Positions 1 to 64,000 of a DNA stretch of 64,000 nucleotides are shown here, piece by piece (positions within the stretch are counted from its first letter, which is position 1; each line of letters starts with the position of its first letter). Source of the DNA: a virus; IMG/VR virus record IMGVR_UViG_3300042308_001616, positions 184,752-248,751 of that record; one strand, 5' to 3'. The notes under the pieces were generated by a model. The model worked only from the letters and a program-made list of their open reading frames with translations. It did no database searches and was not told where the DNA came from. A program made the position numbers and the translations under genes.

Positions 1-960
1 AGAGAATTTGTCAAAAGTCCTTACGAACTTACTCGGCTCCTGTGGCTTGTTTGTGTCTTTCACCGTGAAGGATATTATGTTTGCAAACCTTTCGTGATGT
101 AGGTTCTTGGCAAGATCAGTAATGTGTCTAACGTTACCCGGATCATCATCAGAGAATCCAATTTTGGCTTTTTTACCAACCATTTTTGCAAATCTATCTG
201 CTTTATCAGCAAATTGCATAAGTGCATCTTCCTTAGCCTTTTCAGGGTTGGAAGCAGATCCTGACCTAGACGGTGCAGAAACTCCTACGAGGTCACAATT
301 GTCTAAATAAGCTTTTACAATTGGATCTTTTGATGGTGTAGATAAATCTTCAAGTAACTTTGGAACATTATCTATATTCTCATCTTTGAACATATAAAGG
401 TATGCTAAAAGATGATTATACATTTCTTGCTTCTGGGTGTCTGTAAGTACTTTGTCTATAATATACTCAATACCAGGTCTCATACCTCCTGATATGATTT
501 TACCATCTGTTGATTTCCCATATACTTCTTTTTCATGTCCTCTTGCTGTTATTATTGCAAAAATTGCACCCGAAGTTAGACACTCGATGAAATCTTCCCA
601 AGCAGGTGCGTATCTATTTTCAGTAATGGCTTTCTTTACATCTAAAGAGAATGCTTCGATACCTCTCGGTCCGTTGTCACGGAATTCTGAGAAAGCCGCA
701 GATGGATCACCATTTAATATCCTCCAATTATCACTATCACCACGTACAACCGCAAAATCCGCAGTTGAAACGTCAGTAGGAACCCAATCACCATCAATGA
801 ATTTCTCCATATGGATCACCGTTGGCATATTAAGGATATTGTCATCCCAGTCGAAAGCATAGTACAGGAGGTGATTATCAGTAGACTCAACCGGTACAGA
901 CTCGAGTGAGTGCTGGTAGAGTGCCCTGTTCTCGTTGAACTGGTTCCAACTCTTTATCAT
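1..960 (-). CDS. HAD-like phosphatase with capsid-targeting-like N-terminus (3' end outside window)
   Basis: The gene starts at 960 and runs off the left edge, leaving 320 codons. Residues 36-41 read FDWDDN, matching HAD motif I with the nucleophile Asp37 and the acid/base Asp39. A motif II-like stretch AIITARG follows near residue 135, and a motif IV-like DDDPGN lies near residue 270. The substrate cannot be told; the family includes phosphatases of nucleotides, sugars and proteins. The protein starts MIKSWNQFNE, a member of the recurring tag of this genome that resembles the T4 capsid-targeting sequence. The start lies 1 nt after the stop of the acidic-protein gene, so the two form one operon. 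HAD membership is seen in the motifs; packaging into the capsid is inference. Confidence 0.8.
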   Translation of the reverse strand, partial: MIKSWNQFNENRALYQHSLESVPVESTDNHLLYYAFDWDDNILNMPTVIHMEKFIDGDWVPTDVSTADFAVVRGDSDNWRILNGDPSAAFSEFRDNGPRGIEAFSLDVKKAITENRYAPAWEDFIECLTSGAIFAIITARGHEKEVYGKSTDGKIISGGMRPGIEYIIDKVLTDTQKQEMYNHLLAYLYMFKDENIDNVPKLLEDLSTPSKDPIVKAYLDNCDLVGVSAPSRSGSASNPEKAKEDALMQFADKADRFAKMVGKKAKIGFSDDDPGNVRHITDLAKNLHHERFANIISFTVKDTNKPQEPSKFVRTFDKFS

Positions 961-961
961 A

Positions 962-1270
962 TTACTTTCTTTTTTTGTTAATGAATGATTGAAAAGACTC
1001 TAATTGACCCATTTCTTCTTCTTCCTCTTCTTCATTTTGTCCGAAATCATCCTCATCCTCATCTTCTTCCTCTTGTCCGAAATCCTCTTCTTCCTCTTGT
1101 CCGAATTCGCCAAAACCTTGAACATCATCCGATTCACCTTCTTGACTTTCTTCTAATTCGATTGTGAATTCTTCTACAACCTCTTCGTCTTTTGTAGCAG
1201 AAACAGATATATTTCCTTCAGACTCTTCTATCACGATTAGGTACCCGTTTATTTCAACTGTTGTTTTCAT
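962..1270 (-). CDS. Very acidic small protein with (D/E)FGQEEE repeats
   Basis: A 102-residue protein. The first 45 residues look like a small beta-rich domain (MKTTVEINGYLIVIEES). The middle is a run of Glu/Asp broken by repeated FGQ units, and the end is basic (FINKKRK). The last 14 residues, QLESFQSFINKKRK, resemble the N-terminal tag of other proteins here (for example MKNIKTFGSFINE) but sit at the C-terminus. T4 prohead core protein gp67 is also small and acidic, so a scaffold or core role is possible, but there is no clear sequence match. It is the first gene of a leftward operon with the HAD gene. A TTAATATATA stretch lies upstream of the start. Confidence 0.8.
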   Translation of the reverse strand: MKTTVEINGYLIVIEESEGNISVSATKDEEVVEEFTIELEESQEGESDDVQGFGEFGQEEEEDFGQEEEDEDEDDFGQNEEEEEEEMGQLESFQSFINKKRK

Positions 1271-1346
1271 GTGTATTTTCTATTTTTTGGATATATATTA
1301 AAACTTTTAAACCGCTTTGTTATAAAAACTATAAAAAAACTAAAGA

Positions 1347-2030
1347 ATGAACAAATTCGATATGATGAGAAGTATGAAATCACACTTCAGAGATAGTGGT
1401 ATTAGTCAATCTGTTGGCAATGATTACTTCAACAAACTGACAAAAAAAGTTAACAATAATACATCGGTATTAATAGAAGGTGGTGGATACCAAGTAGATG
1501 TTTTTTCTAAACTAATTGAGGACCGTATAATATTTTTATCCACAGAAATTGATGATTATACCTGTAACCTAATAAAAGCACAACTTCTTTATTTAGAACA
1601 GGAGAGTGACGATGAAATTAAACTTTATATCGATTCAGGTGGTGGATCTGTATATAGTGGTTTAGGATTACTCGATGTAATGGACTACATAAAACCGGAC
1701 ATCGTTACCGTAAACACAGGTCTTGCAGCATCAATGGCTGCTGTTATACTCTGCTCCGGAACCAAAGGTAAGAGAAGAGCTCTGAAGAGAAGTCGTACGA
1801 TGATCCACCAACCATTAACTTATGGTGGATGGATGCAACAAGCGTCAGACATTGAGATTGAAGCAAAAGAGATGAACTCTTTGAAAAAAGAACTATACGA
1901 AATTATTTCAGATAAAACGGGTCAGACGTATGATCGAGTATATAAGGATGGTGATAGAGATTACTGGATGACTTCCGAAGATGCAAAGAGATATGGAATG
2001 ATAGATGAGATAGTTAAAAATAAAAAATAA
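1347..2030 (+). CDS. ClpP-like serine protease
   Basis: A 227-residue protein close to the usual ClpP length. The catalytic triad is visible: Ser129 in GLAASMAA, His154 in TMIHQP, and Asp201 in YKDGDRDYWMT. The GGGSVYSGLGLLDVM segment before the serine is the oxyanion-strand region of ClpP. Family knowledge: ClpP degrades proteins with an ATPase partner, while phage versions can also mature capsids. The first 45 residues are not typical of ClpP. The gene sits 8 nt before the phosphoglycerate dehydrogenase gene and next to possible prohead genes, so both a maturation role and a stolen host protease are open. The start follows an A-rich leader. Confidence 0.9.
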   Translation: MNKFDMMRSMKSHFRDSGISQSVGNDYFNKLTKKVNNNTSVLIEGGGYQVDVFSKLIEDRIIFLSTEIDDYTCNLIKAQLLYLEQESDDEIKLYIDSGGGSVYSGLGLLDVMDYIKPDIVTVNTGLAASMAAVILCSGTKGKRRALKRSRTMIHQPLTYGGWMQQASDIEIEAKEMNSLKKELYEIISDKTGQTYDRVYKDGDRDYWMTSEDAKRYGMIDEIVKNKK

Positions 2031-2038
2031 AAAATAAT

Positions 2039-2989
2039 ATGAGAATACTTGCAAACGACGGTATATCCAAAACCGGTAAGGAGATGTTAGAAGCAGCGGG
2101 ATACACCGTTGATACCGAACACAGACCACAGGACCAATTGGCACAAGCAATAAACGATGGTGGATATGAGATACTTTTAGTGAGAAGTGCCACTAAAGTA
2201 GATAACGTTCTTATGGATGCTTGTCCAGGACTTAAGATGGTTGGAAGAGGTGGTGTCGGCCTCGATAACGTGGATAAATACCACGCAAAAAATAATGGAA
2301 TAATAGTTTTTAACACACCAGAAGCGAGTTCAAGATCTGTTGCAGAATTGGTTGTAGGTTCTATGTTTACACTTTCAAGGTCTCTACATGATTCTGCTAG
2401 GAATCTTACTCAGGACGAATTCGGTAAACTAAAGAAGAAATATTCTAATGGTATCGAGCTAAGAGGAAAGTCTATCGGAATAATTGGCTTTGGTAGAATT
2501 GGCCAAGAGTTAGCATCATATGCAATTGCAATGGGAATGGATGTTTTTGCTGTAGATTTAGAGGATAAAGAAGTAATCATTCCTGTAGAGATTTACAACA
2601 AAGTTATAGAGGTACCAGTAATGGTCAGAAAAAACTTTGATGTAGTACGTTATTGTGATTTCGTTTCTGTACATATACCGAAACAACCAAATGGTGATTC
2701 TGCTATCACATACGGAGATATTGAGTTAATGAAAGACGGTGTCATCATAATAAACACATCCAGAGGTGGCGTAGTCAACGAGGATGATTTATTGGACGCA
2801 TTAGAAACCGGAAAAGTAGCAGCAGCAGCACTTGATGTATTTGAGGACGAGCCTAAACCTAACCCTGCATTATTGAATCATCCGAAAATATTTGCTACAC
2901 CACATATCGGTGCTGCAACCGTTGAGGCACAATATAGAATTGGAACAGAAATTGCAGATATAATAACTGCGGTCTATGGAACTAAATAA
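2039..2989 (+). CDS. serA: D-3-phosphoglycerate dehydrogenase-like oxidoreductase
   Basis: A 316-residue D-isomer 2-hydroxyacid dehydrogenase. The NAD-binding Rossmann loop is GIIGFGRIGQ (about residues 142-151). The catalytic Arg is in NTSRGGVV, the Glu in DVFEDEP, and the His in TPHIGAAT. It lacks the C-terminal ACT domain of long SerA forms, as in the short Bacteroidota type. The family makes 3-phosphohydroxypyruvate from 3-phosphoglycerate, the first step to serine. For a phage this is a metabolic gene that could feed serine, glycine and one-carbon units, and PurN at 59.3 kb uses one-carbon units. It follows the ClpP gene by 8 nt and ends at a shared terminator. Confidence 0.88.
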   Translation: MRILANDGISKTGKEMLEAAGYTVDTEHRPQDQLAQAINDGGYEILLVRSATKVDNVLMDACPGLKMVGRGGVGLDNVDKYHAKNNGIIVFNTPEASSRSVAELVVGSMFTLSRSLHDSARNLTQDEFGKLKKKYSNGIELRGKSIGIIGFGRIGQELASYAIAMGMDVFAVDLEDKEVIIPVEIYNKVIEVPVMVRKNFDVVRYCDFVSVHIPKQPNGDSAITYGDIELMKDGVIIINTSRGGVVNEDDLLDALETGKVAAAALDVFEDEPKPNPALLNHPKIFATPHIGAATVEAQYRIGTEIADIITAVYGTK

Positions 2990-3003
2990 AAATTATAATA
3001 TAC

Positions 3004-3037
3004 AAAAAGGCCACTCAATGAGTGGCCTTTATTTTTT
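3004..3037. terminator. Bidirectional intrinsic terminator
   Basis: A stem AAAGGCCACT/AGTGGCCTTT with a 5-nt loop is followed by T-rich sequence, with A-rich sequence on the other side. It separates the rightward serA-like gene from the leftward gene ending at 3049 and can serve both. Confidence 0.9.
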
Positions 3038-3048
3038 ACAATAAAAAC

Positions 3049-3393
3049 TTATTCAGGTTTTTTAGCAGCTGGTTTTCTTGGTGCTCTTTTCCTTGTGGCT
3101 TTCTTAGGAGCATCCTCTTTTGAAATCTCAATCTCGGCCTTAGGTTTAGTTGTCTTAGGCTTAGAAGCTTTAGCTTTGATTTGTTTTGCTGTCAAAGGCT
3201 TTTCTTCTTTAGCAACTTCAACTAACCTTTCCTCAATCTCTTTAGTAGATTGAGTTACCGCATCAGTTACCTGAACGTCAACCAATTCCGAATTATTGAT
3301 TTCCTCACCTGTGTTAGCCTTCTCAGTAGCGATTTCAACATTCTCTAGCTTTTTTGAGAAAAGACTTTTCAAATAAGTAAACAATTTTTTCAT
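3049..3393 (-). CDS. Small protein with histone-H1-like Lys/Pro/Ala-rich tail
   Basis: A 114-residue protein. The N-terminus MKKLFTYLKSLFSKKLE is amphipathic, the middle is acidic, and the last about 45 residues are rich in Lys, Ala, Pro and Thr (APRKPAAKKPE). Such tails occur in histone-H1-like and nucleoid proteins, so DNA binding is possible. I recognise no domain. It shares the terminator at 3004-3037 with the gene that converges on it. Confidence 0.75.
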   Translation of the reverse strand: MKKLFTYLKSLFSKKLENVEIATEKANTGEEINNSELVDVQVTDAVTQSTKEIEERLVEVAKEEKPLTAKQIKAKASKPKTTKPKAEIEISKEDAPKKATRKRAPRKPAAKKPE

Positions 3394-3563
3394 AACGAAC
3401 TTTTATTTTTCTTTATATATCAAACATTCGTCTTCCCTCCTGAAAAAGGAACAAAAAAATTATAACTATATAATACAGACGAAACCTGTGTCAGGTAATC
3501 AATGTGTTACCTCTGAGATTTTATAAACGAATCAAGATACCGGTTAAAAATAAATATAAAAAG

Positions 3564-4454
3564 ATGGCAAAAACATCAAGAAGAGAGGTCAAAGCCCCAA
3601 GTGCGTGGGTCGTGGCACCAAAAGACAGAGGACGTAAGTCTGTAAAATTCGACACAAAGTCGGATACCGAGACCAAAGGAAAGGTCTATCTAAACGACGG
3701 CGAGGAGTTTCAAATAGAACTCCACAATCCACTCACCGAGTGTGCCTTAGCCGACATCAAACTAAATGGAAACTCTATATCGAAAGGAGGACTTGTACTG
3801 AGACCAGGTGAGAGGTTCTATCTCGACTGTTTTATCGATGACAAAAAGAAGTTTATTTTCAGTACCTACGAGGTTGAAGACACCGACGATTCGATGGAAT
3901 CAATCGCTAAGAATGGACTATTAGAAGTATTCTTCTACAAAGAATCTGCAAAGTCAATCGATAGAAGTAGGTTGAATAAATTGATTGTGGAGAGACACTA
4001 CTATCCGTATCACACCGGTTGGCAAACGACGCCATGGTACACAACACCGAACATTTACTGTAATACAGGAAACATAGGAAGTAGTAACGCGACTTACACA
4101 TCGAGTTCCATAAACCTTAACAACCTAACAGGTTCTCTGACCACGGGTAACAACACAATACCGATAAACTCCATCATAGAGACTGGAAGGATCGAGAAAG
4201 GTGAAAATTCGGAGCAAAAGTTCGACGAGGTGGATATGGACTTCGACAACTTCTACATTTCATCAACCGTATTGGAACTCTTACCTGAGAGTAGAAGACC
4301 AATTGAGACAAAGGAGTTAAAAGAAAAACCCGAACAGAAACAACAGATTGACGTGATTGAGATGATAAAGAAACTCGCCGATCTAAGGGACGCCGGAATA
4401 CTAACCGAAGAAGAGTTCTCAGAGAAGAAGTCAGAATTACTCGGAAGAATTTAA
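3564..4454 (+). CDS. Uncharacterised protein with C-terminal SHOCT-like domain
   Basis: I chose the ATG at 3564 (MAKTSRRE), after the A-rich leader AAATATAAAAAG; an upstream ATG at 3504 would add 20 basic residues. The 296-residue protein has a predicted beta-rich middle (about residues 35-130), a Thr/Ser/Asn-rich linker, and a last 35-residue segment with IEMIKKLADLRDAGILTEEE. That segment matches the SHOCT (short C-terminal) domain pattern, which is thought to mediate oligomerisation. The function is unknown. It is a single gene closed by a strong terminator. Confidence 0.85.
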   Translation: MAKTSRREVKAPSAWVVAPKDRGRKSVKFDTKSDTETKGKVYLNDGEEFQIELHNPLTECALADIKLNGNSISKGGLVLRPGERFYLDCFIDDKKKFIFSTYEVEDTDDSMESIAKNGLLEVFFYKESAKSIDRSRLNKLIVERHYYPYHTGWQTTPWYTTPNIYCNTGNIGSSNATYTSSSINLNNLTGSLTTGNNTIPINSIIETGRIEKGENSEQKFDEVDMDFDNFYISSTVLELLPESRRPIETKELKEKPEQKQQIDVIEMIKKLADLRDAGILTEEEFSEKKSELLGRI

Positions 4455-4456
4455 AA

Positions 4457-4487
4457 AAAGAGGTCATTAGTGACCTCTTTTTTTTAT
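4457..4487 (+). terminator. Intrinsic terminator
   Basis: The stem AAAAGAGGTCA/TGACCTCTTTT has a 4-nt loop and is followed by eight or more T. It lies directly behind the SHOCT-protein gene. Confidence 0.92.
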
Positions 4488-4549
4488 TTATAACACATTT
4501 ATATTCAGTTTTTTAAACAAAAACACGCTAAATTACATATATAATATGT

Positions 4550-6016
4550 ATGAAGTTTAGATACGATCCAGATACCGAGGAAATAGTAGCATCAGATGCT
4601 ACCCGTATAGAGTACCACCAGATGCAGCTTTGGCTCACAAGACACGTAAAAGGATGGAAATTTCAACCTGCCGTTAAGATGGGTGTTTGGGACGGAAAGA
4701 AGTCTTACTTCAAAAACGGACGTATAAGTTTAGGTCTCTGGAGAGAAGCACTTTATGGATGTAGAGAGATTGAAGTACCATTCATAATAGAAAATAAAGA
4801 AGATTTTCCTATAAACCGTGATGTTACACCGGAAAAGGTTCAGGACTTCTGTAAAGAATTTTTCAAAGACCATAAAGTACGTACTAAAGATGGTCTATGG
4901 ATTCCATTTATGCCTTATGATCATCAGATAGAAGCAGCATACAGGATACTAAAGAATAGATATTGTATGGCAGAGGTTGCTACTTCTGGTGGTAAATCTC
5001 TAATCATTTCAATAGTTATGTTCTACACACTAAAGAATATAAAGGCCGATGCGAAATTTTTAATAATCGTTCCATCAATTACATTAGTTACTCAGTTCTA
5101 CGACAATATCGTAGAATATAATCTTGGTATAAACCGGATTGAAAAGATGAGACAGGAAAATACTGACGAAATTCCACCAGAGTGTTGTCAGGTAAGAGTA
5201 GAAGAAGTAATGTCAGAAAGACCTAGGAAATATTCTGGTACTGATAACGCCAATGTTTATATTGGAACATATCAATCACTTGAGAAGTGGCCTAAAGAGT
5301 TTTTTCATCAATTTCACACAGTTGCCACAGATGAAGCACATGGTGCAAAGGCTAAGACAATAACGACTATACTTGAACACACCTTTGGAAGAGCTTATTG
5401 TCGTTTTGGTGTATCGGGAACTTTTCCAGGTGACGACACATGCGAAATACTTACAATACAATCAGTATTGGGTCCTAAAATAACTGAGGTAAGTGCAGAT
5501 GAACTCAAAAAGAAGGGTATAATAACACCAATGGACATAAAGGTTGTTTTGATGAACCACGGTGATCCACATTTCTACGAACAGGTCAAATATATAAGAA
5601 AGCATGGTGACGGAAAATCAGCATTTGATTTTGAAAAGAAGTATGCACACCAGTCCGATAAACGACTCGCTTTCATTAGTAAGCTTGTTTCTAAGTGTGA
5701 AAATAACACACTACTACTTTTTCACACAATTGAGAATGGTCAGAGAATACTAAACAGATTACAATCTGATATAAAAGATAAAGAGTTCTTTTATATCGAT
5801 GGTGAAGTAAGTGGTAAAAAGAGAGAAGAGATAAAGAAGCAGATGGAGATAACCAAGACTAAAGTAGAATACACAATACTTAATTTTGGAGACTACGAAG
5901 TCGAGGTTAAGTCAGACTACCAGATATTACTTTCTGATGGTAGTTATAAATCTGCAAAAGACATAACAACCAATGATGATATAGATGATAACTTTATCAA
6001 AAAACTAAGAAAATAG
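4550..6016 (+). CDS. uvsW: UvsW-like DNA/RNA helicase, N-terminal part of a broken gene
   Basis: The first about 438 codons align from memory with T4 UvsW, a superfamily 2 helicase that unwinds branched DNA and R-loops in recombination and late replication. Visible motifs are ATSGGKS (Walker A, residues 144-150), DEAH (261-264), and GVSGTFPG (motif III). After YIDGEVSGKKREEIKKQ the frame leaves the helicase near codon KTK-V (5861-5866) and continues about 50 codons to a stop at 6016. That extension (ILLSDGSYKSAKDI) looks like part of a Hint/intein fold but has no Cys or Ser at its start. The missing motifs V and VI lie at 7082-7370, beyond an HNH gene. Confidence 0.85.
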   Translation: MKFRYDPDTEEIVASDATRIEYHQMQLWLTRHVKGWKFQPAVKMGVWDGKKSYFKNGRISLGLWREALYGCREIEVPFIIENKEDFPINRDVTPEKVQDFCKEFFKDHKVRTKDGLWIPFMPYDHQIEAAYRILKNRYCMAEVATSGGKSLIISIVMFYTLKNIKADAKFLIIVPSITLVTQFYDNIVEYNLGINRIEKMRQENTDEIPPECCQVRVEEVMSERPRKYSGTDNANVYIGTYQSLEKWPKEFFHQFHTVATDEAHGAKAKTITTILEHTFGRAYCRFGVSGTFPGDDTCEILTIQSVLGPKITEVSADELKKKGIITPMDIKVVLMNHGDPHFYEQVKYIRKHGDGKSAFDFEKKYAHQSDKRLAFISKLVSKCENNTLLLFHTIENGQRILNRLQSDIKDKEFFYIDGEVSGKKREEIKKQMEITKTKVEYTILNFGDYEVEVKSDYQILLSDGSYKSAKDITTNDDIDDNFIKKLRK

Positions 6017-6081
6017 ACAAAAGTTCTCATCTCTCGTCACTACGGGTGTTTGTGTGAATAATATATACAATAAAAAATAAA

Positions 6082-7035
6082 ATGGATTATAACTTTATAA
6101 AATGTGAATTCGAATCTAAACACAATATAGACGATGTAAATCAACTTGATGAGTATATAAATTTCCTATTAGACTACAAACTAGATAAAACTGACGAGTA
6201 TACTGAAAAGCACCACATATTACCATACGCAACTTTTCCAGAATATAAAAACGAAAAATGGAACATTGTAGAACTAAAATATGAAGACCACAAACAAGCA
6301 CACCTTATATTATACAAATCAATAAACATAAGAGTATACCAAAGAACTTTGAATTTTATGTTACCACAATTCAAAAACAAAGATTTATTATCAAAAGCAA
6401 CCAAAATGGGGTGGATCAATCTAAAAAACAACAAAGATAAATACGAAAAATGGAGAAATGGTAGATCAAACCATATGAAGAGTTTGGGAAGTCAGGAGCA
6501 AAGAAGGAGAACCAATATATTCTGGGGAAACATAACCGAAGAACAATACACTATGTTTTCGAACAAAATGAAAGAATACTGGACAGAGGATAAAAGAATA
6601 GAAAAATCCAAACAGATGAACGAGTATTACTCCAATCCTGAAAATATAAACAAAAAAAGTATAGAGAGCCAGGAAAGATGGGACTCTATGACCAAAGAAG
6701 AACGTGAAAAATTCACAGTTAAGATGACGGCTATAAACAAAGACGAAGGTAAGAGACGAAAGGCCGGTGACAAAATAAAAAATCTTTGGAAGAGTGAAGA
6801 CTATTTGGAAAAAATGAAAAATAGACCTCACCGAAAGGGTACTATGTTGAAAATCATAAAACCTAACGGGGAAGAGATTGTTGTGGAATCAATGAACGTT
6901 TTCCAGAAAGAATACGATTTCTCTCTATATCTAATAAGAAAGTACAGAGATACCGGTACAGAGATACCAGAAATTGACTTGAAGAGTGATCTTTCACTAC
7001 TAAAATGTAAAATCGAAACAATAACCAATGGCTAG
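6082..7035 (+). CDS. HNH homing endonuclease inside uvsW
   Basis: A 317-residue protein. EKHHILPYATF (residues 42-52) and the later Asn and His (WNIVELKYEDHKQAH) fit an HNH nuclease. The middle has repeated helical DNA-binding-like units (SKQMNEYYSNPENINKKS, SIESQERWDSMTKEE). The C-terminus (EIVVESMNVFQKEYDFSLYLIRKY) resembles NUMOD1/IENR1 specificity repeats of intron-type endonucleases. It sits between the two uvsW parts and has its own AT-rich leader with AATATATAC about 16 nt before the ATG. Its end overlaps an ATG at 7028 that opens the helicase remainder. Homing into uvsW is inferred from position. Confidence 0.85.
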   Translation: MDYNFIKCEFESKHNIDDVNQLDEYINFLLDYKLDKTDEYTEKHHILPYATFPEYKNEKWNIVELKYEDHKQAHLILYKSINIRVYQRTLNFMLPQFKNKDLLSKATKMGWINLKNNKDKYEKWRNGRSNHMKSLGSQEQRRRTNIFWGNITEEQYTMFSNKMKEYWTEDKRIEKSKQMNEYYSNPENINKKSIESQERWDSMTKEEREKFTVKMTAINKDEGKRRKAGDKIKNLWKSEDYLEKMKNRPHRKGTMLKIIKPNGEEIVVESMNVFQKEYDFSLYLIRKYRDTGTEIPEIDLKSDLSLLKCKIETITNG

Positions 7036-7370
7036 GATAGTAGACAAAAGAGAAGAAATAAGAGAAGAAGGGGCGACTAAGGTTTTAGTCGCCTCTTACT
7101 GAGGACGGTACACTATCGACAGGTGTGAGTATAAACGCCATTTTTAATGTGATATTTGCAGACTCTTTCAAATCAGAACAAATTATTATACAATCAATTG
7201 GAAGGGGTCTAAGACTGCACTCCGAGAAACAGAAGGTAAATATATTCGATTTGGTTGATGTTTTCGATAAGGATGATCTTAACAACGCATTATATAGACA
7301 CTACAAAGAACGTGAAGGATTCTATGTGAAAAGAAAATATCCATTCAAAATAATAAAAGTGCAGCTGTGA
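7028..7370 (+). pseudogene. uvsW: UvsW C-terminal part with internal 7-nt frame break
   Basis: From ATG 7028 one frame reads to TKVLVASY and stops at TGA 7100. Another frame reads GTLSTGVSINAIF from 7107 and continues to 7370, with motif VI as QSIGRGLR. In T4 UvsW the same place reads VASYGVFSTG without a gap, so the two pieces are adjacent in the helicase and 7 nt (7100-7106, tgaggac) separate them. A +1 shift at TAC-TGA would restore the frame and add Glu-Asp. A GTG start at 7125 is possible for a separate peptide. Upstream residues DKREEIREE repeat the end of the N-terminal part (KKREEIKKQ). Function depends on splicing or recoding that I cannot see. Confidence 0.75.
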
Positions 7371-7392
7371 GGCAATAATGAATATATAGGTT

Positions 7393-10300
7393 ATGCCAAT
7401 AAACTTATCACCACAGGAGTATTTTTTGAATTTTTTAAATTCAAACGAAGAAGCACTAAAAATCTACAAAAAAGCGGAGGTCCTAAAGTATGTAAGACTA
7501 CGAACTATTGGTGAGAAAGAACTTACATTAGATCAACAATCAGATGAAAACTGGGACGGTAAAAACGATATTTTCGCATATCTTGTAATAATTGACCAAT
7601 TTTTTTCAAAGGCAGATGTACATATTCTTACTTTCGTACCTGAATTTGAAAATTTTACGGTTGTTGAAATCAAATTTAGTCCAACTATTACACCTGCAGA
7701 TATAACAAAATCTGTTAAGGTACATTACAAATCAGAGAAAGGTAATCATATAAATCTATTAATAGCAGATCCGGAATATCAACTACAAGTATTAAAGGAT
7801 AAGGCTAAACGTGACGGATATAATGTTATACAGGATCCGTGGATACCTAACGTAGTTAATCCAAAAGAGCAAAAATCTGTTGATAAATCAAGTGATAAAA
7901 TAGCAGATAGTAAGAATGATGATGATGGTTTCAAAACAGTTAACGAACCAGAAATATACGATTATGCATCACTAAAGGAACCAAAAGTAAAAGCGGATGA
8001 AATAACTGGAGAAATTTGGTTAGAAAAAGTTAGTGGACCCGGAGATATAATAGGAGATGGAAGAGAAATTATAGATTCATTGGGTAGTCAACGTGGTGTA
8101 AAGTTTGAAGATTTACAATTCACAGAACCAGGTGACTATGTCATAAGAGTATTGAGTGATTCTCCTAACCTTACACCAACACAATTCAATATAACAGTAT
8201 TACCAGAACCAGTTATAATACCACAAGAAAAGGTTGTTGAAGAAGAACAGGAAGAAGTAGTTTTAGGTGCTAGACCAATGATAACACAGATATTTCCTCC
8301 AACATTAAAACTCAGACCAATTACCGTAAAATATGAAGAAGAAACTGGAACAGCAACGGTTGTTACTGCGGATGGTATGGGTATATTCCCGACGGTTTAT
8401 TACAATGGTGTTCCAATAAGCCACGGTGATATACTAAGTTTCCGACTCTATCACGATGGTGTTGTTCCTAAGTGTAAAGTTTCTTTCATAGATTCTGCCA
8501 ATCTTATAAAAGATTTAGGTGTTCCCAAAGATGATATGACATTTGACATTTTTATAAATTCTAAGACGGTTAGTCTTAAGTCAATACATCTTAACTTCAA
8601 ATTAGAAAAACATAGGGAGTCTATGTTTGGTGCAAAATATACATTCAATGGGACTTTGAATATACCTTCCGAACATGATAAAAAATTCAAATTATACGAA
8701 CAACAGAGTCCAACATACGAACAGATGACATCTTATAATGCAATTACAAACATATGTAAAGATTTAGGAATTGGTTTTAATTCAAACATATCTGATACAG
8801 ATGATAAGATGACTTGGGTATTCAATGGTGATAAGGGATATCAGGTAATAGAACATTTAGTTAACAAATCATACATATCGGATAGTTCATTTATGGGTGC
8901 TTATATAGACTACTACTATTGTATGAATTATGTCGATGTTGAAAAAGAGTGTAGAAGAGACAACTCTAATGATTCAGGAATCGAGACTGGTGGTGTAGGT
9001 TCAAATTCTTCTGATAATGAACAAGTTCAAATGTTGCTACACAACGAAGTCTCTGCAAATAAAAGTAGTTTTTTCTTTCTTTCGGAACCAAAAATAAAAC
9101 ATAATAGTACTGACAAAAACCTAATTAAAGGAGTTAGGACAAAAGTTAAGTTTTATGATAATAAAACTAAGAAATTTGAGGTTTATGATATAGAGGGTAC
9201 AACCAGTGATGGTACAGAAACTGAAATACTAAAGGGTTCACCCAATGATAAAAAAGGTTTTTTCTCAAATACGACAACGAGAATGTTGGGTAAGATGGAT
9301 ACCGAAAACGTACACAAAAATTATCTTTATGCAGAGGAACTCAACAGGAGAAATTTAGACGAATTGGGTAATATAGAGATGATTGTAAAGCTACCTACTA
9401 TAAATCTAAATTATTACATATATCAGAAGACCCGAGTAGTACTTGTAAATCAAAGAACTTCACCAACCAATCAGTCCAGGTTTAGATACGAGTACACCGG
9501 TGATTGGACTATATCCGCGATAGAGTTTAAAATGACTAAAGAGGGAGGTATGAAAACTTTCTATCAAGAGATGAGGTTAATACGTAAAGAACTTGGTATG
9601 AAACCAAAGGATCAAATGGAAAGGTTAGAACCAAAAACTGGTTCTGAGGAAAATGTTCCTAATAGTGTGAATCCAATCGAGAATTTCCCTAATGCTGCTT
9701 ACCAACCTAGCGAGGTCTACAGGTTCAAAGACGAGAATGGTATGGAATGGATTGTAAGTATCATATATCCTAATAGTGATGGTGAAACAATGGAAGTTTA
9801 TATGGTATCAGATGATTTGTATGAGGATACTAATGCCATCAAACCTATACCGACATTCGATGATGAGAATATGATACCTGATGGTGCATCCGAACTTAGT
9901 AACGAATCACCTACAAATAGTAGTATTAATAAAGATGAGATAATACCAATTAAACTAATTCTTGGTGCAGTTGTACCTAAACCGACAAAGTCATTCGATG
10001 AACTAAAAAATAAACAACTTATTGAGAACGATGTCAAAAACGTTTCTGGATACATAGAACTTCAGGAAATTGGTGCAACTGATGAATCTAAACGTTTCAG
10101 GTTATATGCAGTTCTTAATGGATTTACTACAGATGACTTTTATACAAAAATGACTGGAATTAATCCACCCAATTACATAACGACAAGTACCGAATGGTTG
10201 ACTAAAGCAGATTTTAATAAAGATAAGCCAGAGCTAGATAAAATTGAAGAACAACTCAATGATGAATTAATACTTAGATATTCATACCAGGAATTGGAAA

Positions 10301-10401
10301 CACAAAATTGGATAAAAACAGAAGTAAAATATGTTCAATTAAAATATTCAAATGACGATTATAAAAAGTTTGAAAAAAAATTGGATGATTTGAAGAAGTA
10401 A
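7393..10401 (+). CDS. Baseplate hub-like tail protein (gp27/gpD type), putative
   Basis: A 1002-residue protein that opens the tail block. Residues 1-155 (NLSPQEYF, YLVIIDQFF, VPEF, IQDPWIPN) are a diverged copy of the N-terminal module of the next two genes. The middle, from about residue 300 (IFPTVYYNGVPISHGDILSFRLYHDG to NGDKGYQVIEHLVNKSYI), has the look of hub proteins of contractile tails such as T4 gp27 or P2 gpD, whose trimer links tube and spike. This is inferred from pattern and synteny only. The last about 300 residues are acidic and not recognised. An AATATATAGG box lies just before the ATG. Confidence 0.65.
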   Translation: MPINLSPQEYFLNFLNSNEEALKIYKKAEVLKYVRLRTIGEKELTLDQQSDENWDGKNDIFAYLVIIDQFFSKADVHILTFVPEFENFTVVEIKFSPTITPADITKSVKVHYKSEKGNHINLLIADPEYQLQVLKDKAKRDGYNVIQDPWIPNVVNPKEQKSVDKSSDKIADSKNDDDGFKTVNEPEIYDYASLKEPKVKADEITGEIWLEKVSGPGDIIGDGREIIDSLGSQRGVKFEDLQFTEPGDYVIRVLSDSPNLTPTQFNITVLPEPVIIPQEKVVEEEQEEVVLGARPMITQIFPPTLKLRPITVKYEEETGTATVVTADGMGIFPTVYYNGVPISHGDILSFRLYHDGVVPKCKVSFIDSANLIKDLGVPKDDMTFDIFINSKTVSLKSIHLNFKLEKHRESMFGAKYTFNGTLNIPSEHDKKFKLYEQQSPTYEQMTSYNAITNICKDLGIGFNSNISDTDDKMTWVFNGDKGYQVIEHLVNKSYISDSSFMGAYIDYYYCMNYVDVEKECRRDNSNDSGIETGGVGSNSSDNEQVQMLLHNEVSANKSSFFFLSEPKIKHNSTDKNLIKGVRTKVKFYDNKTKKFEVYDIEGTTSDGTETEILKGSPNDKKGFFSNTTTRMLGKMDTENVHKNYLYAEELNRRNLDELGNIEMIVKLPTINLNYYIYQKTRVVLVNQRTSPTNQSRFRYEYTGDWTISAIEFKMTKEGGMKTFYQEMRLIRKELGMKPKDQMERLEPKTGSEENVPNSVNPIENFPNAAYQPSEVYRFKDENGMEWIVSIIYPNSDGETMEVYMVSDDLYEDTNAIKPIPTFDDENMIPDGASELSNESPTNSSINKDEIIPIKLILGAVVPKPTKSFDELKNKQLIENDVKNVSGYIELQEIGATDESKRFRLYAVLNGFTTDDFYTKMTGINPPNYITTSTEWLTKADFNKDKPELDKIEEQLNDELILRYSYQELETQNWIKTEVKYVQLKYSNDDYKKFEKKLDDLKK

Positions 10402-10431
10402 CATTTTATATACAAAAATATAATAAAACAA

Positions 10432-10462
10432 TTTGAGTAGTCGCAAATTGTGACTACTCAAA
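10432..10462 (+). other. Perfect 11-bp hairpin in the 5' leader of the lysozyme-tail gene
   Basis: TTTGAGTAGTC pairs with GACTACTCAAA around a 9-nt loop. No T-tract follows (taaaacaat), so it is not a normal terminator. It lies 10 nt before the ATG at 10472 and could control translation or mRNA processing between hub and lysozyme genes. Confidence 0.7.
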
Positions 10463-10471
10463 TAAAACAAT

Positions 10472-12790
10472 ATGGAAAATTTAACACCTGAAGATTATTT
10501 CGATTTGTATGGTTCAAAAAGACCAAACTCTAATATTGTACAAACATACAGAATTAGAAAGAAAACTAATAACACTCCTAATTATCCGGGATCATTAGAC
10601 CTTGTAGTCTATCTCGTTTTATTTGAAGGAAAATTCCTAAAAAAAAGTGAGTTATATGCTTACACTTACCTTCCTGAATATTATGACATCCCAGAACGAT
10701 ATAATAATAAACCTGGAAAACTTGAAATTTCAGGTGTCTACAAAGGAGTAAATTTATTTATAGAAAATCCAGAAGTTGCCAATTCACTAGGAAATTGTAT
10801 TACTAATATAACCGTAAATAGAGTAAAAAAACCTGGTGGTACTGGTAGTAAAAAAGTAGAAATAGACTTTAATTATTTTGATGTCAAAATAGGTGATGAC
10901 ATAACAATAGTAATAGATTATGATCCTTCTTGTAAAATTGATGTCATAAATCCAGAAGCAGTATTAGGTACAAAAGATGATAATGTACAAGATAATACTA
11001 TAGCAATAAATGAAAAATATAAAAAAAGATTAGAAGAGGTCGAAAAAAGATTAGAAGAAGAGACTGCAAAGGTAAAACAGGAACAGGAAGAAATAAATCT
11101 TGCAAGATATAAAATAACAAAAAAACCAGATGATCAAATAACTATAGAACTGGCAACAGAACTTTCAAAACTCGATAAAAAATACGATGATTTACTACCT
11201 CAATGGAATAAAAGAATAAATGATATCAAAGAAGAAATTATCCAAATTAATGAAAGTAAAAATGACGAAATTAATAATAATTCCAATTATACAATACGCG
11301 AAATTGAAAGATTAGTAATTGCCGAAAACCTACCTATAAACCTAACCGAAATTGCAATTGATAAAATGGGTAGAAACTTTGATAATCTATTACTAAAAGC
11401 ACTAAAAATAAAAAATTCAAATTTAGAAGTTTTTGAAGACGAGTTTTATACTATAGAGGATTTTACGTTTGTTCCTAATGAGTCTATAATTGAACGAGAC
11501 AAATTATTTGGTATTGCAGATGAAATAGTTGAAGAGGTCATAAAAAACTTCAAGTATATGGATTCTCCAGCTGACTATGAAATAATACAATATCCATGGG
11601 ATCCTAATGATGTTCCACCAGAATCGGAACCATCCGAATTAGAAGATGTAACTGAATTCATACCCGAAATTTATAATCCGTATCTAATAGTAGAAGATGG
11701 TTCAGAAAATACCGTAGGAAGTTACACAGTTCGTGCACGCGGAGAATATTCAGTTAAGGTAGATCAGAATAGTGATAAAATAAAATTAACAGGACTAGAC
11801 GGAAAGTTTTTTTTATTTCCAGATGGAACCAGAAGGGAACTGGGTGAGTTGACGTTAGTCAAGAAAGAGAATCCTAATGATCCTAATATAATACGTATGA
11901 TAAACGAAGAATATGAAAGACAGGATGAGTTGAGTGATGAATATTTAGAGGATGAATACGTAGGTGAAGGACTTGGTACAACATTTGGTGGTACTCTCGG
12001 TGATCAGATAAAACCAGAACAAACACCAGATTATGTATCACCTTCTAATAGTAGCGGTTCTTTTAACAATGGCGGTGGTTCATCTCCTATCAATGCAGAA
12101 AAATACAATGGTGTAGGATACGCACCTATTAAAACCTGTATATTCAGTGGAGAATCATCAACATATGATGCACTTAATGGTGGTCAGGCATGGACAAATA
12201 AAAAACCTAAACAACCTAGAAAGGACAAAGACGGCAATCAGTGTTGTGGATGTGCAACAACATACAAAAAAAGATTTGGAATAAGTAGTATGGAATCAAC
12301 AATTGCACAAGTCGCTACAAATACTGCAAAATTAACATCGTGTGGTGGTGGTGCTATGGGTAGATATCAAAATATGCCAGGATATATAATTAATCGCGCC
12401 ACAACAGTCGGTTTAAATCCAAATACTGACTTATACAATGAAGCAAATCAGGAAAAAATGGGAGAAAGTTTAATAGATGGTGCATGTGGTAATTATATAA
12501 AAGGTAAAAATAAAGGAACTAAAGCACAATTAGAATCGGCAATACAGGCAACTGGACGAATTTGGTCATCACTTCCAGTAGTTATAAATGGTGCAGGTGC
12601 TGTGTGTGGAAATGTGGAAACTGGTGAGGGTCAGACAGGTTATTATAGTAATTATGAAAATAATGGAGGACATATTAGAGGTAAAACACTTGCAGATTTT
12701 GTTATAGCACTAATAAAAACTAGAAAAAATTTCGCACCTAATTCATTTGGTACAGATTTTTATAAACCATCATATATAAATTTTGTTTAG
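10472..12790 (+). CDS. Tail protein with C-terminal lambda-R-like transglycosylase
   Basis: A 772-residue protein. Residues 1-510 form a scaffold almost the same as in the next gene; it holds a coiled-coil stretch (about 185-270) and ends in a low-complexity linker. The C-terminal about 210 residues match the lambda R endolysin pattern: GESSTYDALNGG with the likely catalytic Glu, GGGAMGRYQ (lambda has STGAGRYQ), GLNPNTDLYNEANQ, and ATGRIWSSLPV (lambda SNIWASLPG). A Cys-rich loop (NQCCGCATTYKK) lies between. It probably cuts peptidoglycan when the tail enters the cell. The next gene starts 3 nt after the stop. Confidence 0.85.
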   Translation: MENLTPEDYFDLYGSKRPNSNIVQTYRIRKKTNNTPNYPGSLDLVVYLVLFEGKFLKKSELYAYTYLPEYYDIPERYNNKPGKLEISGVYKGVNLFIENPEVANSLGNCITNITVNRVKKPGGTGSKKVEIDFNYFDVKIGDDITIVIDYDPSCKIDVINPEAVLGTKDDNVQDNTIAINEKYKKRLEEVEKRLEEETAKVKQEQEEINLARYKITKKPDDQITIELATELSKLDKKYDDLLPQWNKRINDIKEEIIQINESKNDEINNNSNYTIREIERLVIAENLPINLTEIAIDKMGRNFDNLLLKALKIKNSNLEVFEDEFYTIEDFTFVPNESIIERDKLFGIADEIVEEVIKNFKYMDSPADYEIIQYPWDPNDVPPESEPSELEDVTEFIPEIYNPYLIVEDGSENTVGSYTVRARGEYSVKVDQNSDKIKLTGLDGKFFLFPDGTRRELGELTLVKKENPNDPNIIRMINEEYERQDELSDEYLEDEYVGEGLGTTFGGTLGDQIKPEQTPDYVSPSNSSGSFNNGGGSSPINAEKYNGVGYAPIKTCIFSGESSTYDALNGGQAWTNKKPKQPRKDKDGNQCCGCATTYKKRFGISSMESTIAQVATNTAKLTSCGGGAMGRYQNMPGYIINRATTVGLNPNTDLYNEANQEKMGESLIDGACGNYIKGKNKGTKAQLESAIQATGRIWSSLPVVINGAGAVCGNVETGEGQTGYYSNYENNGGHIRGKTLADFVIALIKTRKNFAPNSFGTDFYKPSYINFV

Positions 12791-12793
12791 AGA

Positions 12794-15010
12794 ATGGCAA
12801 ATTTAACACCTCAAGATTATTTCGATTTGTATGGTTCAAAAAGACCAAACTCTAATATTGTACAAACATACAGAATTAGAAAGAAAACCAATAACCATCC
12901 TAATTATCCTGGATCATTAGACCATATTGTTTATCTCGTTTTATTTGAAGGAAAATTCCTCAAAAAAAGTGAGCTATACGCTTATACTTACCTTCCAGAA
13001 TACTTTGACCTCCCAGAACAATATAACAATAAACCTGGAAAACTTGAAATTTCGGGTGTCTACAAAGGAGTAAATTTATTTATAGAAAATCCAGAAGTTG
13101 CTAATTCATTAGGAAACTGTATTACCGGTATAACCGTAAATGGAACTCAAAAACCTGGTGGCACTGGCACCACAAGAGTAGAGATAGACTTTAGTTATTT
13201 TGATGTCAAAGTAGGCGATGATATAACAATAGTAATAAATTACGATACTTCCTGTAAAATCGATGTCATAAACCCAGAAGCAGTATTGGGCACAGATGAT
13301 AATGTACAAACAAATAATATAGGAGAAATAAACGAAAGGTATAAAAAAATAAAAGAAGCAACCGAGAAAAAACTAAGTGATGAAGAATCAAAAGTTAGTA
13401 ATGAAAAGCAAGAAATCGATTTGGCAATCTACAAAATACAAAAAAAACCAAATGATCAAATAACTGATGAAGAAAAAATAGAATTACAAAATCTTAAAGA
13501 AAAAGGTATAAAAATGGGACCAGAATGGGCTAAAAGAATAGCCGATATCAAAGTAGAACTCAGTAATATTGAAAAAAATAAAATTCAAGAAATCAATAGT
13601 AATAAATCCACAATACGCGAAATTGAAAGATTAGTAATTGCCGAAAACCTACCTATAAACCTAACCGAAGTCGCAATTGATAAAATGGGTAGAAACTTTG
13701 ACAATCTATTACTAAAAGCACTAAAAATAAAAAATTCAAATTTAGAAGTTTTTGAAGACGAGTTTTATACTATAGAGGATTTTACGTTTGTTCCTAATGA
13801 ATCTATAATTGAACGAGACAAGTTATTTGGTATAGCAGATGAAATAGTTGAAGCAGCTATCAAAAACTTCAAGTATATGGATGTTGTTACAGACTATGAA
13901 ATAATACAATATCCATGGGATCCTAATGATGTTCCACCAGAAGAAACATCTGAACAAACTTTACAGGTTGTAAATCCAGAATCTGGATTTAGATCAGATG
14001 GATTTTTAAAAACTGTACGTGCACGTGGTGAATATTCAGTTAAGGTAAGTGAAAGTGGTGATAAAATAAAATTATCAGGACTGGATTTAAAATTTTTATT
14101 TCCGGATGGTATTAGAAGAGAACTTGGTGAGTTGACTTTAGTTAAGAAAGAAGATCCTAATGATCCTAATATAATAAAAATACTAGCAGAGGAATATGAA
14201 AGACAGGATGAGTTGAGTGATGAATATTTAGAGGATGAATACGTAGGTGAAGGACTTGGTACAACATTAGGTGGTACTCTTGGGGATCAGACAAAACCAG
14301 AACAAACACCAGATTATGTATCACCTTCTAATAGTGGTTCTATTAATAATGCTGGAGGCTCTAATCTTACTCCAAGTGGTCCATTACCGGTTGGTGATGA
14401 TGCAGATTGGTATTCTCTTTTAGCGGTATGTCTTTTAGAGGATGGTAATCATCCTGCAGAGGTGGCACAATGTATTTATAATAGACTCAAATGTAATTGT
14501 GGTTATGGTGGTAGGAATATTAAGCAACTTGTCACTGCAAAAAGTCAATTTCAAGTGGCATTTGAACATATTAAATGGGATACAAGTGATCCAATTAATG
14601 GTGTTATTTCTAATGAATGGAGAGCAATAAATGATTTAAATACTGCAATTATTGCAGTAAAATCTTATTATAAGAAAAGGGGAATTGATAGTGATGATCC
14701 AAGACATAGTAATTCATATGATAAAGTAAAAGCCAGATTACTTAATGTTGGTACTATATTAAAAGATAGAACTGCACAACAAAATGCATTAAATCGTGTT
14801 GGTGGACGTACTGGATTTACAGCAGCAACAGCAATAGGTGTTGAAAAAGTAGATGATAGAGGTACTTATGGATATACACGAACAATATCAACAATAAACG
14901 GAACACGAGTGTCGGGTAATTGGTATTATTGGTCTGTTGGTCTTGGTGGTTATAATTTTTATGTAACTGGTGGAAATTCACCTGCTGGAGTTCCTTCTAA
15001 TTTTTCATAA
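12794..15010 (+). CDS. Tail protein with C-terminal SleB-like cell-wall hydrolase
   Basis: A 738-residue paralogue of the gene before it. The first about 520 residues match closely, including long identical stretches (AENLPINLTE, EYERQDELSDEYLEDEYVGEG). After the linker the C-terminus changes completely to a SleB/Hydrolase_2-like domain: LLAVCLLEDGNHPAEVAQCIYNR with the likely catalytic Glu, then IKQLVTAKSQFQVAFE. That family cleaves peptidoglycan glycan strands. Two copies of one scaffold with different hydrolases suggest a virion carrying two wall-cutting activities, or alternative tips. The gene follows by 3 nt and ends before a palindromic spacer. Confidence 0.85.
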   Translation: MANLTPQDYFDLYGSKRPNSNIVQTYRIRKKTNNHPNYPGSLDHIVYLVLFEGKFLKKSELYAYTYLPEYFDLPEQYNNKPGKLEISGVYKGVNLFIENPEVANSLGNCITGITVNGTQKPGGTGTTRVEIDFSYFDVKVGDDITIVINYDTSCKIDVINPEAVLGTDDNVQTNNIGEINERYKKIKEATEKKLSDEESKVSNEKQEIDLAIYKIQKKPNDQITDEEKIELQNLKEKGIKMGPEWAKRIADIKVELSNIEKNKIQEINSNKSTIREIERLVIAENLPINLTEVAIDKMGRNFDNLLLKALKIKNSNLEVFEDEFYTIEDFTFVPNESIIERDKLFGIADEIVEAAIKNFKYMDVVTDYEIIQYPWDPNDVPPEETSEQTLQVVNPESGFRSDGFLKTVRARGEYSVKVSESGDKIKLSGLDLKFLFPDGIRRELGELTLVKKEDPNDPNIIKILAEEYERQDELSDEYLEDEYVGEGLGTTLGGTLGDQTKPEQTPDYVSPSNSGSINNAGGSNLTPSGPLPVGDDADWYSLLAVCLLEDGNHPAEVAQCIYNRLKCNCGYGGRNIKQLVTAKSQFQVAFEHIKWDTSDPINGVISNEWRAINDLNTAIIAVKSYYKKRGIDSDDPRHSNSYDKVKARLLNVGTILKDRTAQQNALNRVGGRTGFTAATAIGVEKVDDRGTYGYTRTISTINGTRVSGNWYYWSVGLGGYNFYVTGGNSPAGVPSNFS

Positions 15011-15044
15011 TAATTACACATTTTATAAAAGATAGAGACTAACT

Positions 15045-15068
15045 CACATAAAATATATAGTTTATGTG
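15045..15068. other. 8-bp inverted repeat before the repeat-rich tail gene
   Basis: CACATAAA and TTTATGTG flank the 8-nt loop ATATATAG, in the 94-nt gap between the SleB-tail gene and the next start. It may be an operator or RNA hairpin around a late-promoter-like TATATA box. Confidence 0.5.
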
Positions 15069-15104
15069 CCAAAATTTTGGTAGATATTATAAATAAACTA
15101 TTTT

Positions 15105-18100
15105 ATGGATATTGACAAAATATTTACAGCGGGATTTTGGAATGAAAAGAAAAACAGTACCAAAAACTATCTAAAGTCACAAGCCAACGTTTTTATACCA
15201 CATAAAGACAGATGGGTAGGCCAACTAATAGATGCACATTTCGAGTCACTAAACTATACAGGTGAAAAAGATCTTGACACCAAACAAAGATTCGACATCA
15301 GAAGGGACACCTTCAATAAATTTGGTGACTGGGGAACAGACTATTTTTTACACGATTTACAATTTCAAAGACTAAATAATCCAGTTTCTTTTCAAGGAAC
15401 AATTAGAGAAGCATATAGTGGAAAAAACACACGTCCTGCAATAGATACTACCGGATGGGAACATCAGGATCCAGTTATATATGGATTTGAAGTTATAATA
15501 GATGCTGCTAGTTCACCTCTACTCAATGGTGCAGTATTTGACTTCATAAAACAATTTGAAAGTATATCTGAGATAGCTAGTAAGAAACAAGTCTATGAAG
15601 ACTTTATGCTTCAGTTCAAAAAGATTTTCAAACTAAAAGGAACACCACCAACTAGAACCGAAACACCTGATAGATCCGATTATCTTTCTTGGCCAGGTCC
15701 TAAAGACAACCTTAGTGCATTTGCCAATTCTAAACAATTTCAGAATAGATATTCAAGAGGTAAGAATGCATATCTTGGACATTATTTACAAAAGATATCA
15801 GGATTACATAAGTTAATTGAGAGAAATACATCTACCGAGAATGCTTACCTAAATGAATATGGGAAGGACATAATAACACTAACATTCAATGAAGACGTAA
15901 CCGGAACTATGGCCACACTATCACATCTTTATAAAATGTTGTATTGGTCAAAACCTAACGGAAAATCACTTATACCAGAAAACTTACTCAGGTTCAATTG
16001 TGAGATAGTTGTATGTGAGGTTAGGAACTTCAACAGAGTAAGGAAGTCATTGAAAGGAGACGCTATAGAGATACTTAAGGACAACGTATCGAGACATATC
16101 TATTCTATCAGAGAGTGTCAGTTCTACTTCGACAAACCATCACATGATGATACAATCGATCTCGGAAACATAAAACCATTTGAGGGTGTTGATGTTACAT
16201 TTGATTATAAATATTCGAGTACTAAGTTTGAGAGATGGTCGTATGATCCGAATATGTTTGGAAAGTATATAGGCTATAATAATGGTGCTATGTGGAAGAT
16301 AGGTAACAATCGTGTTGATAATGCACAAAGAGACTTCACAGAAGACTATGATCCTGAAAAAAATTCAGGTTTGCAGAAACAAGTACCTAAATTCTTCACA
16401 CAAAAGACAAATACACTCGGACAGGCAGGTATATCACGTATGGAACTAATAAGAAAGTACCCGATAACACCTGCAGATATAGAGGACGAAGAAGATTCCG
16501 GAGGTGGGTCTTCTGGGACCGGAGATGACGCACAGATGGGTGCAAAACCACCTGGTAAGTTTAGAAGTGCTCTAAGTGAGTTTAAGAAAAAGTCTATAGT
16601 TCTTCTTGTAAGAAATGCAAAAAGGATTTATAGACCAATACTGGGTGCACTCACTGATCAAATAAAACAAAGGTTCGACTTATTCAACAGCCACTTCAAT
16701 AAAATAAAGAGAATGGCCGGAATTAACGGGTTAGATACCGAACCAAACAACGTTTATTTGGATGGAAAACAAGTTACCGAATTCGGAATATTTTTTGACG
16801 TAAGAAACCAATTTGATGAATGGTTAGGCGATAACCTAACTACCAAACTGGTGAGTTCTGGAAAGGATGCTCTAATGAAAGAGTTTGGAAAAGACAAATT
16901 CAAAGATAGTGGGTTTATTACAAAAATAAAGGAAGCTTTTGGATTCCACAAAAGTGAAGGTACACTATTGGATATAATCGATAAGTATAGTCAACTTCCG
17001 ACCGTAATAGCAAATAACTCACCCAGTAATGGTATTACTTACGATCCTTTACAATTTCCTGGATTCGGACAGAAACCGTCAGGTGATAGTACCGATACGA
17101 ATACTAAAAGTCAAGACCCATTAACACAAATTATAAAAACTGCATCGAAACTTAGTGACTCATTACAAAAGATTGCAGCAAAAACTACAAGTCAAGGATC
17201 AATAAACGATATGTTGAGTAAAAGTCCGTTACAAAATACTGTTACGGTTGGTAATAGTACAATTTATTATTATAAACCTTTTCAATTTCCAGGATTTGCA
17301 CAGAAAAATAAAATAGAAACATTACAGAGTGACCAAACAGGAAATCTTTTACTAAAAGATATACTTGCAGTTGATTCTATTATTACTAAACAACAAAATA
17401 CAAACTTAAAAAATAAAATGCCTGGAAATGCTTTACAATTTCCAGGATGGGCACAAAAACCATCATTAGCTAGTGATACTACAGATGTGAATAACCAAAC
17501 AGGAAATCTTTTACTAAAAGATATACTTGCATTTGATTCTAAATTAAAAGATACTTTACTAAAGTTTAGAGCACGTGATGTAAGTCAAGGATCAATATTC
17601 GATATGTTGAGTAAAAGTTTATTAAAAACAATTACTACTATTACAACACCTCAGGGTACTAAACAAACAATTTATGAATATAAACCTTTACAATTCCCAG
17701 GATTTGCACAAAAACCAGCACTTGCGGGTGATAAGACAGATGTAAATACTAAAGATAATAGAGTACTACAAAAGATAATTCAAGATGATTCTAAAATAAG
17801 TTTTTCTTTACAAAAGATTAAAGCTCGTGACGTAAGCCAAGGAACAATAGATGATATGTTGAGTAAAAGTTTATTACAAACTGGTACTATTATTACAACA
17901 CCTCAGGGTACTAAACAAACAATTTATGACTATAAACCTTTACAATTTCCAGGATTTGCACAAAAACCAGCACTTGCCGGTGATAAGACAGATGAAAATA
18001 CTAAAGATAATAGAGTACTACAAAAGATAATTCAAGATGATTCTAAAATAAGTTTTTCTTTACAAAAGATTAAAGCTCGTGACTTAAGTCAAGGATCAAT

Positions 18101-18854
18101 ATTCGATATGTTGAGTAAAAGTTTATTAAAAAAAATTACTACTATTAAAAATCCTCAGGGTGGTGAAACAAAAATTATTGACTATAAACCTTTACAATTC
18201 CCAGGATTTGCACAAAAACCAGCACTTGCGGGTGATAAGACAGATGTAAATACTAAAGATAATAGAGTACTACAAAAGATAATTCAAGATGATTCTAAAA
18301 TAAGTTTTTCTTTACAAAAGATTAAAGCTCGTGACTTAAGTCAAGGATCAATATTCGATATGTTGAAGAATTCTAAAATAAGTGTTTCATTACAAAAGAT
18401 TAAAGCTCGTGATACAAATCAGGGATTAATACCAGATATGTTGAAGAAAAGTATACTTCCAACAACTCTACAATTCCCAGGATTCGCACAGAAACCATCT
18501 TTCTCTAATGATACGAGTGATTCAAATACTATAGATGCAAGAAAACTAAATGAGATACTCACACAGGAATCTAAATTCGTACCTGCTGCTAAAGAATTAT
18601 CCAAAGGAAACATCGACAAAATATTACAGACAAGTATACTTCCACCAGCTTTACAATTTCCAGGATTTGCACAAAAACCATCGTTATTTAACGATAGAAG
18701 TGATGTAGTACAAAGATCAAATGGAACTCTAAATGATATACTCACTCAAAGTACTTATAAACCAGCACCAAGAACTGCATCAGAAGGTTCATTGGCAGAA
18801 ATAGTTAAAAAATACTCAAAAGTTCCGTCTATATTCAAACCACCTGGCAAGTAA
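15105..18854 (+). CDS. Large tail/baseplate protein with eight C-terminal LQFPGFAQKP repeats
   Basis: A 1249-residue protein. Residues 1-490 look globular and are not recognised. A Gly/Ser linker follows (GGGSSGTGDDAQMG, about 468-480), then a helical part. From residue 649 the motif (L/F)QFPG(F/W)(A/G)QK(P/N) occurs eight times, starting at nt 17049, 17280, 17433, 17688, 17940, 18192, 18468 and 18651. Each is usually followed by D-x-(T/S)-D, L-x-x-I and (S/K)-x-G-x-I-x-x-(M/I)-L. Copies 4-6 are nearly identical in DNA and 252 nt apart, so they arose by recent duplication. The repeats may be docking motifs for a partner such as the spike. A role in the baseplate is inferred from its place between hub-like and spike-like genes. 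Confidence 0.75.
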   Translation: MDIDKIFTAGFWNEKKNSTKNYLKSQANVFIPHKDRWVGQLIDAHFESLNYTGEKDLDTKQRFDIRRDTFNKFGDWGTDYFLHDLQFQRLNNPVSFQGTIREAYSGKNTRPAIDTTGWEHQDPVIYGFEVIIDAASSPLLNGAVFDFIKQFESISEIASKKQVYEDFMLQFKKIFKLKGTPPTRTETPDRSDYLSWPGPKDNLSAFANSKQFQNRYSRGKNAYLGHYLQKISGLHKLIERNTSTENAYLNEYGKDIITLTFNEDVTGTMATLSHLYKMLYWSKPNGKSLIPENLLRFNCEIVVCEVRNFNRVRKSLKGDAIEILKDNVSRHIYSIRECQFYFDKPSHDDTIDLGNIKPFEGVDVTFDYKYSSTKFERWSYDPNMFGKYIGYNNGAMWKIGNNRVDNAQRDFTEDYDPEKNSGLQKQVPKFFTQKTNTLGQAGISRMELIRKYPITPADIEDEEDSGGGSSGTGDDAQMGAKPPGKFRSALSEFKKKSIVLLVRNAKRIYRPILGALTDQIKQRFDLFNSHFNKIKRMAGINGLDTEPNNVYLDGKQVTEFGIFFDVRNQFDEWLGDNLTTKLVSSGKDALMKEFGKDKFKDSGFITKIKEAFGFHKSEGTLLDIIDKYSQLPTVIANNSPSNGITYDPLQFPGFGQKPSGDSTDTNTKSQDPLTQIIKTASKLSDSLQKIAAKTTSQGSINDMLSKSPLQNTVTVGNSTIYYYKPFQFPGFAQKNKIETLQSDQTGNLLLKDILAVDSIITKQQNTNLKNKMPGNALQFPGWAQKPSLASDTTDVNNQTGNLLLKDILAFDSKLKDTLLKFRARDVSQGSIFDMLSKSLLKTITTITTPQGTKQTIYEYKPLQFPGFAQKPALAGDKTDVNTKDNRVLQKIIQDDSKISFSLQKIKARDVSQGTIDDMLSKSLLQTGTIITTPQGTKQTIYDYKPLQFPGFAQKPALAGDKTDENTKDNRVLQKIIQDDSKISFSLQKIKARDLSQGSIFDMLSKSLLKKITTIKNPQGGETKIIDYKPLQFPGFAQKPALAGDKTDVNTKDNRVLQKIIQDDSKISFSLQKIKARDLSQGSIFDMLKNSKISVSLQKIKARDTNQGLIPDMLKKSILPTTLQFPGFAQKPSFSNDTSDSNTIDARKLNEILTQESKFVPAAKELSKGNIDKILQTSILPPALQFPGFAQKPSLFNDRSDVVQRSNGTLNDILTQSTYKPAPRTASEGSLAEIVKKYSKVPSIFKPPGK
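17049..18680 (+). repeat. Eight tandem coding repeats (LQFPGFAQKP units)
   Basis: Repeat starts are 231, 153, 255, 252, 252, 276 and 183 nt apart, all multiples of three. The central units share long identical DNA stretches, so copy number may vary between isolates and short-read assembly may collapse them. Confidence 0.9.
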
Positions 18855-18871
18855 ACTTAACTATATAGAGT

Positions 18872-21175
18872 ATGTCGAAAAGAAGCAAACTTGAGAAAAT
18901 AGTAATAGAGAAGGGTCGAACGTACTTAGGTGTCGTAGAAGACAATAACGATCCGGAAAGACTATGTAGATGTAAAATAAGAGTGTTCGACGTGCATGAT
19001 GCACAAGACTGGAACATAGGAGTTGAATTTAAAGGACAAGAAACCACCGTTAAAAATGGTAAATACCAAATCGAGACAAAAAACCTTCCGTGGGCAACAC
19101 CATGGAAAGATTTGAATGGTAATGCAAACACCGTTCCTGATATAGGAAAGGTATTGATAGTCGTATTCGAGAATGGAAATCCGAACACACCAGAATACAT
19201 AAGTGCAAACCACTACAACAGAAACTTAGAACTCAAGCTGAACAAAGAAAATATGAGTCAAGCTGACTATCTATCCATGAAGTCTTTGTTATTTGATCAC
19301 AAAACACAAATTTATGTTAATGAGTCTGAAGGATTGAAGTTTGACCATAAGTTCAATAACATAAATATAAAGGATGATAGTATAAATATAAATCTAAAGG
19401 ATAATCACGACTCTACGATTTATATAGGAACTCCTGGTGCAACACAACGTGCGATATTAGGTGATAACTTTATGGATTGGTTTGATAAATTCTTAGACCT
19501 ATTTCAATCAAATACTGCCATGCTTGGAAATATATTCTTTCCAATTGCATCAAGTCCTGCACTACTTGAACACATTGCCTACTATAAAGCAATAAGAGAC
19601 CCTAAACTACTCTCTAAACACGTTAAGATAGTTGATAATGATAGTGTAAGAAAACAACAACGTCTAACAGATTCCACTATTGGTGATAATTGGGAGTCTA
19701 CGGTGAAACAGAATGAACTTTCTACGGTAGATGATGTACCATATACACCAACAGATGGTTCTTCAGGTTCTACATTTCCAACAGATGACTCTAATAAAGA
19801 AAATAATTCTAAAACTGAACCTCTTACTAAAGAACCTCATCCTGATTGTAGAACCATAATTCAATTGATGAAACAAAAAGGTTATATACTAAACACCGAT
19901 ACATTGAAGTTAAATCTTATTGCAGTAAGAAAACAATGTTTAAAACCAGGTGACCCATATACAGATGAGTTTAACGATACACTTTACATAATGTATATGA
20001 ACGAAAAGTTGGAGTGGGTAGTAAATAATTATAGTTTCTCTACGGTCGCAGGAAAAGACTTCACAATAACAGAAGAAATAATATCAGAACGAATCAAATT
20101 AGACTCACTGACAGATTCACAGGTAAGTAGCCTTAGAGAAATATCAGTATTCAAAGACGGTTCTGCAACTAATGTTAGTAGAATAGGAACCAAAATAACT
20201 GTAAAAGAATACCTTTCTATAAAGGGACAGGATGGTGCCAGAATTTTAGCACCGTCACAATATATAGACAGTTTCGAATTACGAGATGGCGCACTTTATT
20301 CCAGACCACAAGCAAAACTGAACTACTGGTACGACAAAGAACTCTATAAGCCTGACTTTTATCCTGAGTGGATGAACAAACCTATTGTTTCGAGTGATAC
20401 AATAAAAATTGGGAAAGGATTTCCAAATGGTAAGAAGGTCGGAAATTGGTCCATATATGGTGATCATTGTCTTCCAACCAAAGATTCATTAAAAGACCTA
20501 ATAAATATGTGTCAAAAACATATTGATAAGTATGGAAATAGTCTAACATATACACTCGTAATGAAAGATGACTGGGATGAAGCTTCAAAAAATGCGGAAG
20601 TAAATAAAGATGATCCGAGTATCGATCCAAATAAAGTTGGTAAAGAGAAAACAGAAGAAAAACCGGCAGAGGTTGTAAATAAACCTATAGAGAAACCAGC
20701 GGAACTTCCGGGTGAGAAAGACGTTCTTGCATTCCAGGTATGGGCTAATAAAAATGGTGCAAGTATACCTGAGGACAACACATGGAGTACATCAATACAG
20801 GATGTATGGCAGTCTAACGGTAAGAACTTTTTAAAGGGCGGTTCTACAGGAATGAGTACTGTATTAAAATTGGCCTATTCCAGATTACAACCATACGGAT
20901 ACTTTTCAACATCTTCAGAAGGAACATCATACAAATCTGACTTTAGAAATGGTAGTTATGAACTTAGAGTATTTGATGATGGAAGTTTCTTAGTGATGGA
21001 CGCACAAAGGAAGAATGAGAATGGATATGTAGAAGGTACAATATATATGCTCAAAGGTAAATACGAAGATGGATTCCTTAGTATAATTGTTACTGAAGAC
21101 ACAAGACAACCAGGTAGTGCACAAAGAACCGTTAAGGATGAAGATGCTTGGGCAAATATTAGAAAAATTATCTAA
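18872..21175 (+). CDS. gp5-like central spike protein with N-terminal OB fold
   Basis: A 767-residue protein. Residues 15-115 fit the gp5/VgrG OB domain: YLGVVEDNNDPERLCRCKI, LPWATPW, then VPDIGKVLIVVFENGNP. In T4, gp5 sits under the hub and pierces the outer membrane. Residues 290-590 include a region rich in His, Trp and Tyr that I do not recognise. The C-terminus after a Glu/Pro linker (about 590-620) has DVLAFQVWANKNG and may be a wall-binding or second enzymatic unit. No gp5-type lysozyme is seen, which fits with separate hydrolase tails nearby. Its last 4 nt overlap the end of the convergent gp53-like gene. Confidence 0.78.
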   Translation: MSKRSKLEKIVIEKGRTYLGVVEDNNDPERLCRCKIRVFDVHDAQDWNIGVEFKGQETTVKNGKYQIETKNLPWATPWKDLNGNANTVPDIGKVLIVVFENGNPNTPEYISANHYNRNLELKLNKENMSQADYLSMKSLLFDHKTQIYVNESEGLKFDHKFNNINIKDDSININLKDNHDSTIYIGTPGATQRAILGDNFMDWFDKFLDLFQSNTAMLGNIFFPIASSPALLEHIAYYKAIRDPKLLSKHVKIVDNDSVRKQQRLTDSTIGDNWESTVKQNELSTVDDVPYTPTDGSSGSTFPTDDSNKENNSKTEPLTKEPHPDCRTIIQLMKQKGYILNTDTLKLNLIAVRKQCLKPGDPYTDEFNDTLYIMYMNEKLEWVVNNYSFSTVAGKDFTITEEIISERIKLDSLTDSQVSSLREISVFKDGSATNVSRIGTKITVKEYLSIKGQDGARILAPSQYIDSFELRDGALYSRPQAKLNYWYDKELYKPDFYPEWMNKPIVSSDTIKIGKGFPNGKKVGNWSIYGDHCLPTKDSLKDLINMCQKHIDKYGNSLTYTLVMKDDWDEASKNAEVNKDDPSIDPNKVGKEKTEEKPAEVVNKPIEKPAELPGEKDVLAFQVWANKNGASIPEDNTWSTSIQDVWQSNGKNFLKGGSTGMSTVLKLAYSRLQPYGYFSTSSEGTSYKSDFRNGSYELRVFDDGSFLVMDAQRKNENGYVEGTIYMLKGKYEDGFLSIIVTEDTRQPGSAQRTVKDEDAWANIRKII

Positions 21176-21636
21176 GAAATACCACCAATTATTATTTTAC
21201 CATTTTCTACCGTTACTGGTGGTTTTGGTGTAGGATTTGACGTTGGTGGATAAGATCTATTAGGATCTGAATTTGATGTCTTATTAAATCGAGAGGCTTT
21301 AGATGGTCTTATTTCCGTAATTTCATCAGATTTACTATATCTATAATCATCTATATCATCTTTAGATGGATATACTATGGCCATACCGGATAATATAGAT
21401 AATGGGTTGTCTATATTATTCAGATAAAGTAAAACGTCTATATCTTCGTAACTTTTCCCATCATAATCACCATAGATTGAATCTATGACTAAGTCTATCC
21501 TACCTTCCTCATGTGGTTGTACTATATATTGACCAAAATTTTGTGTTCCGTAAACAAAATCAGGACCGTGCATATCAACCACACGTCCACCATAGTCATT
21601 GACAATATTATTCACTTGAATAGATTTTATATCCAT
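21172..21636 (-). CDS. gp53-like baseplate wedge protein, putative
   Basis: A 154-residue protein. The segment IDLVIDSIYGDYDGKSYEDIDVLLYLNNIDNPLS (given in part here: DVLLYLNNIDNPLS, then GMAIVYPS) has the form of gp53/LysM-like baseplate units, where a residue pattern of NNIxNP follows a helix. The end is a Pro/Asn-rich tail. It is read leftward with the next gene, from a start 17 nt after it. The call rests on pattern and neighbours. Confidence 0.6.
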   Translation of the reverse strand: MDIKSIQVNNIVNDYGGRVVDMHGPDFVYGTQNFGQYIVQPHEEGRIDLVIDSIYGDYDGKSYEDIDVLLYLNNIDNPLSILSGMAIVYPSKDDIDDYRYSKSDEITEIRPSKASRFNKTSNSDPNRSYPPTSNPTPKPPVTVENGKIIIGGIS

Positions 21637-21653
21637 TTTTATTTTTATTTTTG

Positions 21654-23531
21654 TTATTGTTCTACAGTAATTTTGTCAAATCCAAAAGTTCCTGGGGCAG
21701 AAGTTATCTCATCTTTAGATAATTGTGGATCAATCTCCATAAATGTTCTTTGTGCATCAATAGTTCTTAGATACCCAGAGTTGAACTTAGCCATTATCTC
21801 ACTCAATCCCCATGGACGTGCATTCTGTAGTGTAAATTCTGCTTTTATTGTCGACGGTAGGTCATTGAATGCCAAAGTAGGACCTAATGAAAGACTAACA
21901 CTCTGAGTATACATATCACCTGCACAGAAAACAGGTCTGAGTGGATTTCCGATTGTGATATGCCATGGTGTTGAAGGAAGTCCGGATAAAGAGTGCACAA
22001 TACCCATCATTTCAACCTTATACTTTTTAGCAATTGTATTAAGACCAGAATTAATAAACCGTTGAACACCGTTTATAGTTTTACTCTTAACATCTTTGAA
22101 TTTTGCAAGTGATGCATCTTTCTTATTTCTCTCACGAGATTCTTTTTCACTTTTCCAAATATCATCACCAACATTATCACCTGGTGCATAATGCTTATCC
22201 TGCCAATTTTTAATGTCATTTTCAGTAGGATCTGCAATTGTTGTACCATCAGTTCCATCTTGTAAACGTTTTTTTATTCTTGCTCTACTCTCCGCATCGT
22301 TTCTCCTCTTTTTAAAGAAATCTTCTCTTTGTTTATCCTCATCACCTTCTTCCATTGCAACCAACGCCTCCTGCATTTGACTGTTCAACGCCTCTTTAAT
22401 TTTAACAAAAGAATTAATAATTGTTTGTCCGACTTTTTTCAACATACCCAATGGGTTGTTGAAAAAATCGGCCATAATACCGGCAGCTTTACCTGTCAAA
22501 CCATAGTTTACACTCTGTGATGTACCGAACTTAACAATCATACCGAGTATATCCATCCAAACAATAGTTGGATCTATTCCTGAAATAAACTTAAGTTCAT
22601 ACTCACAAATCATTTTTATAGAAACTTGACAATCTAATCCAGATCCGGCCTGTTCCTGTGCAACAGTCGCACGCCTTTTGGCTTCTTTTATTAGGTTAGG
22701 ATTCCCGGATGGTATAATATTTTCATTACTGAGTAGTCCTAATTGTCCCAAAAAGGTTCTTTGACCTAATTCGGTAAATCCTGGAAGTGGTATAGCGTTA
22801 CCTAAACTTCCCAGAACTCCACCTAATTTACTATTTGGTCCTAATACATCATCTCCAATTTTGTTCATAATTGATTTAAAGTCAGCCTCAGCCTCTATCC
22901 ACTTTTCACCAAATGTAAAATTTATAAAACTCTCTTCACCGGGTTTTACCCAAGATATTAAAGTTGCTAGTGCTGCTGACTCTTTGAACTTACCATCCTT
23001 ATTTTTCGCTCTAGGTGCAATTATATTGTCTCCTACCGGCATTGCAAACTTGCGTGCAATCATAAGACGATTATTTGGATAAACACCCACATCTTTAAGA
23101 TAGGCAAAGTCTGACATTTTTAGGGAACCTTTGGTATTGGCAAAGTGTTCTACTATGTTCATTATACTTGTGTCATACACATCATCATTGTGTAGTGATT
23201 TACGTGTTTTTGCTTTATTTAGAGTGGTAGCATCAATATCAGCGTCATCAATTTCCATTCCAGGTGCCCAAGACATAGACCCACTTGTAAACTCTTTTAT
23301 ACCAGGCCAAGCTCTAACAACACGAAAACCACTAAAAAGTGAGTTTCCTTGAAATCCTTGATCCACCACACTATCAGAAATATTGGCATTACCAAATCCT
23401 TTATTGTATGCTTCTACGTTAGTAGCTCTTTTTGAACCGTCGTTGAAACTAGATATTCCAGTGTTGGTCGTACCTGACCAGACATCAATAAGTCCGAGTG
23501 GAGACCCGCCAAGTATACTACCTAATGCCAT
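21654..23531 (-). CDS. Baseplate tube-junction protein (gp48/gp54-like), putative
   Basis: A 625-residue protein starting MALGSILGGSPLGL. The C-terminal part TPWHITIGNPLRPVFCAG, SLSLGPTLAFNDLPS and LQNARPWGLSEI resembles the end of T4 gp54/gp48, which cap the baseplate and start the tail tube. A charged coiled-coil region lies at about 380-470. Transcription is leftward, opposite to the hub and spike genes. A late-type AT-rich leader precedes the ATG. Confidence 0.6.
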   Translation of the reverse strand: MALGSILGGSPLGLIDVWSGTTNTGISSFNDGSKRATNVEAYNKGFGNANISDSVVDQGFQGNSLFSGFRVVRAWPGIKEFTSGSMSWAPGMEIDDADIDATTLNKAKTRKSLHNDDVYDTSIMNIVEHFANTKGSLKMSDFAYLKDVGVYPNNRLMIARKFAMPVGDNIIAPRAKNKDGKFKESAALATLISWVKPGEESFINFTFGEKWIEAEADFKSIMNKIGDDVLGPNSKLGGVLGSLGNAIPLPGFTELGQRTFLGQLGLLSNENIIPSGNPNLIKEAKRRATVAQEQAGSGLDCQVSIKMICEYELKFISGIDPTIVWMDILGMIVKFGTSQSVNYGLTGKAAGIMADFFNNPLGMLKKVGQTIINSFVKIKEALNSQMQEALVAMEEGDEDKQREDFFKKRRNDAESRARIKKRLQDGTDGTTIADPTENDIKNWQDKHYAPGDNVGDDIWKSEKESRERNKKDASLAKFKDVKSKTINGVQRFINSGLNTIAKKYKVEMMGIVHSLSGLPSTPWHITIGNPLRPVFCAGDMYTQSVSLSLGPTLAFNDLPSTIKAEFTLQNARPWGLSEIMAKFNSGYLRTIDAQRTFMEIDPQLSKDEITSAPGTFGFDKITVEQ

Positions 23532-23566
23532 GATTCAGATTTTTTTTTATTTATATATTAATTGAG

Positions 23567-23956
23567 TTAGTAGTCCCTTATTATCTGTGAGTTACTGAAC
23601 TTTGAAAGATTCTCAAATAACGAATCCAATATCTCAGGACTCTTACGAAACTCATTGTAGAAAACCAGCACGTTGAAATCATTCTGACCTAACATTTTTC
23701 GAAGGTTCAGAAGCTTCTCTATCGAGAACTCACTCTCGAAGTCGGGTATATAGTATATATCTTTACCCTTTTCAATCGCTTGCTGGATTTTATTGAAGAC
23801 AACAATTTTAAGATAGGTGCGATCTTCCTCACTGGTAAGCTCTTCTTCTTCCATTATCTTCCTTATGTCTATTATGTACTTGTTCTTCACCCGATTGACT
23901 TTCATATATTTGTCCATCTTCTTTCGGGTCCTAACATACACGCAGAAAAAATTCAT
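23567..23956 (-). CDS. Uncharacterised small protein
   Basis: A 129-residue protein rich in Glu and Lys; no family recognised. The C-terminal half (IYYIPDFESEFSIEKLLNLRK, NVLVFYNEFRKSPEI) reads like a P-loop-type fold without a Walker A loop. The ATG at 23956 is used by convention, but the ATG 13 codons later (MDKYMKVN) follows AGAAG and may be the real start. It ends 36 nt before the gp48/54-like start, so the two may share transcription. Confidence 0.7.
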   Translation of the reverse strand: MNFFCVYVRTRKKMDKYMKVNRVKNKYIIDIRKIMEEEELTSEEDRTYLKIVVFNKIQQAIEKGKDIYYIPDFESEFSIEKLLNLRKMLGQNDFNVLVFYNEFRKSPEILDSLFENLSKFSNSQIIRDY

Positions 23957-24059
23957 CCATCGTATTAACTTTTAAAGTCCGCACTAGCGGCGTTCGATTA
24001 TATATCAAACAAATGTCACTCCGCACGAATTAAGAGAAAGGCCATTTAATATATAAGTT

Positions 24060-25439
24060 ATGAAAAGATACTCTGACAAATTCCTGAACCAATCCGGAAA
24101 GCTTAAAAATGCCAAGATTGGCTTTGAATTCGAGTTCTACGTAAAAGATTTGTCTTTCTACAAAACATTGGAACTTCTCAATATAGATTTAGAACCAGTT
24201 AAGGTATGGGGATTCAGGAAATACCACTCTGATTTCACACCAGATAAAGATAACTTCAAAATAGAACCAGATTTATCGGGTGGATCCAATATGGTCGAGT
24301 TAGTAACCGGTCCATTGGATTATTACAATGCAAAATATTATCTAATAAAGATAATAAGCTTTATCAATAAACACGGATACACCAACGATAAATGTTCTAT
24401 ACATTTCAACCTTTCGTTTGATGATGAGGAAATGGATTTGAACGACCTCAACATACTAAAACTAATATTGACAACTGACGAAGAAGAATTATATCGTGCA
24501 TTTCCTACCAGAAAAGACAACGTATATGCCAAATCAGTTAAGAAAATAATACCATTCAAAGAATATGACTTTTTTAATATACCAATTGGTGTCGTAAAGA
24601 ATAATCTGAGAATGCCTAACGACAAATACTATGGTATAAACTTTCTTCATATAAACGAGGATAAAGAAAAACAGAGACTCGAGTTCCGCTATATCGGTGG
24701 TAAAGATTATGAAAAAAACATCGGCCAGTTAATATACTTTATGGAGAAGTTTATAATAGATGTTCATGATAGTATAAACGCAAATTTTGACGCAGAAGAT
24801 ATAAACAAACTCGAGGAATATCTCGAAGAAAACATTAGATTATTCAAAAACTTTTCAAAATATGATAATTTCATTGTTGAGTTTCCAACGATACAACTAC
24901 AGATTGATCAAATAAGTGAATATAATACTGTAAATGCTTACTACGATAAAATATATCCAAAGATATACAAACTAATCGATTCTACAGATAATCTATCCGA
25001 TTGTATAATAAACTACGTAACAGCAACACAGACTACCGAAATAGTTGATGCAGATTTAAAAGCAACATCTACAATTACAAATGTAGACCTAATAAATTGT
25101 AATTTATCCGGAGTCTTTGAAAATTGTAACTTATTAGGATGTGATGCAATAAACTCACAATTCAGTAAGTCACGTATGGTACACTCAGAGATAAACAAAT
25201 CTAAAGTACTTTCATGTAATGTTGATGGAACTACACTAAACAATTGTTTCTTTATGGATGGATACCTCAATGGTGATATGAATGGCGGTGTTTTTAGATC
25301 CGGTGAACTTGGACCATACGCATCACTTGATGCAGAGGTCAAAATAGTTAATGATACAGACAACTTCTTCGACTACAAATTCGACGATGAGTCTAAAGGT
25401 GACAAACAAGGAAAAATAGCAGGGTTCGGAAAGAAATGA
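24060..25439 (+). CDS. Amidoligase-like enzyme with pentapeptide-like C-terminus
   Basis: A 459-residue protein. IGFEFEFYVKD (about 21-31), EPDLSGGSNMVELVTGPLDYY (in part: VELVTGPLDYY) and SIHFNLSF fit the putative amidoligase family related to glutamate-cysteine ligase, which joins amines to carboxylates using ATP. The C-terminal about 110 residues (ADLKATSTITNVDLINCNLSG as a pattern of x-x-(N/D)-(L/V)-x) resemble a pentapeptide-type beta helix. The start MKRYSDKFLNQ is a weak form of the genome's N-terminal tag. The gene overlaps the next by 4 nt (ATGA). In other contexts amidoligases modify peptides or cell walls; the substrate here is unknown. Confidence 0.75.
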   Translation: MKRYSDKFLNQSGKLKNAKIGFEFEFYVKDLSFYKTLELLNIDLEPVKVWGFRKYHSDFTPDKDNFKIEPDLSGGSNMVELVTGPLDYYNAKYYLIKIISFINKHGYTNDKCSIHFNLSFDDEEMDLNDLNILKLILTTDEEELYRAFPTRKDNVYAKSVKKIIPFKEYDFFNIPIGVVKNNLRMPNDKYYGINFLHINEDKEKQRLEFRYIGGKDYEKNIGQLIYFMEKFIIDVHDSINANFDAEDINKLEEYLEENIRLFKNFSKYDNFIVEFPTIQLQIDQISEYNTVNAYYDKIYPKIYKLIDSTDNLSDCIINYVTATQTTEIVDADLKATSTITNVDLINCNLSGVFENCNLLGCDAINSQFSKSRMVHSEINKSKVLSCNVDGTTLNNCFFMDGYLNGDMNGGVFRSGELGPYASLDAEVKIVNDTDNFFDYKFDDESKGDKQGKIAGFGKK

Positions 25440-25870
25440 GACTTAGAAGATACACAGAATACATAAACGAGTCTATCAACCTAAACGGACTCACTAAGAC
25501 CGACATAGAACTTATGTTAGAAGATCTTACATTGGACAGAGAAACATTTCCAGAGGAATTGGAAATATCACTAACACAAGGTAAGACCGCTAGACCAACG
25601 AACCAAGATGGTGAAATGATATTCAGCTTCTCACTCGTACCAAGAATAGAGGTAATGATAAAAGTTATGAATCCACCGAGAACATTTAGATCATATGGTG
25701 ATGATATTAGAAATTGTCTTGTGAAACTTAGTAAAGAGTCAAAGTTTACTGATGTAATCAATAATCTAAGAGAAAGACTCGACTATTACGATCTAACGGT
25801 AGAACAACCGGTTGTTCCACACAACCTCGATTACATATTGGTAGTGATAAGAACCAAAAACGAAGAATAA
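25436..25870 (+). CDS. Uncharacterised tagged protein
   Basis: A 144-residue protein with the N-terminal tag MRLRRYTEYINESI, which ends in the I-x-E pattern of T4 gp21 cleavage sites. The rest is a small alpha/beta domain (EMIFSFSLVPRIEVMIKVMN) not recognised. It is translationally coupled to the amidoligase-like gene through ATGA. The tag is seen; delivery into the capsid is inferred. Confidence 0.8.
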   Translation: MRLRRYTEYINESINLNGLTKTDIELMLEDLTLDRETFPEELEISLTQGKTARPTNQDGEMIFSFSLVPRIEVMIKVMNPPRTFRSYGDDIRNCLVKLSKESKFTDVINNLRERLDYYDLTVEQPVVPHNLDYILVVIRTKNEE

Positions 25871-25896
25871 TATATACAAAAAAATTAATAAAAATA

Positions 25897-27960
25897 ATGA
25901 GAATTATTAATTATAAAGATTTTATAAAAGTAAATGAAGAAGCTTCACCTAGACTTCCTAAAGATTTAGAATACTGGACGAGGAAAGGCAAAGATGGTAA
26001 AAAAGTTGCACTTTATACACACGATGATATGGATGGTATCTTTTCGGCAATTGCAGTTAAACAATATCTAAATGATAACGGTTTTGAAATAGTTAAATAT
26101 GGTATACTAGATTACTCTAATGGTTGGGGAAAAACAGAAGTTGATCCTAAACTAATAAATGTAGTTGTTGATTTTGCTAATATGCCAGGTGATGAAAGAG
26201 ATCAATATATTGATTATTATTTAGATCATCATGGTGTCTTTACCGAAGAACAAAAAGAAAAGTATAAGAAACTACCAGTTGGTAAAACATCTAAAATGAG
26301 AGGCGGTGAAACAATCATAAGACAGAAGGATTCAAATAACTATATGTTAGCAGATATTAAAAAATACGATCCCGAAACAGGTGAATTGGTTGTTGATATA
26401 AAAAGTTCGGTTGGTGAATCATCTGGTGAACCAATAGACAACTGGGTTATTGATTTAAAAGCCGGATATGGTGATTTAAAATCGGCATATGAAGGAATTT
26501 GTCTAAACTTACAAATTCCATTAGATGAACTTACCGTATCAGTTATTAGAATGATTGACTCTGCTCTTTATGATGAGTATGAAGTATCTTGGAAAAGACT
26601 TTTAGATTATAATTTAGAAGATATTATAAAATCTGCTAAAAAAGCATTAACCAAAAAAGGAGATTCTGAAAAAATTGAATTTATTTCAAATACACCAAAT
26701 AATATAATTGAATCAGGTGAACAAACTTATAAAGTATCAACAGTTTCTTCACCATCAAGTGAGAAAAAATTATCATTACAAGGTAGATTAGAATTTGCAG
26801 CAGCCTTTAATCAAATGTTAAAAAGAGGAGATCACAAAACTCTAATTTCAGTTATTCACAATTGTGATAGTGTATCAATTTATAAGATATTTAACACGAT
26901 GGTAGCAGTTTATCCAGAACATAATACATATTTCAGTGGACCAAAGAAAGGACAGGGTAAAGACTTTTTAGCAGACGCAGAATGGAGACTTAAAGAAATG
27001 CAAAAGAAAACAAGAGGGTCTAAAAAACAAAAGAAAGTTTACAGGACTCAACAAGATTTCTTACGAGATTTTGAAAAATCTTCAGTTGGTGATGCAAGAG
27101 CATCAAACTCATTTTCAATATTCTCTGATGGTTATGCACTTATTGGTGATTTAGCATTCGTACCAACAGGTACATGGGCCAATGCATTGAGAGCTAGAAC
27201 AATCATAATGGAGGATTATGAAATGGGTGTTATAATGGGTAAAATTGAAAAAGCAGTATCAGATGGTATTATTGATAAAGTTGAGTTATTTAATGTTGAT
27301 AAATTAAAACAATTCCTAACCGAAGATGAAATATACTTAATGTCTAGAAGAATTGATAATTATGGAAATGTTTGGACTATACCACAGCTACCTAAATTTA
27401 TTTTATTACAATATGGTGGAACTTTACAAGTATGTGCTTATAGTAACATTAAAGAAATGAAAAATATTCCTAAATATGGAAAAGGTCCAAAAGGAGGACA
27501 ACCAATTAATGATTTAGGTGTTTATATGACAAGTGTATTAAATAACTTCAAAGAGTATTTGAACTATTATGATCCAGACACTTCTATTGGACAAGATGAG
27601 ATTACCGTATCAGGTGGACATGGTGGTATTGGTTCAATTTCAAATATATTCGGAAGTGTTAAAGTTGAAAAAGAAACAGACGACGAAGGTAATGAAATTG
27701 AAGTTAGTAAGATTATACTTACTAATGAGGGTAAGAAATATATTGATTTGTTTAAAAATATAATTATTAGAGATTTATCTAGTATAGAGTGGTCTTTTGG
27801 ACTTAAATGGAAAGAAGATAAAGAAAGTAGTTATACTGCTAAAGAACCTGAAATGAATTTCAAAGTAATAGGCACCGAAGATGTTACTAAATTAGACAAA
27901 TACGGCAAACCAATTCCAAAGAACGAATCGAGAATAATAAAAAAATTCAGAAAATTTTGA
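25897..27960 (+). CDS. Tagged DHH-family phosphoesterase
   Basis: A 687-residue protein. After the tag MRIINYKDFIKVNEEA comes a DHH core: ALYTHDDMDGIFSAIAVKQY (motif I, about 48-67), VVVDFANMPGDE (motif II) and YLDHHGV (DHH motif). Near residue 570 VSGGHGGIGSISN fits the DHHA1 glycine-rich substrate loop. The family includes RecJ nucleases, nanoRNases and cyclic-dinucleotide phosphodiesterases. Large inserts make the length unusual. Cleaving short RNA or signalling cyclic dinucleotides would be useful for a phage, but the substrate is unknown. It is closed by a strong terminator. Confidence 0.85.
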   Translation: MRIINYKDFIKVNEEASPRLPKDLEYWTRKGKDGKKVALYTHDDMDGIFSAIAVKQYLNDNGFEIVKYGILDYSNGWGKTEVDPKLINVVVDFANMPGDERDQYIDYYLDHHGVFTEEQKEKYKKLPVGKTSKMRGGETIIRQKDSNNYMLADIKKYDPETGELVVDIKSSVGESSGEPIDNWVIDLKAGYGDLKSAYEGICLNLQIPLDELTVSVIRMIDSALYDEYEVSWKRLLDYNLEDIIKSAKKALTKKGDSEKIEFISNTPNNIIESGEQTYKVSTVSSPSSEKKLSLQGRLEFAAAFNQMLKRGDHKTLISVIHNCDSVSIYKIFNTMVAVYPEHNTYFSGPKKGQGKDFLADAEWRLKEMQKKTRGSKKQKKVYRTQQDFLRDFEKSSVGDARASNSFSIFSDGYALIGDLAFVPTGTWANALRARTIIMEDYEMGVIMGKIEKAVSDGIIDKVELFNVDKLKQFLTEDEIYLMSRRIDNYGNVWTIPQLPKFILLQYGGTLQVCAYSNIKEMKNIPKYGKGPKGGQPINDLGVYMTSVLNNFKEYLNYYDPDTSIGQDEITVSGGHGGIGSISNIFGSVKVEKETDDEGNEIEVSKIILTNEGKKYIDLFKNIIIRDLSSIEWSFGLKWKEDKESSYTAKEPEMNFKVIGTEDVTKLDKYGKPIPKNESRIIKKFRKF

Positions 27961-27962
27961 TT

Positions 27963-27990
27963 AAAGACCGTCTTTTAGACGGTCTTTTTC
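27963..27990 (+). terminator. Intrinsic terminator
   Basis: AAAGACCGTC and GACGGTCTTT form a 10-bp stem with a short loop and a T-tract, right after the DHH gene. Confidence 0.93.
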
Positions 27991-28038
27991 GTACACAGAG
28001 TGAGGTTCGGCAATATATAATAAAAAAGTAAACAAAAT

Positions 28039-28455
28039 ATGATTGAGATAGGAACTACGGTAACCTTAAACTACACAGGTAGAATCAAAACAGGAGAGAT
28101 ATTTGACACAACAGAAGGAAAGAATCCATACCAGTTCATTATCGGAGTAGATCCACTACTTGTTGGTTTCCAGGAGGCACTTATGGGAAGAACTACCGGT
28201 GAAAAATTCACTATAGAAATTCCTATAGAAAAAGCATATGGTGAATACGACTTTGATAAATTAATAACGGTACCAAAATCGATACTTCCAGGAGAGGTTA
28301 GAATCGATCAGATTGTAATTGCAGCAGACGGTAAAGGTTTAGAAATGAAAGTTATTGTTACAGAAATACACGATGACCATATCATTGTGGATGCAAACCA
28401 TCCACTTACTGGACACGCACTGACATACGATGTTGAGATATTAGAAATTTTATAA
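28039..28455 (+). CDS. SlyD-like FKBP peptidyl-prolyl isomerase
   Basis: A 138-residue protein. VTLNYTGRIKTGEIFDTTEG and PYQFIIG form the FKBP part; the middle has the IF chaperone-domain type insert (AYGEYDFDKLITVPKSI); VDANHPLTGHALTYDVEI is the SlyD/FkpA signature. It lacks the His-rich metal tail of E. coli SlyD. The enzyme speeds proline isomerisation and acts as a chaperone, which may help folding of phage proteins. An AATATATAATA box lies about 20 nt before the ATG, and terminators flank it, so it is a single-gene unit. Confidence 0.9.
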   Translation: MIEIGTTVTLNYTGRIKTGEIFDTTEGKNPYQFIIGVDPLLVGFQEALMGRTTGEKFTIEIPIEKAYGEYDFDKLITVPKSILPGEVRIDQIVIAADGKGLEMKVIVTEIHDDHIIVDANHPLTGHALTYDVEILEIL

Positions 28456-28484
28456 AAAAATGCCGTCGAATGACGGCATTTTTT
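28456..28484. terminator. Bidirectional terminator
   Basis: AAAATGCCGTC/GACGGCATTTT with a short loop, between the FKBP gene and the leftward gene whose stop codon lies in its T-tract. Confidence 0.92.
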
Positions 28485-28767
28485 ATTCATAGTCTTCAGA
28501 AAAATCTATTCGGTCACATTCGAGTGTTTTTACAATATATTCATAAACTTCACTTTGACGAATACCATCAGAATATTCTGACTTAAGACGTAACCAGTTT
28601 TTTTCTTCTTCACACTGACAACCATATAGGTATTCAGACGCCAAATCCATATAATATCTTATAGACTCATATACATCACCTGTGGCGTTATCGATAATTG
28701 CATAACTCTCCAATATCCTGAAAAGATGTACCGGAGATTCAATTTTCAATATTTTTTTAATATCCAT
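28483..28767 (-). CDS. Uncharacterised small protein
   Basis: I chose the ATG at 28767 (MDIKKILKIE), three codons inside the longest frame. The 94-residue acidic helical protein has no family I know. It overlaps the end of the next upstream membrane-protein gene (28746), so the two are coupled in a leftward operon. Confidence 0.7.
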   Translation of the reverse strand: MDIKKILKIESPVHLFRILESYAIIDNATGDVYESIRYYMDLASEYLYGCQCEEEKNWLRLKSEYSDGIRQSEVYEYIVKTLECDRIDFSEDYE

Positions 28768-29099
28768 ACTAACCAAATGTATATTTTATATCCTAACAAA
28801 GATGCCAGGTAAATCAATGGTAACCAAACAAAATATCCAACTACCAACGAACTAATAAGAGATAACCAGAAACAAAGACAATGTCTACACGAGACCAATC
28901 TTACCAGAAAAACAGGATTTCTTGCAACCAAAAACTCGAGATATCCAGTTCTAGGTCGTGAAATTCTCCATTCGTCCCAGTCTTTTATCATTAGGAATCT
29001 CTCCAGTCCTAAAATTCTAGCGTAATCTACGAATGCATCGGTATCAAACCAGATGTACATAAAAAAGACGACGTATAAAATGCACATGCTCATCAACAT
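28746..29099 (-). CDS. Membrane protein with SCRHCLCFW motif
   Basis: A 117-residue protein with an N-terminal membrane segment (MCILYVVFFMYIWF) and two more near the C-terminus. The CRHCLCFWLSLISSLV motif followed by helices resembles small DUF1360-like phage membrane proteins with a C-x-x-C...FW signature. The function is unknown; membrane position suggests a role in host envelope change or exclusion. Confidence 0.75.
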   Translation of the reverse strand: MLMSMCILYVVFFMYIWFDTDAFVDYARILGLERFLMIKDWDEWRISRPRTGYLEFLVARNPVFLVRLVSCRHCLCFWLSLISSLVVGYFVWLPLIYLASLLGYKIYIWLVWILKKY

Positions 29100-29135
29100 A
29101 GCAATTTATACGTCGTCTAATTCATTTTGTTTAGA

Positions 29136-29285
29136 CTACCTACCTTGTCCTACATACTTTTTTTTGTAGTTCTTACCCGACTTCGTTCGGGAGTTCTTAG
29201 ATTTTGAGTGAACACCGGGTCTTTTTTTCCTCGGCTTGGCTGTGTGCGTCCTGACCGAGGACGTCTTAGTCGGTTTTGCTGCCAT
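29136..29285 (-). CDS. Tiny very basic protein (49 residues)
   Basis: The ORF from ATG 29285 to TAG 29136 gives a protein starting MAAKPTKTSS and ending NYKKKYVGQGR, with about 18 Lys/Arg residues. The segment KKRPGVHSKSKNSRTKSGKN recalls tiny basic proteins that I have seen in other Bacteroidota phages. The composition suggests nucleic-acid binding. It lies in a leftward operon and is longer than expected by chance only through its coherent composition, so I rate it fairly likely. Confidence 0.65.
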   Translation of the reverse strand: MAAKPTKTSSVRTHTAKPRKKRPGVHSKSKNSRTKSGKNYKKKYVGQGR

Positions 29286-29357
29286 TTTAGCGCGGTTGGG
29301 TTTTCGAGCACGCAAAAAATACGTACTTCCAGTATATATTAAACCACAGAAGAGATT

Positions 29358-29552
29358 TTATCTCAAAGACAGCTTGAACATCTCCAGATATTCATTAGAG
29401 TAACCAGAAGTAAGGTCTCTCTTGTTAAGTGTATGTCTGGAAACACCAAGCTGCTCCGGATTATATACGTAGAAAAGTCTGCCAAGGTTTGTGAAAATTT
29501 CTATACGACCAGTAACTTTCCACCTTACATATATTACAGTACTACTCGCCAT
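29358..29552 (-). CDS. Uncharacterised small protein (64 residues)
   Basis: I chose the ATG at 29552 (MASSTVIYVRWKVTGRIEIF), which overlaps the end of the metallophosphoesterase gene, over a start 12 codons upstream. VTGRIEIFTNLGRLFYVY followed by a short helical end (RHTLNKRDL) is seen in small phage proteins with a possible winged-helix look. The function is unknown. The overlap points to coupled translation. Confidence 0.75.
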   Translation of the reverse strand: MASSTVIYVRWKVTGRIEIFTNLGRLFYVYNPEQLGVSRHTLNKRDLTSGYSNEYLEMFKLSLR

Positions 29553-30330
29553 AGTCGAAATCGGAAAGGTTTTCCTCCCACAACTCACCTACACCCAAAA
29601 CACGATGTTCGCAACCATCAAAAACCGTTTTGTCACTGAAGTGAAAGTGTCCATAATAGTGTTTCGATGGTGAGTTACCATTTAGTCTCAAAAGATGAAA
29701 CAACTCTGACATTTGTTGACGTTCGAACATAAGATCAGTCTTCAATCGATTATCATATGCTGCAAAGTTCTCAACCAAAGGACCAAAACTAAAACTATTG
29801 TCCGGATGACAATACGCAGGTGCTGTATGTGTTAGTACTATGTCTATATCCTTCATAGAAGATACTTTGTCTACATCGAGTTCGAAAACCTCGTCGTGCC
29901 ACCAACTCTCACTTCCTTTGTGTTCGAAACCTACCCAGCTAACATTCTTCTCGAATACGTCTCCTTGTTTTGAGGTCATTCTAGGAAGTCGGTCAACACT
30001 AACTGCACCACCAACACACAATATACGTTTACCACAAAGTTCTAATACGGTGTAATCCGGTATAAGCTTTATATTCGAAAACCCAAAAGGATCATTATCA
30101 AAGTATGGTTTGAAGTCGTGGTTACCACGAAATGCCCAAACTATCACATTATTTTTAACAAGTTTTGTATGGTACATCTCTAATTCTCGCTTCTCTTTCA
30201 GAAAAGTTTTGAATCCTACTCCGAAGTCGCCGACCTGTATTATATGTGCATCTTTTATACCGAACTTGTCGATGTAGTTCGATATCAAATTAAATCCTCC
30301 GTGTATGTCACCCAAATAAAATAGTCTCAT
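29542..30330 (-). CDS. Calcineurin-like metallophosphoesterase
   Basis: A 262-residue protein with all metal-binding motifs: GDIHGG (Asp8, His10), GDFGVGF (Asp34), RGNHDF, LTHTAPAY and GHFHFSD. These fit the two-metal phosphodiesterase/phosphatase family, which acts on nucleotides, proteins or nucleic-acid ends; the substrate is unknown here. Note that the N-terminus lacks the genome's tag. The gene heads a leftward operon, divergent from the gene at 30407. Confidence 0.9.
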   Translation of the reverse strand: MRLFYLGDIHGGFNLISNYIDKFGIKDAHIIQVGDFGVGFKTFLKEKRELEMYHTKLVKNNVIVWAFRGNHDFKPYFDNDPFGFSNIKLIPDYTVLELCGKRILCVGGAVSVDRLPRMTSKQGDVFEKNVSWVGFEHKGSESWWHDEVFELDVDKVSSMKDIDIVLTHTAPAYCHPDNSFSFGPLVENFAAYDNRLKTDLMFERQQMSELFHLLRLNGNSPSKHYYGHFHFSDKTVFDGCEHRVLGVGELWEENLSDFDYGE

Positions 30331-30406
30331 AATACAAAAATAAATATTTTATAGTCAATATCCTAAAATATATAAACAAATAAATCTTTTGTTTTATAAA
30401 AACAAC

Positions 30407-30742
30407 ATGCAGGACGTACATAAACTAACAACCAAATTAAAGCTACATTTCAAAGAGTTCGTTACCAACGTTAAAAAGGAGAACGAAGAAACACGTGCTG
30501 CATTCGAATTAATTCTTCGTGCGTCAAGAAAAGAGTTATTAGACGACGAGGGAAATCCCAGAAAACTAACCGAAAAGGAAAAAGAAGAAATTCGCCAACA
30601 AGCAGGTGATGTACTAAAAATGTTAGGTCTAACATCATTGACAATATTACCAGGAGGTACTCTGGTACTTATACTAATAAATGTGTTCAGACTAAACGAC
30701 CACCTTCTACCATCCAGCTTCAAAAAAATCAAAAAGCATTAG
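30407..30742 (+). CDS. LETM1-like small protein
   Basis: I chose the ATG at 30407 (MQDVHKLTTKL) over an upstream TTG. The 111-residue protein has an acidic helical part (EETRAAFELILRASRKE), then LTEKEKEEIRQQAGDVLKMLG and LTILPGGTLVLILINVF...LLPSSF. This fits the LETM1-like ribosome-binding fold (LPGG followed by a hydrophobic helix and LPS-F). In Bacteroidota such small proteins exist without known function. A membrane or ribosome role is inferred. Confidence 0.7.
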   Translation: MQDVHKLTTKLKLHFKEFVTNVKKENEETRAAFELILRASRKELLDDEGNPRKLTEKEKEEIRQQAGDVLKMLGLTSLTILPGGTLVLILINVFRLNDHLLPSSFKKIKKH

Positions 30743-30762
30743 TAGTATTTTATATATACTGC

Positions 30763-32148
30763 ATGAAAATTACGAAATATAACGAGTTCCTACTGGAAAA
30801 GGAGTTTCAGAGGATATTAGAGTCATTAAGACTAATTACAGAGTCAGAAGACACATACAAATTAGGAGATACAATCGAGTGGGACCTAAAAAAAGATAAA
30901 GGTACACCCGACGAACCAGCACCAGAAATGGAATGGACTTTCAAACCTAAATCTAAAATACAAAAGATGAAGGATAAAGTCTCTGACTTCACAAATTGGT
31001 TAAGAGAAGATGATCCAGAAATAGACTGGTCTGATTTTTCAGATGGAGTAAATCCTAATAATCCAATAATTATGTTTAAAAACTTTATCGAAAAGATAAA
31101 GGATAAAGAGAAAATAAAGGAATACTTTATTAGAGTAATCAAACAAATAAAGTCACTTCCTACAAACATAAAAAGAGATCTTCTCAAAAAACTATTAATA
31201 ATACTTGCAGTATATTGTAACACTATCAATGTACCATTGTCAAATATCGTAACATCCGATGTAACAAAGACAGAACCAATAACTGCTGAGATAATTACCG
31301 AAATAGAATCCAGTAAAGAACAACAACCTACAATAAAATCAAGTGAAGATAAACAGGCGTCCAATGGTGTAAATTTCGAAAAGGCACACAATATGGTTAT
31401 GGCCGTAGAGGGAGGCTACTCAGGAGACCGAGCAGACAACGGAAACTTCACCAACTGTAAGGGCGAGAGGATTTTCATAGGAACTAACCACGGAATAGCA
31501 ACACCTACACTGATAGAAGCAGACGTACTACCAAGAGGAAACACCAACACTCAAAATAAAGAAAAATATGTTTACAAGACGAGTCCTGAGAAGATGAAAG
31601 AACTATTCAGAAAATCTTATGGAGAAAACTACGAGAAATTATGTGGAACAGACGAGAAGACGTTCGCAGAGCAATGGGAGCTCGACCAAAAACACATAGT
31701 AAATCACAAGGATATTGAATACAAGTGGAACCAGATAATGCGCCACTTATCTGACGAGACCGCATTAGACATCTACCAAAAGTATTACTGGAACCCACAA
31801 AGTTTCGACAATTTCAAAAGCCAGTCAATAGCCAACGTTCTATACGACGCATGCGTTAACCAAGGATCAGGTGCTGCACTCTCCGTACTCAGAAATTCTA
31901 TGAAGAAACTAGGTCATAATGTAGAAGACATCGGTAGTTGGAATGAGTTCCACGAAAAACTTACACCGACCGTCAACAAGATGAACGACGCAGAGACCGA
32001 GAATCTGTTCGAGCTGATTAAAAAGGAGAGGATTAAAAGATACAAAGGCGCAGACACATTCGATGACCACGGAACGGGCTGGACCGACAGGGTAAAAGAC
32101 CTGACCTTCCAAGACGACGGTACTGTAAAAGATTCGGATATTTCATGA
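30763..32148 (+). CDS. Tagged GH108-type muramidase
   Basis: A 461-residue protein starting with the tag MKITKYNEFLLEKE. A hydrophobic segment lies at about 140-160 (LLKKLLIILAVYC). From residue 205 a glycoside hydrolase 108 domain follows: VMAVEGGYSGDRADNG with the catalytic Glu, a large insert, ALDIYQKYYWNPQSF, then a C-terminal PG-binding-3-like part (ANVLYDACVNQGSGAA). The family cuts peptidoglycan. It could be the lysis endolysin or a virion enzyme; the tag favours packaging. Several L/I-x-E triplets follow the tag. The next gene overlaps by 4 nt. Confidence 0.82.
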   Translation: MKITKYNEFLLEKEFQRILESLRLITESEDTYKLGDTIEWDLKKDKGTPDEPAPEMEWTFKPKSKIQKMKDKVSDFTNWLREDDPEIDWSDFSDGVNPNNPIIMFKNFIEKIKDKEKIKEYFIRVIKQIKSLPTNIKRDLLKKLLIILAVYCNTINVPLSNIVTSDVTKTEPITAEIITEIESSKEQQPTIKSSEDKQASNGVNFEKAHNMVMAVEGGYSGDRADNGNFTNCKGERIFIGTNHGIATPTLIEADVLPRGNTNTQNKEKYVYKTSPEKMKELFRKSYGENYEKLCGTDEKTFAEQWELDQKHIVNHKDIEYKWNQIMRHLSDETALDIYQKYYWNPQSFDNFKSQSIANVLYDACVNQGSGAALSVLRNSMKKLGHNVEDIGSWNEFHEKLTPTVNKMNDAETENLFELIKKERIKRYKGADTFDDHGTGWTDRVKDLTFQDDGTVKDSDIS

Positions 32149-32345
32149 AATACTTAAAAACATATGAAGAGGTTATAAATATTCCAATTGAAGTAGGAGA
32201 TACCATACTGGGAGGAAGGTTCAAAAACAAAAAGACCGTAGTAAAAAAGATAGGAAAGAACGCCAAAGGCGACATAACCGTCAATGGAAAACCATTACTA
32301 AAGTACAGACTAATAAACCGTTCAGAAACGGAGTCGTCGAAATAA
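32145..32345 (+). CDS. Small tagged protein with SH3-like barrel pattern
   Basis: A 66-residue protein: the tag MKYLKTYEEVI, then IPIEVGDTILGGRFKNKKTVV and a beta-rich end (DITVNGKPLLKYRLI). I have seen this short barrel after the same kind of tag in other phages; no function is known. It is coupled to the muramidase through ATGA. Confidence 0.78.
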   Translation: MKYLKTYEEVINIPIEVGDTILGGRFKNKKTVVKKIGKNAKGDITVNGKPLLKYRLINRSETESSK

Positions 32346-32370
32346 TATATAAATAAACAAAATAACAGAG

Positions 32371-32895
32371 ATGGATAGCAACAACTGGCAAAGAAGAGAT
32401 ATGGGTGCAACTGCGACAAGTGGTGACCAACTAATAACGAGATACTACGGATATTCAAATGTAGTAAACGCAGCAGACACCGATGCAGTTTTCTGTATAA
32501 AGAAAATAACCTTTAGTGGAGGTGTTGATAGTGTTAAGTGGAACGATAATACATTTAGTAGTTATAATGCCAAATGGTCGGAAAGAGCTGCTAACTTTAT
32601 TGCACCATCTGGTGCATTAGGATTCACTTATAGTGGTACGAATCCAGTAACATTTTCTTGGAATAGACTGAGTGGTACCAACCAATACGACATAACTGTC
32701 AGAAATTCAAGAGGTGATTTAGTGAGTAAGGATGGTGGATTCCAGATATACAATAAAGACTACACTATCACTGAAAGATATTATAATTCTACATCACACA
32801 CTCAAAGAATTACACAACCAGACACTTACCAAATTGTGTTGAGTGCGAATAACGCAGCAGGTTCACTAACCGCAACACATTCATATACATTATAA
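32371..32895 (+). CDS. Ig/Fn3-like virion surface protein, putative
   Basis: A 174-residue, Ser/Thr/Asn-rich beta protein. The second half (NPVTFSWNRLSGTNQYDITVR, then DTYQIVLSANNAAGS; quoted in parts) has the Ig/PKD/Fn3 strand pattern common on phage capsids and tails. No signal peptide. An AATATATAAATAA box stands about 20 nt upstream. A terminator closes the unit. Confidence 0.7.
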   Translation: MDSNNWQRRDMGATATSGDQLITRYYGYSNVVNAADTDAVFCIKKITFSGGVDSVKWNDNTFSSYNAKWSERAANFIAPSGALGFTYSGTNPVTFSWNRLSGTNQYDITVRNSRGDLVSKDGGFQIYNKDYTITERYYNSTSHTQRITQPDTYQIVLSANNAAGSLTATHSYTL

Positions 32896-32916
32896 TAAAA
32901 AATATAATAAAAAAAG

Positions 32917-32940
32917 AAAGCCGGGAAACCGGCTTTTGTC
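32917..32940 (+). terminator. Intrinsic terminator
   Basis: AAAGCCGG-GAAA-CCGGCTTT with TTTT-G-T after it; A-rich sequence precedes. Confidence 0.85.
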
Positions 32941-32980
32941 ATTAACTAAACTTACACAAAAATTTTAAGTATAATAGAAC

Positions 32981-33565
32981 ATGATAATATCTAAAAAAAC
33001 AAGACTCGCCGCAGCATTAGTACTAGCATTTATGCTTATGCTAATGACATCACTATTCTCAACTGCACTTAAGCAAAAATCCGTAAGGAAAATTGAGAAG
33101 AAAACCATTCTGAATGAAAGAACAAAGAATATTACAAAAAAAACTGAAAAGAAAAGTAATAGTAAAAAGTCAGTTCAGAAAAATAAACCCGTAAAAACGG
33201 AAAAAATAACAAAAACTGAGAAAAACGACACCTGTCAAAAAAATCAGGAACTAGTAGTAAATACCAAACAAGATAGTATTTCAAACAATAATGAAATACA
33301 ACACAAAGCAACATGGTATAAAACAGAAGGTACTAGAGTACATAAAGAACATCCAGAGATACACGGAACTGCAGCATATAATTTTGTTCCAAGAGGAACA
33401 AGATTATTGATTACTAATATAAATAATAATAAAAGCTGTGTGGTAGAAGTAACTGACAGGATGGGACAACAAAAGAAAAATTACATAGACCTAAGTTATA
33501 AAGCATTTGGTACAATTGCAAACCACGCATATGGTAAAATAAAAGTACTGGTCAAAATACTTTAG
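32981..33565 (+). CDS. RlpA-like double-psi beta-barrel protein with membrane anchor
   Basis: A 194-residue protein. Residues 8-30 form a membrane or signal segment (LAAALVLAFMLMLMTSLF), a Lys-rich linker follows, then a double-psi barrel: ATWYKTEGTRVHKEH, GTAAYNFVPRGTRLLITNI, VVEVTDRMGQQKKNYIDLS. The TDR...IDLS motif is the RlpA active-site region; RlpA cuts glycan strands without stem peptides. It may weaken the wall from outside the inner membrane late in infection. It ends 2 nt before the next start. Confidence 0.82.
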   Translation: MIISKKTRLAAALVLAFMLMLMTSLFSTALKQKSVRKIEKKTILNERTKNITKKTEKKSNSKKSVQKNKPVKTEKITKTEKNDTCQKNQELVVNTKQDSISNNNEIQHKATWYKTEGTRVHKEHPEIHGTAAYNFVPRGTRLLITNINNNKSCVVEVTDRMGQQKKNYIDLSYKAFGTIANHAYGKIKVLVKIL

Positions 33566-33567
33566 TT

Positions 33568-34008
33568 ATGAAAAAGATAACGGCAGAGGAACTCGGAGAA
33601 TATAGGCTCACAAAGATAACTTACGGACACGGAGGTAAAGAGCACAAAGAATTTGAAGAAGGAATGAACTTCGAAACTATAATTGCATTCACTGCACTCT
33701 ATTCGAACCTCTGTACAAAAATAAGAAGACGAAACATAGTTGCTGATTGGGTTTGGGCACCAGATGTAACAATTGAAAACTTACTTAATGTATTAGACAA
33801 TCAAGGAGTAAGGTATAAAATCACGGATCACACCGATACATATTACACATCACCCGAAAAAATAAGTGCTCTAAGAGAAGAGATAGATCAGTGGATGGAG
33901 AAAAACATAGACTTTGATACCGTATTAGATAGAATCGCTGCCGTAGGAGTAGACGGAATATCACGTACAGAGAAAAGAATACTCGACAAAAAATCAAAAA
34001 CACTATGA
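33568..34008 (+). CDS. Uncharacterised protein with DUF6576-like C-terminal tail
   Basis: A 146-residue protein. The last 35 residues (DFDTVLDRIAAVGVDGISRTE...LDKKSK) match the short tail found at 34866 in another gene and in Bacteroidota proteins (LDxILDKIxxxGxxSLTxxE). The first part is not recognised. Overlaps the next gene by 4 nt (ATGA). Confidence 0.78.
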   Translation: MKKITAEELGEYRLTKITYGHGGKEHKEFEEGMNFETIIAFTALYSNLCTKIRRRNIVADWVWAPDVTIENLLNVLDNQGVRYKITDHTDTYYTSPEKISALREEIDQWMEKNIDFDTVLDRIAAVGVDGISRTEKRILDKKSKTL

Positions 34009-34253
34009 ACGTAAAAAAATCAGGTGGAATAAACATCACTATGGTACTACTAATAGTATTTGTAGTATTGAAACTCACTAAAAATATAGATTGGAATTGG
34101 TTATGGGTACTTTCACCAATACTGATACCACTAACCATAGTTGTAGTTGCAGGTGTATTATTAGGTATAGTAAATTTGATACTAATAGGTCTCGGAATTC
34201 AGAAAATAGAGAATTTCTTTGAAAAAAATGAAAATGACGATGAACGGAAATAG
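34005..34253 (+). CDS. TM-Fragile-X-F-like membrane protein
   Basis: An 82-residue protein with two membrane segments (MVLLIVFVVLKLTKNIDWNW and PLTIVVVAGVLLGIVNLIL). The order KLT-x-x-I-x-W-x-W-x-W-VLSPI is that of the small phage family named transmembrane Fragile-X-F. Its role is unknown; membrane position suggests effects on the host envelope. Coupled to the genes on both sides by overlaps. Confidence 0.8.
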   Translation: MNVKKSGGINITMVLLIVFVVLKLTKNIDWNWLWVLSPILIPLTIVVVAGVLLGIVNLILIGLGIQKIENFFEKNENDDERK

Positions 34254-34866
34254 ACACATAGGTATAGAGGGTGGTATAAAAATTTTTACAGACCGAAAGT
34301 CAGTATACACAGACTACCCTACCGCAAAAAAATGGGTCAAAAGCCTATTTTCATTATCCGAAAATAATAAGGACAAGAAAAAACTAACATTCCAATACAC
34401 ATGCACGTTCGGTATGCCTACCGATACACGCGATTTAAAGGAATATATGGACGATGCAACATACGCCGCATCTTTACACTATGACGAAAGAATAAAACAC
34501 GAATTGTCTAAAACAGACATAAGACTTCATGTTTCCTATGAAGGTATGTCAATAAATGGAAAAATGCCAAAAGGTATTATACCAGAAAAAGTTATGTCGA
34601 TGATATGTGAAGTTGTTAAGGTAAGAATGTTAGTAGAATATGAGATACATGGTGACGAAGAAATAAAACTAAGTATACCAAAATTAGATGAAACTAAGGT
34701 AGATATAAATCTCATAAATAAAGAACTAAATGCCGTAAGAGAACAGATTGGCGAAATTGAACCATTAGATATAGACACAATATTGGATAAGATAACTAAG
34801 TATGGAATGAACTCAATAACACAAAGTGAATTAGAGTTCCTTAACCAACAGAGCCGCCGCCTTTAA
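34240..34866 (+). CDS. Uncharacterised protein with DUF6576-like C-terminal tail
   Basis: Start choice is uncertain: ATG codons at 34219, 34228, 34234 and 34240 are in frame; I prefer 34240 (MNGNRHIG). The 208-residue protein is not recognised. Its last 35 residues (LDIDTILDKITKYGMNSITQSE) match the tail of the protein ending at 34008, so two genes of one operon carry the same short C-terminal module. The end overlaps the convergent gene at 34841 by 26 nt. Confidence 0.75.
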   Translation: MNGNRHIGIEGGIKIFTDRKSVYTDYPTAKKWVKSLFSLSENNKDKKKLTFQYTCTFGMPTDTRDLKEYMDDATYAASLHYDERIKHELSKTDIRLHVSYEGMSINGKMPKGIIPEKVMSMICEVVKVRMLVEYEIHGDEEIKLSIPKLDETKVDINLINKELNAVREQIGEIEPLDIDTILDKITKYGMNSITQSELEFLNQQSRRL

Positions 34867-35125
34867 TATTCACTGAGTATTTATCAACCTCAAGATTGGA
34901 GTCCTCTAAATCTCTTAGATCACTAACCTCACTAGGATCTCCTTTCTTCCTTTTTACATTACCAGAAATGGTAGAAGAACCATCACCACTACCCGATTCT
35001 GCAGGAACACCAGGTGTCGCTCCAACCACCGCGTTAGAAACCGGACCCATTCCGGAAGTTGTGGATGCATTCGCCGCAGCGACACCATCCTCGAGGAACA
35101 TCCTCCAATTTTTCAATACTTTCAT
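34841..35125 (-). CDS. Tagged Gly/Ser/Pro-rich small protein
   Basis: A 94-residue protein: the tag MKVLKNWRMFLEDG, then a low-complexity part (GMGPVSNAVVGATPGVP, GSGDGSS), then KRKKGDPSEVSDLRDLED. The order tag, GMG-x-V, TPG and GSGD suggests an internal capsid protein or flexible scaffold; no enzyme domain is present. Its ATG shares one base with the stop of the upstream gene (TAATG). Confidence 0.75.
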   Translation of the reverse strand: MKVLKNWRMFLEDGVAAANASTTSGMGPVSNAVVGATPGVPAESGSGDGSSTISGNVKRKKGDPSEVSDLRDLEDSNLEVDKYSVNIKGGGSVG

Positions 35126-35394
35126 TATTTATAATATATATTTTGCCAAAGATTTGGAAGACTTTTGAAAGTAGACATACCACCCGTACTAAGATTGAGT
35201 TCCTTGGCTATCTTCTCTGCCAATTCACGTGAATATTTACCATCAGAATACCATTGTTCTATCAACGGCCAGTAAAATTCACGTAAATGTCTAATCTGTT
35301 CAGGAAAAAGGTTATACTTATTCAAGAATCTAAACATTTCGTTAGCCCACTCCTCAACATCCATATAGGACTCAAAAGTTTTCAAATAAATCAT
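35125..35394 (-). CDS. Small tagged helical protein
   Basis: I chose the ATG at 35394 (MIYLKTFESYMDVEE), seven codons inside the longest frame, because it opens with the genome's tag. The 89-residue protein is helical and rich in Trp and Tyr; not recognised. It is translationally coupled to the tagged gene after it. Confidence 0.75.
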   Translation of the reverse strand: MIYLKTFESYMDVEEWANEMFRFLNKYNLFPEQIRHLREFYWPLIEQWYSDGKYSRELAEKIAKELNLSTGGMSTFKSLPNLWQNIYYK

Positions 35395-35415
35395 AGAGTA
35401 TATATAAAACCACAA

Positions 35416-35901
35416 TCACACTAAATCATCAAGTGTGATCTGTCTTCGAAGTGCAGTTATAATATTATTCTTTTTGTTTAAATTATAGTCAAAGTAAAAC
35501 TCGTGTTCGAAGTTATCACATACAAAATTTTGAAATTCTATCCATAGATTAGCATGAATTGATCCTTTGTTTCTTACAGTTTCTCTGAAGTAGGGAAAGT
35601 AAACTATCTTATCAAACATCTCTACATCCCATAAAAACCTAATCAAACCATTGAAGTTTAACTCATCATTTATAAAGAACATATATTGTTCACGAACGAA
35701 TATATGTTTCTGTCTTATTTTGGTCAAATTGACACGATCAATTTTTTTGGTACAGAAACCAAAACCATTAGGTATTTTTTCTCCCCAAGAGTGTAACATA
35801 ACCATATCTTCACAAAGAAGACCCTCAAACAGACCTACATGTGGTGCAAATCTATTTGGATCCCATAAACTACTTACATCAATTTCTACCCACCTAATCA
35901 T
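35416..35901 (-). CDS. Uncharacterised protein
   Basis: A 161-residue protein with many aromatic residues (REQYMFFINDELNFNG, YFPYFRETVRNKG). I recognise no family. It lies first in a leftward run with two tagged proteins and is divergent from the gene at 35936. Confidence 0.75.
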   Translation of the reverse strand: MIRWVEIDVSSLWDPNRFAPHVGLFEGLLCEDMVMLHSWGEKIPNGFGFCTKKIDRVNLTKIRQKHIFVREQYMFFINDELNFNGLIRFLWDVEMFDKIVYFPYFRETVRNKGSIHANLWIEFQNFVCDNFEHEFYFDYNLNKKNNIITALRRQITLDDLV

Positions 35902-35935
35902 ACAACAAATATAAACATTCGTTTTATAATAAACT

Positions 35936-36262
35936 ATGATGACCGAACAACAATTATTAGAAGAAGGTTACGCACCAGCACTCGCAAGGATCGTATCCAG
36001 GGTATTGAAAGATGTCCAAAAAATACATGGTTTCGAACTAATACAAGCTAGACCATGGAAGTCCAATTTGGGAAAAATAATGCCAAATATAGGTGATCGT
36101 ATCGAAACTGAAATAAGAAACTACATACAGGGACAAGAAATAATACTCACCGATCAAAGAAGAAGGGAAGTTTCTAATAACCTAGAACAAATTCACGACG
36201 AATACGGTAACCCATACATATCCACAGAGTGGATTAATCAAAACATACTAAAAAATAAATAG
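35936..36262 (+). CDS. Uncharacterised protein
   Basis: A 108-residue protein (MMTEQQLLEEGYAPALARIV). It is helical and charged, with no known motif. A second ATG three bases later is an equal start. It is followed 7 nt later by the next gene. Confidence 0.75.
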   Translation: MMTEQQLLEEGYAPALARIVSRVLKDVQKIHGFELIQARPWKSNLGKIMPNIGDRIETEIRNYIQGQEIILTDQRRREVSNNLEQIHDEYGNPYISTEWINQNILKNK

Positions 36263-36269
36263 TAATAAA

Positions 36270-36581
36270 ATGAGTAAAGTCTGGAAGATAAAAACTAATA
36301 TGACAGAGCAGGAAAATAAACAGCTTATGTCAAATATGACAGAAGAAGAACATGAGCTTATGACCACATTAGAGCTTAGATTGTCAATAGATGTAATCGA
36401 AGAAGAGACAATAACCTCTTTCGTAGTCTGTAATGAAATTAACCTCGAAAAACTTAAGTCATTGTTATTAAATCACAACGTGAAATTTGATGTCGAAGAT
36501 ACAACCGAATTCTTTGTCAACGAAGAAGTAAGCGTAGATGACCTTTCTGACGATTACATATATGAAAAACTCGGAATTTAA
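36270..36581 (+). CDS. Uncharacterised acidic protein
   Basis: A 103-residue acidic protein starting MSKVWKIKTNMTEQE. Its opening recalls MNKIWIIKPQYLEE of the protein at 40186, and its middle (LEKLKSLLLNHNVKFDVEDTTE) recalls IENLLNVLDNQGVRYKITDHTD in the protein at 33568. These may be members of one diverged phage family. Function unknown. Confidence 0.75.
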   Translation: MSKVWKIKTNMTEQENKQLMSNMTEEEHELMTTLELRLSIDVIEEETITSFVVCNEINLEKLKSLLLNHNVKFDVEDTTEFFVNEEVSVDDLSDDYIYEKLGI

Positions 36582-36595
36582 AAAATAAATACATA

Positions 36596-37666
36596 ATGAA
36601 ATTAGACGAAAAATTTTTAGAGACATATCTAAATAGTAACGCACCAACAGGATTCGAATATGAATTAGGTGGCCAAAAAGTTTGGATGGATTATATCTCC
36701 AAATATGTAGACAAAGTTGAATTGGATAACTACGGCACCGCATATGGTGTTATGGGTAACTTAGAATCAGACTTCAAAGTAGTAATTGAAGGTCACGCAG
36801 ATGAGATTTCATGGTTCGTAAACCATATAGATTCAAAAGGATACATACGTGTAATAAGAAATGGTGGATCAGACGCAACAATTGCACCATCTATGCGAGT
36901 TACACTATGGGGCGATAAAGGCCCAGTTGATGGTATATTCGGACATCCTGCTATACACATCTCTTACAGAAAAAAAGAAGCCGATTTAGATTCTATCTTT
37001 ATTGATGTAGGTGCGGCAAGTAAAGATGAGGTTATTGAAATGGGTATAAACATCGGAACTGTTATAACATTTAAAGACCAATTTATGAAATTAGGCAATG
37101 ATTACTATACAGGTAGAGCTTTAGATAACAGAATTGGTGGTTTTATGATTGCAGAAGTTGCAAGACGATTAAAAGAGAAAGGTAAAGAATTACCATTCAA
37201 ACTTTATATCGTAAATTCAGTTCAGGAAGAAATTGGACTTAGAGGCGCACAAATGATTACACAAACTATAAAACCAAATGTCGCAATTATAACAGATGTT
37301 TGCCACGAAACATCATCTCCTTGTTACAATCCTATCAAAGAAGGCGAACACGTTGCTGGTCAGGGTGGTGTAATTACCAGAGCTCCTGCCGTTCACAATA
37401 AACTAAGAAAATTAGTATTGGACGTTGCAGATAAAAAGAAAATTCCACACCAATTAGCAGCTAGCTCAACATCTACCGGAACAGATACTGACGCATTCGC
37501 TTATTCAAATGGTGGAGTTCCTTCAGTTCTTATTTCACTACCATTGAAATATATGCACACAACCTGTGAAACTGTTCATAAAGATGATGTTAAGAATGTT
37601 ATTAAGCTAATCTATCACACACTTCTAAATATTGAAGAAGATCATAACCTAAAATATAATTCATAA
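36596..37666 (+). CDS. M42-family aminopeptidase/deblocking peptidase
   Basis: A 356-residue protein of normal family length. All expected metal and catalytic residues are visible: His67 in EGHADE, Asp177 in GRALDNRIGG, the Glu pair 211-212 in VQEEIGLRG, Asp234 in IITDVCHE and His321 in KYMHTT. M42 enzymes (TET or glutamyl aminopeptidases) trim short peptides in large dodecamers. A phage copy could recycle amino acids from peptides left by proteases such as the ClpP-like one. It is in an operon with transaldolase. Confidence 0.9.
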   Translation: MKLDEKFLETYLNSNAPTGFEYELGGQKVWMDYISKYVDKVELDNYGTAYGVMGNLESDFKVVIEGHADEISWFVNHIDSKGYIRVIRNGGSDATIAPSMRVTLWGDKGPVDGIFGHPAIHISYRKKEADLDSIFIDVGAASKDEVIEMGINIGTVITFKDQFMKLGNDYYTGRALDNRIGGFMIAEVARRLKEKGKELPFKLYIVNSVQEEIGLRGAQMITQTIKPNVAIITDVCHETSSPCYNPIKEGEHVAGQGGVITRAPAVHNKLRKLVLDVADKKKIPHQLAASSTSTGTDTDAFAYSNGGVPSVLISLPLKYMHTTCETVHKDDVKNVIKLIYHTLLNIEEDHNLKYNS

Positions 37667-37667
37667 A

Positions 37668-37775
37668 ATGATTATTTTACTATTGATAATTGGTATAACA
37701 TCCTCTATTATAAATAAAGAATTCATCGAAAAACACATCGTTTCGGAATTAGATCCAGACGACGAAAACTTCTAA
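37668..37775 (+). CDS. Tiny single-pass membrane protein (35 residues)
   Basis: ATG 37668 to TAA 37775 gives MIILLLIIGITSSIIN, a membrane helix, then the acidic tail KEFIEKHIVSELDPDDENF. It fits exactly between the peptidase stop (1 nt before) and the transaldolase start (6 nt after), which supports it as a real gene. Confidence 0.7.
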   Translation: MIILLLIIGITSSIINKEFIEKHIVSELDPDDENF

Positions 37776-37781
37776 AACGAA

Positions 37782-38438
37782 ATGAAATTTTTCATAGACA
37801 CCGCAGACCTAAAACAAATAAAAGCTGCAAACCAAATGGGAATACTCGACGGAGTAACCACAAACCCATCACTTATGTCAACCGTAGGTGTAAAGGGTAA
37901 AGAACAGATATTGAATCACTATTTAGAAATATGTAAAATTGTTGATGGTCCTGTTTCTGCCGAAGTTTTGGCAACAGATTACGATGGCATGATTTCTGAA
38001 GGTATAGAACTAAGTAAACTACACCCAAACATTGTAGTTAAGTTACCAATGACACACGATGGTGTAAGAGCCATAAAATACTTAAGTTACCTGAATATAA
38101 AAACAAATTGTACACTAATATTCTCAGTAGGACAAGCATTGGTTGCGGCAAAAGCTGGTGCCACTTATGTTTCACCATTTGTTGGACGATTAGACGATAT
38201 ATCATCCGATGGGTTAAAACTAATAAAAGAAATAAAATCTGTTTTTGATAACTATTCAAATTTAAATACCAAAGTACTTGCCGCATCAATAAGAAACACA
38301 ATGCACGTTATCGATTGTGCTAAAATCGGTGCAGATGTCGTAACGGCACCTCTAAGTGTTTTACAATCACTAATAAGTCATCCACTAACTGATAGTGGTA
38401 TGAGTAAATTCATACAAGACACACAAAAGTTTATCTAA
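37782..38438 (+). CDS. talC: Transaldolase (short TalC/FSA type)
   Basis: A 218-residue protein. FIDTADL (strand 1), DGVTTNPSL, Lys87 in NIVVKLPMT (Schiff-base lysine), [29 protein letters not shown] (in parts) and AASIRN fit the short transaldolase/fructose-6-phosphate aldolase type. Transaldolase of this type is a known metabolic gene of cyanophages, where it pushes carbon to pentoses for nucleotides. Here it would support the Prs-like and PurN enzymes. A terminator follows. Confidence 0.92.
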
Positions 38439-38463
38439 AGAATTTTGTAATCAGTGACTGCAA

Positions 38464-38492
38464 AATCCGGCAATATTGCCGGATTTTTTTAT
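38464..38492 (+). terminator. Intrinsic terminator
   Basis: AAAATCCGGCAATATTGCCGGATTTTTTT, a near-perfect palindromic stem with a T-tract. Confidence 0.93.
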
Positions 38493-38503
38493 ATATTTAC
38501 AAT

Positions 38504-38758
38504 ATGAACAAACTTGACAACGAAATAATCGATTGTGCCGTTACCGACGGCTTCACCTACAAGCAAGATGACACACTCGAAGTCATACGTGCGCAGTTCC
38601 ACAGCGGAAAGGATATGGGCGAGTGGTGGATAAAGGTGACAAGCAACACCACCGAAAAGGGAATGATATTTGGTCAAAACATACGAAGAGTGACCGACGA
38701 AGACATGAAACAATGGAGAAGAGATAAAAAGATTGACGAAATACTACCTAATCCTTAG
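38504..38758 (+). CDS. Uncharacterised small protein
   Basis: An 84-residue charged protein (GEWWIKVTSNTTEKGMIFG). Not recognised. It ends inside the 3' end of the convergent M23 gene (15-nt overlap). A TATATTTACAAT leader precedes it, close to the TAnnTTTG host promoter box. Confidence 0.72.
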   Translation: MNKLDNEIIDCAVTDGFTYKQDDTLEVIRAQFHSGKDMGEWWIKVTSNTTEKGMIFGQNIRRVTDEDMKQWRRDKKIDEILPNP

Positions 38759-39643
38759 TCTCTGACCAACCATAAGCCATTTCAATTCATCTATACCATT
38801 CAAACGACAGAGATCCTGAACGGATATATTATTTTTTTCAGCTATTTTATTTAGACAATCACCTTTTTTAACAACGTAATAACTACGCATCTGAACAGGT
38901 GTCGAGTTCGAAACCAATTTACCACTTAACGGTAGCATAACACCCGCAACAAACTCCACAGACTCAAACTCATCAATAACAACACCAGTAGGAATAAGAG
39001 GTGCTGCACCCCTAAGTATTTTAGGACTTATAGTCAATCTGTCAGAGTGAACCGATTTTTCTTTAAAGTCCACAACAAACTCCGGATCTATATTCACATC
39101 ATAAAACCTAACTTCGAAATGTAAATGCGGTCCAAATGAATAACCAGTATTACCTCCCAGACCTAACAAATCACCCGCTTTTACAATTTGTCCACTTACA
39201 ACCTTTATTCTACTTAGATGTGCATAATATGTTTCCAATCCGTTACGATGCCTAACCACCACAAGATTTCCATAACCACCACGATTCATCATTGCATAAC
39301 GAACCACACCATCCCATGCAACTCTAACAGAATCACCAACTCTTAATGCAATATCAACACCAGGATGCCACTCACCATGTCTATTACCAAAATGTGAAGT
39401 CATATAACCATCAAATGGTATATAAACAGGATCAATCTCAATAGCAACACTATCAACCATCGACATCACAACAGATATGTTACTTTGAGACCTTGTCATA
39501 TTAGGTAACCAGTTCTGAAGCTTTGAAATTGAACTCGAAATAAACATACTACGATGCACCGAATCAACCGCATAATTAGTACTATCCTGTGTAAAAGAAA
39601 TCGATGAAAAGATAATTGATAATAAAAAAAGAAATAACCTCAT
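38744..39643 (-). CDS. Secreted M23 endopeptidase with LysM
   Basis: A 299-residue protein. The first about 19 residues (MRLFLFLLSIIFSSISFTQD) form a signal peptide. An M23 domain follows: SHFGNRHGEWHPGVDIAL with zinc ligands His and Asp, then TYYAHLS and FGPHLHFEVR. The end is a LysM: YVVKKGDCLNKIAEKNNIS, NGIDELKWLMVGQ. It should be exported to the periplasm and cut peptide cross-links, as a lysis or superinfection factor. It looks like a captured host protein. Confidence 0.9.
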   Translation of the reverse strand: MRLFLFLLSIIFSSISFTQDSTNYAVDSVHRSMFISSSISKLQNWLPNMTRSQSNISVVMSMVDSVAIEIDPVYIPFDGYMTSHFGNRHGEWHPGVDIALRVGDSVRVAWDGVVRYAMMNRGGYGNLVVVRHRNGLETYYAHLSRIKVVSGQIVKAGDLLGLGGNTGYSFGPHLHFEVRFYDVNIDPEFVVDFKEKSVHSDRLTISPKILRGAAPLIPTGVVIDEFESVEFVAGVMLPLSGKLVSNSTPVQMRSYYVVKKGDCLNKIAEKNNISVQDLCRLNGIDELKWLMVGQRLRIR

Positions 39644-39781
39644 ATATACAAATTGTGCTAATTTTATAAAAGCAAAAGTTTTATACTTAAAAAATCACAC
39701 AAAGCCCATAAACAGAGCCATATTTTTTTATACTTTCATTATATATTAATATTTACTATATTAGCAATAAATAAAATAAAA

Positions 39782-40189
39782 ATGTTACTACATATTGGTG
39801 ATTTAGAAATAAGCTTCTATAATGATTCACATAGTGAGAGTGTAAAAACATTGAATAAGAAAAAGATTGTAACACTCAATATAAACTTCTACATTAGTGA
39901 TGAGCCAGGTAAAGCATCATCTTCAAAAAAAGAATTAGATGAATCTATTGCATATGAAAAAATATGTAAAACCAATATGCCTATCACAATAATAACATCA
40001 AAACACAACTACAACTGGGTTTTCGAAGGAGTTAAACTAATTGATTTCGAAAAAGATTGTAAAATAAATAAATTCTTCCCCGGTAAAATAATAGAAACAA
40101 AAATGACTTTTGAATTCTCCAATTGTTATGGGACAAAAGACCTTACCGCAGCAAAGAGAACAATTACTCTAAACAAACTCGGCATATGA
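39782..40189 (+). CDS. Uncharacterised protein
   Basis: A 135-residue beta-rich protein (MLLHIGDLEISFYND). No family is recognised. It is coupled to the next gene through ATGA and preceded by an AT-rich leader with ATATATTAATA. Confidence 0.72.
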   Translation: MLLHIGDLEISFYNDSHSESVKTLNKKKIVTLNINFYISDEPGKASSSKKELDESIAYEKICKTNMPITIITSKHNYNWVFEGVKLIDFEKDCKINKFFPGKIIETKMTFEFSNCYGTKDLTAAKRTITLNKLGI

Positions 40190-40689
40190 ACAAAATCTGG
40201 ATAATAAAACCACAGTACCTCGAAGAGGTCATTATACACACCGAGGACGAACTGCACCAATGGTGCCATAACATATTCACATCGAACAAGCACCAGTTCA
40301 TGGGAAAAATAAACATAAAGGAGATAGAAATAGCGAGTGAGTCCGACATAGACTTCGATGGCTACGTAGAATCGATGATACGAAACTCCAGGATAGAGGG
40401 CCTTATCGAAGACAGTACACCATACAGAGTCGATTTAGAGGACTTCTTCAACGTAATACCCAAAGAACTTGACGACAGGATAGACTGGATAAGAAAGTGT
40501 ATTGACCTAAACGGATGGAAAGAAAGCTACTGTCGTAAAATACTCGGCACCTACAAAAGGGTATTGACTAAAACAATACCATCAAAAATAGATGAAGGAA
40601 AAAGACAAGAATACTTCGATAAACTAGCTAAGGTAAAAAACTTTGAACCAGATAATAAAGTAAATATTAACACAATCAAAATAAAATAG
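40186..40689 (+). CDS. Uncharacterised protein
   Basis: I chose the ATG at 40186 (MNKIWIIKPQYLEE), which overlaps the previous stop by 4 nt, over an upstream start at 40123. The 167-residue protein is charged and helical at its end. The N-terminal region resembles that of the 36270 protein. Function unknown. Confidence 0.75.
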   Translation: MNKIWIIKPQYLEEVIIHTEDELHQWCHNIFTSNKHQFMGKINIKEIEIASESDIDFDGYVESMIRNSRIEGLIEDSTPYRVDLEDFFNVIPKELDDRIDWIRKCIDLNGWKESYCRKILGTYKRVLTKTIPSKIDEGKRQEYFDKLAKVKNFEPDNKVNINTIKIK

Positions 40690-40701
40690 AGGTATAACAC
40701 C

Positions 40702-40747
40702 GCACTAAACATACGGAAAACATTCCGTATAACTAAAAAAATAGTGC
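40702..40747 (+). promoter_or_regulatory. Two-tier RNA hairpin in the leader of the 40751 gene
   Basis: An inner stem ATACGGAA/TTCCGTAT (40711-40718 with 40723-40730, 4-nt loop) is enclosed by an outer stem GCACTA/TAGTGC (40702-40707 with 40742-40747). The outer strand ends 3 nt before the ATG, so it could hide the ribosome start site. Confidence 0.55.
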
Positions 40748-40750
40748 AAA

Positions 40751-41050
40751 ATGAAATTCGACGAAGAGTTCAATAAAAACTTCAAAATAGGCAAATATTA
40801 CTCCTGTGAACTAACACCATACGATCCAATTTACAGATTAAAAATTCTCGAGATTGAAGAGAGATGTCTAGTACTCGACATAAACGGGCACCTACCAAAC
40901 TTCTGGCGTGACGAGGAAGATACAAAGGAACTACTAAAAGGTGATCAACCAGGCACTTATTGGCTCGATAAAGGTCTATTAGACACATTCTTCTTTGAAG
41001 ATATCGAAACCAATAGAGAACAAGCACTAAATGAAATTGGTATCAAATAA
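40751..41050 (+). CDS. Uncharacterised acidic protein
   Basis: A 99-residue protein (MKFDEEFNKNFKIGKYYSCE). Not recognised. Its leader holds the nested hairpin. It is the last protein gene before the tRNA cluster. Confidence 0.75.
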   Translation: MKFDEEFNKNFKIGKYYSCELTPYDPIYRLKILEIEERCLVLDINGHLPNFWRDEEDTKELLKGDQPGTYWLDKGLLDTFFFEDIETNREQALNEIGIK

Positions 41051-41093
41051 AACTTATTCATTATAAATATATATAAATCAAACGGAGAGTTGG

Positions 41094-41168
41094 CAGAGTG
41101 GTCGATTGCGGCAGTCTTGAAAACTGTTGAACCGCGAGGTTCCGTAGGTTCGAATCCTACACTCTCCG
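41094..41168 (+). tRNA. tRNA-Ser(TGA)
   Basis: Acceptor GGAGAGT/ACTCTCC, discriminator G, anticodon loop CTTGAAA and a long variable arm as expected for serine; no CCA in the gene. It is the first tRNA of the cluster and stands before leader cassette 1. Confidence 0.93.
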
Positions 41169-41211
41169 CAAAATAAAAATAAAAAATAGTAGGATATACG
41201 AAACTTTAACG

Positions 41212-41219
41212 TATATTTG
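41212..41219 (+). promoter_or_regulatory. Host-type -7 box (TATATTTG) of leader cassette 1
   Basis: TATATTTG fits the Bacteroidota TAnnTTTG -7 element; a clear TTTG at -33 is not seen. A related box TATATTTA stands at the same place in cassette 2 (about 45275-45282), and both are followed by AACTTTATATATA just before the leader ATG. Confidence 0.6.
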
Positions 41220-41267
41220 TCTTATAAAACAAAAAGGGAAGTAAAAAACTTTATATATACACTTACA

Positions 41268-41378
41268 ATGAAAGCAACAAATACAAATATGACAATCGTG
41301 AGAAACTTAATGGTGAATATTACATTATGTAATATTAGACCAAACGAGGGTTCCTGTCTATTTGTGAATGTCGCATAA
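41268..41378 (+). CDS. Leader peptide 1 (36 residues), matches downstream tRNA set
   Basis: ATG 41268 to TAA 41378. Codons 4-24 use only Thr(ACA), Asn(AAT/AAC), Met(ATG), Ile(ATC/ATT), Val(GTG), Arg(AGA), Leu(TTA) and Cys(TGT). Each is read by a tRNA encoded just downstream: Thr(TGT), Asn(GTT), CAT, Ile(GAT), Val(TAC), Arg(TCT), Leu(TAA), Cys(GCA). Codons 27-29 hold GAGGGTTC (41346-41353), complementary to GAACCCTC (41400-41407) in the 5' arm of the terminator that follows. This is the layout of a transcription attenuator. Expression and function are inferred; the codon match and the complementarity are seen directly. Confidence 0.75.
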   Translation: MKATNTNMTIVRNLMVNITLCNIRPNEGSCLFVNVA

Positions 41379-41399
41379 ACATTTATATAAAAGAAACTT

Positions 41400-41430
41400 G
41401 AACCCTCAGTCAAAAACTGAGGGTTTTTTG
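41400..41430 (+). terminator. Attenuator terminator 1
   Basis: AACCCTCAGT/ACTGAGGGTT with loop CAAAA and a TTTT tract, 17 nt before the first tRNA-Asn. Its 5' arm can pair instead with GAGGGTTC inside leader ORF 1, which would block termination. Confidence 0.88.
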
Positions 41431-41446
41431 TTTAACATAAAAATAC

Positions 41447-41518
41447 GGACGGGTAGCTCAGAGGCAGAGCAAAATCCTGTTAAGATTGAGGTCGAGATAT
41501 CGTAATTCTCCCCGTCCG
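41447..41518 (+). tRNA. tRNA-Asn(GTT), copy 1, with altered T-loop
   Basis: Acceptor GGACGGG/CCCGTCC, discriminator G, anticodon loop CTGTTAA. The T-loop is ATCGTAA instead of TTCGAAT, so T54-A58 is replaced by A54-T58, and the T-stem has a T-T mismatch at its end. First tRNA after attenuator 1. Confidence 0.85.
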
Positions 41519-41530
41519 CAAAAATAAAAT

Positions 41531-41618
41531 GGACTTGTAGCTGATAAGGTTTAGCTGGTGACTGTTAATCACTGAATGAAAAATTGAAATAAAGTAGGTT
41601 CGAATCCTACCTGGTCCG
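41531..41618 (+). tRNA. tRNA-Asn(GTT), copy 2, with long variable region
   Basis: Acceptor GGACTTG/CTGGTCC (one mismatch, one wobble), discriminator G, anticodon loop CTGTTAA, normal T-arm TAGGTTCGAATCCTA. The variable region is about 20 nt, far longer than in normal Asn tRNA, and shows no clear stem. It may be an odd functional tRNA or a decaying copy. Confidence 0.75.
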
Positions 41619-41625
41619 CAAAAAT

Positions 41626-41698
41626 GGTTCTATGATGTAACTGAATAGCATAAGCCCCTTCTAAGGGTTTCGTTGGGGTTTGAATCCCTGTAGAACTA
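41626..41698 (+). tRNA. tRNA-Arg(TCT), copy 1
   Basis: Acceptor GGTTCTA/TAGAACT, discriminator A, anticodon loop CTTCTAA. Reads AGA, the main Arg codon of this AT-rich genome. Confidence 0.88.
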
Positions 41699-41704
41699 CA
41701 AAAT

Positions 41705-41777
41705 AGTTGATTAGCTCAATTGGTAGAGCACCGATCTGATACGTCGGAGGTAGTGGGATCGTAACCCGCATCAACTA
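41705..41777 (+). tRNA. tRNA-Ile(GAT) with altered T-loop
   Basis: Acceptor AGTTGAT/ATCAACT, discriminator A, anticodon loop CTGATAC. T-arm GTGGG-ATCGTAA-CCCGC, again A54 and T58. Confidence 0.9.
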
Positions 41778-41787
41778 CTAAAAAAAT

Positions 41788-41858
41788 GCTTCCTTCGTAT
41801 AGAGGTATTATTCTGGATTTGTAACCCAGTGACGCCAGTTCGATCCTGGCAGGAAGCT
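41788..41858 (+). tRNA. tRNA-Thr(TGT)
   Basis: Acceptor GCTTCCT/AGGAAGC, discriminator T, anticodon loop TTTGTAA, T-arm GCCAG-TTCGATC-CTGGC. The last anticodon-stem pair is A-C. Confidence 0.87.
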
Positions 41859-41865
41859 CGAAAAT

Positions 41866-41937
41866 GTTAGTGTGTCCGAATGGCTTAGGTAACCAGCTGC
41901 AACCTGGTATATGGGGGTTCAAGTCCCTCCACTAACT
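41866..41937 (+). tRNA. tRNA-Cys(GCA)
   Basis: Acceptor GTTAGTG/CACTAAC, discriminator T, anticodon stem-loop ACCAG-CTGCAAC-CTGGT. Confidence 0.93.
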
Positions 41938-41946
41938 CAAACAAAC

Positions 41947-42016
41947 GCCGCGGCTTAGTGGAAAAGGATCGACCCTCATATGGTTGATTAAGTGGTTTCG
42001 AACACCATACGCGGTA
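41947..42016 (+). tRNA. tRNA with CAT anticodon (Met or Ile2)
   Basis: Acceptor GCCGCGG/ACGCGGT with a G-A pair at its base, anticodon loop CTCATAT. It lacks the three G-C pairs of an initiator. Because another CAT tRNA at 45128 looks like elongator Met, this may be Ile2 (lysidine, ATA); the leader 1 codons ATG fit Met. Not resolved. Confidence 0.8.
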
Positions 42017-42038
42017 CTAACTAAAAAAAATAAAAAAT

Positions 42039-42197
42039 ATGAAATTCGAAGACTACTTCAAAAGCAAGTTTCCTTTCCTGAAAGAAAGCAAGGAAAGCCA
42101 CACAATCGACATCGATTCAGACACACTCATATACCTGGTACAGGACTTCATCGACGGGGAAAGAAGCAGAGAAGACCAATCGAAGGCATTCGAGTAA
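42039..42197 (+). CDS. Small acidic protein inside the tRNA operon (52 residues)
   Basis: ATG 42039 to TAA 42197 gives MKFEDYFKSKFPFLKE, then DIDSDTLIYLVQDFIDGE and a charged end. It starts after an A-rich leader and stops 8 nt before tRNA-Val. Its amphipathic pattern looks real. The opening MKFEDYF slightly resembles the genome's N-terminal tag. Function unknown. Confidence 0.7.
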   Translation: MKFEDYFKSKFPFLKESKESHTIDIDSDTLIYLVQDFIDGERSREDQSKAFE

Positions 42198-42204
42198 AAG
42201 AAAC

Positions 42205-42277
42205 AGGGGATTAGCTCAATCGGGAGAGCGTTAGACTTACATTCTAAAGGTAGCGGGATCGTAACCCGCATTCCCTA
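42205..42277 (+). tRNA. tRNA-Val(TAC) with altered T-loop
   Basis: Acceptor AGGGGAT/ATTCCCT, discriminator A, anticodon stem-loop TTAGA-CTTACAT-TCTAA, T-arm GCGGG-ATCGTAA-CCCGC with A54 and T58. Confidence 0.92.
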
Positions 42278-42281
42278 CTAG

Positions 42282-42366
42282 GCACCAGTGGTGAAACTGG
42301 AGATACACGCTGCGCTTAAACCGCAGTCCTAAATACGGGTTGAGGGTTCGAGTCCCTCCTGGTGCA
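42282..42366 (+). tRNA. tRNA-Leu(TAA)
   Basis: Acceptor GCACCAG/CTGGTGC, discriminator A, anticodon stem-loop CTGCG-CTTAAAC-CGCAG, long variable arm as expected for leucine. Confidence 0.94.
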
Positions 42367-42400
42367 CAAAAAAAATAGAACAAAAAAAAATAGAAAACAC

Positions 42401-42430
42401 TTTGATATCAAAAATAAATACCTATCTTTG
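42401..42430 (+). promoter_or_regulatory. Host-type promoter TTTG-N18-TATCTTTG
   Basis: TTTG at 42401-42404 and TATCTTTG at 42423-42430 match the Bacteroidota -33/-7 consensus. It precedes the structured spacer and tRNA-Leu(TAG), so the tRNA cluster has internal promoters. Confidence 0.7.
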
Positions 42431-42477
42431 ATGAACGATAACAACAAAAGGTCTTTGAAATACTAAAATAAAAACTT

Positions 42478-42565
42478 AAACGAACAAAGTAAAAAACTCG
42501 TACCGACTCTTTACTGAGAGGTACATGTATATTAGAAGGCTGGTAAAGATCCAGAATGTTCGTTT
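42478..42565 (+). ncRNA. Structured 88-nt spacer RNA between tRNA genes
   Basis: AAACGAACA (42478-42486) pairs perfectly with TGTTCGTTT (42557-42565). Inside are hairpins GTACC...GGTAC (42500-42524) and CTGG...CCAG (about 42540-42554). The result is a three-way junction of tRNA size lacking a normal T-arm. It may be a processed small RNA or a heavily decayed tRNA. Confidence 0.5.
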
Positions 42566-42568
42566 TAT

Positions 42569-42649
42569 GCACTTGTGGTGGAATGGTAGACACGTATGCC
42601 TTAGGAGCATATGTCGAAAGGCGTGCGAGTTCGAGTCTCGCCAAGTGTA
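42569..42649 (+). tRNA. tRNA-Leu(TAG)
   Basis: Acceptor GCACTTG/CAAGTGT, discriminator A, anticodon stem-loop TATGC-CTTAGGA-GCATA, variable arm present. Confidence 0.93.
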
Positions 42650-42780
42650 CAAACCCTGCTTTGAAGTAAACAGATAACAATAACTATAGAGTAGTTTAGT
42701 TCATGTAAAAATAAAAGGAAGTCATGCCACCTTTGTTGTTATAATCCACAGTCAAGAGTGGAGTTGTTTATAGAGAAGAT

Positions 42781-42854
<74 letters not shown>

Positions 42855-42859
42855 CAAAT

Positions 42860-42932
42860 AAGTAGAGAGAACCAGTAGCACGCGGCTCGGTCCAGTATCA
42901 GTCATAATGCTAGAATACGTCATACTCTACTT
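42860..42932 (+). ncRNA. Structured 73-nt spacer RNA between tRNA genes
   Basis: AAGTAGAG (42860-42867) pairs perfectly with CTCTACTT (42925-42932), an acceptor-like end stem enclosing 57 nt without a clear anticodon or T-arm. It is of tRNA size and may be a tRNA remnant or a tRNA-like small RNA. Confidence 0.45.
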
Positions 42933-42935
42933 AAC

Positions 42936-43008
42936 GGAGGTGAGGTCAAACGGTTAAGATGTCTGCCTGTCACGCAGTTCGGAGCGGGTTCAACTCCCGT
43001 CACTTCCG
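42936..43008 (+). tRNA. tRNA-Asp(GTC), copy 1
   Basis: Acceptor GGAGGTG/CACTTCC (G4-T69 wobble), discriminator G, anticodon loop CTGTCAC. Nearly identical to the gene at 46176. Confidence 0.92.
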
Positions 43009-43015
43009 CGCTAGC

Positions 43016-43119
43016 AAGTATTTGACGAAATCTTTAATAAGTCAAAATACTTTGAAAACACCCAAGTGGTTAAAGAACCTTCAACCTGGTAAACGGTGGA
43101 GAGAGGTACCCAAGCTCTC
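43016..43119 (+). other. Spacer with hairpins and tRNA-like debris
   Basis: AAGTATTTGAC and GTCAAAATACTT form a stem with one bulge. Then CACCCAAGTGGTTAAAGAACC and GGTACCCAAG resemble D-arm parts of type II tRNAs (Tyr/Ser-like), and GAGAG...CTCTC with a T-tract closes the spacer, 7 nt before the next tRNA. Confidence 0.45.
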
Positions 43120-43126
43120 ATTTTTT

Positions 43127-43200
43127 TCTCCCTTAGCTCAGTTGGTTAGAGCATCTGACTGTTAATCAGAGGGTCTCAGGTTCAAGTCCTGAAGGGAGAG
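43127..43200 (+). tRNA. tRNA-Asn(GTT), copy 3
   Basis: Acceptor TCTCCCT/AGGGAGA, discriminator G, anticodon stem-loop TCTGA-CTGTTAA-TCAGA, normal T-loop. This copy has a fully regular cloverleaf, unlike the other two Asn copies. Confidence 0.95.
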
Positions 43201-43206
43201 CTAAAT

Positions 43207-43278
43207 GGTTCCGTGGTGAAAGGGATATCACTAGAGATTTCTAATCTCTCGTTCCTGGTTCGAATCCAGGCGGAATCA
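43207..43278 (+). tRNA. tRNA-Arg(TCT), copy 2
   Basis: Acceptor GGTTCCG/CGGAATC, discriminator A, anticodon stem-loop AGAGA-TTTCTAA-TCTCT. Confidence 0.92.
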
Positions 43279-43284
43279 CAAAAT

Positions 43285-43357
43285 GCCGTCATAGCTCAGT
43301 TGGTAGAGCGTTACCTTGGTATGGTAAAGGTCATCGGTTCGAGCCCGATTGGTGGCT
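43285..43357 (+). tRNA. tRNA-Thr(GGT)
   Basis: Acceptor GCCGTCA/TGGTGGC, discriminator T, anticodon stem-loop TTACC-TTGGTAT-GGTAA. Confidence 0.93.
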
Positions 43358-43377
43358 CTGAAAAAAGTTCTAAAAAG

Positions 43378-43408
43378 TTTGGTGAAACAAAAAGAATCAC
43401 TAACTTTG
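43378..43408 (+). promoter_or_regulatory. Host-type promoter TTTG-N19-TAACTTTG
   Basis: TTTG at 43378-43381 and TAACTTTG at 43401-43408, ahead of tRNA-Arg(CCT). Confidence 0.7.
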
Positions 43409-43452
43409 TAAAACAAAAGAGATCTTTGACATAATAACAAAATAACAAAAAC

Positions 43453-43524
43453 GGCACCATAGTTCAAGGGATAGAATAGAAGTTTCCTAAACTTTAGATC
43501 CAGGTTCGAATCCTGGTGGAGTCA
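43453..43524 (+). tRNA. tRNA-Arg(CCT)
   Basis: Acceptor GGCACCA/TGGAGTC with one A-A mismatch, discriminator A, anticodon loop TTCCTAA, T-arm CCAGG-TTCGAAT-CCTGG. Reads AGG. Confidence 0.85.
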
Positions 43525-43535
43525 CTAAAAAAAGA

Positions 43536-43567
43536 TTTGGTAGATTCAAAAACTATACTTATCTTTG
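43536..43567 (+). promoter_or_regulatory. Host-type promoter TTTG-N20-TATCTTTG
   Basis: TTTG at 43536-43539 and TATCTTTG at 43560-43567, ahead of tRNA-Leu(GAG). Confidence 0.72.
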
Positions 43568-43594
43568 AAAACAAAACGTTCATTGAATAAAAAA

Positions 43595-43676
43595 GGCCTT
43601 GTGTTGGAAATGGTAGACAAGCACGTTTGAGGGGCGTGTGCCGAATGGCGTATGGGTTCAAGTCCCATCAAGGTCA
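43595..43676 (+). tRNA. tRNA-Leu(GAG)
   Basis: Acceptor GGCCTTG/CAAGGTC, discriminator A, anticodon stem-loop CACGT-TTGAGGG-GCGTG, variable arm present. Confidence 0.92.
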
Positions 43677-43681
43677 CAAAA

Positions 43682-43714
43682 GAATGCTCAGGCAACCCCC
43701 TGGTAAAAGCATTC
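43682..43714 (+). repeat. Repeated hairpin element, copy 1
   Basis: GAATGCT...AGCATTC encloses CAGGCAACCCCCTGG. The same core recurs at 43804-43821 and, with the full outer stem, at 43828-43861; a variant (CCAGACAACCCTCTGG) is at 44795. Confidence 0.8.
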
Positions 43715-43724
43715 GAAAATATAT

Positions 43725-43796
43725 TGCGGGATGGGGGAGTGGTCACCCCGCTGGGCTCATAACCCAGAGACATTGGTTCGAATCCTTTTCCCGCTA
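43725..43796 (+). tRNA. Initiator tRNA-fMet(CAT)
   Basis: The anticodon stem-loop is CTGGG-CTCATAA-CCCAG with the three G-C pairs next to the loop that mark bacterial initiators. The first position T43725 faces T43795 (position 72), leaving the 1-72 pair open, another initiator mark; discriminator A. The T-stem is weak (two T-T pairs). Confidence 0.82.
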
Positions 43797-43803
43797 CAAA
43801 AAT

Positions 43804-43861
43804 CCAGGCAACCCCCTGGTAGAAACAGAATGCTCAGGCAACCCCCTGGTAAAAAGCATTC
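43804..43861 (+). repeat. Repeated hairpin element, copies 2 and 3
   Basis: CCAGGCAACCCCCTGGTA at 43804-43821, then the full element GAATGCT...AGCATTC at 43828-43861 with the same core. Together with copy 1 they flank the initiator tRNA. Confidence 0.8.
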
Positions 43862-43903
43862 AAAAAAATCAACCCGAAAGGCACAGGTTCGAATATATAG
43901 TAT

Positions 43904-44539
43904 ATGAGAAAATGTGAAAATTGTGAAACTGAACACACGGGTGAGTACAAATCTGGTAGATTTTGTTCTTTGAAATGTTCGAAATCGTTTAGCACCAAAT
44001 GCAAACGAAATGAGATAAACGAAGCAGTATCTGTAAAACTTACAGGAAGGGGTAATCCTCCAGTATCAAAAGAGTGTAAAAATTGTAACAATACATTCGA
44101 AGTTGAGTGGAGAAAAAGAAAGCAACTATTCTGTGGCAGATCGTGTACAACATCGTATAAAAATAAAACGATGAATATGGCAAGTCTGGGAGGTCTCAAA
44201 AGCGCAACTTCACAATCAAGAAGAAGCAAAAATGAGATTTTATTTTACGAAATGTGCTTAGAAAAGTTCCCCGATTCATTGGCAAACGAGCCAATTTTTG
44301 ATGGATGGGACGGAGATATAATCATTCCTTCTAAAAAAGTTGCAATACTTTGGAATGGTGTTTGGCACTACAAACAGATTTCTAAATCACAAAGTCTGAA
44401 ACAAGTACAGACACGTGATAAAATAAAAATCGAAAAGATTACACAATACGGATTTGTTCCGTATATTGTAAAAGATTTAGGAAAACACAATCCAACCTTC
44501 GTAAAAGAAGAGTTTGATAAGTTTCTAAAAGCTCTTTGA
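43904..44539 (+). CDS. EDxHD/Vsr-like homing endonuclease with zinc fingers
   Basis: A 211-residue protein. The N-terminus has zinc-binding pairs (CENCETEH, FCSLKC; CKNCNNTF, FCGRSC). The C-terminal half has SKNEILFYEM, DGWDGDIIIP, AILWNGVWHYKQI and QTRDKIKIEKI, which fit the Vsr-fold EDxHD family of phage homing endonucleases. It lies within the tRNA cluster; just upstream, CACAGGTTCGAAT looks like a broken tRNA T-arm. Homing into a tRNA gene is inferred. A family link to fractured-gene (split intein) endonucleases is from general knowledge. Confidence 0.85.
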   Translation: MRKCENCETEHTGEYKSGRFCSLKCSKSFSTKCKRNEINEAVSVKLTGRGNPPVSKECKNCNNTFEVEWRKRKQLFCGRSCTTSYKNKTMNMASLGGLKSATSQSRRSKNEILFYEMCLEKFPDSLANEPIFDGWDGDIIIPSKKVAILWNGVWHYKQISKSQSLKQVQTRDKIKIEKITQYGFVPYIVKDLGKHNPTFVKEEFDKFLKAL

Positions 44540-44549
44540 AATGTTATAT

Positions 44550-44632
44550 TGGAAGGTGGCAGAGTGGTTAAATGCGTTTGACTGTAAATCAAATCTCGTG
44601 AGAGTACGGGGGTTCAAATCCCTCCCTTCCAA
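44550..44632 (+). tRNA. tRNA-Tyr(GTA)
   Basis: Acceptor TGGAAGG/CCTTCCA, discriminator A, anticodon stem-loop TTTGA-CTGTAAA-TCAAA, long variable arm as in bacterial Tyr. Confidence 0.94.
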
Positions 44633-44885
44633 CAAAGCTCAGGACTAATTACCCTGTAGCCTGGATGGTTCGAAACATCCGATTTGATATGGTGTACTGG
44701 GCACGACACCCGCCGCTGAGGTTCGAATCCTCAGGTTCGGAATGGTTACCACGGGAGTAAGATTGGGTTCGATCCCCTTTATCACACCAAAAGACCAGAC
44801 AACCCTCTGGCAGCAACGCTAACACAGCACAATGCGGGCTCATACCTGCGGCGTAGTGTGACGGTCAGGAGAGACTGACAACTTT
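44633..44885 (+). other. tRNA remnants and hairpins, no intact gene
   Basis: Three T-arm-like hairpins (GGATG-GTTCGAAA-CATCC; TGAGG-TTCGAAT-CCTCA at about 44718-44734; GGG-TTCGATC-CCC at about 44765) lie close together without full cloverleaves. The second could be the anticodon arm of a Ser(CGA)-like RNA, bounded by TGGTGT and ACACCA, but the fit is poor. Later there is a CAT loop in TGCGGGCTCATACCTGCG, a copy of the repeated hairpin core and a GTCAG...CTGAC hairpin. Confidence 0.5.
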
Positions 44886-44962
44886 GGGGCTATAGCTCAG
44901 TTGGCTAGAGTACTTGCCTGGCAGGCAAGGGGTCGCCGGTTCGAGCCCGGCTAGCTCCACCA
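44886..44962 (+). tRNA. tRNA-Ala(GGC), CCA encoded
   Basis: Acceptor GGGGCTA/TAGCTCC, then ACCA, anticodon stem-loop CTTGC-CTGGCAG-GCAAG. It is the only tRNA here with an encoded CCA end. Confidence 0.95.
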
Positions 44963-44996
44963 ACAAAACATTCTTACAACGGTAAGATATATATAC

Positions 44997-45067
44997 ACGG
45001 GTATAGTGAAATGGTATCATGCCGGTCTCCAAAACCGTTGTTCCGAGTTCGAATCTTGGTACCCGTG
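44997..45067 (+). tRNA. tRNA-Trp(CCA)
   Basis: Acceptor ACGGGTA/TACCCGT, discriminator G, anticodon loop CTCCAAA. Confidence 0.92.
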
Positions 45068-45127
45068 CTAGATTAGTAATCGATAGGATGGAGGGAATAG
45101 CCATGTGTCGACAATGTTAATCTGTAA

Positions 45128-45201
45128 GGTCTTGTAACTCAGTTGGTTAGAGTGCGTCGCTCATAACGATGAAGTCGGGGGTTCGAGTCCCTCCTGGACC
45201 A
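45128..45201 (+). tRNA. tRNA-Met(CAT), elongator type
   Basis: Acceptor GGTCTTG/CTGGACC (one mismatch), discriminator A, anticodon stem-loop CGTCG-CTCATAA-CGATG without the initiator G-C triplet. The spacer before it is closed by AGATTA/TAATCT. Confidence 0.88.
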
Positions 45202-45211
45202 CACCAGTATC

Positions 45212-45240
45212 TGGCACTCACGATGTTGAGTGCCATTTAC
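45212..45240 (+). terminator. Terminator of the central tRNA operon
   Basis: TGGCACTCA/TGAGTGCCA, 9-bp stem with a 6-nt loop, followed by TTTAC. Confidence 0.8.
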
Positions 45241-45323
45241 ATTTAAGTGAGAATTAGGATAAATATCAAAAAAATGTCTATATTTACAAAACAAAGAGTA
45301 ACAAACTTTATATATAACTAATA

Positions 45324-45422
45324 ATGAAAACTTTTAACACAAATATCGCAGTATTAAACATCCCGCAGGATCAGGATCAACCTAAGTTACTTGGGACTAA
45401 CTGTATATTGTCAAAAAGTTAA
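45324..45422 (+). CDS. Leader peptide 2 (32 residues), matches downstream tRNA set
   Basis: ATG 45324 to TAA 45422. Codons 14-20 read P-Q-D-Q-D-Q-P (CCG CAG GAT CAG GAT CAA CCT), and the next tRNAs are Gln(TTG), Asp(GTC) and Pro(TGG). Codons 25-27 hold ACTAACTG (45396-45403), complementary to CAGTTAGT (45446-45453) in the 5' arm of the following terminator. The leader before the ATG (AAACTTTATATATAAC) is nearly the same as in cassette 1, and both peptides start MK-x-x-NTN or similar. It is inferred to act as a ribosome-sensing attenuator. Confidence 0.78.
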   Translation: MKTFNTNIAVLNIPQDQDQPKLLGTNCILSKS

Positions 45423-45440
45423 ATAAAAAGCTTAAATGAT

Positions 45441-45474
45441 AAACCCAGTTAGTAACTACTAACTGGGTTTTTTC
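45441..45474 (+). terminator. Attenuator terminator 2
   Basis: AAACCCAGTTAGT/ACTAACTGGGTTT, a perfect 13-bp stem with a 4-nt loop and a T-tract, 11 nt before tRNA-Gln. Its 5' arm can pair with ACTAACTG inside leader ORF 2. Confidence 0.93.
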
Positions 45475-45484
45475 GTTTATATAA

Positions 45485-45557
45485 TGTCCCGTGGTGTAAT
45501 TGGCAACACGTCTGATTTTGGTTCAGAAGAGTCCAGGTTCGACCCCTGGCGGGACAA
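45485..45557 (+). tRNA. tRNA-Gln(TTG)
   Basis: Acceptor TGTCCCG/CGGGACA, discriminator A, anticodon stem-loop TCTGA-TTTTGGT-TCAGA. First tRNA after attenuator 2. Confidence 0.93.
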
Positions 45558-45570
45558 CAAAAAAGTTATT

Positions 45571-45642
45571 GGTTCTGTCGTCCAATGGTAGGATAGCCCG
45601 TTGTCTGCGGGATGGTTGCGGGTTCGAGTCCCGTCAGAACCG
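45571..45642 (+). tRNA. tRNA-Asp(GTC), distinct type
   Basis: Acceptor GGTTCTG/CAGAACC, discriminator G, anticodon loop TTGTCTG, T-arm TGCGG-GTTCGAG-CCGT region normal. It differs strongly from the Asp genes at 42936 and 46176. Confidence 0.88.
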
Positions 45643-45653
45643 CTAAAATATAA

Positions 45654-45726
45654 CTAGGTGTAGCTCAGATGGTAGAGCGGGGAGTTTGGGACTCTCAGGC
45701 CGCAGGTTCGACCCCTGTCACTTAGA
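45654..45726 (+). tRNA. tRNA-Pro(TGG)
   Basis: Acceptor CTAGGTG/CACTTAG, discriminator A, anticodon loop TTTGGGA. Confidence 0.92.
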
Positions 45727-45732
45727 CAAAAA

Positions 45733-46169
45733 CGAGTAGTAGAGGAGTGGTTTATCTCGGTTTTTTTTAATATAATAAAATATATTTAATATATAATAAA
45801 AATAAAAAATTGTAATATGAAGAATATTAAAACATTTGGTAGTTTCATAAATGAAAGTGATGAAAATATTGATGACTATGAAATTACAACAAACAATGAA
45901 ATAGAAGGAAGGCCTTGTGTAGATTTCAATCCAACAGAATTACATCCAAATGATATAATTTATAGAAAATTAGTTGATGTTGTCAATTATCGTTCAAATT
46001 GGTATAAACATAAGAATAACATACCTAATATTGATGATTTATCTAGCTATTCTAAACCAGAAGGATTTAAAGTCATTTCAAATGATGGTAAAATTCTTAA
46101 ATTAGAGGATAAAGGCTTTATTAATAAAGTGTAAGCATCAGCACGTGAGTTCGATTCCCACCTTCTCGA
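45733..46169 (+). pseudogene. tRNA apparently split by a tagged protein gene
   Basis: CGAGTAG at 45733-45739 followed by AGAGGAGTGGTTTATCTC looks like the 5' part of a type II tRNA. About 400 nt later CACGTGAGTTCGATTCCCAC and CTTCTCG-A (46162-46169) look like a T-arm and 3' acceptor strand; six of seven acceptor pairs fit the 5' part. The gene at 45817-46134 lies between. The anticodon cannot be recognised. Confidence 0.5.
45817..46134 (+). CDS. Tagged small protein lying between two tRNA fragments
   Basis: A 105-residue protein with the clear tag MKNIKTFGSFINESDE. The rest is acidic and not recognised (GRPCVDFNPTELHPNDIIYRK in part). It has an AT-rich leader with TATATTTAATATATAATA and stands between the halves of a broken tRNA, so it looks like a late insertion that carries its own late-type promoter. 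Confidence 0.8.
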   Translation: MKNIKTFGSFINESDENIDDYEITTNNEIEGRPCVDFNPTELHPNDIIYRKLVDVVNYRSNWYKHKNNIPNIDDLSSYSKPEGFKVISNDGKILKLEDKGFINKV

Positions 46170-46175
46170 CAATAC

Positions 46176-46248
46176 GGATGTGAGGTCAAACGGTTAAGAT
46201 GTCTGCCTGTCACGCAGTTCGGAGCGGGTTCAACTCCCGTCACGTCCG
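46176..46248 (+). tRNA. tRNA-Asp(GTC), copy 2
   Basis: Differs from the gene at 42936 in the acceptor stem: GGATGTG/CACGTCC in place of GGAGGTG/CACTTCC. The pair 4-69 changes from G-T to T-G, a paired change that keeps the stem. Last tRNA of the cluster. Confidence 0.93.
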
Positions 46249-46256
46249 CTAATAGA

Positions 46257-46286
46257 AAATGCCACTAAATATTTAGTGGCATTTTT
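46257..46286. terminator. Terminator at the end of the tRNA cluster
   Basis: ATGCCACTAAAT/ATTTAGTGGCAT perfect palindrome flanked by AAAA and TTTTT. Confidence 0.92.
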
Positions 46287-46319
46287 ATTTAAGTAATTTT
46301 TATTATGCATTATTATCAG

Positions 46320-46829
46320 TTATTCCCACGGATAATTTACAAAAGTTTCACCTGTAACTAATACTTGAGTATCCGGTGTATTACCAGATACACTAAAGTC
46401 ACTAGGTATTGTTATTATCAATTCATAATTTACTGGTATATCTAAATAAGGAATACCGAATTCATCTTTTTTAGTAACATATTTTTGAAATTGAGGTGCA
46501 CTAAATAAGTTAAGAGGAATAAGTTGTACTTTACTACCCGAATTTGCAGCAAGAGTAATAGTTGCTAGTTTAAAAGCTCCATTTGAGTTTTCAGGTGTTG
46601 GTAAAGTGTACTGGCTAGATACTCCACTTACCAGAGGAGCATCCGCTGGATTGCGTAAAAAAATCGTAATAGTTCTTTTACCCGTATTGATTGTAGTTAT
46701 ATCAATACCATAAATTCTTCTTATCTGATTTGAATTCTGATTTAAAACCACTTTTGTCCAAAACATATTATTATTATTTTTCCAATAATCAGTTTTTTGA
46801 AAAAACGGAATGCTTACTGCTGATGACAT
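46320..46829 (-). CDS. Virion-like beta-rich protein
   Basis: A 169-residue protein rich in Thr, Asn, Ser and Pro, with repeated beta patterns (KRTITIFLRNPADAPLVSG, YELIITIPSDF). No enzyme motif. It is divergent from the similar-looking gene at 46932 across a late-type AT-rich region, so both may be capsid decoration, neck or fibre parts. Confidence 0.7.
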   Translation of the reverse strand: MSSAVSIPFFQKTDYWKNNNNMFWTKVVLNQNSNQIRRIYGIDITTINTGKRTITIFLRNPADAPLVSGVSSQYTLPTPENSNGAFKLATITLAANSGSKVQLIPLNLFSAPQFQKYVTKKDEFGIPYLDIPVNYELIITIPSDFSVSGNTPDTQVLVTGETFVNYPWE

Positions 46830-46931
46830 ATTTTTTTTTATTTTTTTAGTATGTAATTTCTACCTACTTATTATATATTAAAAATAATATATAAAATATC
46901 GTTTATCGAATACTAAATAAAAAATAAAAAA

Positions 46932-47816
46932 ATGCCGAATTGGTACAATCGATGGGGAAAAGCAATAGCTGGTGTTGTTCCTTATAAAAGACCTAAAAAA
47001 AGAGGTGAAAATGTATTACCTGGTGGATCAACATTCTCTGCTCCTGCAACTGGACAATATGATAGTGGTGAAATCAGTGTATCCATAACTTCTGATATTG
47101 AGGGAAATCCGTGGGTAACTGCAATTAACTCAACAAAATATACAGTAATTGATGCACCATTTATTGCTATGGTATGGGCATATGATGGTAAAAATAGACC
47201 TGCACATTTCCCCACTCCTCAACCATCCACAAGCCAACTTCGAACTTATGATTTTGCAACTGCATTTAGACCAGAAACACCATGGAATGGTATTGTAAAA
47301 ATCAAAGTATACACGAACTTATTAGCAACGGTGGATGAATTTGGTGATCCTGTTGGTGGTGGTGAAATTAGATTGAACGCGGTTGGTCAAAGTTACTACC
47401 ACGATATATTAGATGGAACACCTATTAATAATGCTGAAAGTAACTCTAAAATGTTATTCAGACTATATCCGAATAATGTTATAACTGGAACACCTACTAC
47501 TGGTAGTACTCCATACACATCTGCAAATATAGGTGACCCAGGTACAATATGGACAGAAAAAGTTGCATTTACAGATGATAATTCAGATGTTAGTTTAGAT
47601 GGTGATAATATTAACACAATTGTACAAGGTACATTTATAGGTAATAAAACATTAGGTAATGAAACATACACAGGTACCTACCCTGCAAATTATACAGGTG
47701 AACAAGTAGAAAAATTCTATTCATCTTTTATTTCATTCCAATTCCAGCCATTATCATACTTCAATTACGGTAACATACCTGATTTCAAATTTAGATTTAT
47801 AATAGAATATTATTAA
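46932..47816 (+). CDS. Virion-like structural protein
   Basis: A 294-residue protein starting MPNWYNRWGKAIAGVVPYKR. The composition (Asn, Thr, Gly, Tyr) and strand-rich pattern (GQYDSGEISVSITSD, FKFRFIIEYY) fit a structural protein. I do not recognise the family. A terminator closes the unit. Confidence 0.7.
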   Translation: MPNWYNRWGKAIAGVVPYKRPKKRGENVLPGGSTFSAPATGQYDSGEISVSITSDIEGNPWVTAINSTKYTVIDAPFIAMVWAYDGKNRPAHFPTPQPSTSQLRTYDFATAFRPETPWNGIVKIKVYTNLLATVDEFGDPVGGGEIRLNAVGQSYYHDILDGTPINNAESNSKMLFRLYPNNVITGTPTTGSTPYTSANIGDPGTIWTEKVAFTDDNSDVSLDGDNINTIVQGTFIGNKTLGNETYTGTYPANYTGEQVEKFYSSFISFQFQPLSYFNYGNIPDFKFRFIIEYY

Positions 47817-47820
47817 TAGT

Positions 47821-47850
47821 AAAGGGCTTCGAAAATCGAAGCCTTTTTTT
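47821..47850 (+). terminator. Intrinsic terminator
   Basis: GGCTTCGA/TCGAAGCC with A-rich and T-rich flanks, after the 46932 gene. Confidence 0.9.
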
Positions 47851-47867
47851 ATCTTTATAAAAAAAAG

Positions 47868-48044
47868 ATGATACTACATATATTTATATCACTGACACTA
47901 CTTGTGTTAGCACTAACCGGTATAATAATCGGTGACTCTAAAAAGAGGACAGAAATACTCTATTTTATTGGTGGCATATCATTTTGTATATTTTTGGCAC
48001 ATTTAGTTATGCTTATATTAATGAAGGTGGCAGGAATATTTTAG
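47868..48044 (+). CDS. Small two-helix membrane protein (58 residues)
   Basis: ATG 47868 to TAG 48044. Two membrane helices (LHIFISLTLLVLALTGIIIG and ILYFIGGISFCIFLAHLVML) with SKKR between them. Such proteins in phages can be holins, antiholins or exclusion factors; nothing selects among these. Confidence 0.68.
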   Translation: MILHIFISLTLLVLALTGIIIGDSKKRTEILYFIGGISFCIFLAHLVMLILMKVAGIF

Positions 48045-48060
48045 CAATTTTGAAAACAAA

Positions 48061-48126
48061 TTGGAAATATAAATATAGAATCCGAAAAGGCCAACGACGG
48101 TCAATGGGATTGGAACCCATTTCCAA
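48061..48126 (+). ncRNA. tRNA-like element
   Basis: TTGGAA/TTCCAA end stem, and a T-arm-like hairpin ATGGG-ATTGGAA-CCCAT next to it; a GGCC...GGTC hairpin stands in the middle. No D-arm or normal anticodon loop is seen. It may be a tRNA remnant 2 kb from the cluster. Confidence 0.4.
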
Positions 48127-48146
48127 ATAAAAAATAATACAATGAT

Positions 48147-48428
48147 ATGACTACATTAGACCATCCGAGAATAAGAAAAGAGGAAATACCTAATCTAACA
48201 TTCCACAAAGATATAGACGTAGAACAAGATGAAAATATTATTTCAAAATTGGAGACGGCTACCAGACTTGGAAATGGATATCACTCTAAGGTAAACATAT
48301 ACTTTGTAGCCGATCAGGGTCCTATGTCTGTTTCGACCACAATATGGGCGACGGGTACAAAATACATATGTCTAAAAGGTGGGATTTGGCTCCCTATTTC
48401 CAGAATAGAACATATTGAATCATATTGA
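48147..48428 (+). CDS. Uncharacterised small protein
   Basis: A 93-residue protein. The second half (VNIYFVADQGPMSVSTTIWATG, KYICLKGGIWLPISRI; quoted in parts) is a small beta domain that I associate with conserved flavobacterial proteins of unknown role. It is followed by a terminator. Confidence 0.78.
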   Translation: MTTLDHPRIRKEEIPNLTFHKDIDVEQDENIISKLETATRLGNGYHSKVNIYFVADQGPMSVSTTIWATGTKYICLKGGIWLPISRIEHIESY

Positions 48429-48433
48429 TTATC

Positions 48434-48458
48434 AAAGACGGATTCTTCCGTCTTTTTT
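48434..48458. terminator. Bidirectional terminator
   Basis: AAAGACGGA-TTCT-TCCGTCTTT with a T-tract, between convergent genes. Confidence 0.9.
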
Positions 48459-48774
48459 ATTTAATTATGTTGTCTATCTTATACTCTCTTATGATTGCTT
48501 TCAATTCACCATAGGTGGTGAATTCATTAATTAGAACTTCGTTGTAGTATATGTCGAATTCCTCGAAGGAGCAACTCTCCTCGTCTTCACGTGGAAGTTC
48601 TCCGTTGTAGCCTTTGTATGTCTCGTAGGTCAAACCCCGAAAGAAACCCCAACCCTTCTCAATCGCCATCGAGTCGTGCCATTCGGTACAGTCCGAGTCT
48701 AAAGTGACATCACCAACAAACCAGGTTTCATTACGTGCAACAAATTTGAATCCATTTTTAAAATCTATATTCAT
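48457..48774 (-). CDS. Uncharacterised protein
   Basis: A 105-residue acidic protein (MNIDFKNGFKFVARNETWF). Not recognised. Its start overlaps the end of the glycosyltransferase gene by 4 nt, so it is coupled to it. Confidence 0.75.
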   Translation of the reverse strand: MNIDFKNGFKFVARNETWFVGDVTLDSDCTEWHDSMAIEKGWGFFRGLTYETYKGYNGELPREDEESCSFEEFDIYYNEVLINEFTTYGELKAIIREYKIDNIIK

Positions 48775-49715
48775 ATTATTTTTTTTGATATTATTTTACC
48801 TGAAGAGTCATTTGCTTCGAAGATTACTTCATCGTAATCACCTGGGAACCATATCCAATAGTTTACTCTATAATCAAGTGAATCGAAACTTGCATTTGTC
48901 AAAACATTACCGTTCGTATCCTTTATAACAATATTTGTATTCTCTAAGTTTATTACTGGTGAAAAGTGTATCAAAGACTCTTCTCTTCTGAACTTACCTA
49001 TCATACCACCAGAGTAGTTAGATAATTCACGTAGTAGTGAAAGTCTTTCAGGTACACTATAACATGTAACGTGTACCACAAAATCACCTGGTCTCCATGC
49101 GATGTCGTTAATACCTATAAAGTTGAAAACCATAGCTGGGTTACTTACGTGCCAGAAAGTGTTTAAAGTTCTTTCCTCTACTATCTTTACATGTCTTCTG
49201 AATTCGGGTTTAGAAAGTGTTATACGGAATTGTCTCTGTTCATAGTCGAATGCATCACCATCAAAATCTTCAGGTAGTCCGTTCTTATCCCATACGTCTC
49301 TTAGTATAGATTTACCGGCATCATCGCATCTTATCAGGAAAACACCACCATTCACATTATCACCACCAAATCCGTTATCCAACATAGGGAAATCTATCGC
49401 TCTTACTGCGTGTGCTGCAACAACCATAGAGAATTGATTATCGATTATCGATTCAAGTTGAATCGAAGTATTCATAATAAGACAATCTAAATCCAAAAAG
49501 AAAATCCAATCGAATTCACCTGACTCTGCAAGTTCAATTGATTTAGCAATCTTCTGCCAAGATGCTGGACGTCCATTATCCGGATTTTCTATGAAATAAT
49601 CAATAAGTGTGTAACCGTGTAATTTACAATAACCAGATACATTAGGTAATGTTATCTCTGCCATCTCACGGTAGTTTTCGTCGTGCATTCTTAGAACTGC
49701 TATTCTTTTATTCAT
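48771..49715 (-). CDS. Glycosyltransferase (GT34-like, DxD)
   Basis: I chose the ATG at 49715 (MNKRIAVLRMHDENY) over an upstream ATG at 49832 because an exact TATAAATA box lies at 49732-49739 on this strand. The 314-residue protein has a GT-A core: ITLPNVSGYCKLHGY, SWQKIAKSIELAE, FFLDLDCLIM with the D-x-D metal site, and NGGVFLIRC. The GT34 family adds galactose or mannose. It could glycosylate DNA, virion or host surface. The C-terminal about 70 residues form a beta domain of unknown role. Confidence 0.85.
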   Translation of the reverse strand: MNKRIAVLRMHDENYREMAEITLPNVSGYCKLHGYTLIDYFIENPDNGRPASWQKIAKSIELAESGEFDWIFFLDLDCLIMNTSIQLESIIDNQFSMVVAAHAVRAIDFPMLDNGFGGDNVNGGVFLIRCDDAGKSILRDVWDKNGLPEDFDGDAFDYEQRQFRITLSKPEFRRHVKIVEERTLNTFWHVSNPAMVFNFIGINDIAWRPGDFVVHVTCYSVPERLSLLRELSNYSGGMIGKFRREESLIHFSPVINLENTNIVIKDTNGNVLTNASFDSLDYRVNYWIWFPGDYDEVIFEANDSSGKIISKKII

Positions 49716-49731
49716 ATAATAAACTAATTTG

Positions 49732-49739
49732 TATTTATA
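49732..49739 (-). promoter_or_regulatory. T4-type late promoter box TATAAATA
   Basis: Exact TATAAATA on the minus strand, 16 nt before the glycosyltransferase ATG. Many other genes here carry TATATA variants at similar distance (for example before 6082, 25897, 28039 and 32371). Confidence 0.6.
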
Positions 49740-49794
49740 TACAAATAGTAAAACAAAGACACCAACGATATATAAAAAAAAGAAAGTAAATAAA

Positions 49795-50064
49795 ATGGAA
49801 AACAGGATTCTGGTAAACGAAAAATTATTCACTGAGATATGTAAAAAAGGATACTTATCAACACGTGATCAATTAGGTAACATAGATGTATACTTCACAA
49901 AAAACGAAATAAAAGACCTTTGTGAGGGTAAGATTTTAGAAAAGACACAATTTGAACCTAAAACATTGTTTGCATTGGCAAACTTAGGTGAAGAAATGAT
50001 GAATATACTCAAAAGATCTCCTGTATACTACGGACTCTACGAGGAGTTAAACATTCCATCATGA
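49795..50064 (+). CDS. Uncharacterised small protein
   Basis: I chose the ATG at 49795 (MENRILVNEKLFTEICKKG), preceded by AGTAAATAAA. The 89-residue protein is charged and helical. It is coupled by ATGA to the terminase-like gene, so the two may form a complex; unknown family. Confidence 0.75.
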   Translation: MENRILVNEKLFTEICKKGYLSTRDQLGNIDVYFTKNEIKDLCEGKILEKTQFEPKTLFALANLGEEMMNILKRSPVYYGLYEELNIPS

Positions 50065-50987
50065 ACTGGACAACAAAACTTGTAAGAAACTGGCTCGAAG
50101 ACCCGAAAGCAGTCGAACGAGATATGAAGTTACTTAATTTACTCAACGATGGTGAAGATATCACCGTTGAACCATACACCAATGTTGATATTTTTGGTGA
50201 ATCTTATAGACTAAGAAGTTCTTCAATTGTATTGAACCACACCAATGACGAACTACAAGATATAGTAAGGAACAAAACACTTCCTGAAATGATGAATGGT
50301 ATTCTACCACAAAGTCGCGAATACCAATTTGAGATGCTCCGACAGATACAGTCAAATAAGATGAATGTTTTGAGTTGTGCCAGACAGATAGGCACAACTT
50401 CGGTGTTGGTGACTTATGTTACACATTATTTAGCGAACAGCTGGGATAAAAGTATAATGTTTTTAACAAAGGACGTACGTGGTGCGACACATAAAATAAT
50501 GAAGGCAATTCAGAATTGTCCTTATCATAGACAATCTGGTATTCATGAAGTAAATGAGCATAACGATCCTGAACCAGCAGCAGTTATAAGCTTTGAAAAC
50601 GGGTGTACAATTCGAGTTTTCGATAGGTCTAAACTTTTGGTGAGTCCTGACCTTCTAATAGTGGACGGAATTCAATTCTATGGATTAGATCTAATAGCCG
50701 GTACGTTTCCAGGTCTTATCGCAAGGACCAATACGAAGATTGTACTTGCCGGTCTTCCGGACAGAGAAGGTAATTTTGAAACGGTATTTGACTGGGCGAG
50801 AAAACGTAAGGATAAAAATCCTGGATCGACCGCGATTGGTACCTGGGATTGGAAGACACACTGGGTTGAACATGAACAAGATATAAGGAGTCACCTAAGC
50901 ACCGAGCAGTGGCTTATGGAATACGAGTTGTTAGTTCCTGGAACACAGGAGTGGCGAGATAAGATGTTGGAGACGATACTTAGATAA
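50061..50987 (+). CDS. Terminase-like ATPase lacking catalytic residues
   Basis: A 308-residue protein that follows the ATPase half of T4 gp17. REYQFEMLRQIQSNKMNVLS matches the adenine-binding/Q region, and CARQIGTTSVLVTYVTHYL stands at Walker A. T4 has SRQLGKTT there, so the Walker A lysine is Thr here. At Walker B, DLLIVDGIQF stands for IYIDECAF, so the catalytic Glu is Gly. GSTAIGTWDWKTHW follows at the coupling-motif place. There is no nuclease domain. It may be a decoy, regulator or repurposed terminase relative. Confidence 0.78.
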   Translation: MNWTTKLVRNWLEDPKAVERDMKLLNLLNDGEDITVEPYTNVDIFGESYRLRSSSIVLNHTNDELQDIVRNKTLPEMMNGILPQSREYQFEMLRQIQSNKMNVLSCARQIGTTSVLVTYVTHYLANSWDKSIMFLTKDVRGATHKIMKAIQNCPYHRQSGIHEVNEHNDPEPAAVISFENGCTIRVFDRSKLLVSPDLLIVDGIQFYGLDLIAGTFPGLIARTNTKIVLAGLPDREGNFETVFDWARKRKDKNPGSTAIGTWDWKTHWVEHEQDIRSHLSTEQWLMEYELLVPGTQEWRDKMLETILR

Positions 50988-51486
50988 CCATATGTAGTCT
51001 GATACTATAACCGTCTGTTGTGTCCCATTCACTCTCTTCTATATTGTAGACATCACCGAATAACTCCCTAAACCTTTCACCGAAGATGCGATTGAATTCG
51101 GTGACCTGCTCGTCGTGGTCCTCGTCGAGACCGGTTAGTGAAACCTCAATAATCGGCATAAAGTCTTCACTCGGACCTTTCTCCCTAAGCTTTTTGATGT
51201 ACATCGTATACTCTGACACAGCTATATCATCAGTACGTAACTTTTCGGTATCCTGTACGAAACATGCACGAAAATGTTTACTTCTATATGAAGGCAAACC
51301 CGGTGCACGTCTCATCTCGACAGTCTCTAAAACTGCGTAGAATATCTCGTAGTCGGCGACTCCGTAAAGACCAGTCTCTTCTAAACAAGATATCACCAGG
51401 TGTATGTTATCTTCAGGGTTTATCTTCCATAGATCCTAAACATCTTTGTTCTCAGAAAAGCTCTCGAAAATCTTTAAATATTTCAT
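50980..51486 (-). CDS. Tagged protein with an in-frame TAG near the N-terminus
   Basis: From ATG 51486 the frame reads MKYLKIFESFSENKDV, then TAG (51436-51438), then DLWKINPEDNIHLVISCLEE and on to 50980. The first 12 residues are a perfect copy of the genome's N-terminal tag. Without readthrough, translation would have to start at a GTG at 51396, giving 138 residues. The body (GLYGVADYEIFYAVLETVEM, PSYRSKHFRACFV) is not recognised. Options are amber readthrough, a fresh nonsense mutation or a base error. It overlaps the end of the terminase-like gene by 8 nt. Confidence 0.65.
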
Positions 51487-51518
51487 CAACTATATATAAA
51501 AATCCTTATATTAGTACC

Positions 51519-52328
51519 ATGAAATATACTAGAAAAAAATATCCCGATGGTGGGATTTATGCAGAGGTACAAGACTTCACCAATCCACAGATTGTAGAAA
51601 GGATAAACTCATACGAGGACCTCTTCTTCATAAAGTCAATCAAAGACGTTTGCGACTTCAACGGAGTCACAGACGTAGAGCTTTTTATACCGTGTATGTT
51701 CCAACAACAACACGACCGTAGATTTGCAGACAATGAGTCTTTTGAATTAAAACTTGTTGCAGACTTCATAAACTCATGCAACTTCAGTAAGGTCACAATC
51801 TTCCATCCACACTCAGACTCAACAGGAATGGGAGTGAGAAATGCCAGAGTCGTAGATAATAGTTCCTTCATATCACAGGTTCTGAAAGACTTGGAACAAG
51901 AGCCAGTTATCCTGTCAACAGACGCAGGGTCCTTTAAATGGATCAACAAGCTGGCAGACAAAATCAAGTTCGAGGGTGAGGTGTATAGTGCGAGCAAGTC
52001 GAGAGACCTAATCACACACAAGCTAACACAAGTAATCGAGAACGAAGACTTTGATGGTAAAGATATTCTTGTTATTGATGACCTTTGTGTTTTCGGAGGA
52101 ACTTTTGTTGGTTTGGCTAAACTTCTGAAAGAAAGAAACGCTGGTAAGCTTTACTTAGCAGTATCACATATGACGGTTCAGAATCCTAACCCTGAGTTGG
52201 AGCAGCACTATGACAAAATATTCACGACCAACTCGAAGTTCGGATATTACGAGCTCAACAATTTGACAACTTATGATCTTGTTTATCTTTTAGAAGGAAC
52301 AGTTTTTAACAAACCACAAACGGTATAA
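51519..52328 (+). CDS. PRPP-synthetase-like enzyme (possible NAD-reconstitution partner)
   Basis: I chose the ATG at 51519 (MKYTRKKYPDGG). The 269-residue protein has the Prs fold: FIPCMFQQQHDRRFAD and NESFELKLVADFIN (FLAG-like region), TIFHPHSDSTGMG, and the PRPP loop VIDDLCVFGGTFVG. It is shorter than host Prs (about 310). A Nampt-like gene lies 1.3 kb downstream in the same direction. Such phage pairs are known to rebuild NAD+ (NARP1-type pathway: ADP-ribose pyrophosphate synthetase plus nicotinamide transferase), so a substrate of ADP-ribose rather than ribose phosphate is likely. That assignment is inference from the pairing. Confidence 0.83.
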   Translation: MKYTRKKYPDGGIYAEVQDFTNPQIVERINSYEDLFFIKSIKDVCDFNGVTDVELFIPCMFQQQHDRRFADNESFELKLVADFINSCNFSKVTIFHPHSDSTGMGVRNARVVDNSSFISQVLKDLEQEPVILSTDAGSFKWINKLADKIKFEGEVYSASKSRDLITHKLTQVIENEDFDGKDILVIDDLCVFGGTFVGLAKLLKERNAGKLYLAVSHMTVQNPNPELEQHYDKIFTTNSKFGYYELNNLTTYDLVYLLEGTVFNKPQTV

Positions 52329-52329
52329 G

Positions 52330-52746
52330 ATGGAATACGGAGTTATATACACAAAAATATGTCCGAAAGATGGTGTTCCTGGTGATTGGATAAAGTATTG
52401 TCATTTCCTTTCAGAGACACCGAAATCCTTTCGAGAAAATGTCGCGACTATTGCAGAGTATATAAACGAGAGTTTCAAAGACGAAATTGTTATACCTATG
52501 GACGAGGATGTACATCCTGGATGTACAACTAAACCAGAGAAGGTCAGAGAGATTGCAGAAGAAATGCACAGACTCTACTCAGAGATGTGTATTAGACAAG
52601 GAATACCAGATTCTGTAAGAACCGCATACACAATAGGAGAAATAGAAAACGTTAACAAAACGTCGACACACGAATTAGTCGGACAGACTATGGTAAAATT
52701 CCGTTTTTTGGACGAGTCAGACGAACCAGGAATATACGAGATATGA
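52330..52746 (+). CDS. Uncharacterised protein in the NAD operon
   Basis: A 138-residue protein (MEYGVIYTKICPKDGVPGDW). No family is recognised. It starts 1 nt after the Prs-like stop and overlaps the next gene by 4 nt, so it is part of the NAD-related operon. Confidence 0.78.
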   Translation: MEYGVIYTKICPKDGVPGDWIKYCHFLSETPKSFRENVATIAEYINESFKDEIVIPMDEDVHPGCTTKPEKVREIAEEMHRLYSEMCIRQGIPDSVRTAYTIGEIENVNKTSTHELVGQTMVKFRFLDESDEPGIYEI

Positions 52747-52940
52747 GAAAAACAATGAACATATTAGGAACCATATTTAGGATATTTGGAATGATTCTTA
52801 TAATACCTTCTTTCTTACTTTCATTACCAGGAATATTCTTTATCTTTATGGGTGGAGTATTTGAAGAGGAATCACAAAACGAATGTTTGGCAAAAGGAAT
52901 AGAGAAAGAGCATAATAAAAGAAAGTATAATGAGAACTGA
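52743..52940 (+). CDS. Small membrane protein
   Basis: A 65-residue protein with hydrophobic residues 8-38 (GTIFRIFGMILIIPSFLLSL, LPGIFFIFMGG) and a charged tail. It is coupled on both sides by overlaps of 4 and 11 nt. Confidence 0.75.
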   Translation: MRKTMNILGTIFRIFGMILIIPSFLLSLPGIFFIFMGGVFEEESQNECLAKGIEKEHNKRKYNEN

Positions 52941-53604
52941 TGTGATAAACAGAATACTAACGATATTTATTATATCGTTGTCGTTTTTTAGTCTTTCACA
53001 GACGGACACATCTTATGTGGAAGAGGAGGACACAATATATTACGAAGAACAAAATCCCGGTGAATACTTCAGGGTACATAAAGGAAATTCTTACACATAT
53101 TTGAAAAACGGAGGTGACTACGACACTATAATGGAAACCATTGCAGAGGATATAAGGAATGGTGGTTTGTTTACGACCAACCGAGATGTAAACGTTAACA
53201 TCAATTCATTCGCATTGGATAGAAGAAACGATTCGCTCTATGGAACCAAATATTACGACTCTATAGAACCAGTGATAAGTGACTACATAGGTAATTCGAG
53301 AGCGGAGGAATCTATATCATTGTTTTGTTACTATATGGCGGACTCACTTAAGAACGACTTCGTACTTAGGATATTTGACGAGGTAGAAAGTTGTACTTGT
53401 TCTAAGTCTGCATTTGATGAGATTGTAGATTCTAAAAAAATCGCTGAAGCAATTGTAAACCCAAATCTTAAATGGATGACATTCAGTTACTTTCAACACT
53501 ACAACAAAGATGGATTTCTCGACGAGTACATATTCGTCGAATATAAAATGAGATGGAGTCTTATAAGAAGAACCTATATGTTAATATTAGAAGGCAACGA
53601 ATAA
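52930..53604 (+). CDS. Secreted or periplasmic protein of unknown role
   Basis: A 224-residue protein with a signal peptide (INRILTIFIISLSFFSLSQ, cleavage likely after SLSQ). The mature part is acidic at its start, with a Cys pair (ESCTCSKSAF) and aromatic-rich end. Not recognised. It lies between the Prs-like and Nampt-like genes. Confidence 0.75.
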   Translation: MRTDVINRILTIFIISLSFFSLSQTDTSYVEEEDTIYYEEQNPGEYFRVHKGNSYTYLKNGGDYDTIMETIAEDIRNGGLFTTNRDVNVNINSFALDRRNDSLYGTKYYDSIEPVISDYIGNSRAEESISLFCYYMADSLKNDFVLRIFDEVESCTCSKSAFDEIVDSKKIAEAIVNPNLKWMTFSYFQHYNKDGFLDEYIFVEYKMRWSLIRRTYMLILEGNE

Positions 53605-53638
53605 ATAAGTATATTTACAAAAAACAAAAAACAAAAAA

Positions 53639-55171
53639 ATGTTTAGACCAACATCATTGTATTACACAGACGGCTACAAGATTGGCCACAAAGCGATGCT
53701 CGCAGAAGGAACTGACTTCCTTTATGGAACATGGATTCCACGTTCTACAAAACACGCACCAAAAGGTATCAATAAAATTGTATCATTTGGACAACAACTA
53801 ACTTGGCGATGGATTCATGACGAATTCACTGAAAACTTTTTCAACAAGCCAGTTGAAGAAGCTATATCATTCGTTGAAGATATGAGTATGTATTTAGGTA
53901 TGGAATTTAATGGAGATCACTTTATCGCTCTTCACAAATTAGGTTACTTACCAATTAGAACAAAAGCTCTTCCTGAGGGTATTGAGACAAGACCGAACGT
54001 GCCACATATGACGTTCATCAACACAAAGAAAGGATACGCTTGGCTTACTCTTTTCTTAGAGACAATCGTGTCATCTTTGGCGTGGAAACCTGCAACATCC
54101 GCAACAATCGCACTTAAGTACAACCGAAACCTTTACGAGTGGGTACTAAAGACAGACCCTACTAACGCTTGGTTGATTCCTTTCTTAGCACACGACTTCT
54201 CAGCACGTGGTATCGATCCTTGGACGATGGTTTCATCTGGCTTAGGACACGCTACGTCATTTAGAGGTTCTGATACTATTGTAGTTATTCCAGCGGCTCG
54301 TTACTTCTATGGTGAGCCTAAGAATGAAGTTTGTATCAACTCTGTAAATGCATCTGAGCACTCTGTATCTACTACCAAAATTTTTACCGTTGGTGAGAAA
54401 CAAATGTTAATCGATTGGATGAACAAATTTGATAAAGGTATTTTGTCAGTAGTAATGGACACATTTGACATTACAAAAGTTGCTAAACCATCTGAAGGTG
54501 GATATTGTTTCGATTTGAAAGACCAAATCTTATCTCGTGATGGTAAGTTAGTTATTCGTCCTGACTCTGGAGATCCAGTTGAAATCATCTGTGGACACGG
54601 AAGAACTGAATTAACAGATAATGAGAACCGCGCATTCTATCCTGAGTTCTACACAAAAGGATTGATTGAGTGTTTATGGGACATCTTTGGTGGAACAATC
54701 AACGAACAAGGATATAAAGTCTTAGACCCACACATCGGTGCCATTTACGGTGACTCTATTACGACCGATCGTCAGGTTCAAATCTATGAGAGATTAGCAG
54801 AGAAAGGTTTTGCAGCTACGAACATTGTTTTAGGTGTAGGTTCTTATACTTACCAATACAATACGCGTGATACATTTGGATTTGCAGCGAAAGGTGCTTG
54901 GTTCGAAGAGAATGGAGTTCAACACGATATCTACAAAGATCCAATCTCAGATGATGGAACTAAGAAGTCATTGAAAGGACTTATCTCGGTTCACGAAACA
55001 GAAGATGGTGACCACTCAGTAGGTGTACAATGTACAATTGATGAAGAGAAAGAAGGAATCCTTCAGGTTATCTACCAAGATGGTAAGTTTTACAACGAAA
55101 CCACACTGACAGAGATTAGAGGTAAAATTGAGGTTCTCGCTAAAAGTGGAACCGAAACAGTTTTAGCATAA
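53639..55171 (+). CDS. nadV: Nicotinamide phosphoribosyltransferase-like enzyme (Nampt/Namat)
   Basis: A 510-residue protein of usual Nampt length. SLYYTDGYKIGHKAML (start region), GTWIPRSTKHAP, HDFSARG, KLVIRPDSGDPVEI with the phosphate-binding Asp/Ser, and AIYGDSITTDRQ are family motifs. Nampt joins nicotinamide to PRPP. In NARP1-type phage pathways a related enzyme uses ADP-ribose pyrophosphate and gives NAD+ directly. Here it is closed by a terminator and paired with the Prs-like gene at 51519, which suggests defence against NAD-depleting immune systems. Confidence 0.92.
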   Translation: MFRPTSLYYTDGYKIGHKAMLAEGTDFLYGTWIPRSTKHAPKGINKIVSFGQQLTWRWIHDEFTENFFNKPVEEAISFVEDMSMYLGMEFNGDHFIALHKLGYLPIRTKALPEGIETRPNVPHMTFINTKKGYAWLTLFLETIVSSLAWKPATSATIALKYNRNLYEWVLKTDPTNAWLIPFLAHDFSARGIDPWTMVSSGLGHATSFRGSDTIVVIPAARYFYGEPKNEVCINSVNASEHSVSTTKIFTVGEKQMLIDWMNKFDKGILSVVMDTFDITKVAKPSEGGYCFDLKDQILSRDGKLVIRPDSGDPVEIICGHGRTELTDNENRAFYPEFYTKGLIECLWDIFGGTINEQGYKVLDPHIGAIYGDSITTDRQVQIYERLAEKGFAATNIVLGVGSYTYQYNTRDTFGFAAKGAWFEENGVQHDIYKDPISDDGTKKSLKGLISVHETEDGDHSVGVQCTIDEEKEGILQVIYQDGKFYNETTLTEIRGKIEVLAKSGTETVLA

Positions 55172-55172
55172 A

Positions 55173-55198
55173 AAAATGCCACCTTAGGGTGGCATTTT
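55173..55198 (+). terminator. Intrinsic terminator
   Basis: AAAATGCCACC/GGTGGCATTTT after the Nampt-like gene. Confidence 0.9.
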
Positions 55199-55210
55199 CA
55201 TTTAAAGCAT

Positions 55211-55218
55211 TATATTTG
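55211..55218 (+). promoter_or_regulatory. Host-type -7 box TATATTTG
   Basis: TATATTTG stands 15 nt before the ATG at 55234, just after a terminator, so the next gene has its own host-like (probably early) promoter. Confidence 0.6.
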
Positions 55219-55233
55219 TAAAAACTACTCATA

Positions 55234-57066
55234 ATGGAAATGGAAGAGCAAATCGAAAAGCAAGATAAGGTGCCAGTAATTGGTAAATTTAAAACAAAAG
55301 GAAAGTTCGTCAGCTTTATGTCTGCGACACAAGGAAGAGTTAGGCTTTTCCGTGAGACCGCTTATATTGACGGATCTCAATTGTCAGGTTTGTTTGACAA
55401 AACAAAGTTCAAAATGACAATCTGTGACGAGGGTACCGTAGATTTCGAGGAAATCGACACAGACATTGCAGACGAGGCTATGTTGAAACGATTGGTTCAG
55501 CAAATCGAAGATGCTGAGGTAACTGGCTACGCCAACAAATTCGTAACATCCGGATTTACGTTCAAAGACGAGGATGGTAGTATCTGCTATCTTGAAGTAG
55601 AACACCAAAAACCAATTGATAAACTTCGTTCAATCTTTGACGAACCAGAGATTTCGGAAAAAGGTTTAAGTGCACTTGATCTTTTATTTGGCGATAACAA
55701 CGACTTCGATGAAGAAGACGAAATTGAAATTTCTGAGAAAGATGTAGAAGTTTTGGTAAACGAGATTGAGAACCCATCTGAGCCTAACGACAAACTCAAA
55801 TCTGCATCAGAAACTTACTTAGAGGAATCGTTCCGTAAAATGAATGAACAAAAAGTGAATGAACTTAAAGAACGTATCGAGAAATCTGAGAGAGAATTAG
55901 GTAAGACAAAGTTCGAGCTAAGTACCGCAGAGACAAAGATTAAAAAGACTACTGAGGAATTGAAAGTTCTAAACTCACGTTTAGAGACGATGTTACCTAC
56001 AAACGAACCTAACGGTATTGTTTTTCACGTATCAGAAGAGAAGAAGCACGAAACCGGATTAGACGAGAACACCAAACACGTAGCTGACAAGATTGCAGAC
56101 CTTTTAGGATTGAAGAAAGACGTTCTTTTCACTCAACTTACATCAGGATTCTACGAAATCAATATCACTGACAAACGTGAGGACTACAACAAAGAGGACG
56201 AGGAGAAAGAAGTCGAGTTGAACAAAATTATCAACGACATCAAGTCTATCGACATCGAGGGTAAGTTCGAAATCAAACCAGAAGGAGGTGTGGTAAAAAT
56301 CACTTACACAGGTGAACTGAACTGGCATGAGATTACATCTAAGATGATTCGTAAAGGTTTCGAGCAAGACGAGGAGTTCGACAAATTCGTAGGATCAAAC
56401 TCTTACACTAGCAAGGTTACTGAGAGAGGATCCGAAGAGGAAGAAGACTTCGAGATTGGATTCCCTAAATCTCTTCTTTCTGGTGGCGAAGAGGAAGAAG
56501 ACTTCGACGACGACTTCGATGAAGAGGAAGACGAAAAAGACGAAGTTCCTGCAGACTTTCACACAAAGGAACTTATGACATTCGAAGAACCTACTGATTT
56601 AGTAATCTGGACAGAGCCATCGGTAGAGGATGTAAATGGCATTGGTTTCTACGGAGATGCCGACATCACACTGACTGACGACTACGCCACATTGGGATTG
56701 AGATCCAACGGAAACTACGTGCTTGATATGGAAACAGCAGGTTTCGCGTCAATCACAACCTTCGAGAAATACAAAAAGTTCCTGGACGAGGAAGGTGAAG
56801 AGGGTAGATTCGGATTAGAAGCAACAGAAGCAGTATTGATACCTGACTTCAAAGGCACAATCACTGTTGGTATCGAGCTCGATAAAGGAGGCTACGCGGT
56901 GGAATTTGACACAAACGAGGATTTGATGCACACTTCAGAGGGTTCCGGTGCACCTTTCTTAGACTTTCCATCAGGAACACAAATGATTTTCATTGAGGAT
57001 CACGACTTGAATAATCTAAAGGGGTTTTTGAGAGATAAGAAACTCAAAGCTTTAGGAATAAAATAA
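55234..57066 (+). CDS. Large acidic coiled-coil protein of unknown role
   Basis: A 610-residue protein. Residues 1-120 are a globular start (GKFKTKGKFVSFMSATQGR). A long coiled coil lies at about 190-255 (EQKVNELKERIEKSERELGK). Two very acidic stretches (EEEEDFEIGF, EEEDFDDDFDEEEDEKDE) come before a beta-rich end (ADITLTDDYATLGLRSNGNY). I recognise no family. It is abundant in Asp/Glu, and acidic mimicry of DNA or a scaffold role is possible. Own promoter and own terminator make it a single-gene unit. Confidence 0.8.
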   Translation: MEMEEQIEKQDKVPVIGKFKTKGKFVSFMSATQGRVRLFRETAYIDGSQLSGLFDKTKFKMTICDEGTVDFEEIDTDIADEAMLKRLVQQIEDAEVTGYANKFVTSGFTFKDEDGSICYLEVEHQKPIDKLRSIFDEPEISEKGLSALDLLFGDNNDFDEEDEIEISEKDVEVLVNEIENPSEPNDKLKSASETYLEESFRKMNEQKVNELKERIEKSERELGKTKFELSTAETKIKKTTEELKVLNSRLETMLPTNEPNGIVFHVSEEKKHETGLDENTKHVADKIADLLGLKKDVLFTQLTSGFYEINITDKREDYNKEDEEKEVELNKIINDIKSIDIEGKFEIKPEGGVVKITYTGELNWHEITSKMIRKGFEQDEEFDKFVGSNSYTSKVTERGSEEEEDFEIGFPKSLLSGGEEEEDFDDDFDEEEDEKDEVPADFHTKELMTFEEPTDLVIWTEPSVEDVNGIGFYGDADITLTDDYATLGLRSNGNYVLDMETAGFASITTFEKYKKFLDEEGEEGRFGLEATEAVLIPDFKGTITVGIELDKGGYAVEFDTNEDLMHTSEGSGAPFLDFPSGTQMIFIEDHDLNNLKGFLRDKKLKALGIK

Positions 57067-57068
57067 GT

Positions 57069-57093
57069 AAAAGGCGGAAAGTTTCCGCCTTTT
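57069..57093 (+). terminator. Intrinsic terminator
   Basis: AAAAGGCGGAAA-G-TTTCCGCCTTTT, near-perfect palindrome. Confidence 0.92.
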
Positions 57094-57131
57094 CTCTGTT
57101 AATATTTAAAATATATACTTATATTCGTCTT

Positions 57132-57650
57132 ATGAAGGCACTATACATACACGGATTCCAATCTTCACCAGTTCCAGTAAAGGTGAAAGCACTCGAAGAA
57201 ATCTTCGGACAGGTAATAGCACCACATATCGACTGGGAGGACGATAAGAGAAGACAAAATCTATTCAAAGAATTGGACGAAGTAATCAAATCAGAAGGTA
57301 TTACACACGTCATAGGATCATCAATGGGTGGCCAGATGGCTTTCTACTTAGCAACAAAAAACAATATTGATGCGTTGTGTTTCAATCCAGCATTCGGTGT
57401 TAGATACGACGATTTCGGTTATGAACTCAACAAAGACTTCGATTCAAACATACTTATAGTACTTGGTAAGAACGACGAAGTAGTGGATCCCGAGAGATCA
57501 TATGAGTTCTTACGCAGCAACGGAATCTACAACAAAGTTGAATTGGTAATAGAAGATATGGGTCATCAAATATCACTTCCCGTCTTTATAAAATACGCTA
57601 TGTTTACAAAGAAGTGGACAGAAGTGGAACAAAAAAACAAAAACCTATGA
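57132..57650 (+). CDS. YqiA-like alpha/beta hydrolase
   Basis: A 172-residue protein. YIHGFQSSP holds the oxyanion region, VIGSSMGGQMAFYLA the nucleophile Ser elbow, GKNDEVVDPE the acid Asp, and EDMGHQIS the His. This matches the small UPF0227/YqiA esterase family. The substrate is unknown. It opens an operon with the next gene (4-nt overlap). Confidence 0.88.
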   Translation: MKALYIHGFQSSPVPVKVKALEEIFGQVIAPHIDWEDDKRRQNLFKELDEVIKSEGITHVIGSSMGGQMAFYLATKNNIDALCFNPAFGVRYDDFGYELNKDFDSNILIVLGKNDEVVDPERSYEFLRSNGIYNKVELVIEDMGHQISLPVFIKYAMFTKKWTEVEQKNKNL

Positions 57651-57949
57651 TAGATTGGTATTCTTATAAGCTGGGTCAGGCACTGGAACTCAAGATTGCA
57701 GAAGACGGAAAGGTCTACACTCTAGGAACTATAATAGAGGACTACGAGTGGTCACACCACCGTAAGCCATACCTAGCAATCATAACACTGACGGAGAACT
57801 CAGAGGACGGAAAGTGGTGCAAGGGTGACAAAATAAAGTTGCCATTGATTTGGGACGACAAAGAGGAGCACGCGGTACTGGTCTTTCAGCACTGTAGTGA
57901 CAACTCAGTAAGGGAAATAGCTAGAAACACAATAATCTCACTAAACTAA
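57647..57949 (+). CDS. Uncharacterised small protein
   Basis: I chose the ATG at 57647 (MIDWYSYKLGQALEL), coupled to the hydrolase stop, over a start 11 codons upstream. The 100-residue protein is beta-rich and acidic. Not recognised. Confidence 0.75.
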   Translation: MIDWYSYKLGQALELKIAEDGKVYTLGTIIEDYEWSHHRKPYLAIITLTENSEDGKWCKGDKIKLPLIWDDKEEHAVLVFQHCSDNSVREIARNTIISLN

Positions 57950-57955
57950 AATGAC

Positions 57956-58216
57956 ATGTTTGAGAAAATGATGGAAGACTGGATGAAATTCCAGCAAAAG
58001 ATGATGCCTGAGATGCCAGAGGCATTCAAAGGAGTAAAGAACGCTGCCGAGGCTTTCAGTGGAATTCGGAATCCGATGACAGGTGACATCGAGAAGTGGA
58101 CTAAGTTTATGGAGAACTCAATCAAGTTCCAGAGAGCATATATTGCACAACAACAAGCGATGCTCGAGATGATGGAAGCTATGACAGATAACGCGAAGAT
58201 TCTTTCTAACAAATAA
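57956..58216 (+). CDS. Met-rich helical protein, phasin-like
   Basis: An 86-residue, all-helical protein with many Met (MFEKMMEDWMKFQQKMMPEM) and a repeated W-(M/T)-K-F-(Q/M) pattern. The layout recalls phasins, but no real homology can be claimed. It lies 6 nt after the previous gene. Confidence 0.7.
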   Translation: MFEKMMEDWMKFQQKMMPEMPEAFKGVKNAAEAFSGIRNPMTGDIEKWTKFMENSIKFQRAYIAQQQAMLEMMEAMTDNAKILSNK

Positions 58217-58220
58217 AACT

Positions 58221-58583
58221 ATGAAATCGATACTAACAATCACCGTGTTACTACTCGGCATTAACGCAATGTCTCAGAAATCAGACTACGAAGTTAGATA
58301 CTACGAACATCACCAGCCAAAATGGATGTCAACTACACCTGGAACACAAATAAGGAAGGCAGCAGTCAGTACAATAACAGGTTCAATAATCACGATTATG
58401 GGTTCTTATATGTACTCCAAATCAGTATCGGAACAAAGTATACCGAGTGCCATACCGAACATAGGTATCGCAGGCATGTGTTTAGGTGGTCTACTAGCAC
58501 TCAAAGGACAGGTTCACTTATTCAGAGCTTCAATCATATTAGATTCGAGAGGTGTCGGTGTTACGATACCGATAGGCAAGTAA
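58221..58583 (+). CDS. Exported or membrane protein
   Basis: A 120-residue protein with a signal peptide (MKSILTITVLLLGINAMSQ) and two further hydrophobic stretches (STITGSIITIMGSYM, NIGIAGMCLGGLLALKG). It looks like a small flavobacterial membrane protein. Function unknown. Confidence 0.72.
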   Translation: MKSILTITVLLLGINAMSQKSDYEVRYYEHHQPKWMSTTPGTQIRKAAVSTITGSIITIMGSYMYSKSVSEQSIPSAIPNIGIAGMCLGGLLALKGQVHLFRASIILDSRGVGVTIPIGK

Positions 58584-58622
58584 TCAACACATTTTTTTCG
58601 TATATTAGATAAAAAAAATACT

Positions 58623-59075
58623 ATGATAACAACAGTAATATTCGTTCAGGGATTTCCAAATGTAACATTGGAGTTCGAAAACACTGAGAAGGCATTCGAT
58701 TTAATACACGAGAAGACCTGGGGACTCACCAAAACCGAGTGTGCCTGGGACTTCGAACGTTACAACGGATTTTTGACAGAATGTTTCTGTCCATCAGACA
58801 AATACAGGAAGGCACTTATCAAAGCAGGTCTTCCTGACGAGGCAATCCAAGAGAATAAAAAAGACTCAAAAGGTACATACTATGGTGGTAGAAAATGGTG
58901 CTTCTCAGAAACTACTTTCTTACTCATACACAATGAAACCCCAATTGATTCATCAGAAAGAGATTTTGAAGTTAATGCACTCTACGACGACGACGAAGAA
59001 GTAAAAGAGAGAGTGTATCTCTACATAAAGTCACTATCAAGACAAATAAAAATCGATAGTCTGGGTATTGATTAA
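58623..59075 (+). CDS. Uncharacterised protein
   Basis: A 150-residue acidic protein (MITTVIFVQGFPNVTLEFEN). It has three Trp and four Cys but no known motif. A CGTATATTAGAT leader precedes it. Confidence 0.75.
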   Translation: MITTVIFVQGFPNVTLEFENTEKAFDLIHEKTWGLTKTECAWDFERYNGFLTECFCPSDKYRKALIKAGLPDEAIQENKKDSKGTYYGGRKWCFSETTFLLIHNETPIDSSERDFEVNALYDDDEEVKERVYLYIKSLSRQIKIDSLGID

Positions 59076-59086
59076 TATTTTTTTCT

Positions 59087-59094
59087 TATATTTG
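59087..59094 (+). promoter_or_regulatory. Host-type -7 box TATATTTG
   Basis: TATATTTG with TATTG about 16 nt upstream, 18 nt before the ATG at 59113; likely promoter of the purN operon. Confidence 0.6.
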
Positions 59095-59112
59095 TAAAAA
59101 AAGAAAGAAACT

Positions 59113-59184
59113 ATGATACTTACACAGATAGAAATTGCAGCATTGGCACACGAGATTGTTTATTATTCACGTAAATTCAACTAA
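59113..59184 (+). CDS. Tiny ORF (23 residues)
   Basis: ATG 59113 to TAA 59184 gives MILTQIEIAALAHEIVYYSR. It is the first ORF after the promoter box and is followed at once by another small ORF, so it may be a leader peptide or a real micro-protein. Confidence 0.45.
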   Translation: MILTQIEIAALAHEIVYYSRKFN

Positions 59185-59185
59185 T

Positions 59186-59299
59186 ATGTTTTTGACAGAC
59201 AAAATATCAGGAATAACTGTTCGTAACGAGTTCGTTGCTTTCCAAGTATTGATTGGACAAATTGCAACTAAGGACTTTGAAGTCTTTTATCTAAACTAA
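59186..59299 (+). CDS. Small ORF (37 residues) before purN
   Basis: ATG 59186 to TAA 59299 gives MFLTDKISGITVRNEFVAFQ and VLIGQIATKDFEVFYLN. It starts 1 nt after one stop and ends 2 nt before the purN start, which supports translation. Confidence 0.55.
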   Translation: MFLTDKISGITVRNEFVAFQVLIGQIATKDFEVFYLN

Positions 59300-59301
59300 A
59301 T

Positions 59302-59859
59302 ATGAAGACTATACTAATACTGGCGTCCGGGAACGGATCGAATACACGGAACATAATCGAACATTTTGCAGGTTCCGAAGAGGTTGGAATAATAGGAGTA
59401 ATCTCTAGCAAGAAAGACGCAGGAGTCGTAGAGGTAGCAAACTCGCTCGGCACTAAATGTCTGGTCGTAGACAAAGAAGAGATTAACTCAGGAAGTTTCT
59501 TAAGCTTTCTGAGAAAAGCGAAACCGACACTTATTGTTCTTGCAGGATTTCTACTGATGGTACCAAAAGACATCACCGATATGTTTCATGTAGTGAACAT
59601 ACATCCATCACTTTTACCGAAACATAGTGGTAAGGGAATGTACGGAATGAATGTACACAGGTCCGTTATTGAATCCGGAGACTTAGAGACAGGAATAACG
59701 ATACATTGGGCGAACGGTGAATATGATAAAGGTGAAATAATAGATCAATACCGTTGCCAGGTACTACCAGGTGACACACCAGAGATACTAAGTGAAAGAG
59801 TACGTAAACTTGAAAAAGAATATCCATTATCAATCGAGCGAATACTTAAAAACATCTGA
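59302..59859 (+). CDS. purN: Phosphoribosylglycinamide formyltransferase
   Basis: A 185-residue protein of normal PurN length. ILASGNGSNTRNI (N-terminal loop), VVNIHPSLLPKHSGKGMYG with the catalytic Asn and His, and EYDKGEIIDQ with the Asp are all intact. It formylates GAR in purine synthesis using 10-formyl-THF. A phage copy lifts a purine step during DNA replication and links to the serine (one-carbon) and PRPP genes in this window. Confidence 0.95.
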   Translation: MKTILILASGNGSNTRNIIEHFAGSEEVGIIGVISSKKDAGVVEVANSLGTKCLVVDKEEINSGSFLSFLRKAKPTLIVLAGFLLMVPKDITDMFHVVNIHPSLLPKHSGKGMYGMNVHRSVIESGDLETGITIHWANGEYDKGEIIDQYRCQVLPGDTPEILSERVRKLEKEYPLSIERILKNI

Positions 59860-59861
59860 CT

Positions 59862-60164
59862 ATGAAAAGTATAATTGATTCACTATTGAGTAAAAACGAA
59901 AAACAACCAAAGAGAGTTATTCCTTTGGAAGAAATAATATTCAATGTCACTAACTTCAACATCTGGTTCAACCATCCAGAAAACGGCGCGACTTATGCTA
60001 ATCCTGGTATATTCAAAAGAACCGACAAATTGTCTGAGACACATATAGACGAATACCTCGCAAAATGTTACGGTATAGAAAATGGTGCATTCCTTTTCTC
60101 AAAACCTTTCATTGAGATGAAGTCTGACTTACTTAACGACGTAAAACAAAACTGGTCAAACTAA
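59862..60164 (+). CDS. Uncharacterised protein
   Basis: A 100-residue protein (MKSIIDSLLSKNEKQPKRV). It follows purN by 2 nt. Not recognised. Confidence 0.75.
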   Translation: MKSIIDSLLSKNEKQPKRVIPLEEIIFNVTNFNIWFNHPENGATYANPGIFKRTDKLSETHIDEYLAKCYGIENGAFLFSKPFIEMKSDLLNDVKQNWSN

Positions 60165-60175
60165 AACAAAGAGAA

Positions 60176-60538
60176 ATGTACTGTATCTGTTGTAAACAAG
60201 ACAAAATAACTCCATACGATCCAATTATGGACGGTCAACTCGGTAAAAAATCCGAGGAGGATATGCTATGGAGAGAGGAGTACAGAAACGGTAGGACACT
60301 CACAGTGGACAACGAAATGGTTAACGGTGGTATCGTACAGTTAATCCACGCAGGTTTCGGATCAGCACACGACACCGATAGTTTCATCATCGCCATCTGT
60401 GACAATTGTATAGCCGAGAATCTCGAGGATGCAACACTCTTACTCTTCCGTAGCGGACACTGGAACGAACCAGAGAAGCACGTCAACGAGTCAAAGAAGA
60501 AATACCGAAGAAGAAAAAACCTAGATGGATTAGTATGA
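60176..60538 (+). CDS. Zinc-ribbon-like small protein
   Basis: A 120-residue protein with two Cys pairs: YCICCKQDKI at the start and AICDNCIAENL near residue 82, a likely zinc site. The end is basic (KKKYRRRKN). DNA or RNA binding is possible. It overlaps the next gene by 4 nt. Confidence 0.78.
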   Translation: MYCICCKQDKITPYDPIMDGQLGKKSEEDMLWREEYRNGRTLTVDNEMVNGGIVQLIHAGFGSAHDTDSFIIAICDNCIAENLEDATLLLFRSGHWNEPEKHVNESKKKYRRRKNLDGLV

Positions 60539-60858
60539 AAGTAATACCGCTGAAAAACATAACTCTTTTTGTTCTCGAGACGGTTGTCCCGATAAAGGAA
60601 AATATGACAATCGAAATATGTAAGACCTGCAGAGGTGACATAGTTGTCTACGCCAAATTCTACATCGACGGACAAGGACAGGTTTTCACCGAAAAGGATC
60701 TCGACGACTTCATAGACCAACCAGAAATTCCAAGTTGGTGGATAAACACCTACAACTCGATGATACTGGCAAGGAAAGAGATGCAGAAGCATTTGAGAGA
60801 AAATAGAATCGACGACCTTCTAAAATCAGAAGACTCTGAAGAGTTTATGTGGACCTAG
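60535..60858 (+). CDS. Uncharacterised protein
   Basis: A 107-residue protein (MKVIPLKNITLFVLETVVP) with ICKTCRGD near residue 28. Not recognised. The end overlaps the convergent gene by 4 nt. Confidence 0.75.
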   Translation: MKVIPLKNITLFVLETVVPIKENMTIEICKTCRGDIVVYAKFYIDGQGQVFTEKDLDDFIDQPEIPSWWINTYNSMILARKEMQKHLRENRIDDLLKSEDSEEFMWT

Positions 60859-61661
60859 CCCTTCGCGGCGGCGAATATGGCGGCCAACCTCTTCCTAGAC
60901 TCAAAGCCGAGATTGTGCTCGTCGCAGAAACTCTTGAAGTCCACAATAACCGACTTCGGAACAACCGCACCGAAGTCTTCCGAGACCACTTTGACACCAA
61001 CTTTGAACAGGAAGGTTATCCTCCTAAGTTTTATGAATTTCCCATTAGCATTCGGTATGAACTTCTTCCACTTCTGGTAAATCGGGTCTGTCGAGATTAG
61101 TATAAGCTTTTTAGGAGTGGCCCTTCCCGCAGACATTGACGCCGAAGGCTTGGAGTAGTAGCTATCGAACTCGAGTACAGCAACACCGCCTGCGACCGTT
61201 TCTATTCTCTCGACCTGGTCAAGTATCTCGACAATCTGCTCCACTTTCAAATCGTGTGACTTACGTTGCCACCAGTCAATTCTACCCCTATCGCTACCCT
61301 GACCAATCAACATATCGTAGTCCACGACAAGCTCGACCTCTTTATGTTCGGAAAGCTTCTGTATCTTTTTGTCGAACTTCTCGGCCACCCCATCATTGAC
61401 TTTTGCGTTCAACTCTATGGATGTGTAGGAAATCCCTCCCCTGTTGGTGAAGATCCAACCCTCGTGCTGCTCCTCCGGAAAATACAGCGACAAATACGGT
61501 TCCACCGTGTGTGTCATATCGAAGACCTCGTACATCAGTTGGTTCGCGGACGCCACCTCCTCCAGCGATTTGTAGTGGTCACGTAGTTCGGTGACCTTAT
61601 CAGCCACCGCCTTCGCCTGCACTTCATTGTACGCCTCGAAAATTTTTTTCATATGCTTCAT
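60855..61661 (-). CDS. Uncharacterised tagged protein
   Basis: I chose the ATG at 61661 (MKHMKKIFEAYNEVQAK); the longest frame adds seven residues. The start has the genome's tag form. The 268-residue protein is not recognised; it contains VVDYDMLIGQGSDRGRID and ends in KRLAAIFAAAKG. G+C is higher than in its neighbours, which hints at a different origin or codon choice. Confidence 0.8.
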   Translation of the reverse strand: MKHMKKIFEAYNEVQAKAVADKVTELRDHYKSLEEVASANQLMYEVFDMTHTVEPYLSLYFPEEQHEGWIFTNRGGISYTSIELNAKVNDGVAEKFDKKIQKLSEHKEVELVVDYDMLIGQGSDRGRIDWWQRKSHDLKVEQIVEILDQVERIETVAGGVAVLEFDSYYSKPSASMSAGRATPKKLILISTDPIYQKWKKFIPNANGKFIKLRRITFLFKVGVKVVSEDFGAVVPKSVIVDFKSFCDEHNLGFESRKRLAAIFAAAKG

Positions 61662-61708
61662 ACTCCTATATATAAAAAACAAAAATCTTTAACAGACATA
61701 TAAAAGAC

Positions 61709-61810
61709 ATGAGAAGTATAGGACGTTTATTTGGCAGGGTTTTCAGGTTTTTTGCAGAGGTGAACCGAGCACTTCGAGAAATTAACGAAAAAGGAATGGG
61801 ACCAAAATGA
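61709..61810 (+). CDS. Small amphipathic protein (33 residues)
   Basis: ATG 61709 to TGA 61810 gives MRSIGRLFGRVFRFFAEVNR and a charged end. It overlaps the next ATG by 4 nt (ATGA), good support for translation. The helix is amphipathic and basic. Confidence 0.65.
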   Translation: MRSIGRLFGRVFRFFAEVNRALREINEKGMGPK

Positions 61811-62298
61811 AGAAAATTATCAAAAAGAAAGTCGCCAAAGCGATTGTAAAGGAAATGAAGAAAATCACAGAAAGTGATAAATGTATGCCGTTAAGAGAGT
61901 CTGTATACAGGACACCTTACGACCAAGAGACAAGTATAATGATGCTTAATTTCATTAAAAAAATTATCGAACAGAGTGGTACCACAATGGACGTAAGAGC
62001 AGACAGGATATACATAAACTGCAGGGACGTAAAACAAATGAAGACAGGAAAGTTTTCGGGTTATAGTGACGATAGTTATCTCGAGATTGAGATAGACGAG
62101 GAAGGATTCTCCCTCACATATGGCCATACCGGAAGGAACTATTTTGAAGACAAAGAAATCTACACAAAAATAATGAAAGATTTTGAGAACGTCATAATAC
62201 AAAAGAGTAAAACCTCTCTGAACAAGGCGATAGAGAACATCTATTGTGAGTCCGGACTTATAAGAGAAAACAATTTAGACACATTGTTTGAACAATAA
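61807..62298 (+). CDS. Uncharacterised protein
   Basis: A 163-residue protein with a very basic first helix (MKKIIKKKVAKAIVKEMKK) and an alpha/beta body (YLEIEIDEEGFSLTYGHTG). Not recognised; coupled to the small ORF before it. Confidence 0.78.
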   Translation: MKKIIKKKVAKAIVKEMKKITESDKCMPLRESVYRTPYDQETSIMMLNFIKKIIEQSGTTMDVRADRIYINCRDVKQMKTGKFSGYSDDSYLEIEIDEEGFSLTYGHTGRNYFEDKEIYTKIMKDFENVIIQKSKTSLNKAIENIYCESGLIRENNLDTLFEQ

Positions 62299-62311
62299 AA
62301 AAAAATAAAAA

Positions 62312-62515
62312 ATGAGAAACAACGGTATCATTACTAAAAACGAGTACGTCGGAAAGACATACGATGAAGCCAAAAAATACGCAGAAGAAGGAGGTTTCAC
62401 AACACGAATAGTGGAAGAAGATGGAAGAGCACATATGCTCGACTACGACGTAAACGAGAAGAGATTAAACTTTAGACTAAGGAATGACTTCGTAACCGAC
62501 GTTTTCGGAGGATAA
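62312..62515 (+). CDS. I78-like protease inhibitor fold protein
   Basis: A 67-residue protein. VGKTYDEAKKYAEEGGFTTRIV, then LDYDVNEKRLNFRLRNDFVT (each quoted in part) and a final VFGG follow the potato-inhibitor/I78 pattern (GK-x-x-x-x-A ... R-x-x ... D-x-x-x-x-R-L-N-x-x-x-x-x-x-x-V). It may block a host protease or be a small structural fold. No signal peptide, so it should act in the cytoplasm. Confidence 0.7.
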   Translation: MRNNGIITKNEYVGKTYDEAKKYAEEGGFTTRIVEEDGRAHMLDYDVNEKRLNFRLRNDFVTDVFGG

Positions 62516-62531
62516 AAAACAAATCAATAAT

Positions 62532-62999
62532 ATGATAAAGAACACTAAGACAAAAGACGTTGAGGTGGCAAAGAAACTTATCAACATATATCAAAGTTCA
62601 CAAGATAGAAAAATAGATTTCGACCTTAGCTTTGAGTATGTCAAAAGACTTCTCGATCACAAAACTTGTTACTACACAGGAATAGAGTTCACTGAAGAGG
62701 GTGGACATGCCAGGTCTTTCGACCGAATAGATTCAAACCAGGGATATGTTGAGGGTAATGTAGTTGCATGTACCATAGATATAAATGGTAAAAAAGCAAA
62801 TCTAACATTTGAAGAGATAGAAGCACTCTATAAAAAGATACTTACACACCACGAAAAACAAGAACAAAAAAGGATTGAGGCAGAAGCAGAACTAAACAAA
62901 ATACAAGAAGTACCAGACGTTATCGAAAAAACAAAAGCTAAAACTCCAGCAACAACTAAAAGAAGGAGAAGTACCAAAAAGACAGAAGAGAAAGTATGA
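62532..62999 (+). CDS. HNH-like endonuclease with basic tail
   Basis: A 155-residue protein. CYYTGIEFT, SFDRIDSNQGYVEGNVVACT and INGKKANLTFEE fit small phage HNH-type nucleases (Y-T-G, D-R-I-D, G-Y-x-x-G-N). The usual first His is not obvious, so activity is uncertain. The C-terminus is Lys/Arg/Thr-rich (TTKRRRSTKKTEEK). It overlaps the next gene by 4 nt. Confidence 0.72.
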   Translation: MIKNTKTKDVEVAKKLINIYQSSQDRKIDFDLSFEYVKRLLDHKTCYYTGIEFTEEGGHARSFDRIDSNQGYVEGNVVACTIDINGKKANLTFEEIEALYKKILTHHEKQEQKRIEAEAELNKIQEVPDVIEKTKAKTPATTKRRRSTKKTEEKV

Positions 63000-63490
63000 T
63001 GAAAATATGTATTCTGGGCCATTGTCGTCACGGAAAAGACACACTTGCCGAAATACTTAATGAGCGATTCGGAATGACTTACATATCTTCATCCGAAGCA
63101 GCTAATAGATACTTCATCTACGAATCTCTCAAAGATAAATACGGTTACAAATCAGAAGAGGAGTGTTTCGACGACAGAGTTAACCATAGAGATGAATGGT
63201 ACTCTATGATATGCAAATACAATCAAAACGATAGTGCTAGGTTATCCAAAAACATATTGGAGAATGCTGATTGTTATGTTGGGATGAGAGACTACGATGA
63301 ATTCATCGGTTCAAAGAATTTGTTTGATTATATTATCTGGGTGGATGCAAGTGAAAGACTTCCTAAAGAAAACGGTACATTCAATATACCAAAAAACGAA
63401 GCAGACATAATAATAGAAAACAATACAACACTTGAAGACTTTACAAAAAAATCAATAAAGTTAGGATTTTTACTATTCAGTAATAAATAA
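62996..63490 (+). CDS. P-loop (deoxy)nucleotide monophosphate kinase-like protein
   Basis: A 164-residue protein. CILGHCRHGKDTLAEIL is a Walker A loop of the phage dNMP-kinase/adenylate-kinase type; YVGMRDYDEF and IIWVDASERLP follow at the places of the substrate and second acidic motifs. It probably phosphorylates a nucleotide for phage DNA synthesis. A terminator follows. Confidence 0.8.
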   Translation: MMKICILGHCRHGKDTLAEILNERFGMTYISSSEAANRYFIYESLKDKYGYKSEEECFDDRVNHRDEWYSMICKYNQNDSARLSKNILENADCYVGMRDYDEFIGSKNLFDYIIWVDASERLPKENGTFNIPKNEADIIIENNTTLEDFTKKSIKLGFLLFSNK

Positions 63491-63493
63491 AAG

Positions 63494-63517
63494 AAACCGG
63501 CAAAAGCCGGTTTTTTT
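63494..63517 (+). terminator. Intrinsic terminator
   Basis: AAACCGGC-AAAA-GCCGGTTT with a T-tract after the kinase gene. Confidence 0.93.
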
Positions 63518-63542
63518 ATATCCGTATTTTATATATACGGAC

Positions 63543-64000
63543 ATGAAGTATAAATTCAAAGATATGTGTTCCAACACACTGACAAACATAGTCATGACGG
63601 CTTTGTTATCTTTAGTTTTTATCGCATCTAAGATACTTACATTTACCGGAGTAATAGACAACGGATTTAATACAAAATTGATAGAAATATCAAGTTTCCT
63701 TCTTATGTTACCATTCTTCTACAGGATGGTCAGACAACACCTCAATAAAACAGAAGATGTAAAGAAAATAAACGAATACACAACGAAACTAAACAAAACT
63801 CTAATTGATCAATCACACAATCCATTATTCTATGAGGGAGATTTAGAAGAAGGCGCTAGAATATTGACACGAGATGTTGTTGAGGTACTTAACGCAGACA
63901 GGTGTAGTATATGGCTTTATAACGATAATATGGATGCAATTGATTTAGATATGTTATATGAGGCATCAACCAGAAGGTGGAGTGCAGGTGGGACTCTTTA
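63543..64000 (+). CDS. Membrane-anchored GAF-domain protein (3' end outside window)
   Basis: 152 codons are visible. Two membrane helices (TNIVMTALLSLVFIASKIL and LIEISSFLLMLPFFY) are followed by a linker helix and the start of a GAF domain (ARILTRDVVEVLNADRCSIWLY). Phage membrane GAF proteins are rare; the family senses small ligands such as cyclic nucleotides. An inverted repeat CCGTAT/ATACGG around a TATATA box lies directly before the ATG and may be its promoter or operator. Confidence 0.78.
   Translation, partial: MKYKFKDMCSNTLTNIVMTALLSLVFIASKILTFTGVIDNGFNTKLIEISSFLLMLPFFYRMVRQHLNKTEDVKKINEYTTKLNKTLIDQSHNPLFYEGDLEEGARILTRDVVEVLNADRCSIWLYNDNMDAIDLDMLYEASTRRWSAGGTL

Follow-up and report, generated by a model that had tools for sequence, protein, structure and literature searches.

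We found that short leader peptide genes, each followed by an intrinsic terminator and a run of tRNA genes, most likely act in phages as ribosome-mediated transcription attenuators, each sensing the capacity to decode codons for its own operon's amino acids. The evidence is comparative and thermodynamic, and includes no experiment. The anatomy of the leaders, the matching of their codons to the downstream tRNAs with its dependence on frame and position, the predicted mutually exclusive structures and the recurrence of the design in unrelated phages are shown. The window, that is the whole stretch of 64,000 nucleotides analysed here, is part of a 248,751-base IMG/VR record in which NAMPT, terminase and helicase genes are found, and it contains two such leaders. 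The features of the first are as follows.

41212..41219, plus strand: -7 element (TATATTTG, Bacteroidetes-type TAnnTTTG), probable promoter of leader 1; such elements are conserved upstream of most related leaders.
41268..41378, plus strand: ORF of leader peptide 1, 36 codons, MKATNTNMTIVRNLMVNITLCNIRPNEGSCLFVNVA (by translation; homologous leaders in LR745206, LR756502 and IMG/VR phages).
41277..41339, plus strand: control codons 4-24 of leader 1, each readable by the tRNAs of operon 1.
41346..41353, plus strand: segment 2 of leader 1 (GAGGGTTC), the antiterminator strand predicted to pair with the terminator 5′ arm (8-bp pairing, fold z -5.2, duplex prediction and ribosome-position profile).
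41400..41430, plus strand: intrinsic terminator 1, formed by segments 3 and 4 and a T tract (11-bp stem, -16 kcal/mol, z -4.3).
41447..42367, plus strand: tRNA operon 1, with Asn, Asn, Arg(tct), Ile(gat), Thr(tgt), Cys(gca), a CAT candidate, Val(tac) and Leu(taa) (ARAGORN and Rfam; CAT by fold only).
42039-42197: a 52-aa ORF inside tRNA operon 1.

All 21 of codons 4-24 are read by Asn(gtt), Arg(tct), Ile(gat), Thr(tgt), Cys(gca), Val(tac), Leu(taa) or the CAT tRNA, and all eight amino acids of the operon are represented. The per-codon chance of readability was 0.31, and none of the 14,217 21-codon windows in the long ORFs of this phage reached the same score (maximum 16). The ORF, the terminator, the tRNAs, the 21 matching codons and the eight amino acids had been proposed in an initial annotation made from the sequence alone, and all of them held; its start coordinate, 41212, coincides with the probable -7 element. 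The antiterminator segment that it proposed also held, its position being corrected to 41346-41353. Its CAT tRNA (about 41945-42021) held only in part: neither ARAGORN nor Rfam at E<=1 called it, and support comes from a partial fold in which the acceptor, anticodon and T arms are present and the D arm is absent. Its claim that leader 1 encodes exactly the amino acids of the operon holds if the operon ends before a promoter at about 42401. Such an end is an inference from the position of that promoter; no terminator was seen downstream of operon 1 before 45212, and the intervening tRNAs include Asp, Tyr, Ala and Trp, which are amino acids missing from leader 1.

Further Bacteroidetes-type promoters (TTTG...TAnnTTTG) lie within the array at 42401-42430, 43380-43415 and 43540-43570 of the window. 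The tRNAs behind them are leaderless, and leader control therefore does not cover every tRNA. A short motif, AGGCAACCCCCTGGTA (hairpin CCAGG...CCTGG), is repeated in the spacers of the tRNA array at 43678-43854 and 44795-44811. Elsewhere in the window, a helicase ORF at 4550-6016 has an intein-like stretch at its end and is followed by an ORF at 6082-7035, maybe an endonuclease; the helicase gene could be split or interrupted.

The second leader has the same organisation.

45279..45286, plus strand: -7 element (TATATTTA), possible weak promoter of leader 2, one base off the TAnnTTTG consensus.
45324..45422, plus strand: ORF of leader peptide 2, MKTFNTNIAVLNIPQDQDQPKLLGTNCILSKS, with a 5′ UTR common to leader 1 (repeat family D16).
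45363..45383, plus strand: control codons 14-20 of leader 2, Pro Gln Asp Gln Asp Gln Pro (PQDQDQP), identified by codon match.
45396..45403, plus strand: segment 2 of leader 2 (ACTAACTG), antiterminator strand by fold and duplex predictions.
45441..45476, plus strand: intrinsic terminator 2 (13-bp stem, -17.8 kcal/mol, z -5.7).
45485..45727, plus strand: tRNA operon 2, with Gln(ttg), Asp(gtc) and Pro(tgg) (ARAGORN).
46176-46249: an extra tRNA-Asp behind an ORF after operon 2 (ARAGORN).

The seven codons 14-20 are all readable by the three downstream tRNAs, a result matched by 0 of 14,791 7-codon windows in long ORFs. Two tRNA-Asp genes of the window, one of them downstream of leader 2, have flanks that are 93% identical (42925-43009 versus 46165-46249). 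We infer a recent duplication, solely from this sequence identity.

Leaders homologous to those of the window were detected by blastn in the huge phages LR745206 and LR756502 (hereafter W01 and W02), which were compared together with nine further relatives (G001-G009); several of the contigs are fragments. In these relatives the tRNA genes are partitioned into operons, each under its own leader and terminator, with up to seven leader types.

T1, TNMMNLTLNVVNITLCNIR: precedes Asn, Arg, Leu, Val, Ile, Thr, Cys and Met.
T2, HKHFSKSSKWFS: precedes Lys, His, Phe and Trp.
T3, SSSRSSS: precedes Arg(acg) and Ser.
T4, YYYEAE: precedes Tyr and Glu.
T5, ISIAIIAGGAG: precedes Ile(tat), Gly and Ala.
T6, NPQPQDQD: precedes Gln, Pro and Asp.
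T7, QQQQQ: precedes Gln only.

We counted 50 distinct leaders in the related huge phages, and more in other groups. Each has its own start and stop, translation not being shown, and most have a promoter ahead, with the -7 element conserved 24-67 nt upstream in the related phages. In W01, 52 of the 61 tRNA matches sit behind seven leaders. Two phages have an intermediate leader type holding both sets, as in L172, where EARGYEAYEAGY stands ahead of Tyr, Gly, Ala, Gly, Ala. When leader codons were scored against the anticodons present in an operon, tabulating leader types against operon types gave an essentially diagonal matrix, and the true assignment came out ahead of all other permutations (rank 1 of 5,040; sum z 32.1, against a mean of 1.0 and a runner-up of 25.9). 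Types were taken as units because the members of a type are homologous and counts within it are not independent. The T5 match is weak in some phages, and the excess of third-position substitutions within types (260 versus 124 and 179) is by itself weak evidence. Inspection by eye of L003, a 735-kb phage, showed tRNAs and no leader. No reference phage was found with a leader copy apart from the two GenBank metagenomic genomes W01 and W02, and a terminase-based search for relatives returned one near-identical contig only.

These comparisons bear on two rival explanations. Chance or AT-rich compositional bias is all but excluded: leader 1 by itself does use AT-rich codons, but no genomic window equalled its run, seven types of differing composition each match their own operon, and PQDQDQP, QQQQQ and the GC-containing GGAG runs are not AT bias. 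It is also very unlikely that the small ORFs encode functional peptides, for instance binding tRNA or the ribosome, with terminators that merely insulate the operons. The peptides are indeed conserved within each type among related phages, but across types and groups there is no common sequence, only a tRNA-matched composition, and the C-terminal part tracks the antiterminator pairing instead.

Matching depended on both frame and position: 53% of codons matched upstream of the predicted ribosome release point and 16% downstream of it, with 12% and 11% in the other two frames. A direct, T-box-like codon-anticodon binding of tRNA to the leader RNA, without translation, would account for leader codons that mirror the anticodons encoded downstream. 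It is nevertheless very unlikely, since matching is confined to tandem codons in the ATG-started frame, upstream of the release point, and Rfam at E<=1 identified no T-box or known leader RNA at either window leader. T-box riboswitches resemble the proposed system in coupling tRNA status to transcription termination. They differ in binding tRNA directly without translation and in targeting synthetase and amino-acid genes, not tRNA genes; the T-box criterion, a Stem I with specifier loop and the conserved T-box, is not met at the window leaders (Rfam, E<=1).

The choice of codons also followed the isoacceptors. Before tRNA-Ile(tat), T5 uses ATA for 14 of its 16 Ile codons; before tRNA-Ile(gat), T1 uses ATT or ATC in 20/20 cases and ATA in none. 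This contrast is owed partly to shared descent because the codon-7 ATA also occurs in related T4 leaders. Arg is encoded by AGA in T1 (tct) and mostly by CGC or CGT in T3 (acg). Two observations count against the matching: the T1 leader retains the Cys codon TGT where no tRNA-Cys was detected (W01, W02, G008, G009 and G002), and many Ser codons in T2 and T3 are AGY, which the operon's tRNA-Ser(tga) cannot read. The latter would fit a rival in which the attenuator is the same and its natural signal is amino-acid starvation, sensed as uncharged tRNA, tying the phage tRNA supply to nutrition rather than to tRNA loss. Classical attenuation of the trp and his type reads aminoacyl-tRNA and is blind to whether tRNA or its charging has been lost, which also favours this rival. 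We consider it unlikely, since the output is tRNA genes, which are no cure for amino-acid starvation, and since isoacceptor-specific codons such as ATA before Ile(tat), and the leaders covering all 20 amino acids described below, better fit tRNA supply.

The specificity of the sensor of tRNA supply that we favour was further evaluated with a search pattern made of segment 2 and the terminator (GAGGGTT...AACCCTC...GAGGGTTTTTT), which is blind to codons and tRNAs. In IMG/VR it retrieved 39 loci: 32 are followed by tRNA genes, and in another four a similar leader lies at the end of its contig. Applied to 84,980 genomes of bacteria and archaea, the same pattern gave 31 loci, 0/31 having a tRNA in the following 1 kb, and this genome scan revealed no bacterial tRNA array with such a leader. 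A permuted motif in viruses preceded tRNAs in 0/10 cases. A degenerate antiterminator pattern, GNGGGYT, brought little gain; GTGGGTT and GGGGCTT, with tRNAs at 0/10 and 2/43 loci, were of value mainly as controls. Four loci in Marinicaulis MAGs (L231, L242, L248 and L251) have a conserved leader ORF (e.g. MKPAVTKSQIQTRNAALQNMQPEKLRALDYDRRQPEGFVIRR) and the same antiterminator-terminator layout without downstream tRNA, probably an unrelated bacterial attenuator.

The same design is found in other phage groups, which use sigma-70-like promoters and have few proteins or none in common. In G012, the leader MNLTSASSLVWTNGLQNPGNDLCSEGYGNG precedes Asn, Trp, Ser, Ala, Val, Asp, Gly, Thr, Leu, Gln and Pro, and 24 of its 29 codons are readable by its own cluster and 2/29 by the other; a second leader, MKLAYEHKFMIRSIEKCREYRYGVSEGSAV, precedes Cys, Met, Glu, Phe, Lys, Ile, His and Arg (17/29 own, 10/29 other). 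G010 carries MTYFICKFEEYMTWEGSRD and MTSLHVSSLSAQWTQDNNPGRQVLIGRGSGLF, the second with 26/31 codons readable by its own cluster and 1/31 by the other, and G016 resembles these two phages in having two leaders that divide the amino acids. In a third group, near-complete tRNA sets follow a single leader of ~40 codons in which 19 amino acids or the full 20 occur; the chance of finding 20/20 in one such leader is about 0.003. A further scan yielded more leaders, among them MTHNTKHMISIKRFERHEYLFGFSEGYSG, which precedes Ile, Glu, Tyr, Phe, Arg, His, Lys, Asn and Thr. By blastn and tblastn, no recognisable copy of the leaders of these groups was found in reference phages; the sole match, E. coli phage Bas87, shares the terminator alone and has no tRNA nearby. 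Within the tRNA clusters of G010 (L195:15035) and G015 (L202:11235), ARAGORN reported a tRNA whose anticodon is CTA and which it labels Pyl; this tRNA might be an amber suppressor, TAG maybe being read as sense there.

Folding with the ribosome placed codon by codon predicted, for 58/58 leaders including eight from the other phage groups, that the terminator 5′ arm is sequestered when the ribosome is at the control codons and free later. Type means of sequestration were 0.6-0.86 for an early stalled ribosome and 0.06-0.18 at the stop codon, with 0.26-0.51 for shuffled sequences. Taken singly, only 39/58 leaders exceeded their shuffles at p<0.05 because shuffled AT-rich RNA pairs too. The predicted release coincides with the end of the control region in every type, the assignment of leader tails to their own terminators gives the best pairing (rank 1 of 5,040), and the two antiterminators of the window fold as 8-bp helices. 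The mechanism requires an intrinsic terminator and an antiterminator that cannot coexist with it and becomes available when the ribosome stalls; at the level of thermodynamic prediction, the leaders fulfil this. Without a ribosome, six T1 leaders also folded with the terminator arm sequestered (0.76-0.95), and the modelled default may therefore be read-through, unlike trp; these folds predict that a general failure of translation would also turn the tRNAs on. No 1:2 protector hairpin was demonstrated.

Some of the attenuators may be arranged in series, a possibility that we only infer. T3, T5 and T7 often lie behind the operon of T2, T4 and T6, about half of them without a promoter-like element between, and where no promoter intervenes the outer leaders include residues that belong to the inner operon's set (Ser and Arg in T2, Gln in T6).

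In the proposed mechanism, RNA polymerase would start at the promoter just 5′ of the leader, which a ribosome would translate. If the needed aminoacyl-tRNAs were all plentiful, the ribosome would cross the control codons and segment 2, the terminator 5′ arm would be freed and transcription would halt ahead of the tRNA genes. If any needed tRNA were scarce or uncharged, the ribosome would wait in the control codons, segment 2 would pair with the terminator 5′ arm and the entire tRNA operon would be transcribed. The loop would be closed, poor decoding of a codon yielding more of the tRNA that reads it, and large phages would obtain replacement tRNAs on demand through several leaders that split the genetic code or one that covers all of it. 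There are no RNA or protein data: transcription, translation, stalling, read-through and the response to tRNA shortage are inferred. The trigger, by inference too, is probably the loss of host tRNAs in infection through host shut-off or tRNA-cleaving defences.

Ribosome-mediated attenuation controls amino-acid operons (trp, his, leu, ilv and thr) and pheST. The phage leaders share with these systems a short leader ORF with cognate codons, an intrinsic terminator before the structural genes and an antiterminator competing for the terminator 5′ arm. However, they regulate viral tRNAs, and the structural genes do not make, import or charge an amino acid; each senses 1-3, 8 or all 20 amino acids; the code is divided among several leaders in one genome, some apparently in series; and the leader ORF itself contains the antiterminator strand, without a protector hairpin having been shown. 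Phage tRNAs have been found to replace host tRNAs destroyed in infection, rescuing it from tRNA-cleaving defences (eLife 2023 PMC10264068; Nat Commun 2024 PMC11555353); the latter describes a strong phage tRNA promoter and not feedback, and we found no attenuator or leader peptide in either paper. Huge phages encode up to 67 tRNAs per genome, and the Mahaphage clade exceeds 634 kb with predicted Bacteroidetes hosts (Nature 2020 PMC7162821); attenuation and leader peptides are unmentioned in that study. Nothing on attenuation of phage tRNA genes was found in the open-access literature searched, subscription papers such as Goldfarb and Daniel 1980 (transcription control of the T4 tRNA operon) being outside its scope. 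Within the same limits, nothing contradicted the initial annotation's remark that it knew of no such phage system. The check that it had suggested, whether leader codons in relatives track the downstream tRNAs, was run, and they do. Its attenuation reading is supported by the type-operon matching, the other phage groups and the folding; that the leaders are transcribed, translated and responsive to tRNA shortage remains inferred. The trp/his-type mechanism is known; what is likely new, pending any experiment, is leader-peptide attenuation aimed at phage tRNA genes as a sensor of tRNA shortage.

The reason for the dozens of tRNA genes in phages has been a matter of debate for 50 years, and the control of these genes is poorly understood. 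The leaders constitute a readable record, amino acid by amino acid, of what the phage monitors, and as natural multi-amino-acid tRNA sensors they would add viral non-coding RNA genes to the targets of leader-peptide attenuation. By implication, phage tRNAs would be produced on demand upon decoding failure, and the hypothesis that these tRNAs replace lost ones becomes directly testable. On a bolder reading, which we find as easy to doubt as to accept, several lineages of large phages split the genetic code among leader-controlled tRNA operons as a codon-resolved alarm: a defence that destroys tRNAs would stall the ribosome in the matching leader and call up the exact replacement tRNAs, and nested leaders (Pro/Gln/Asp, then Gln only) would refine the response. 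The design looks widespread, occurring in many unrelated uncultivated phages in which differing amino acids are paired with differing tRNAs.
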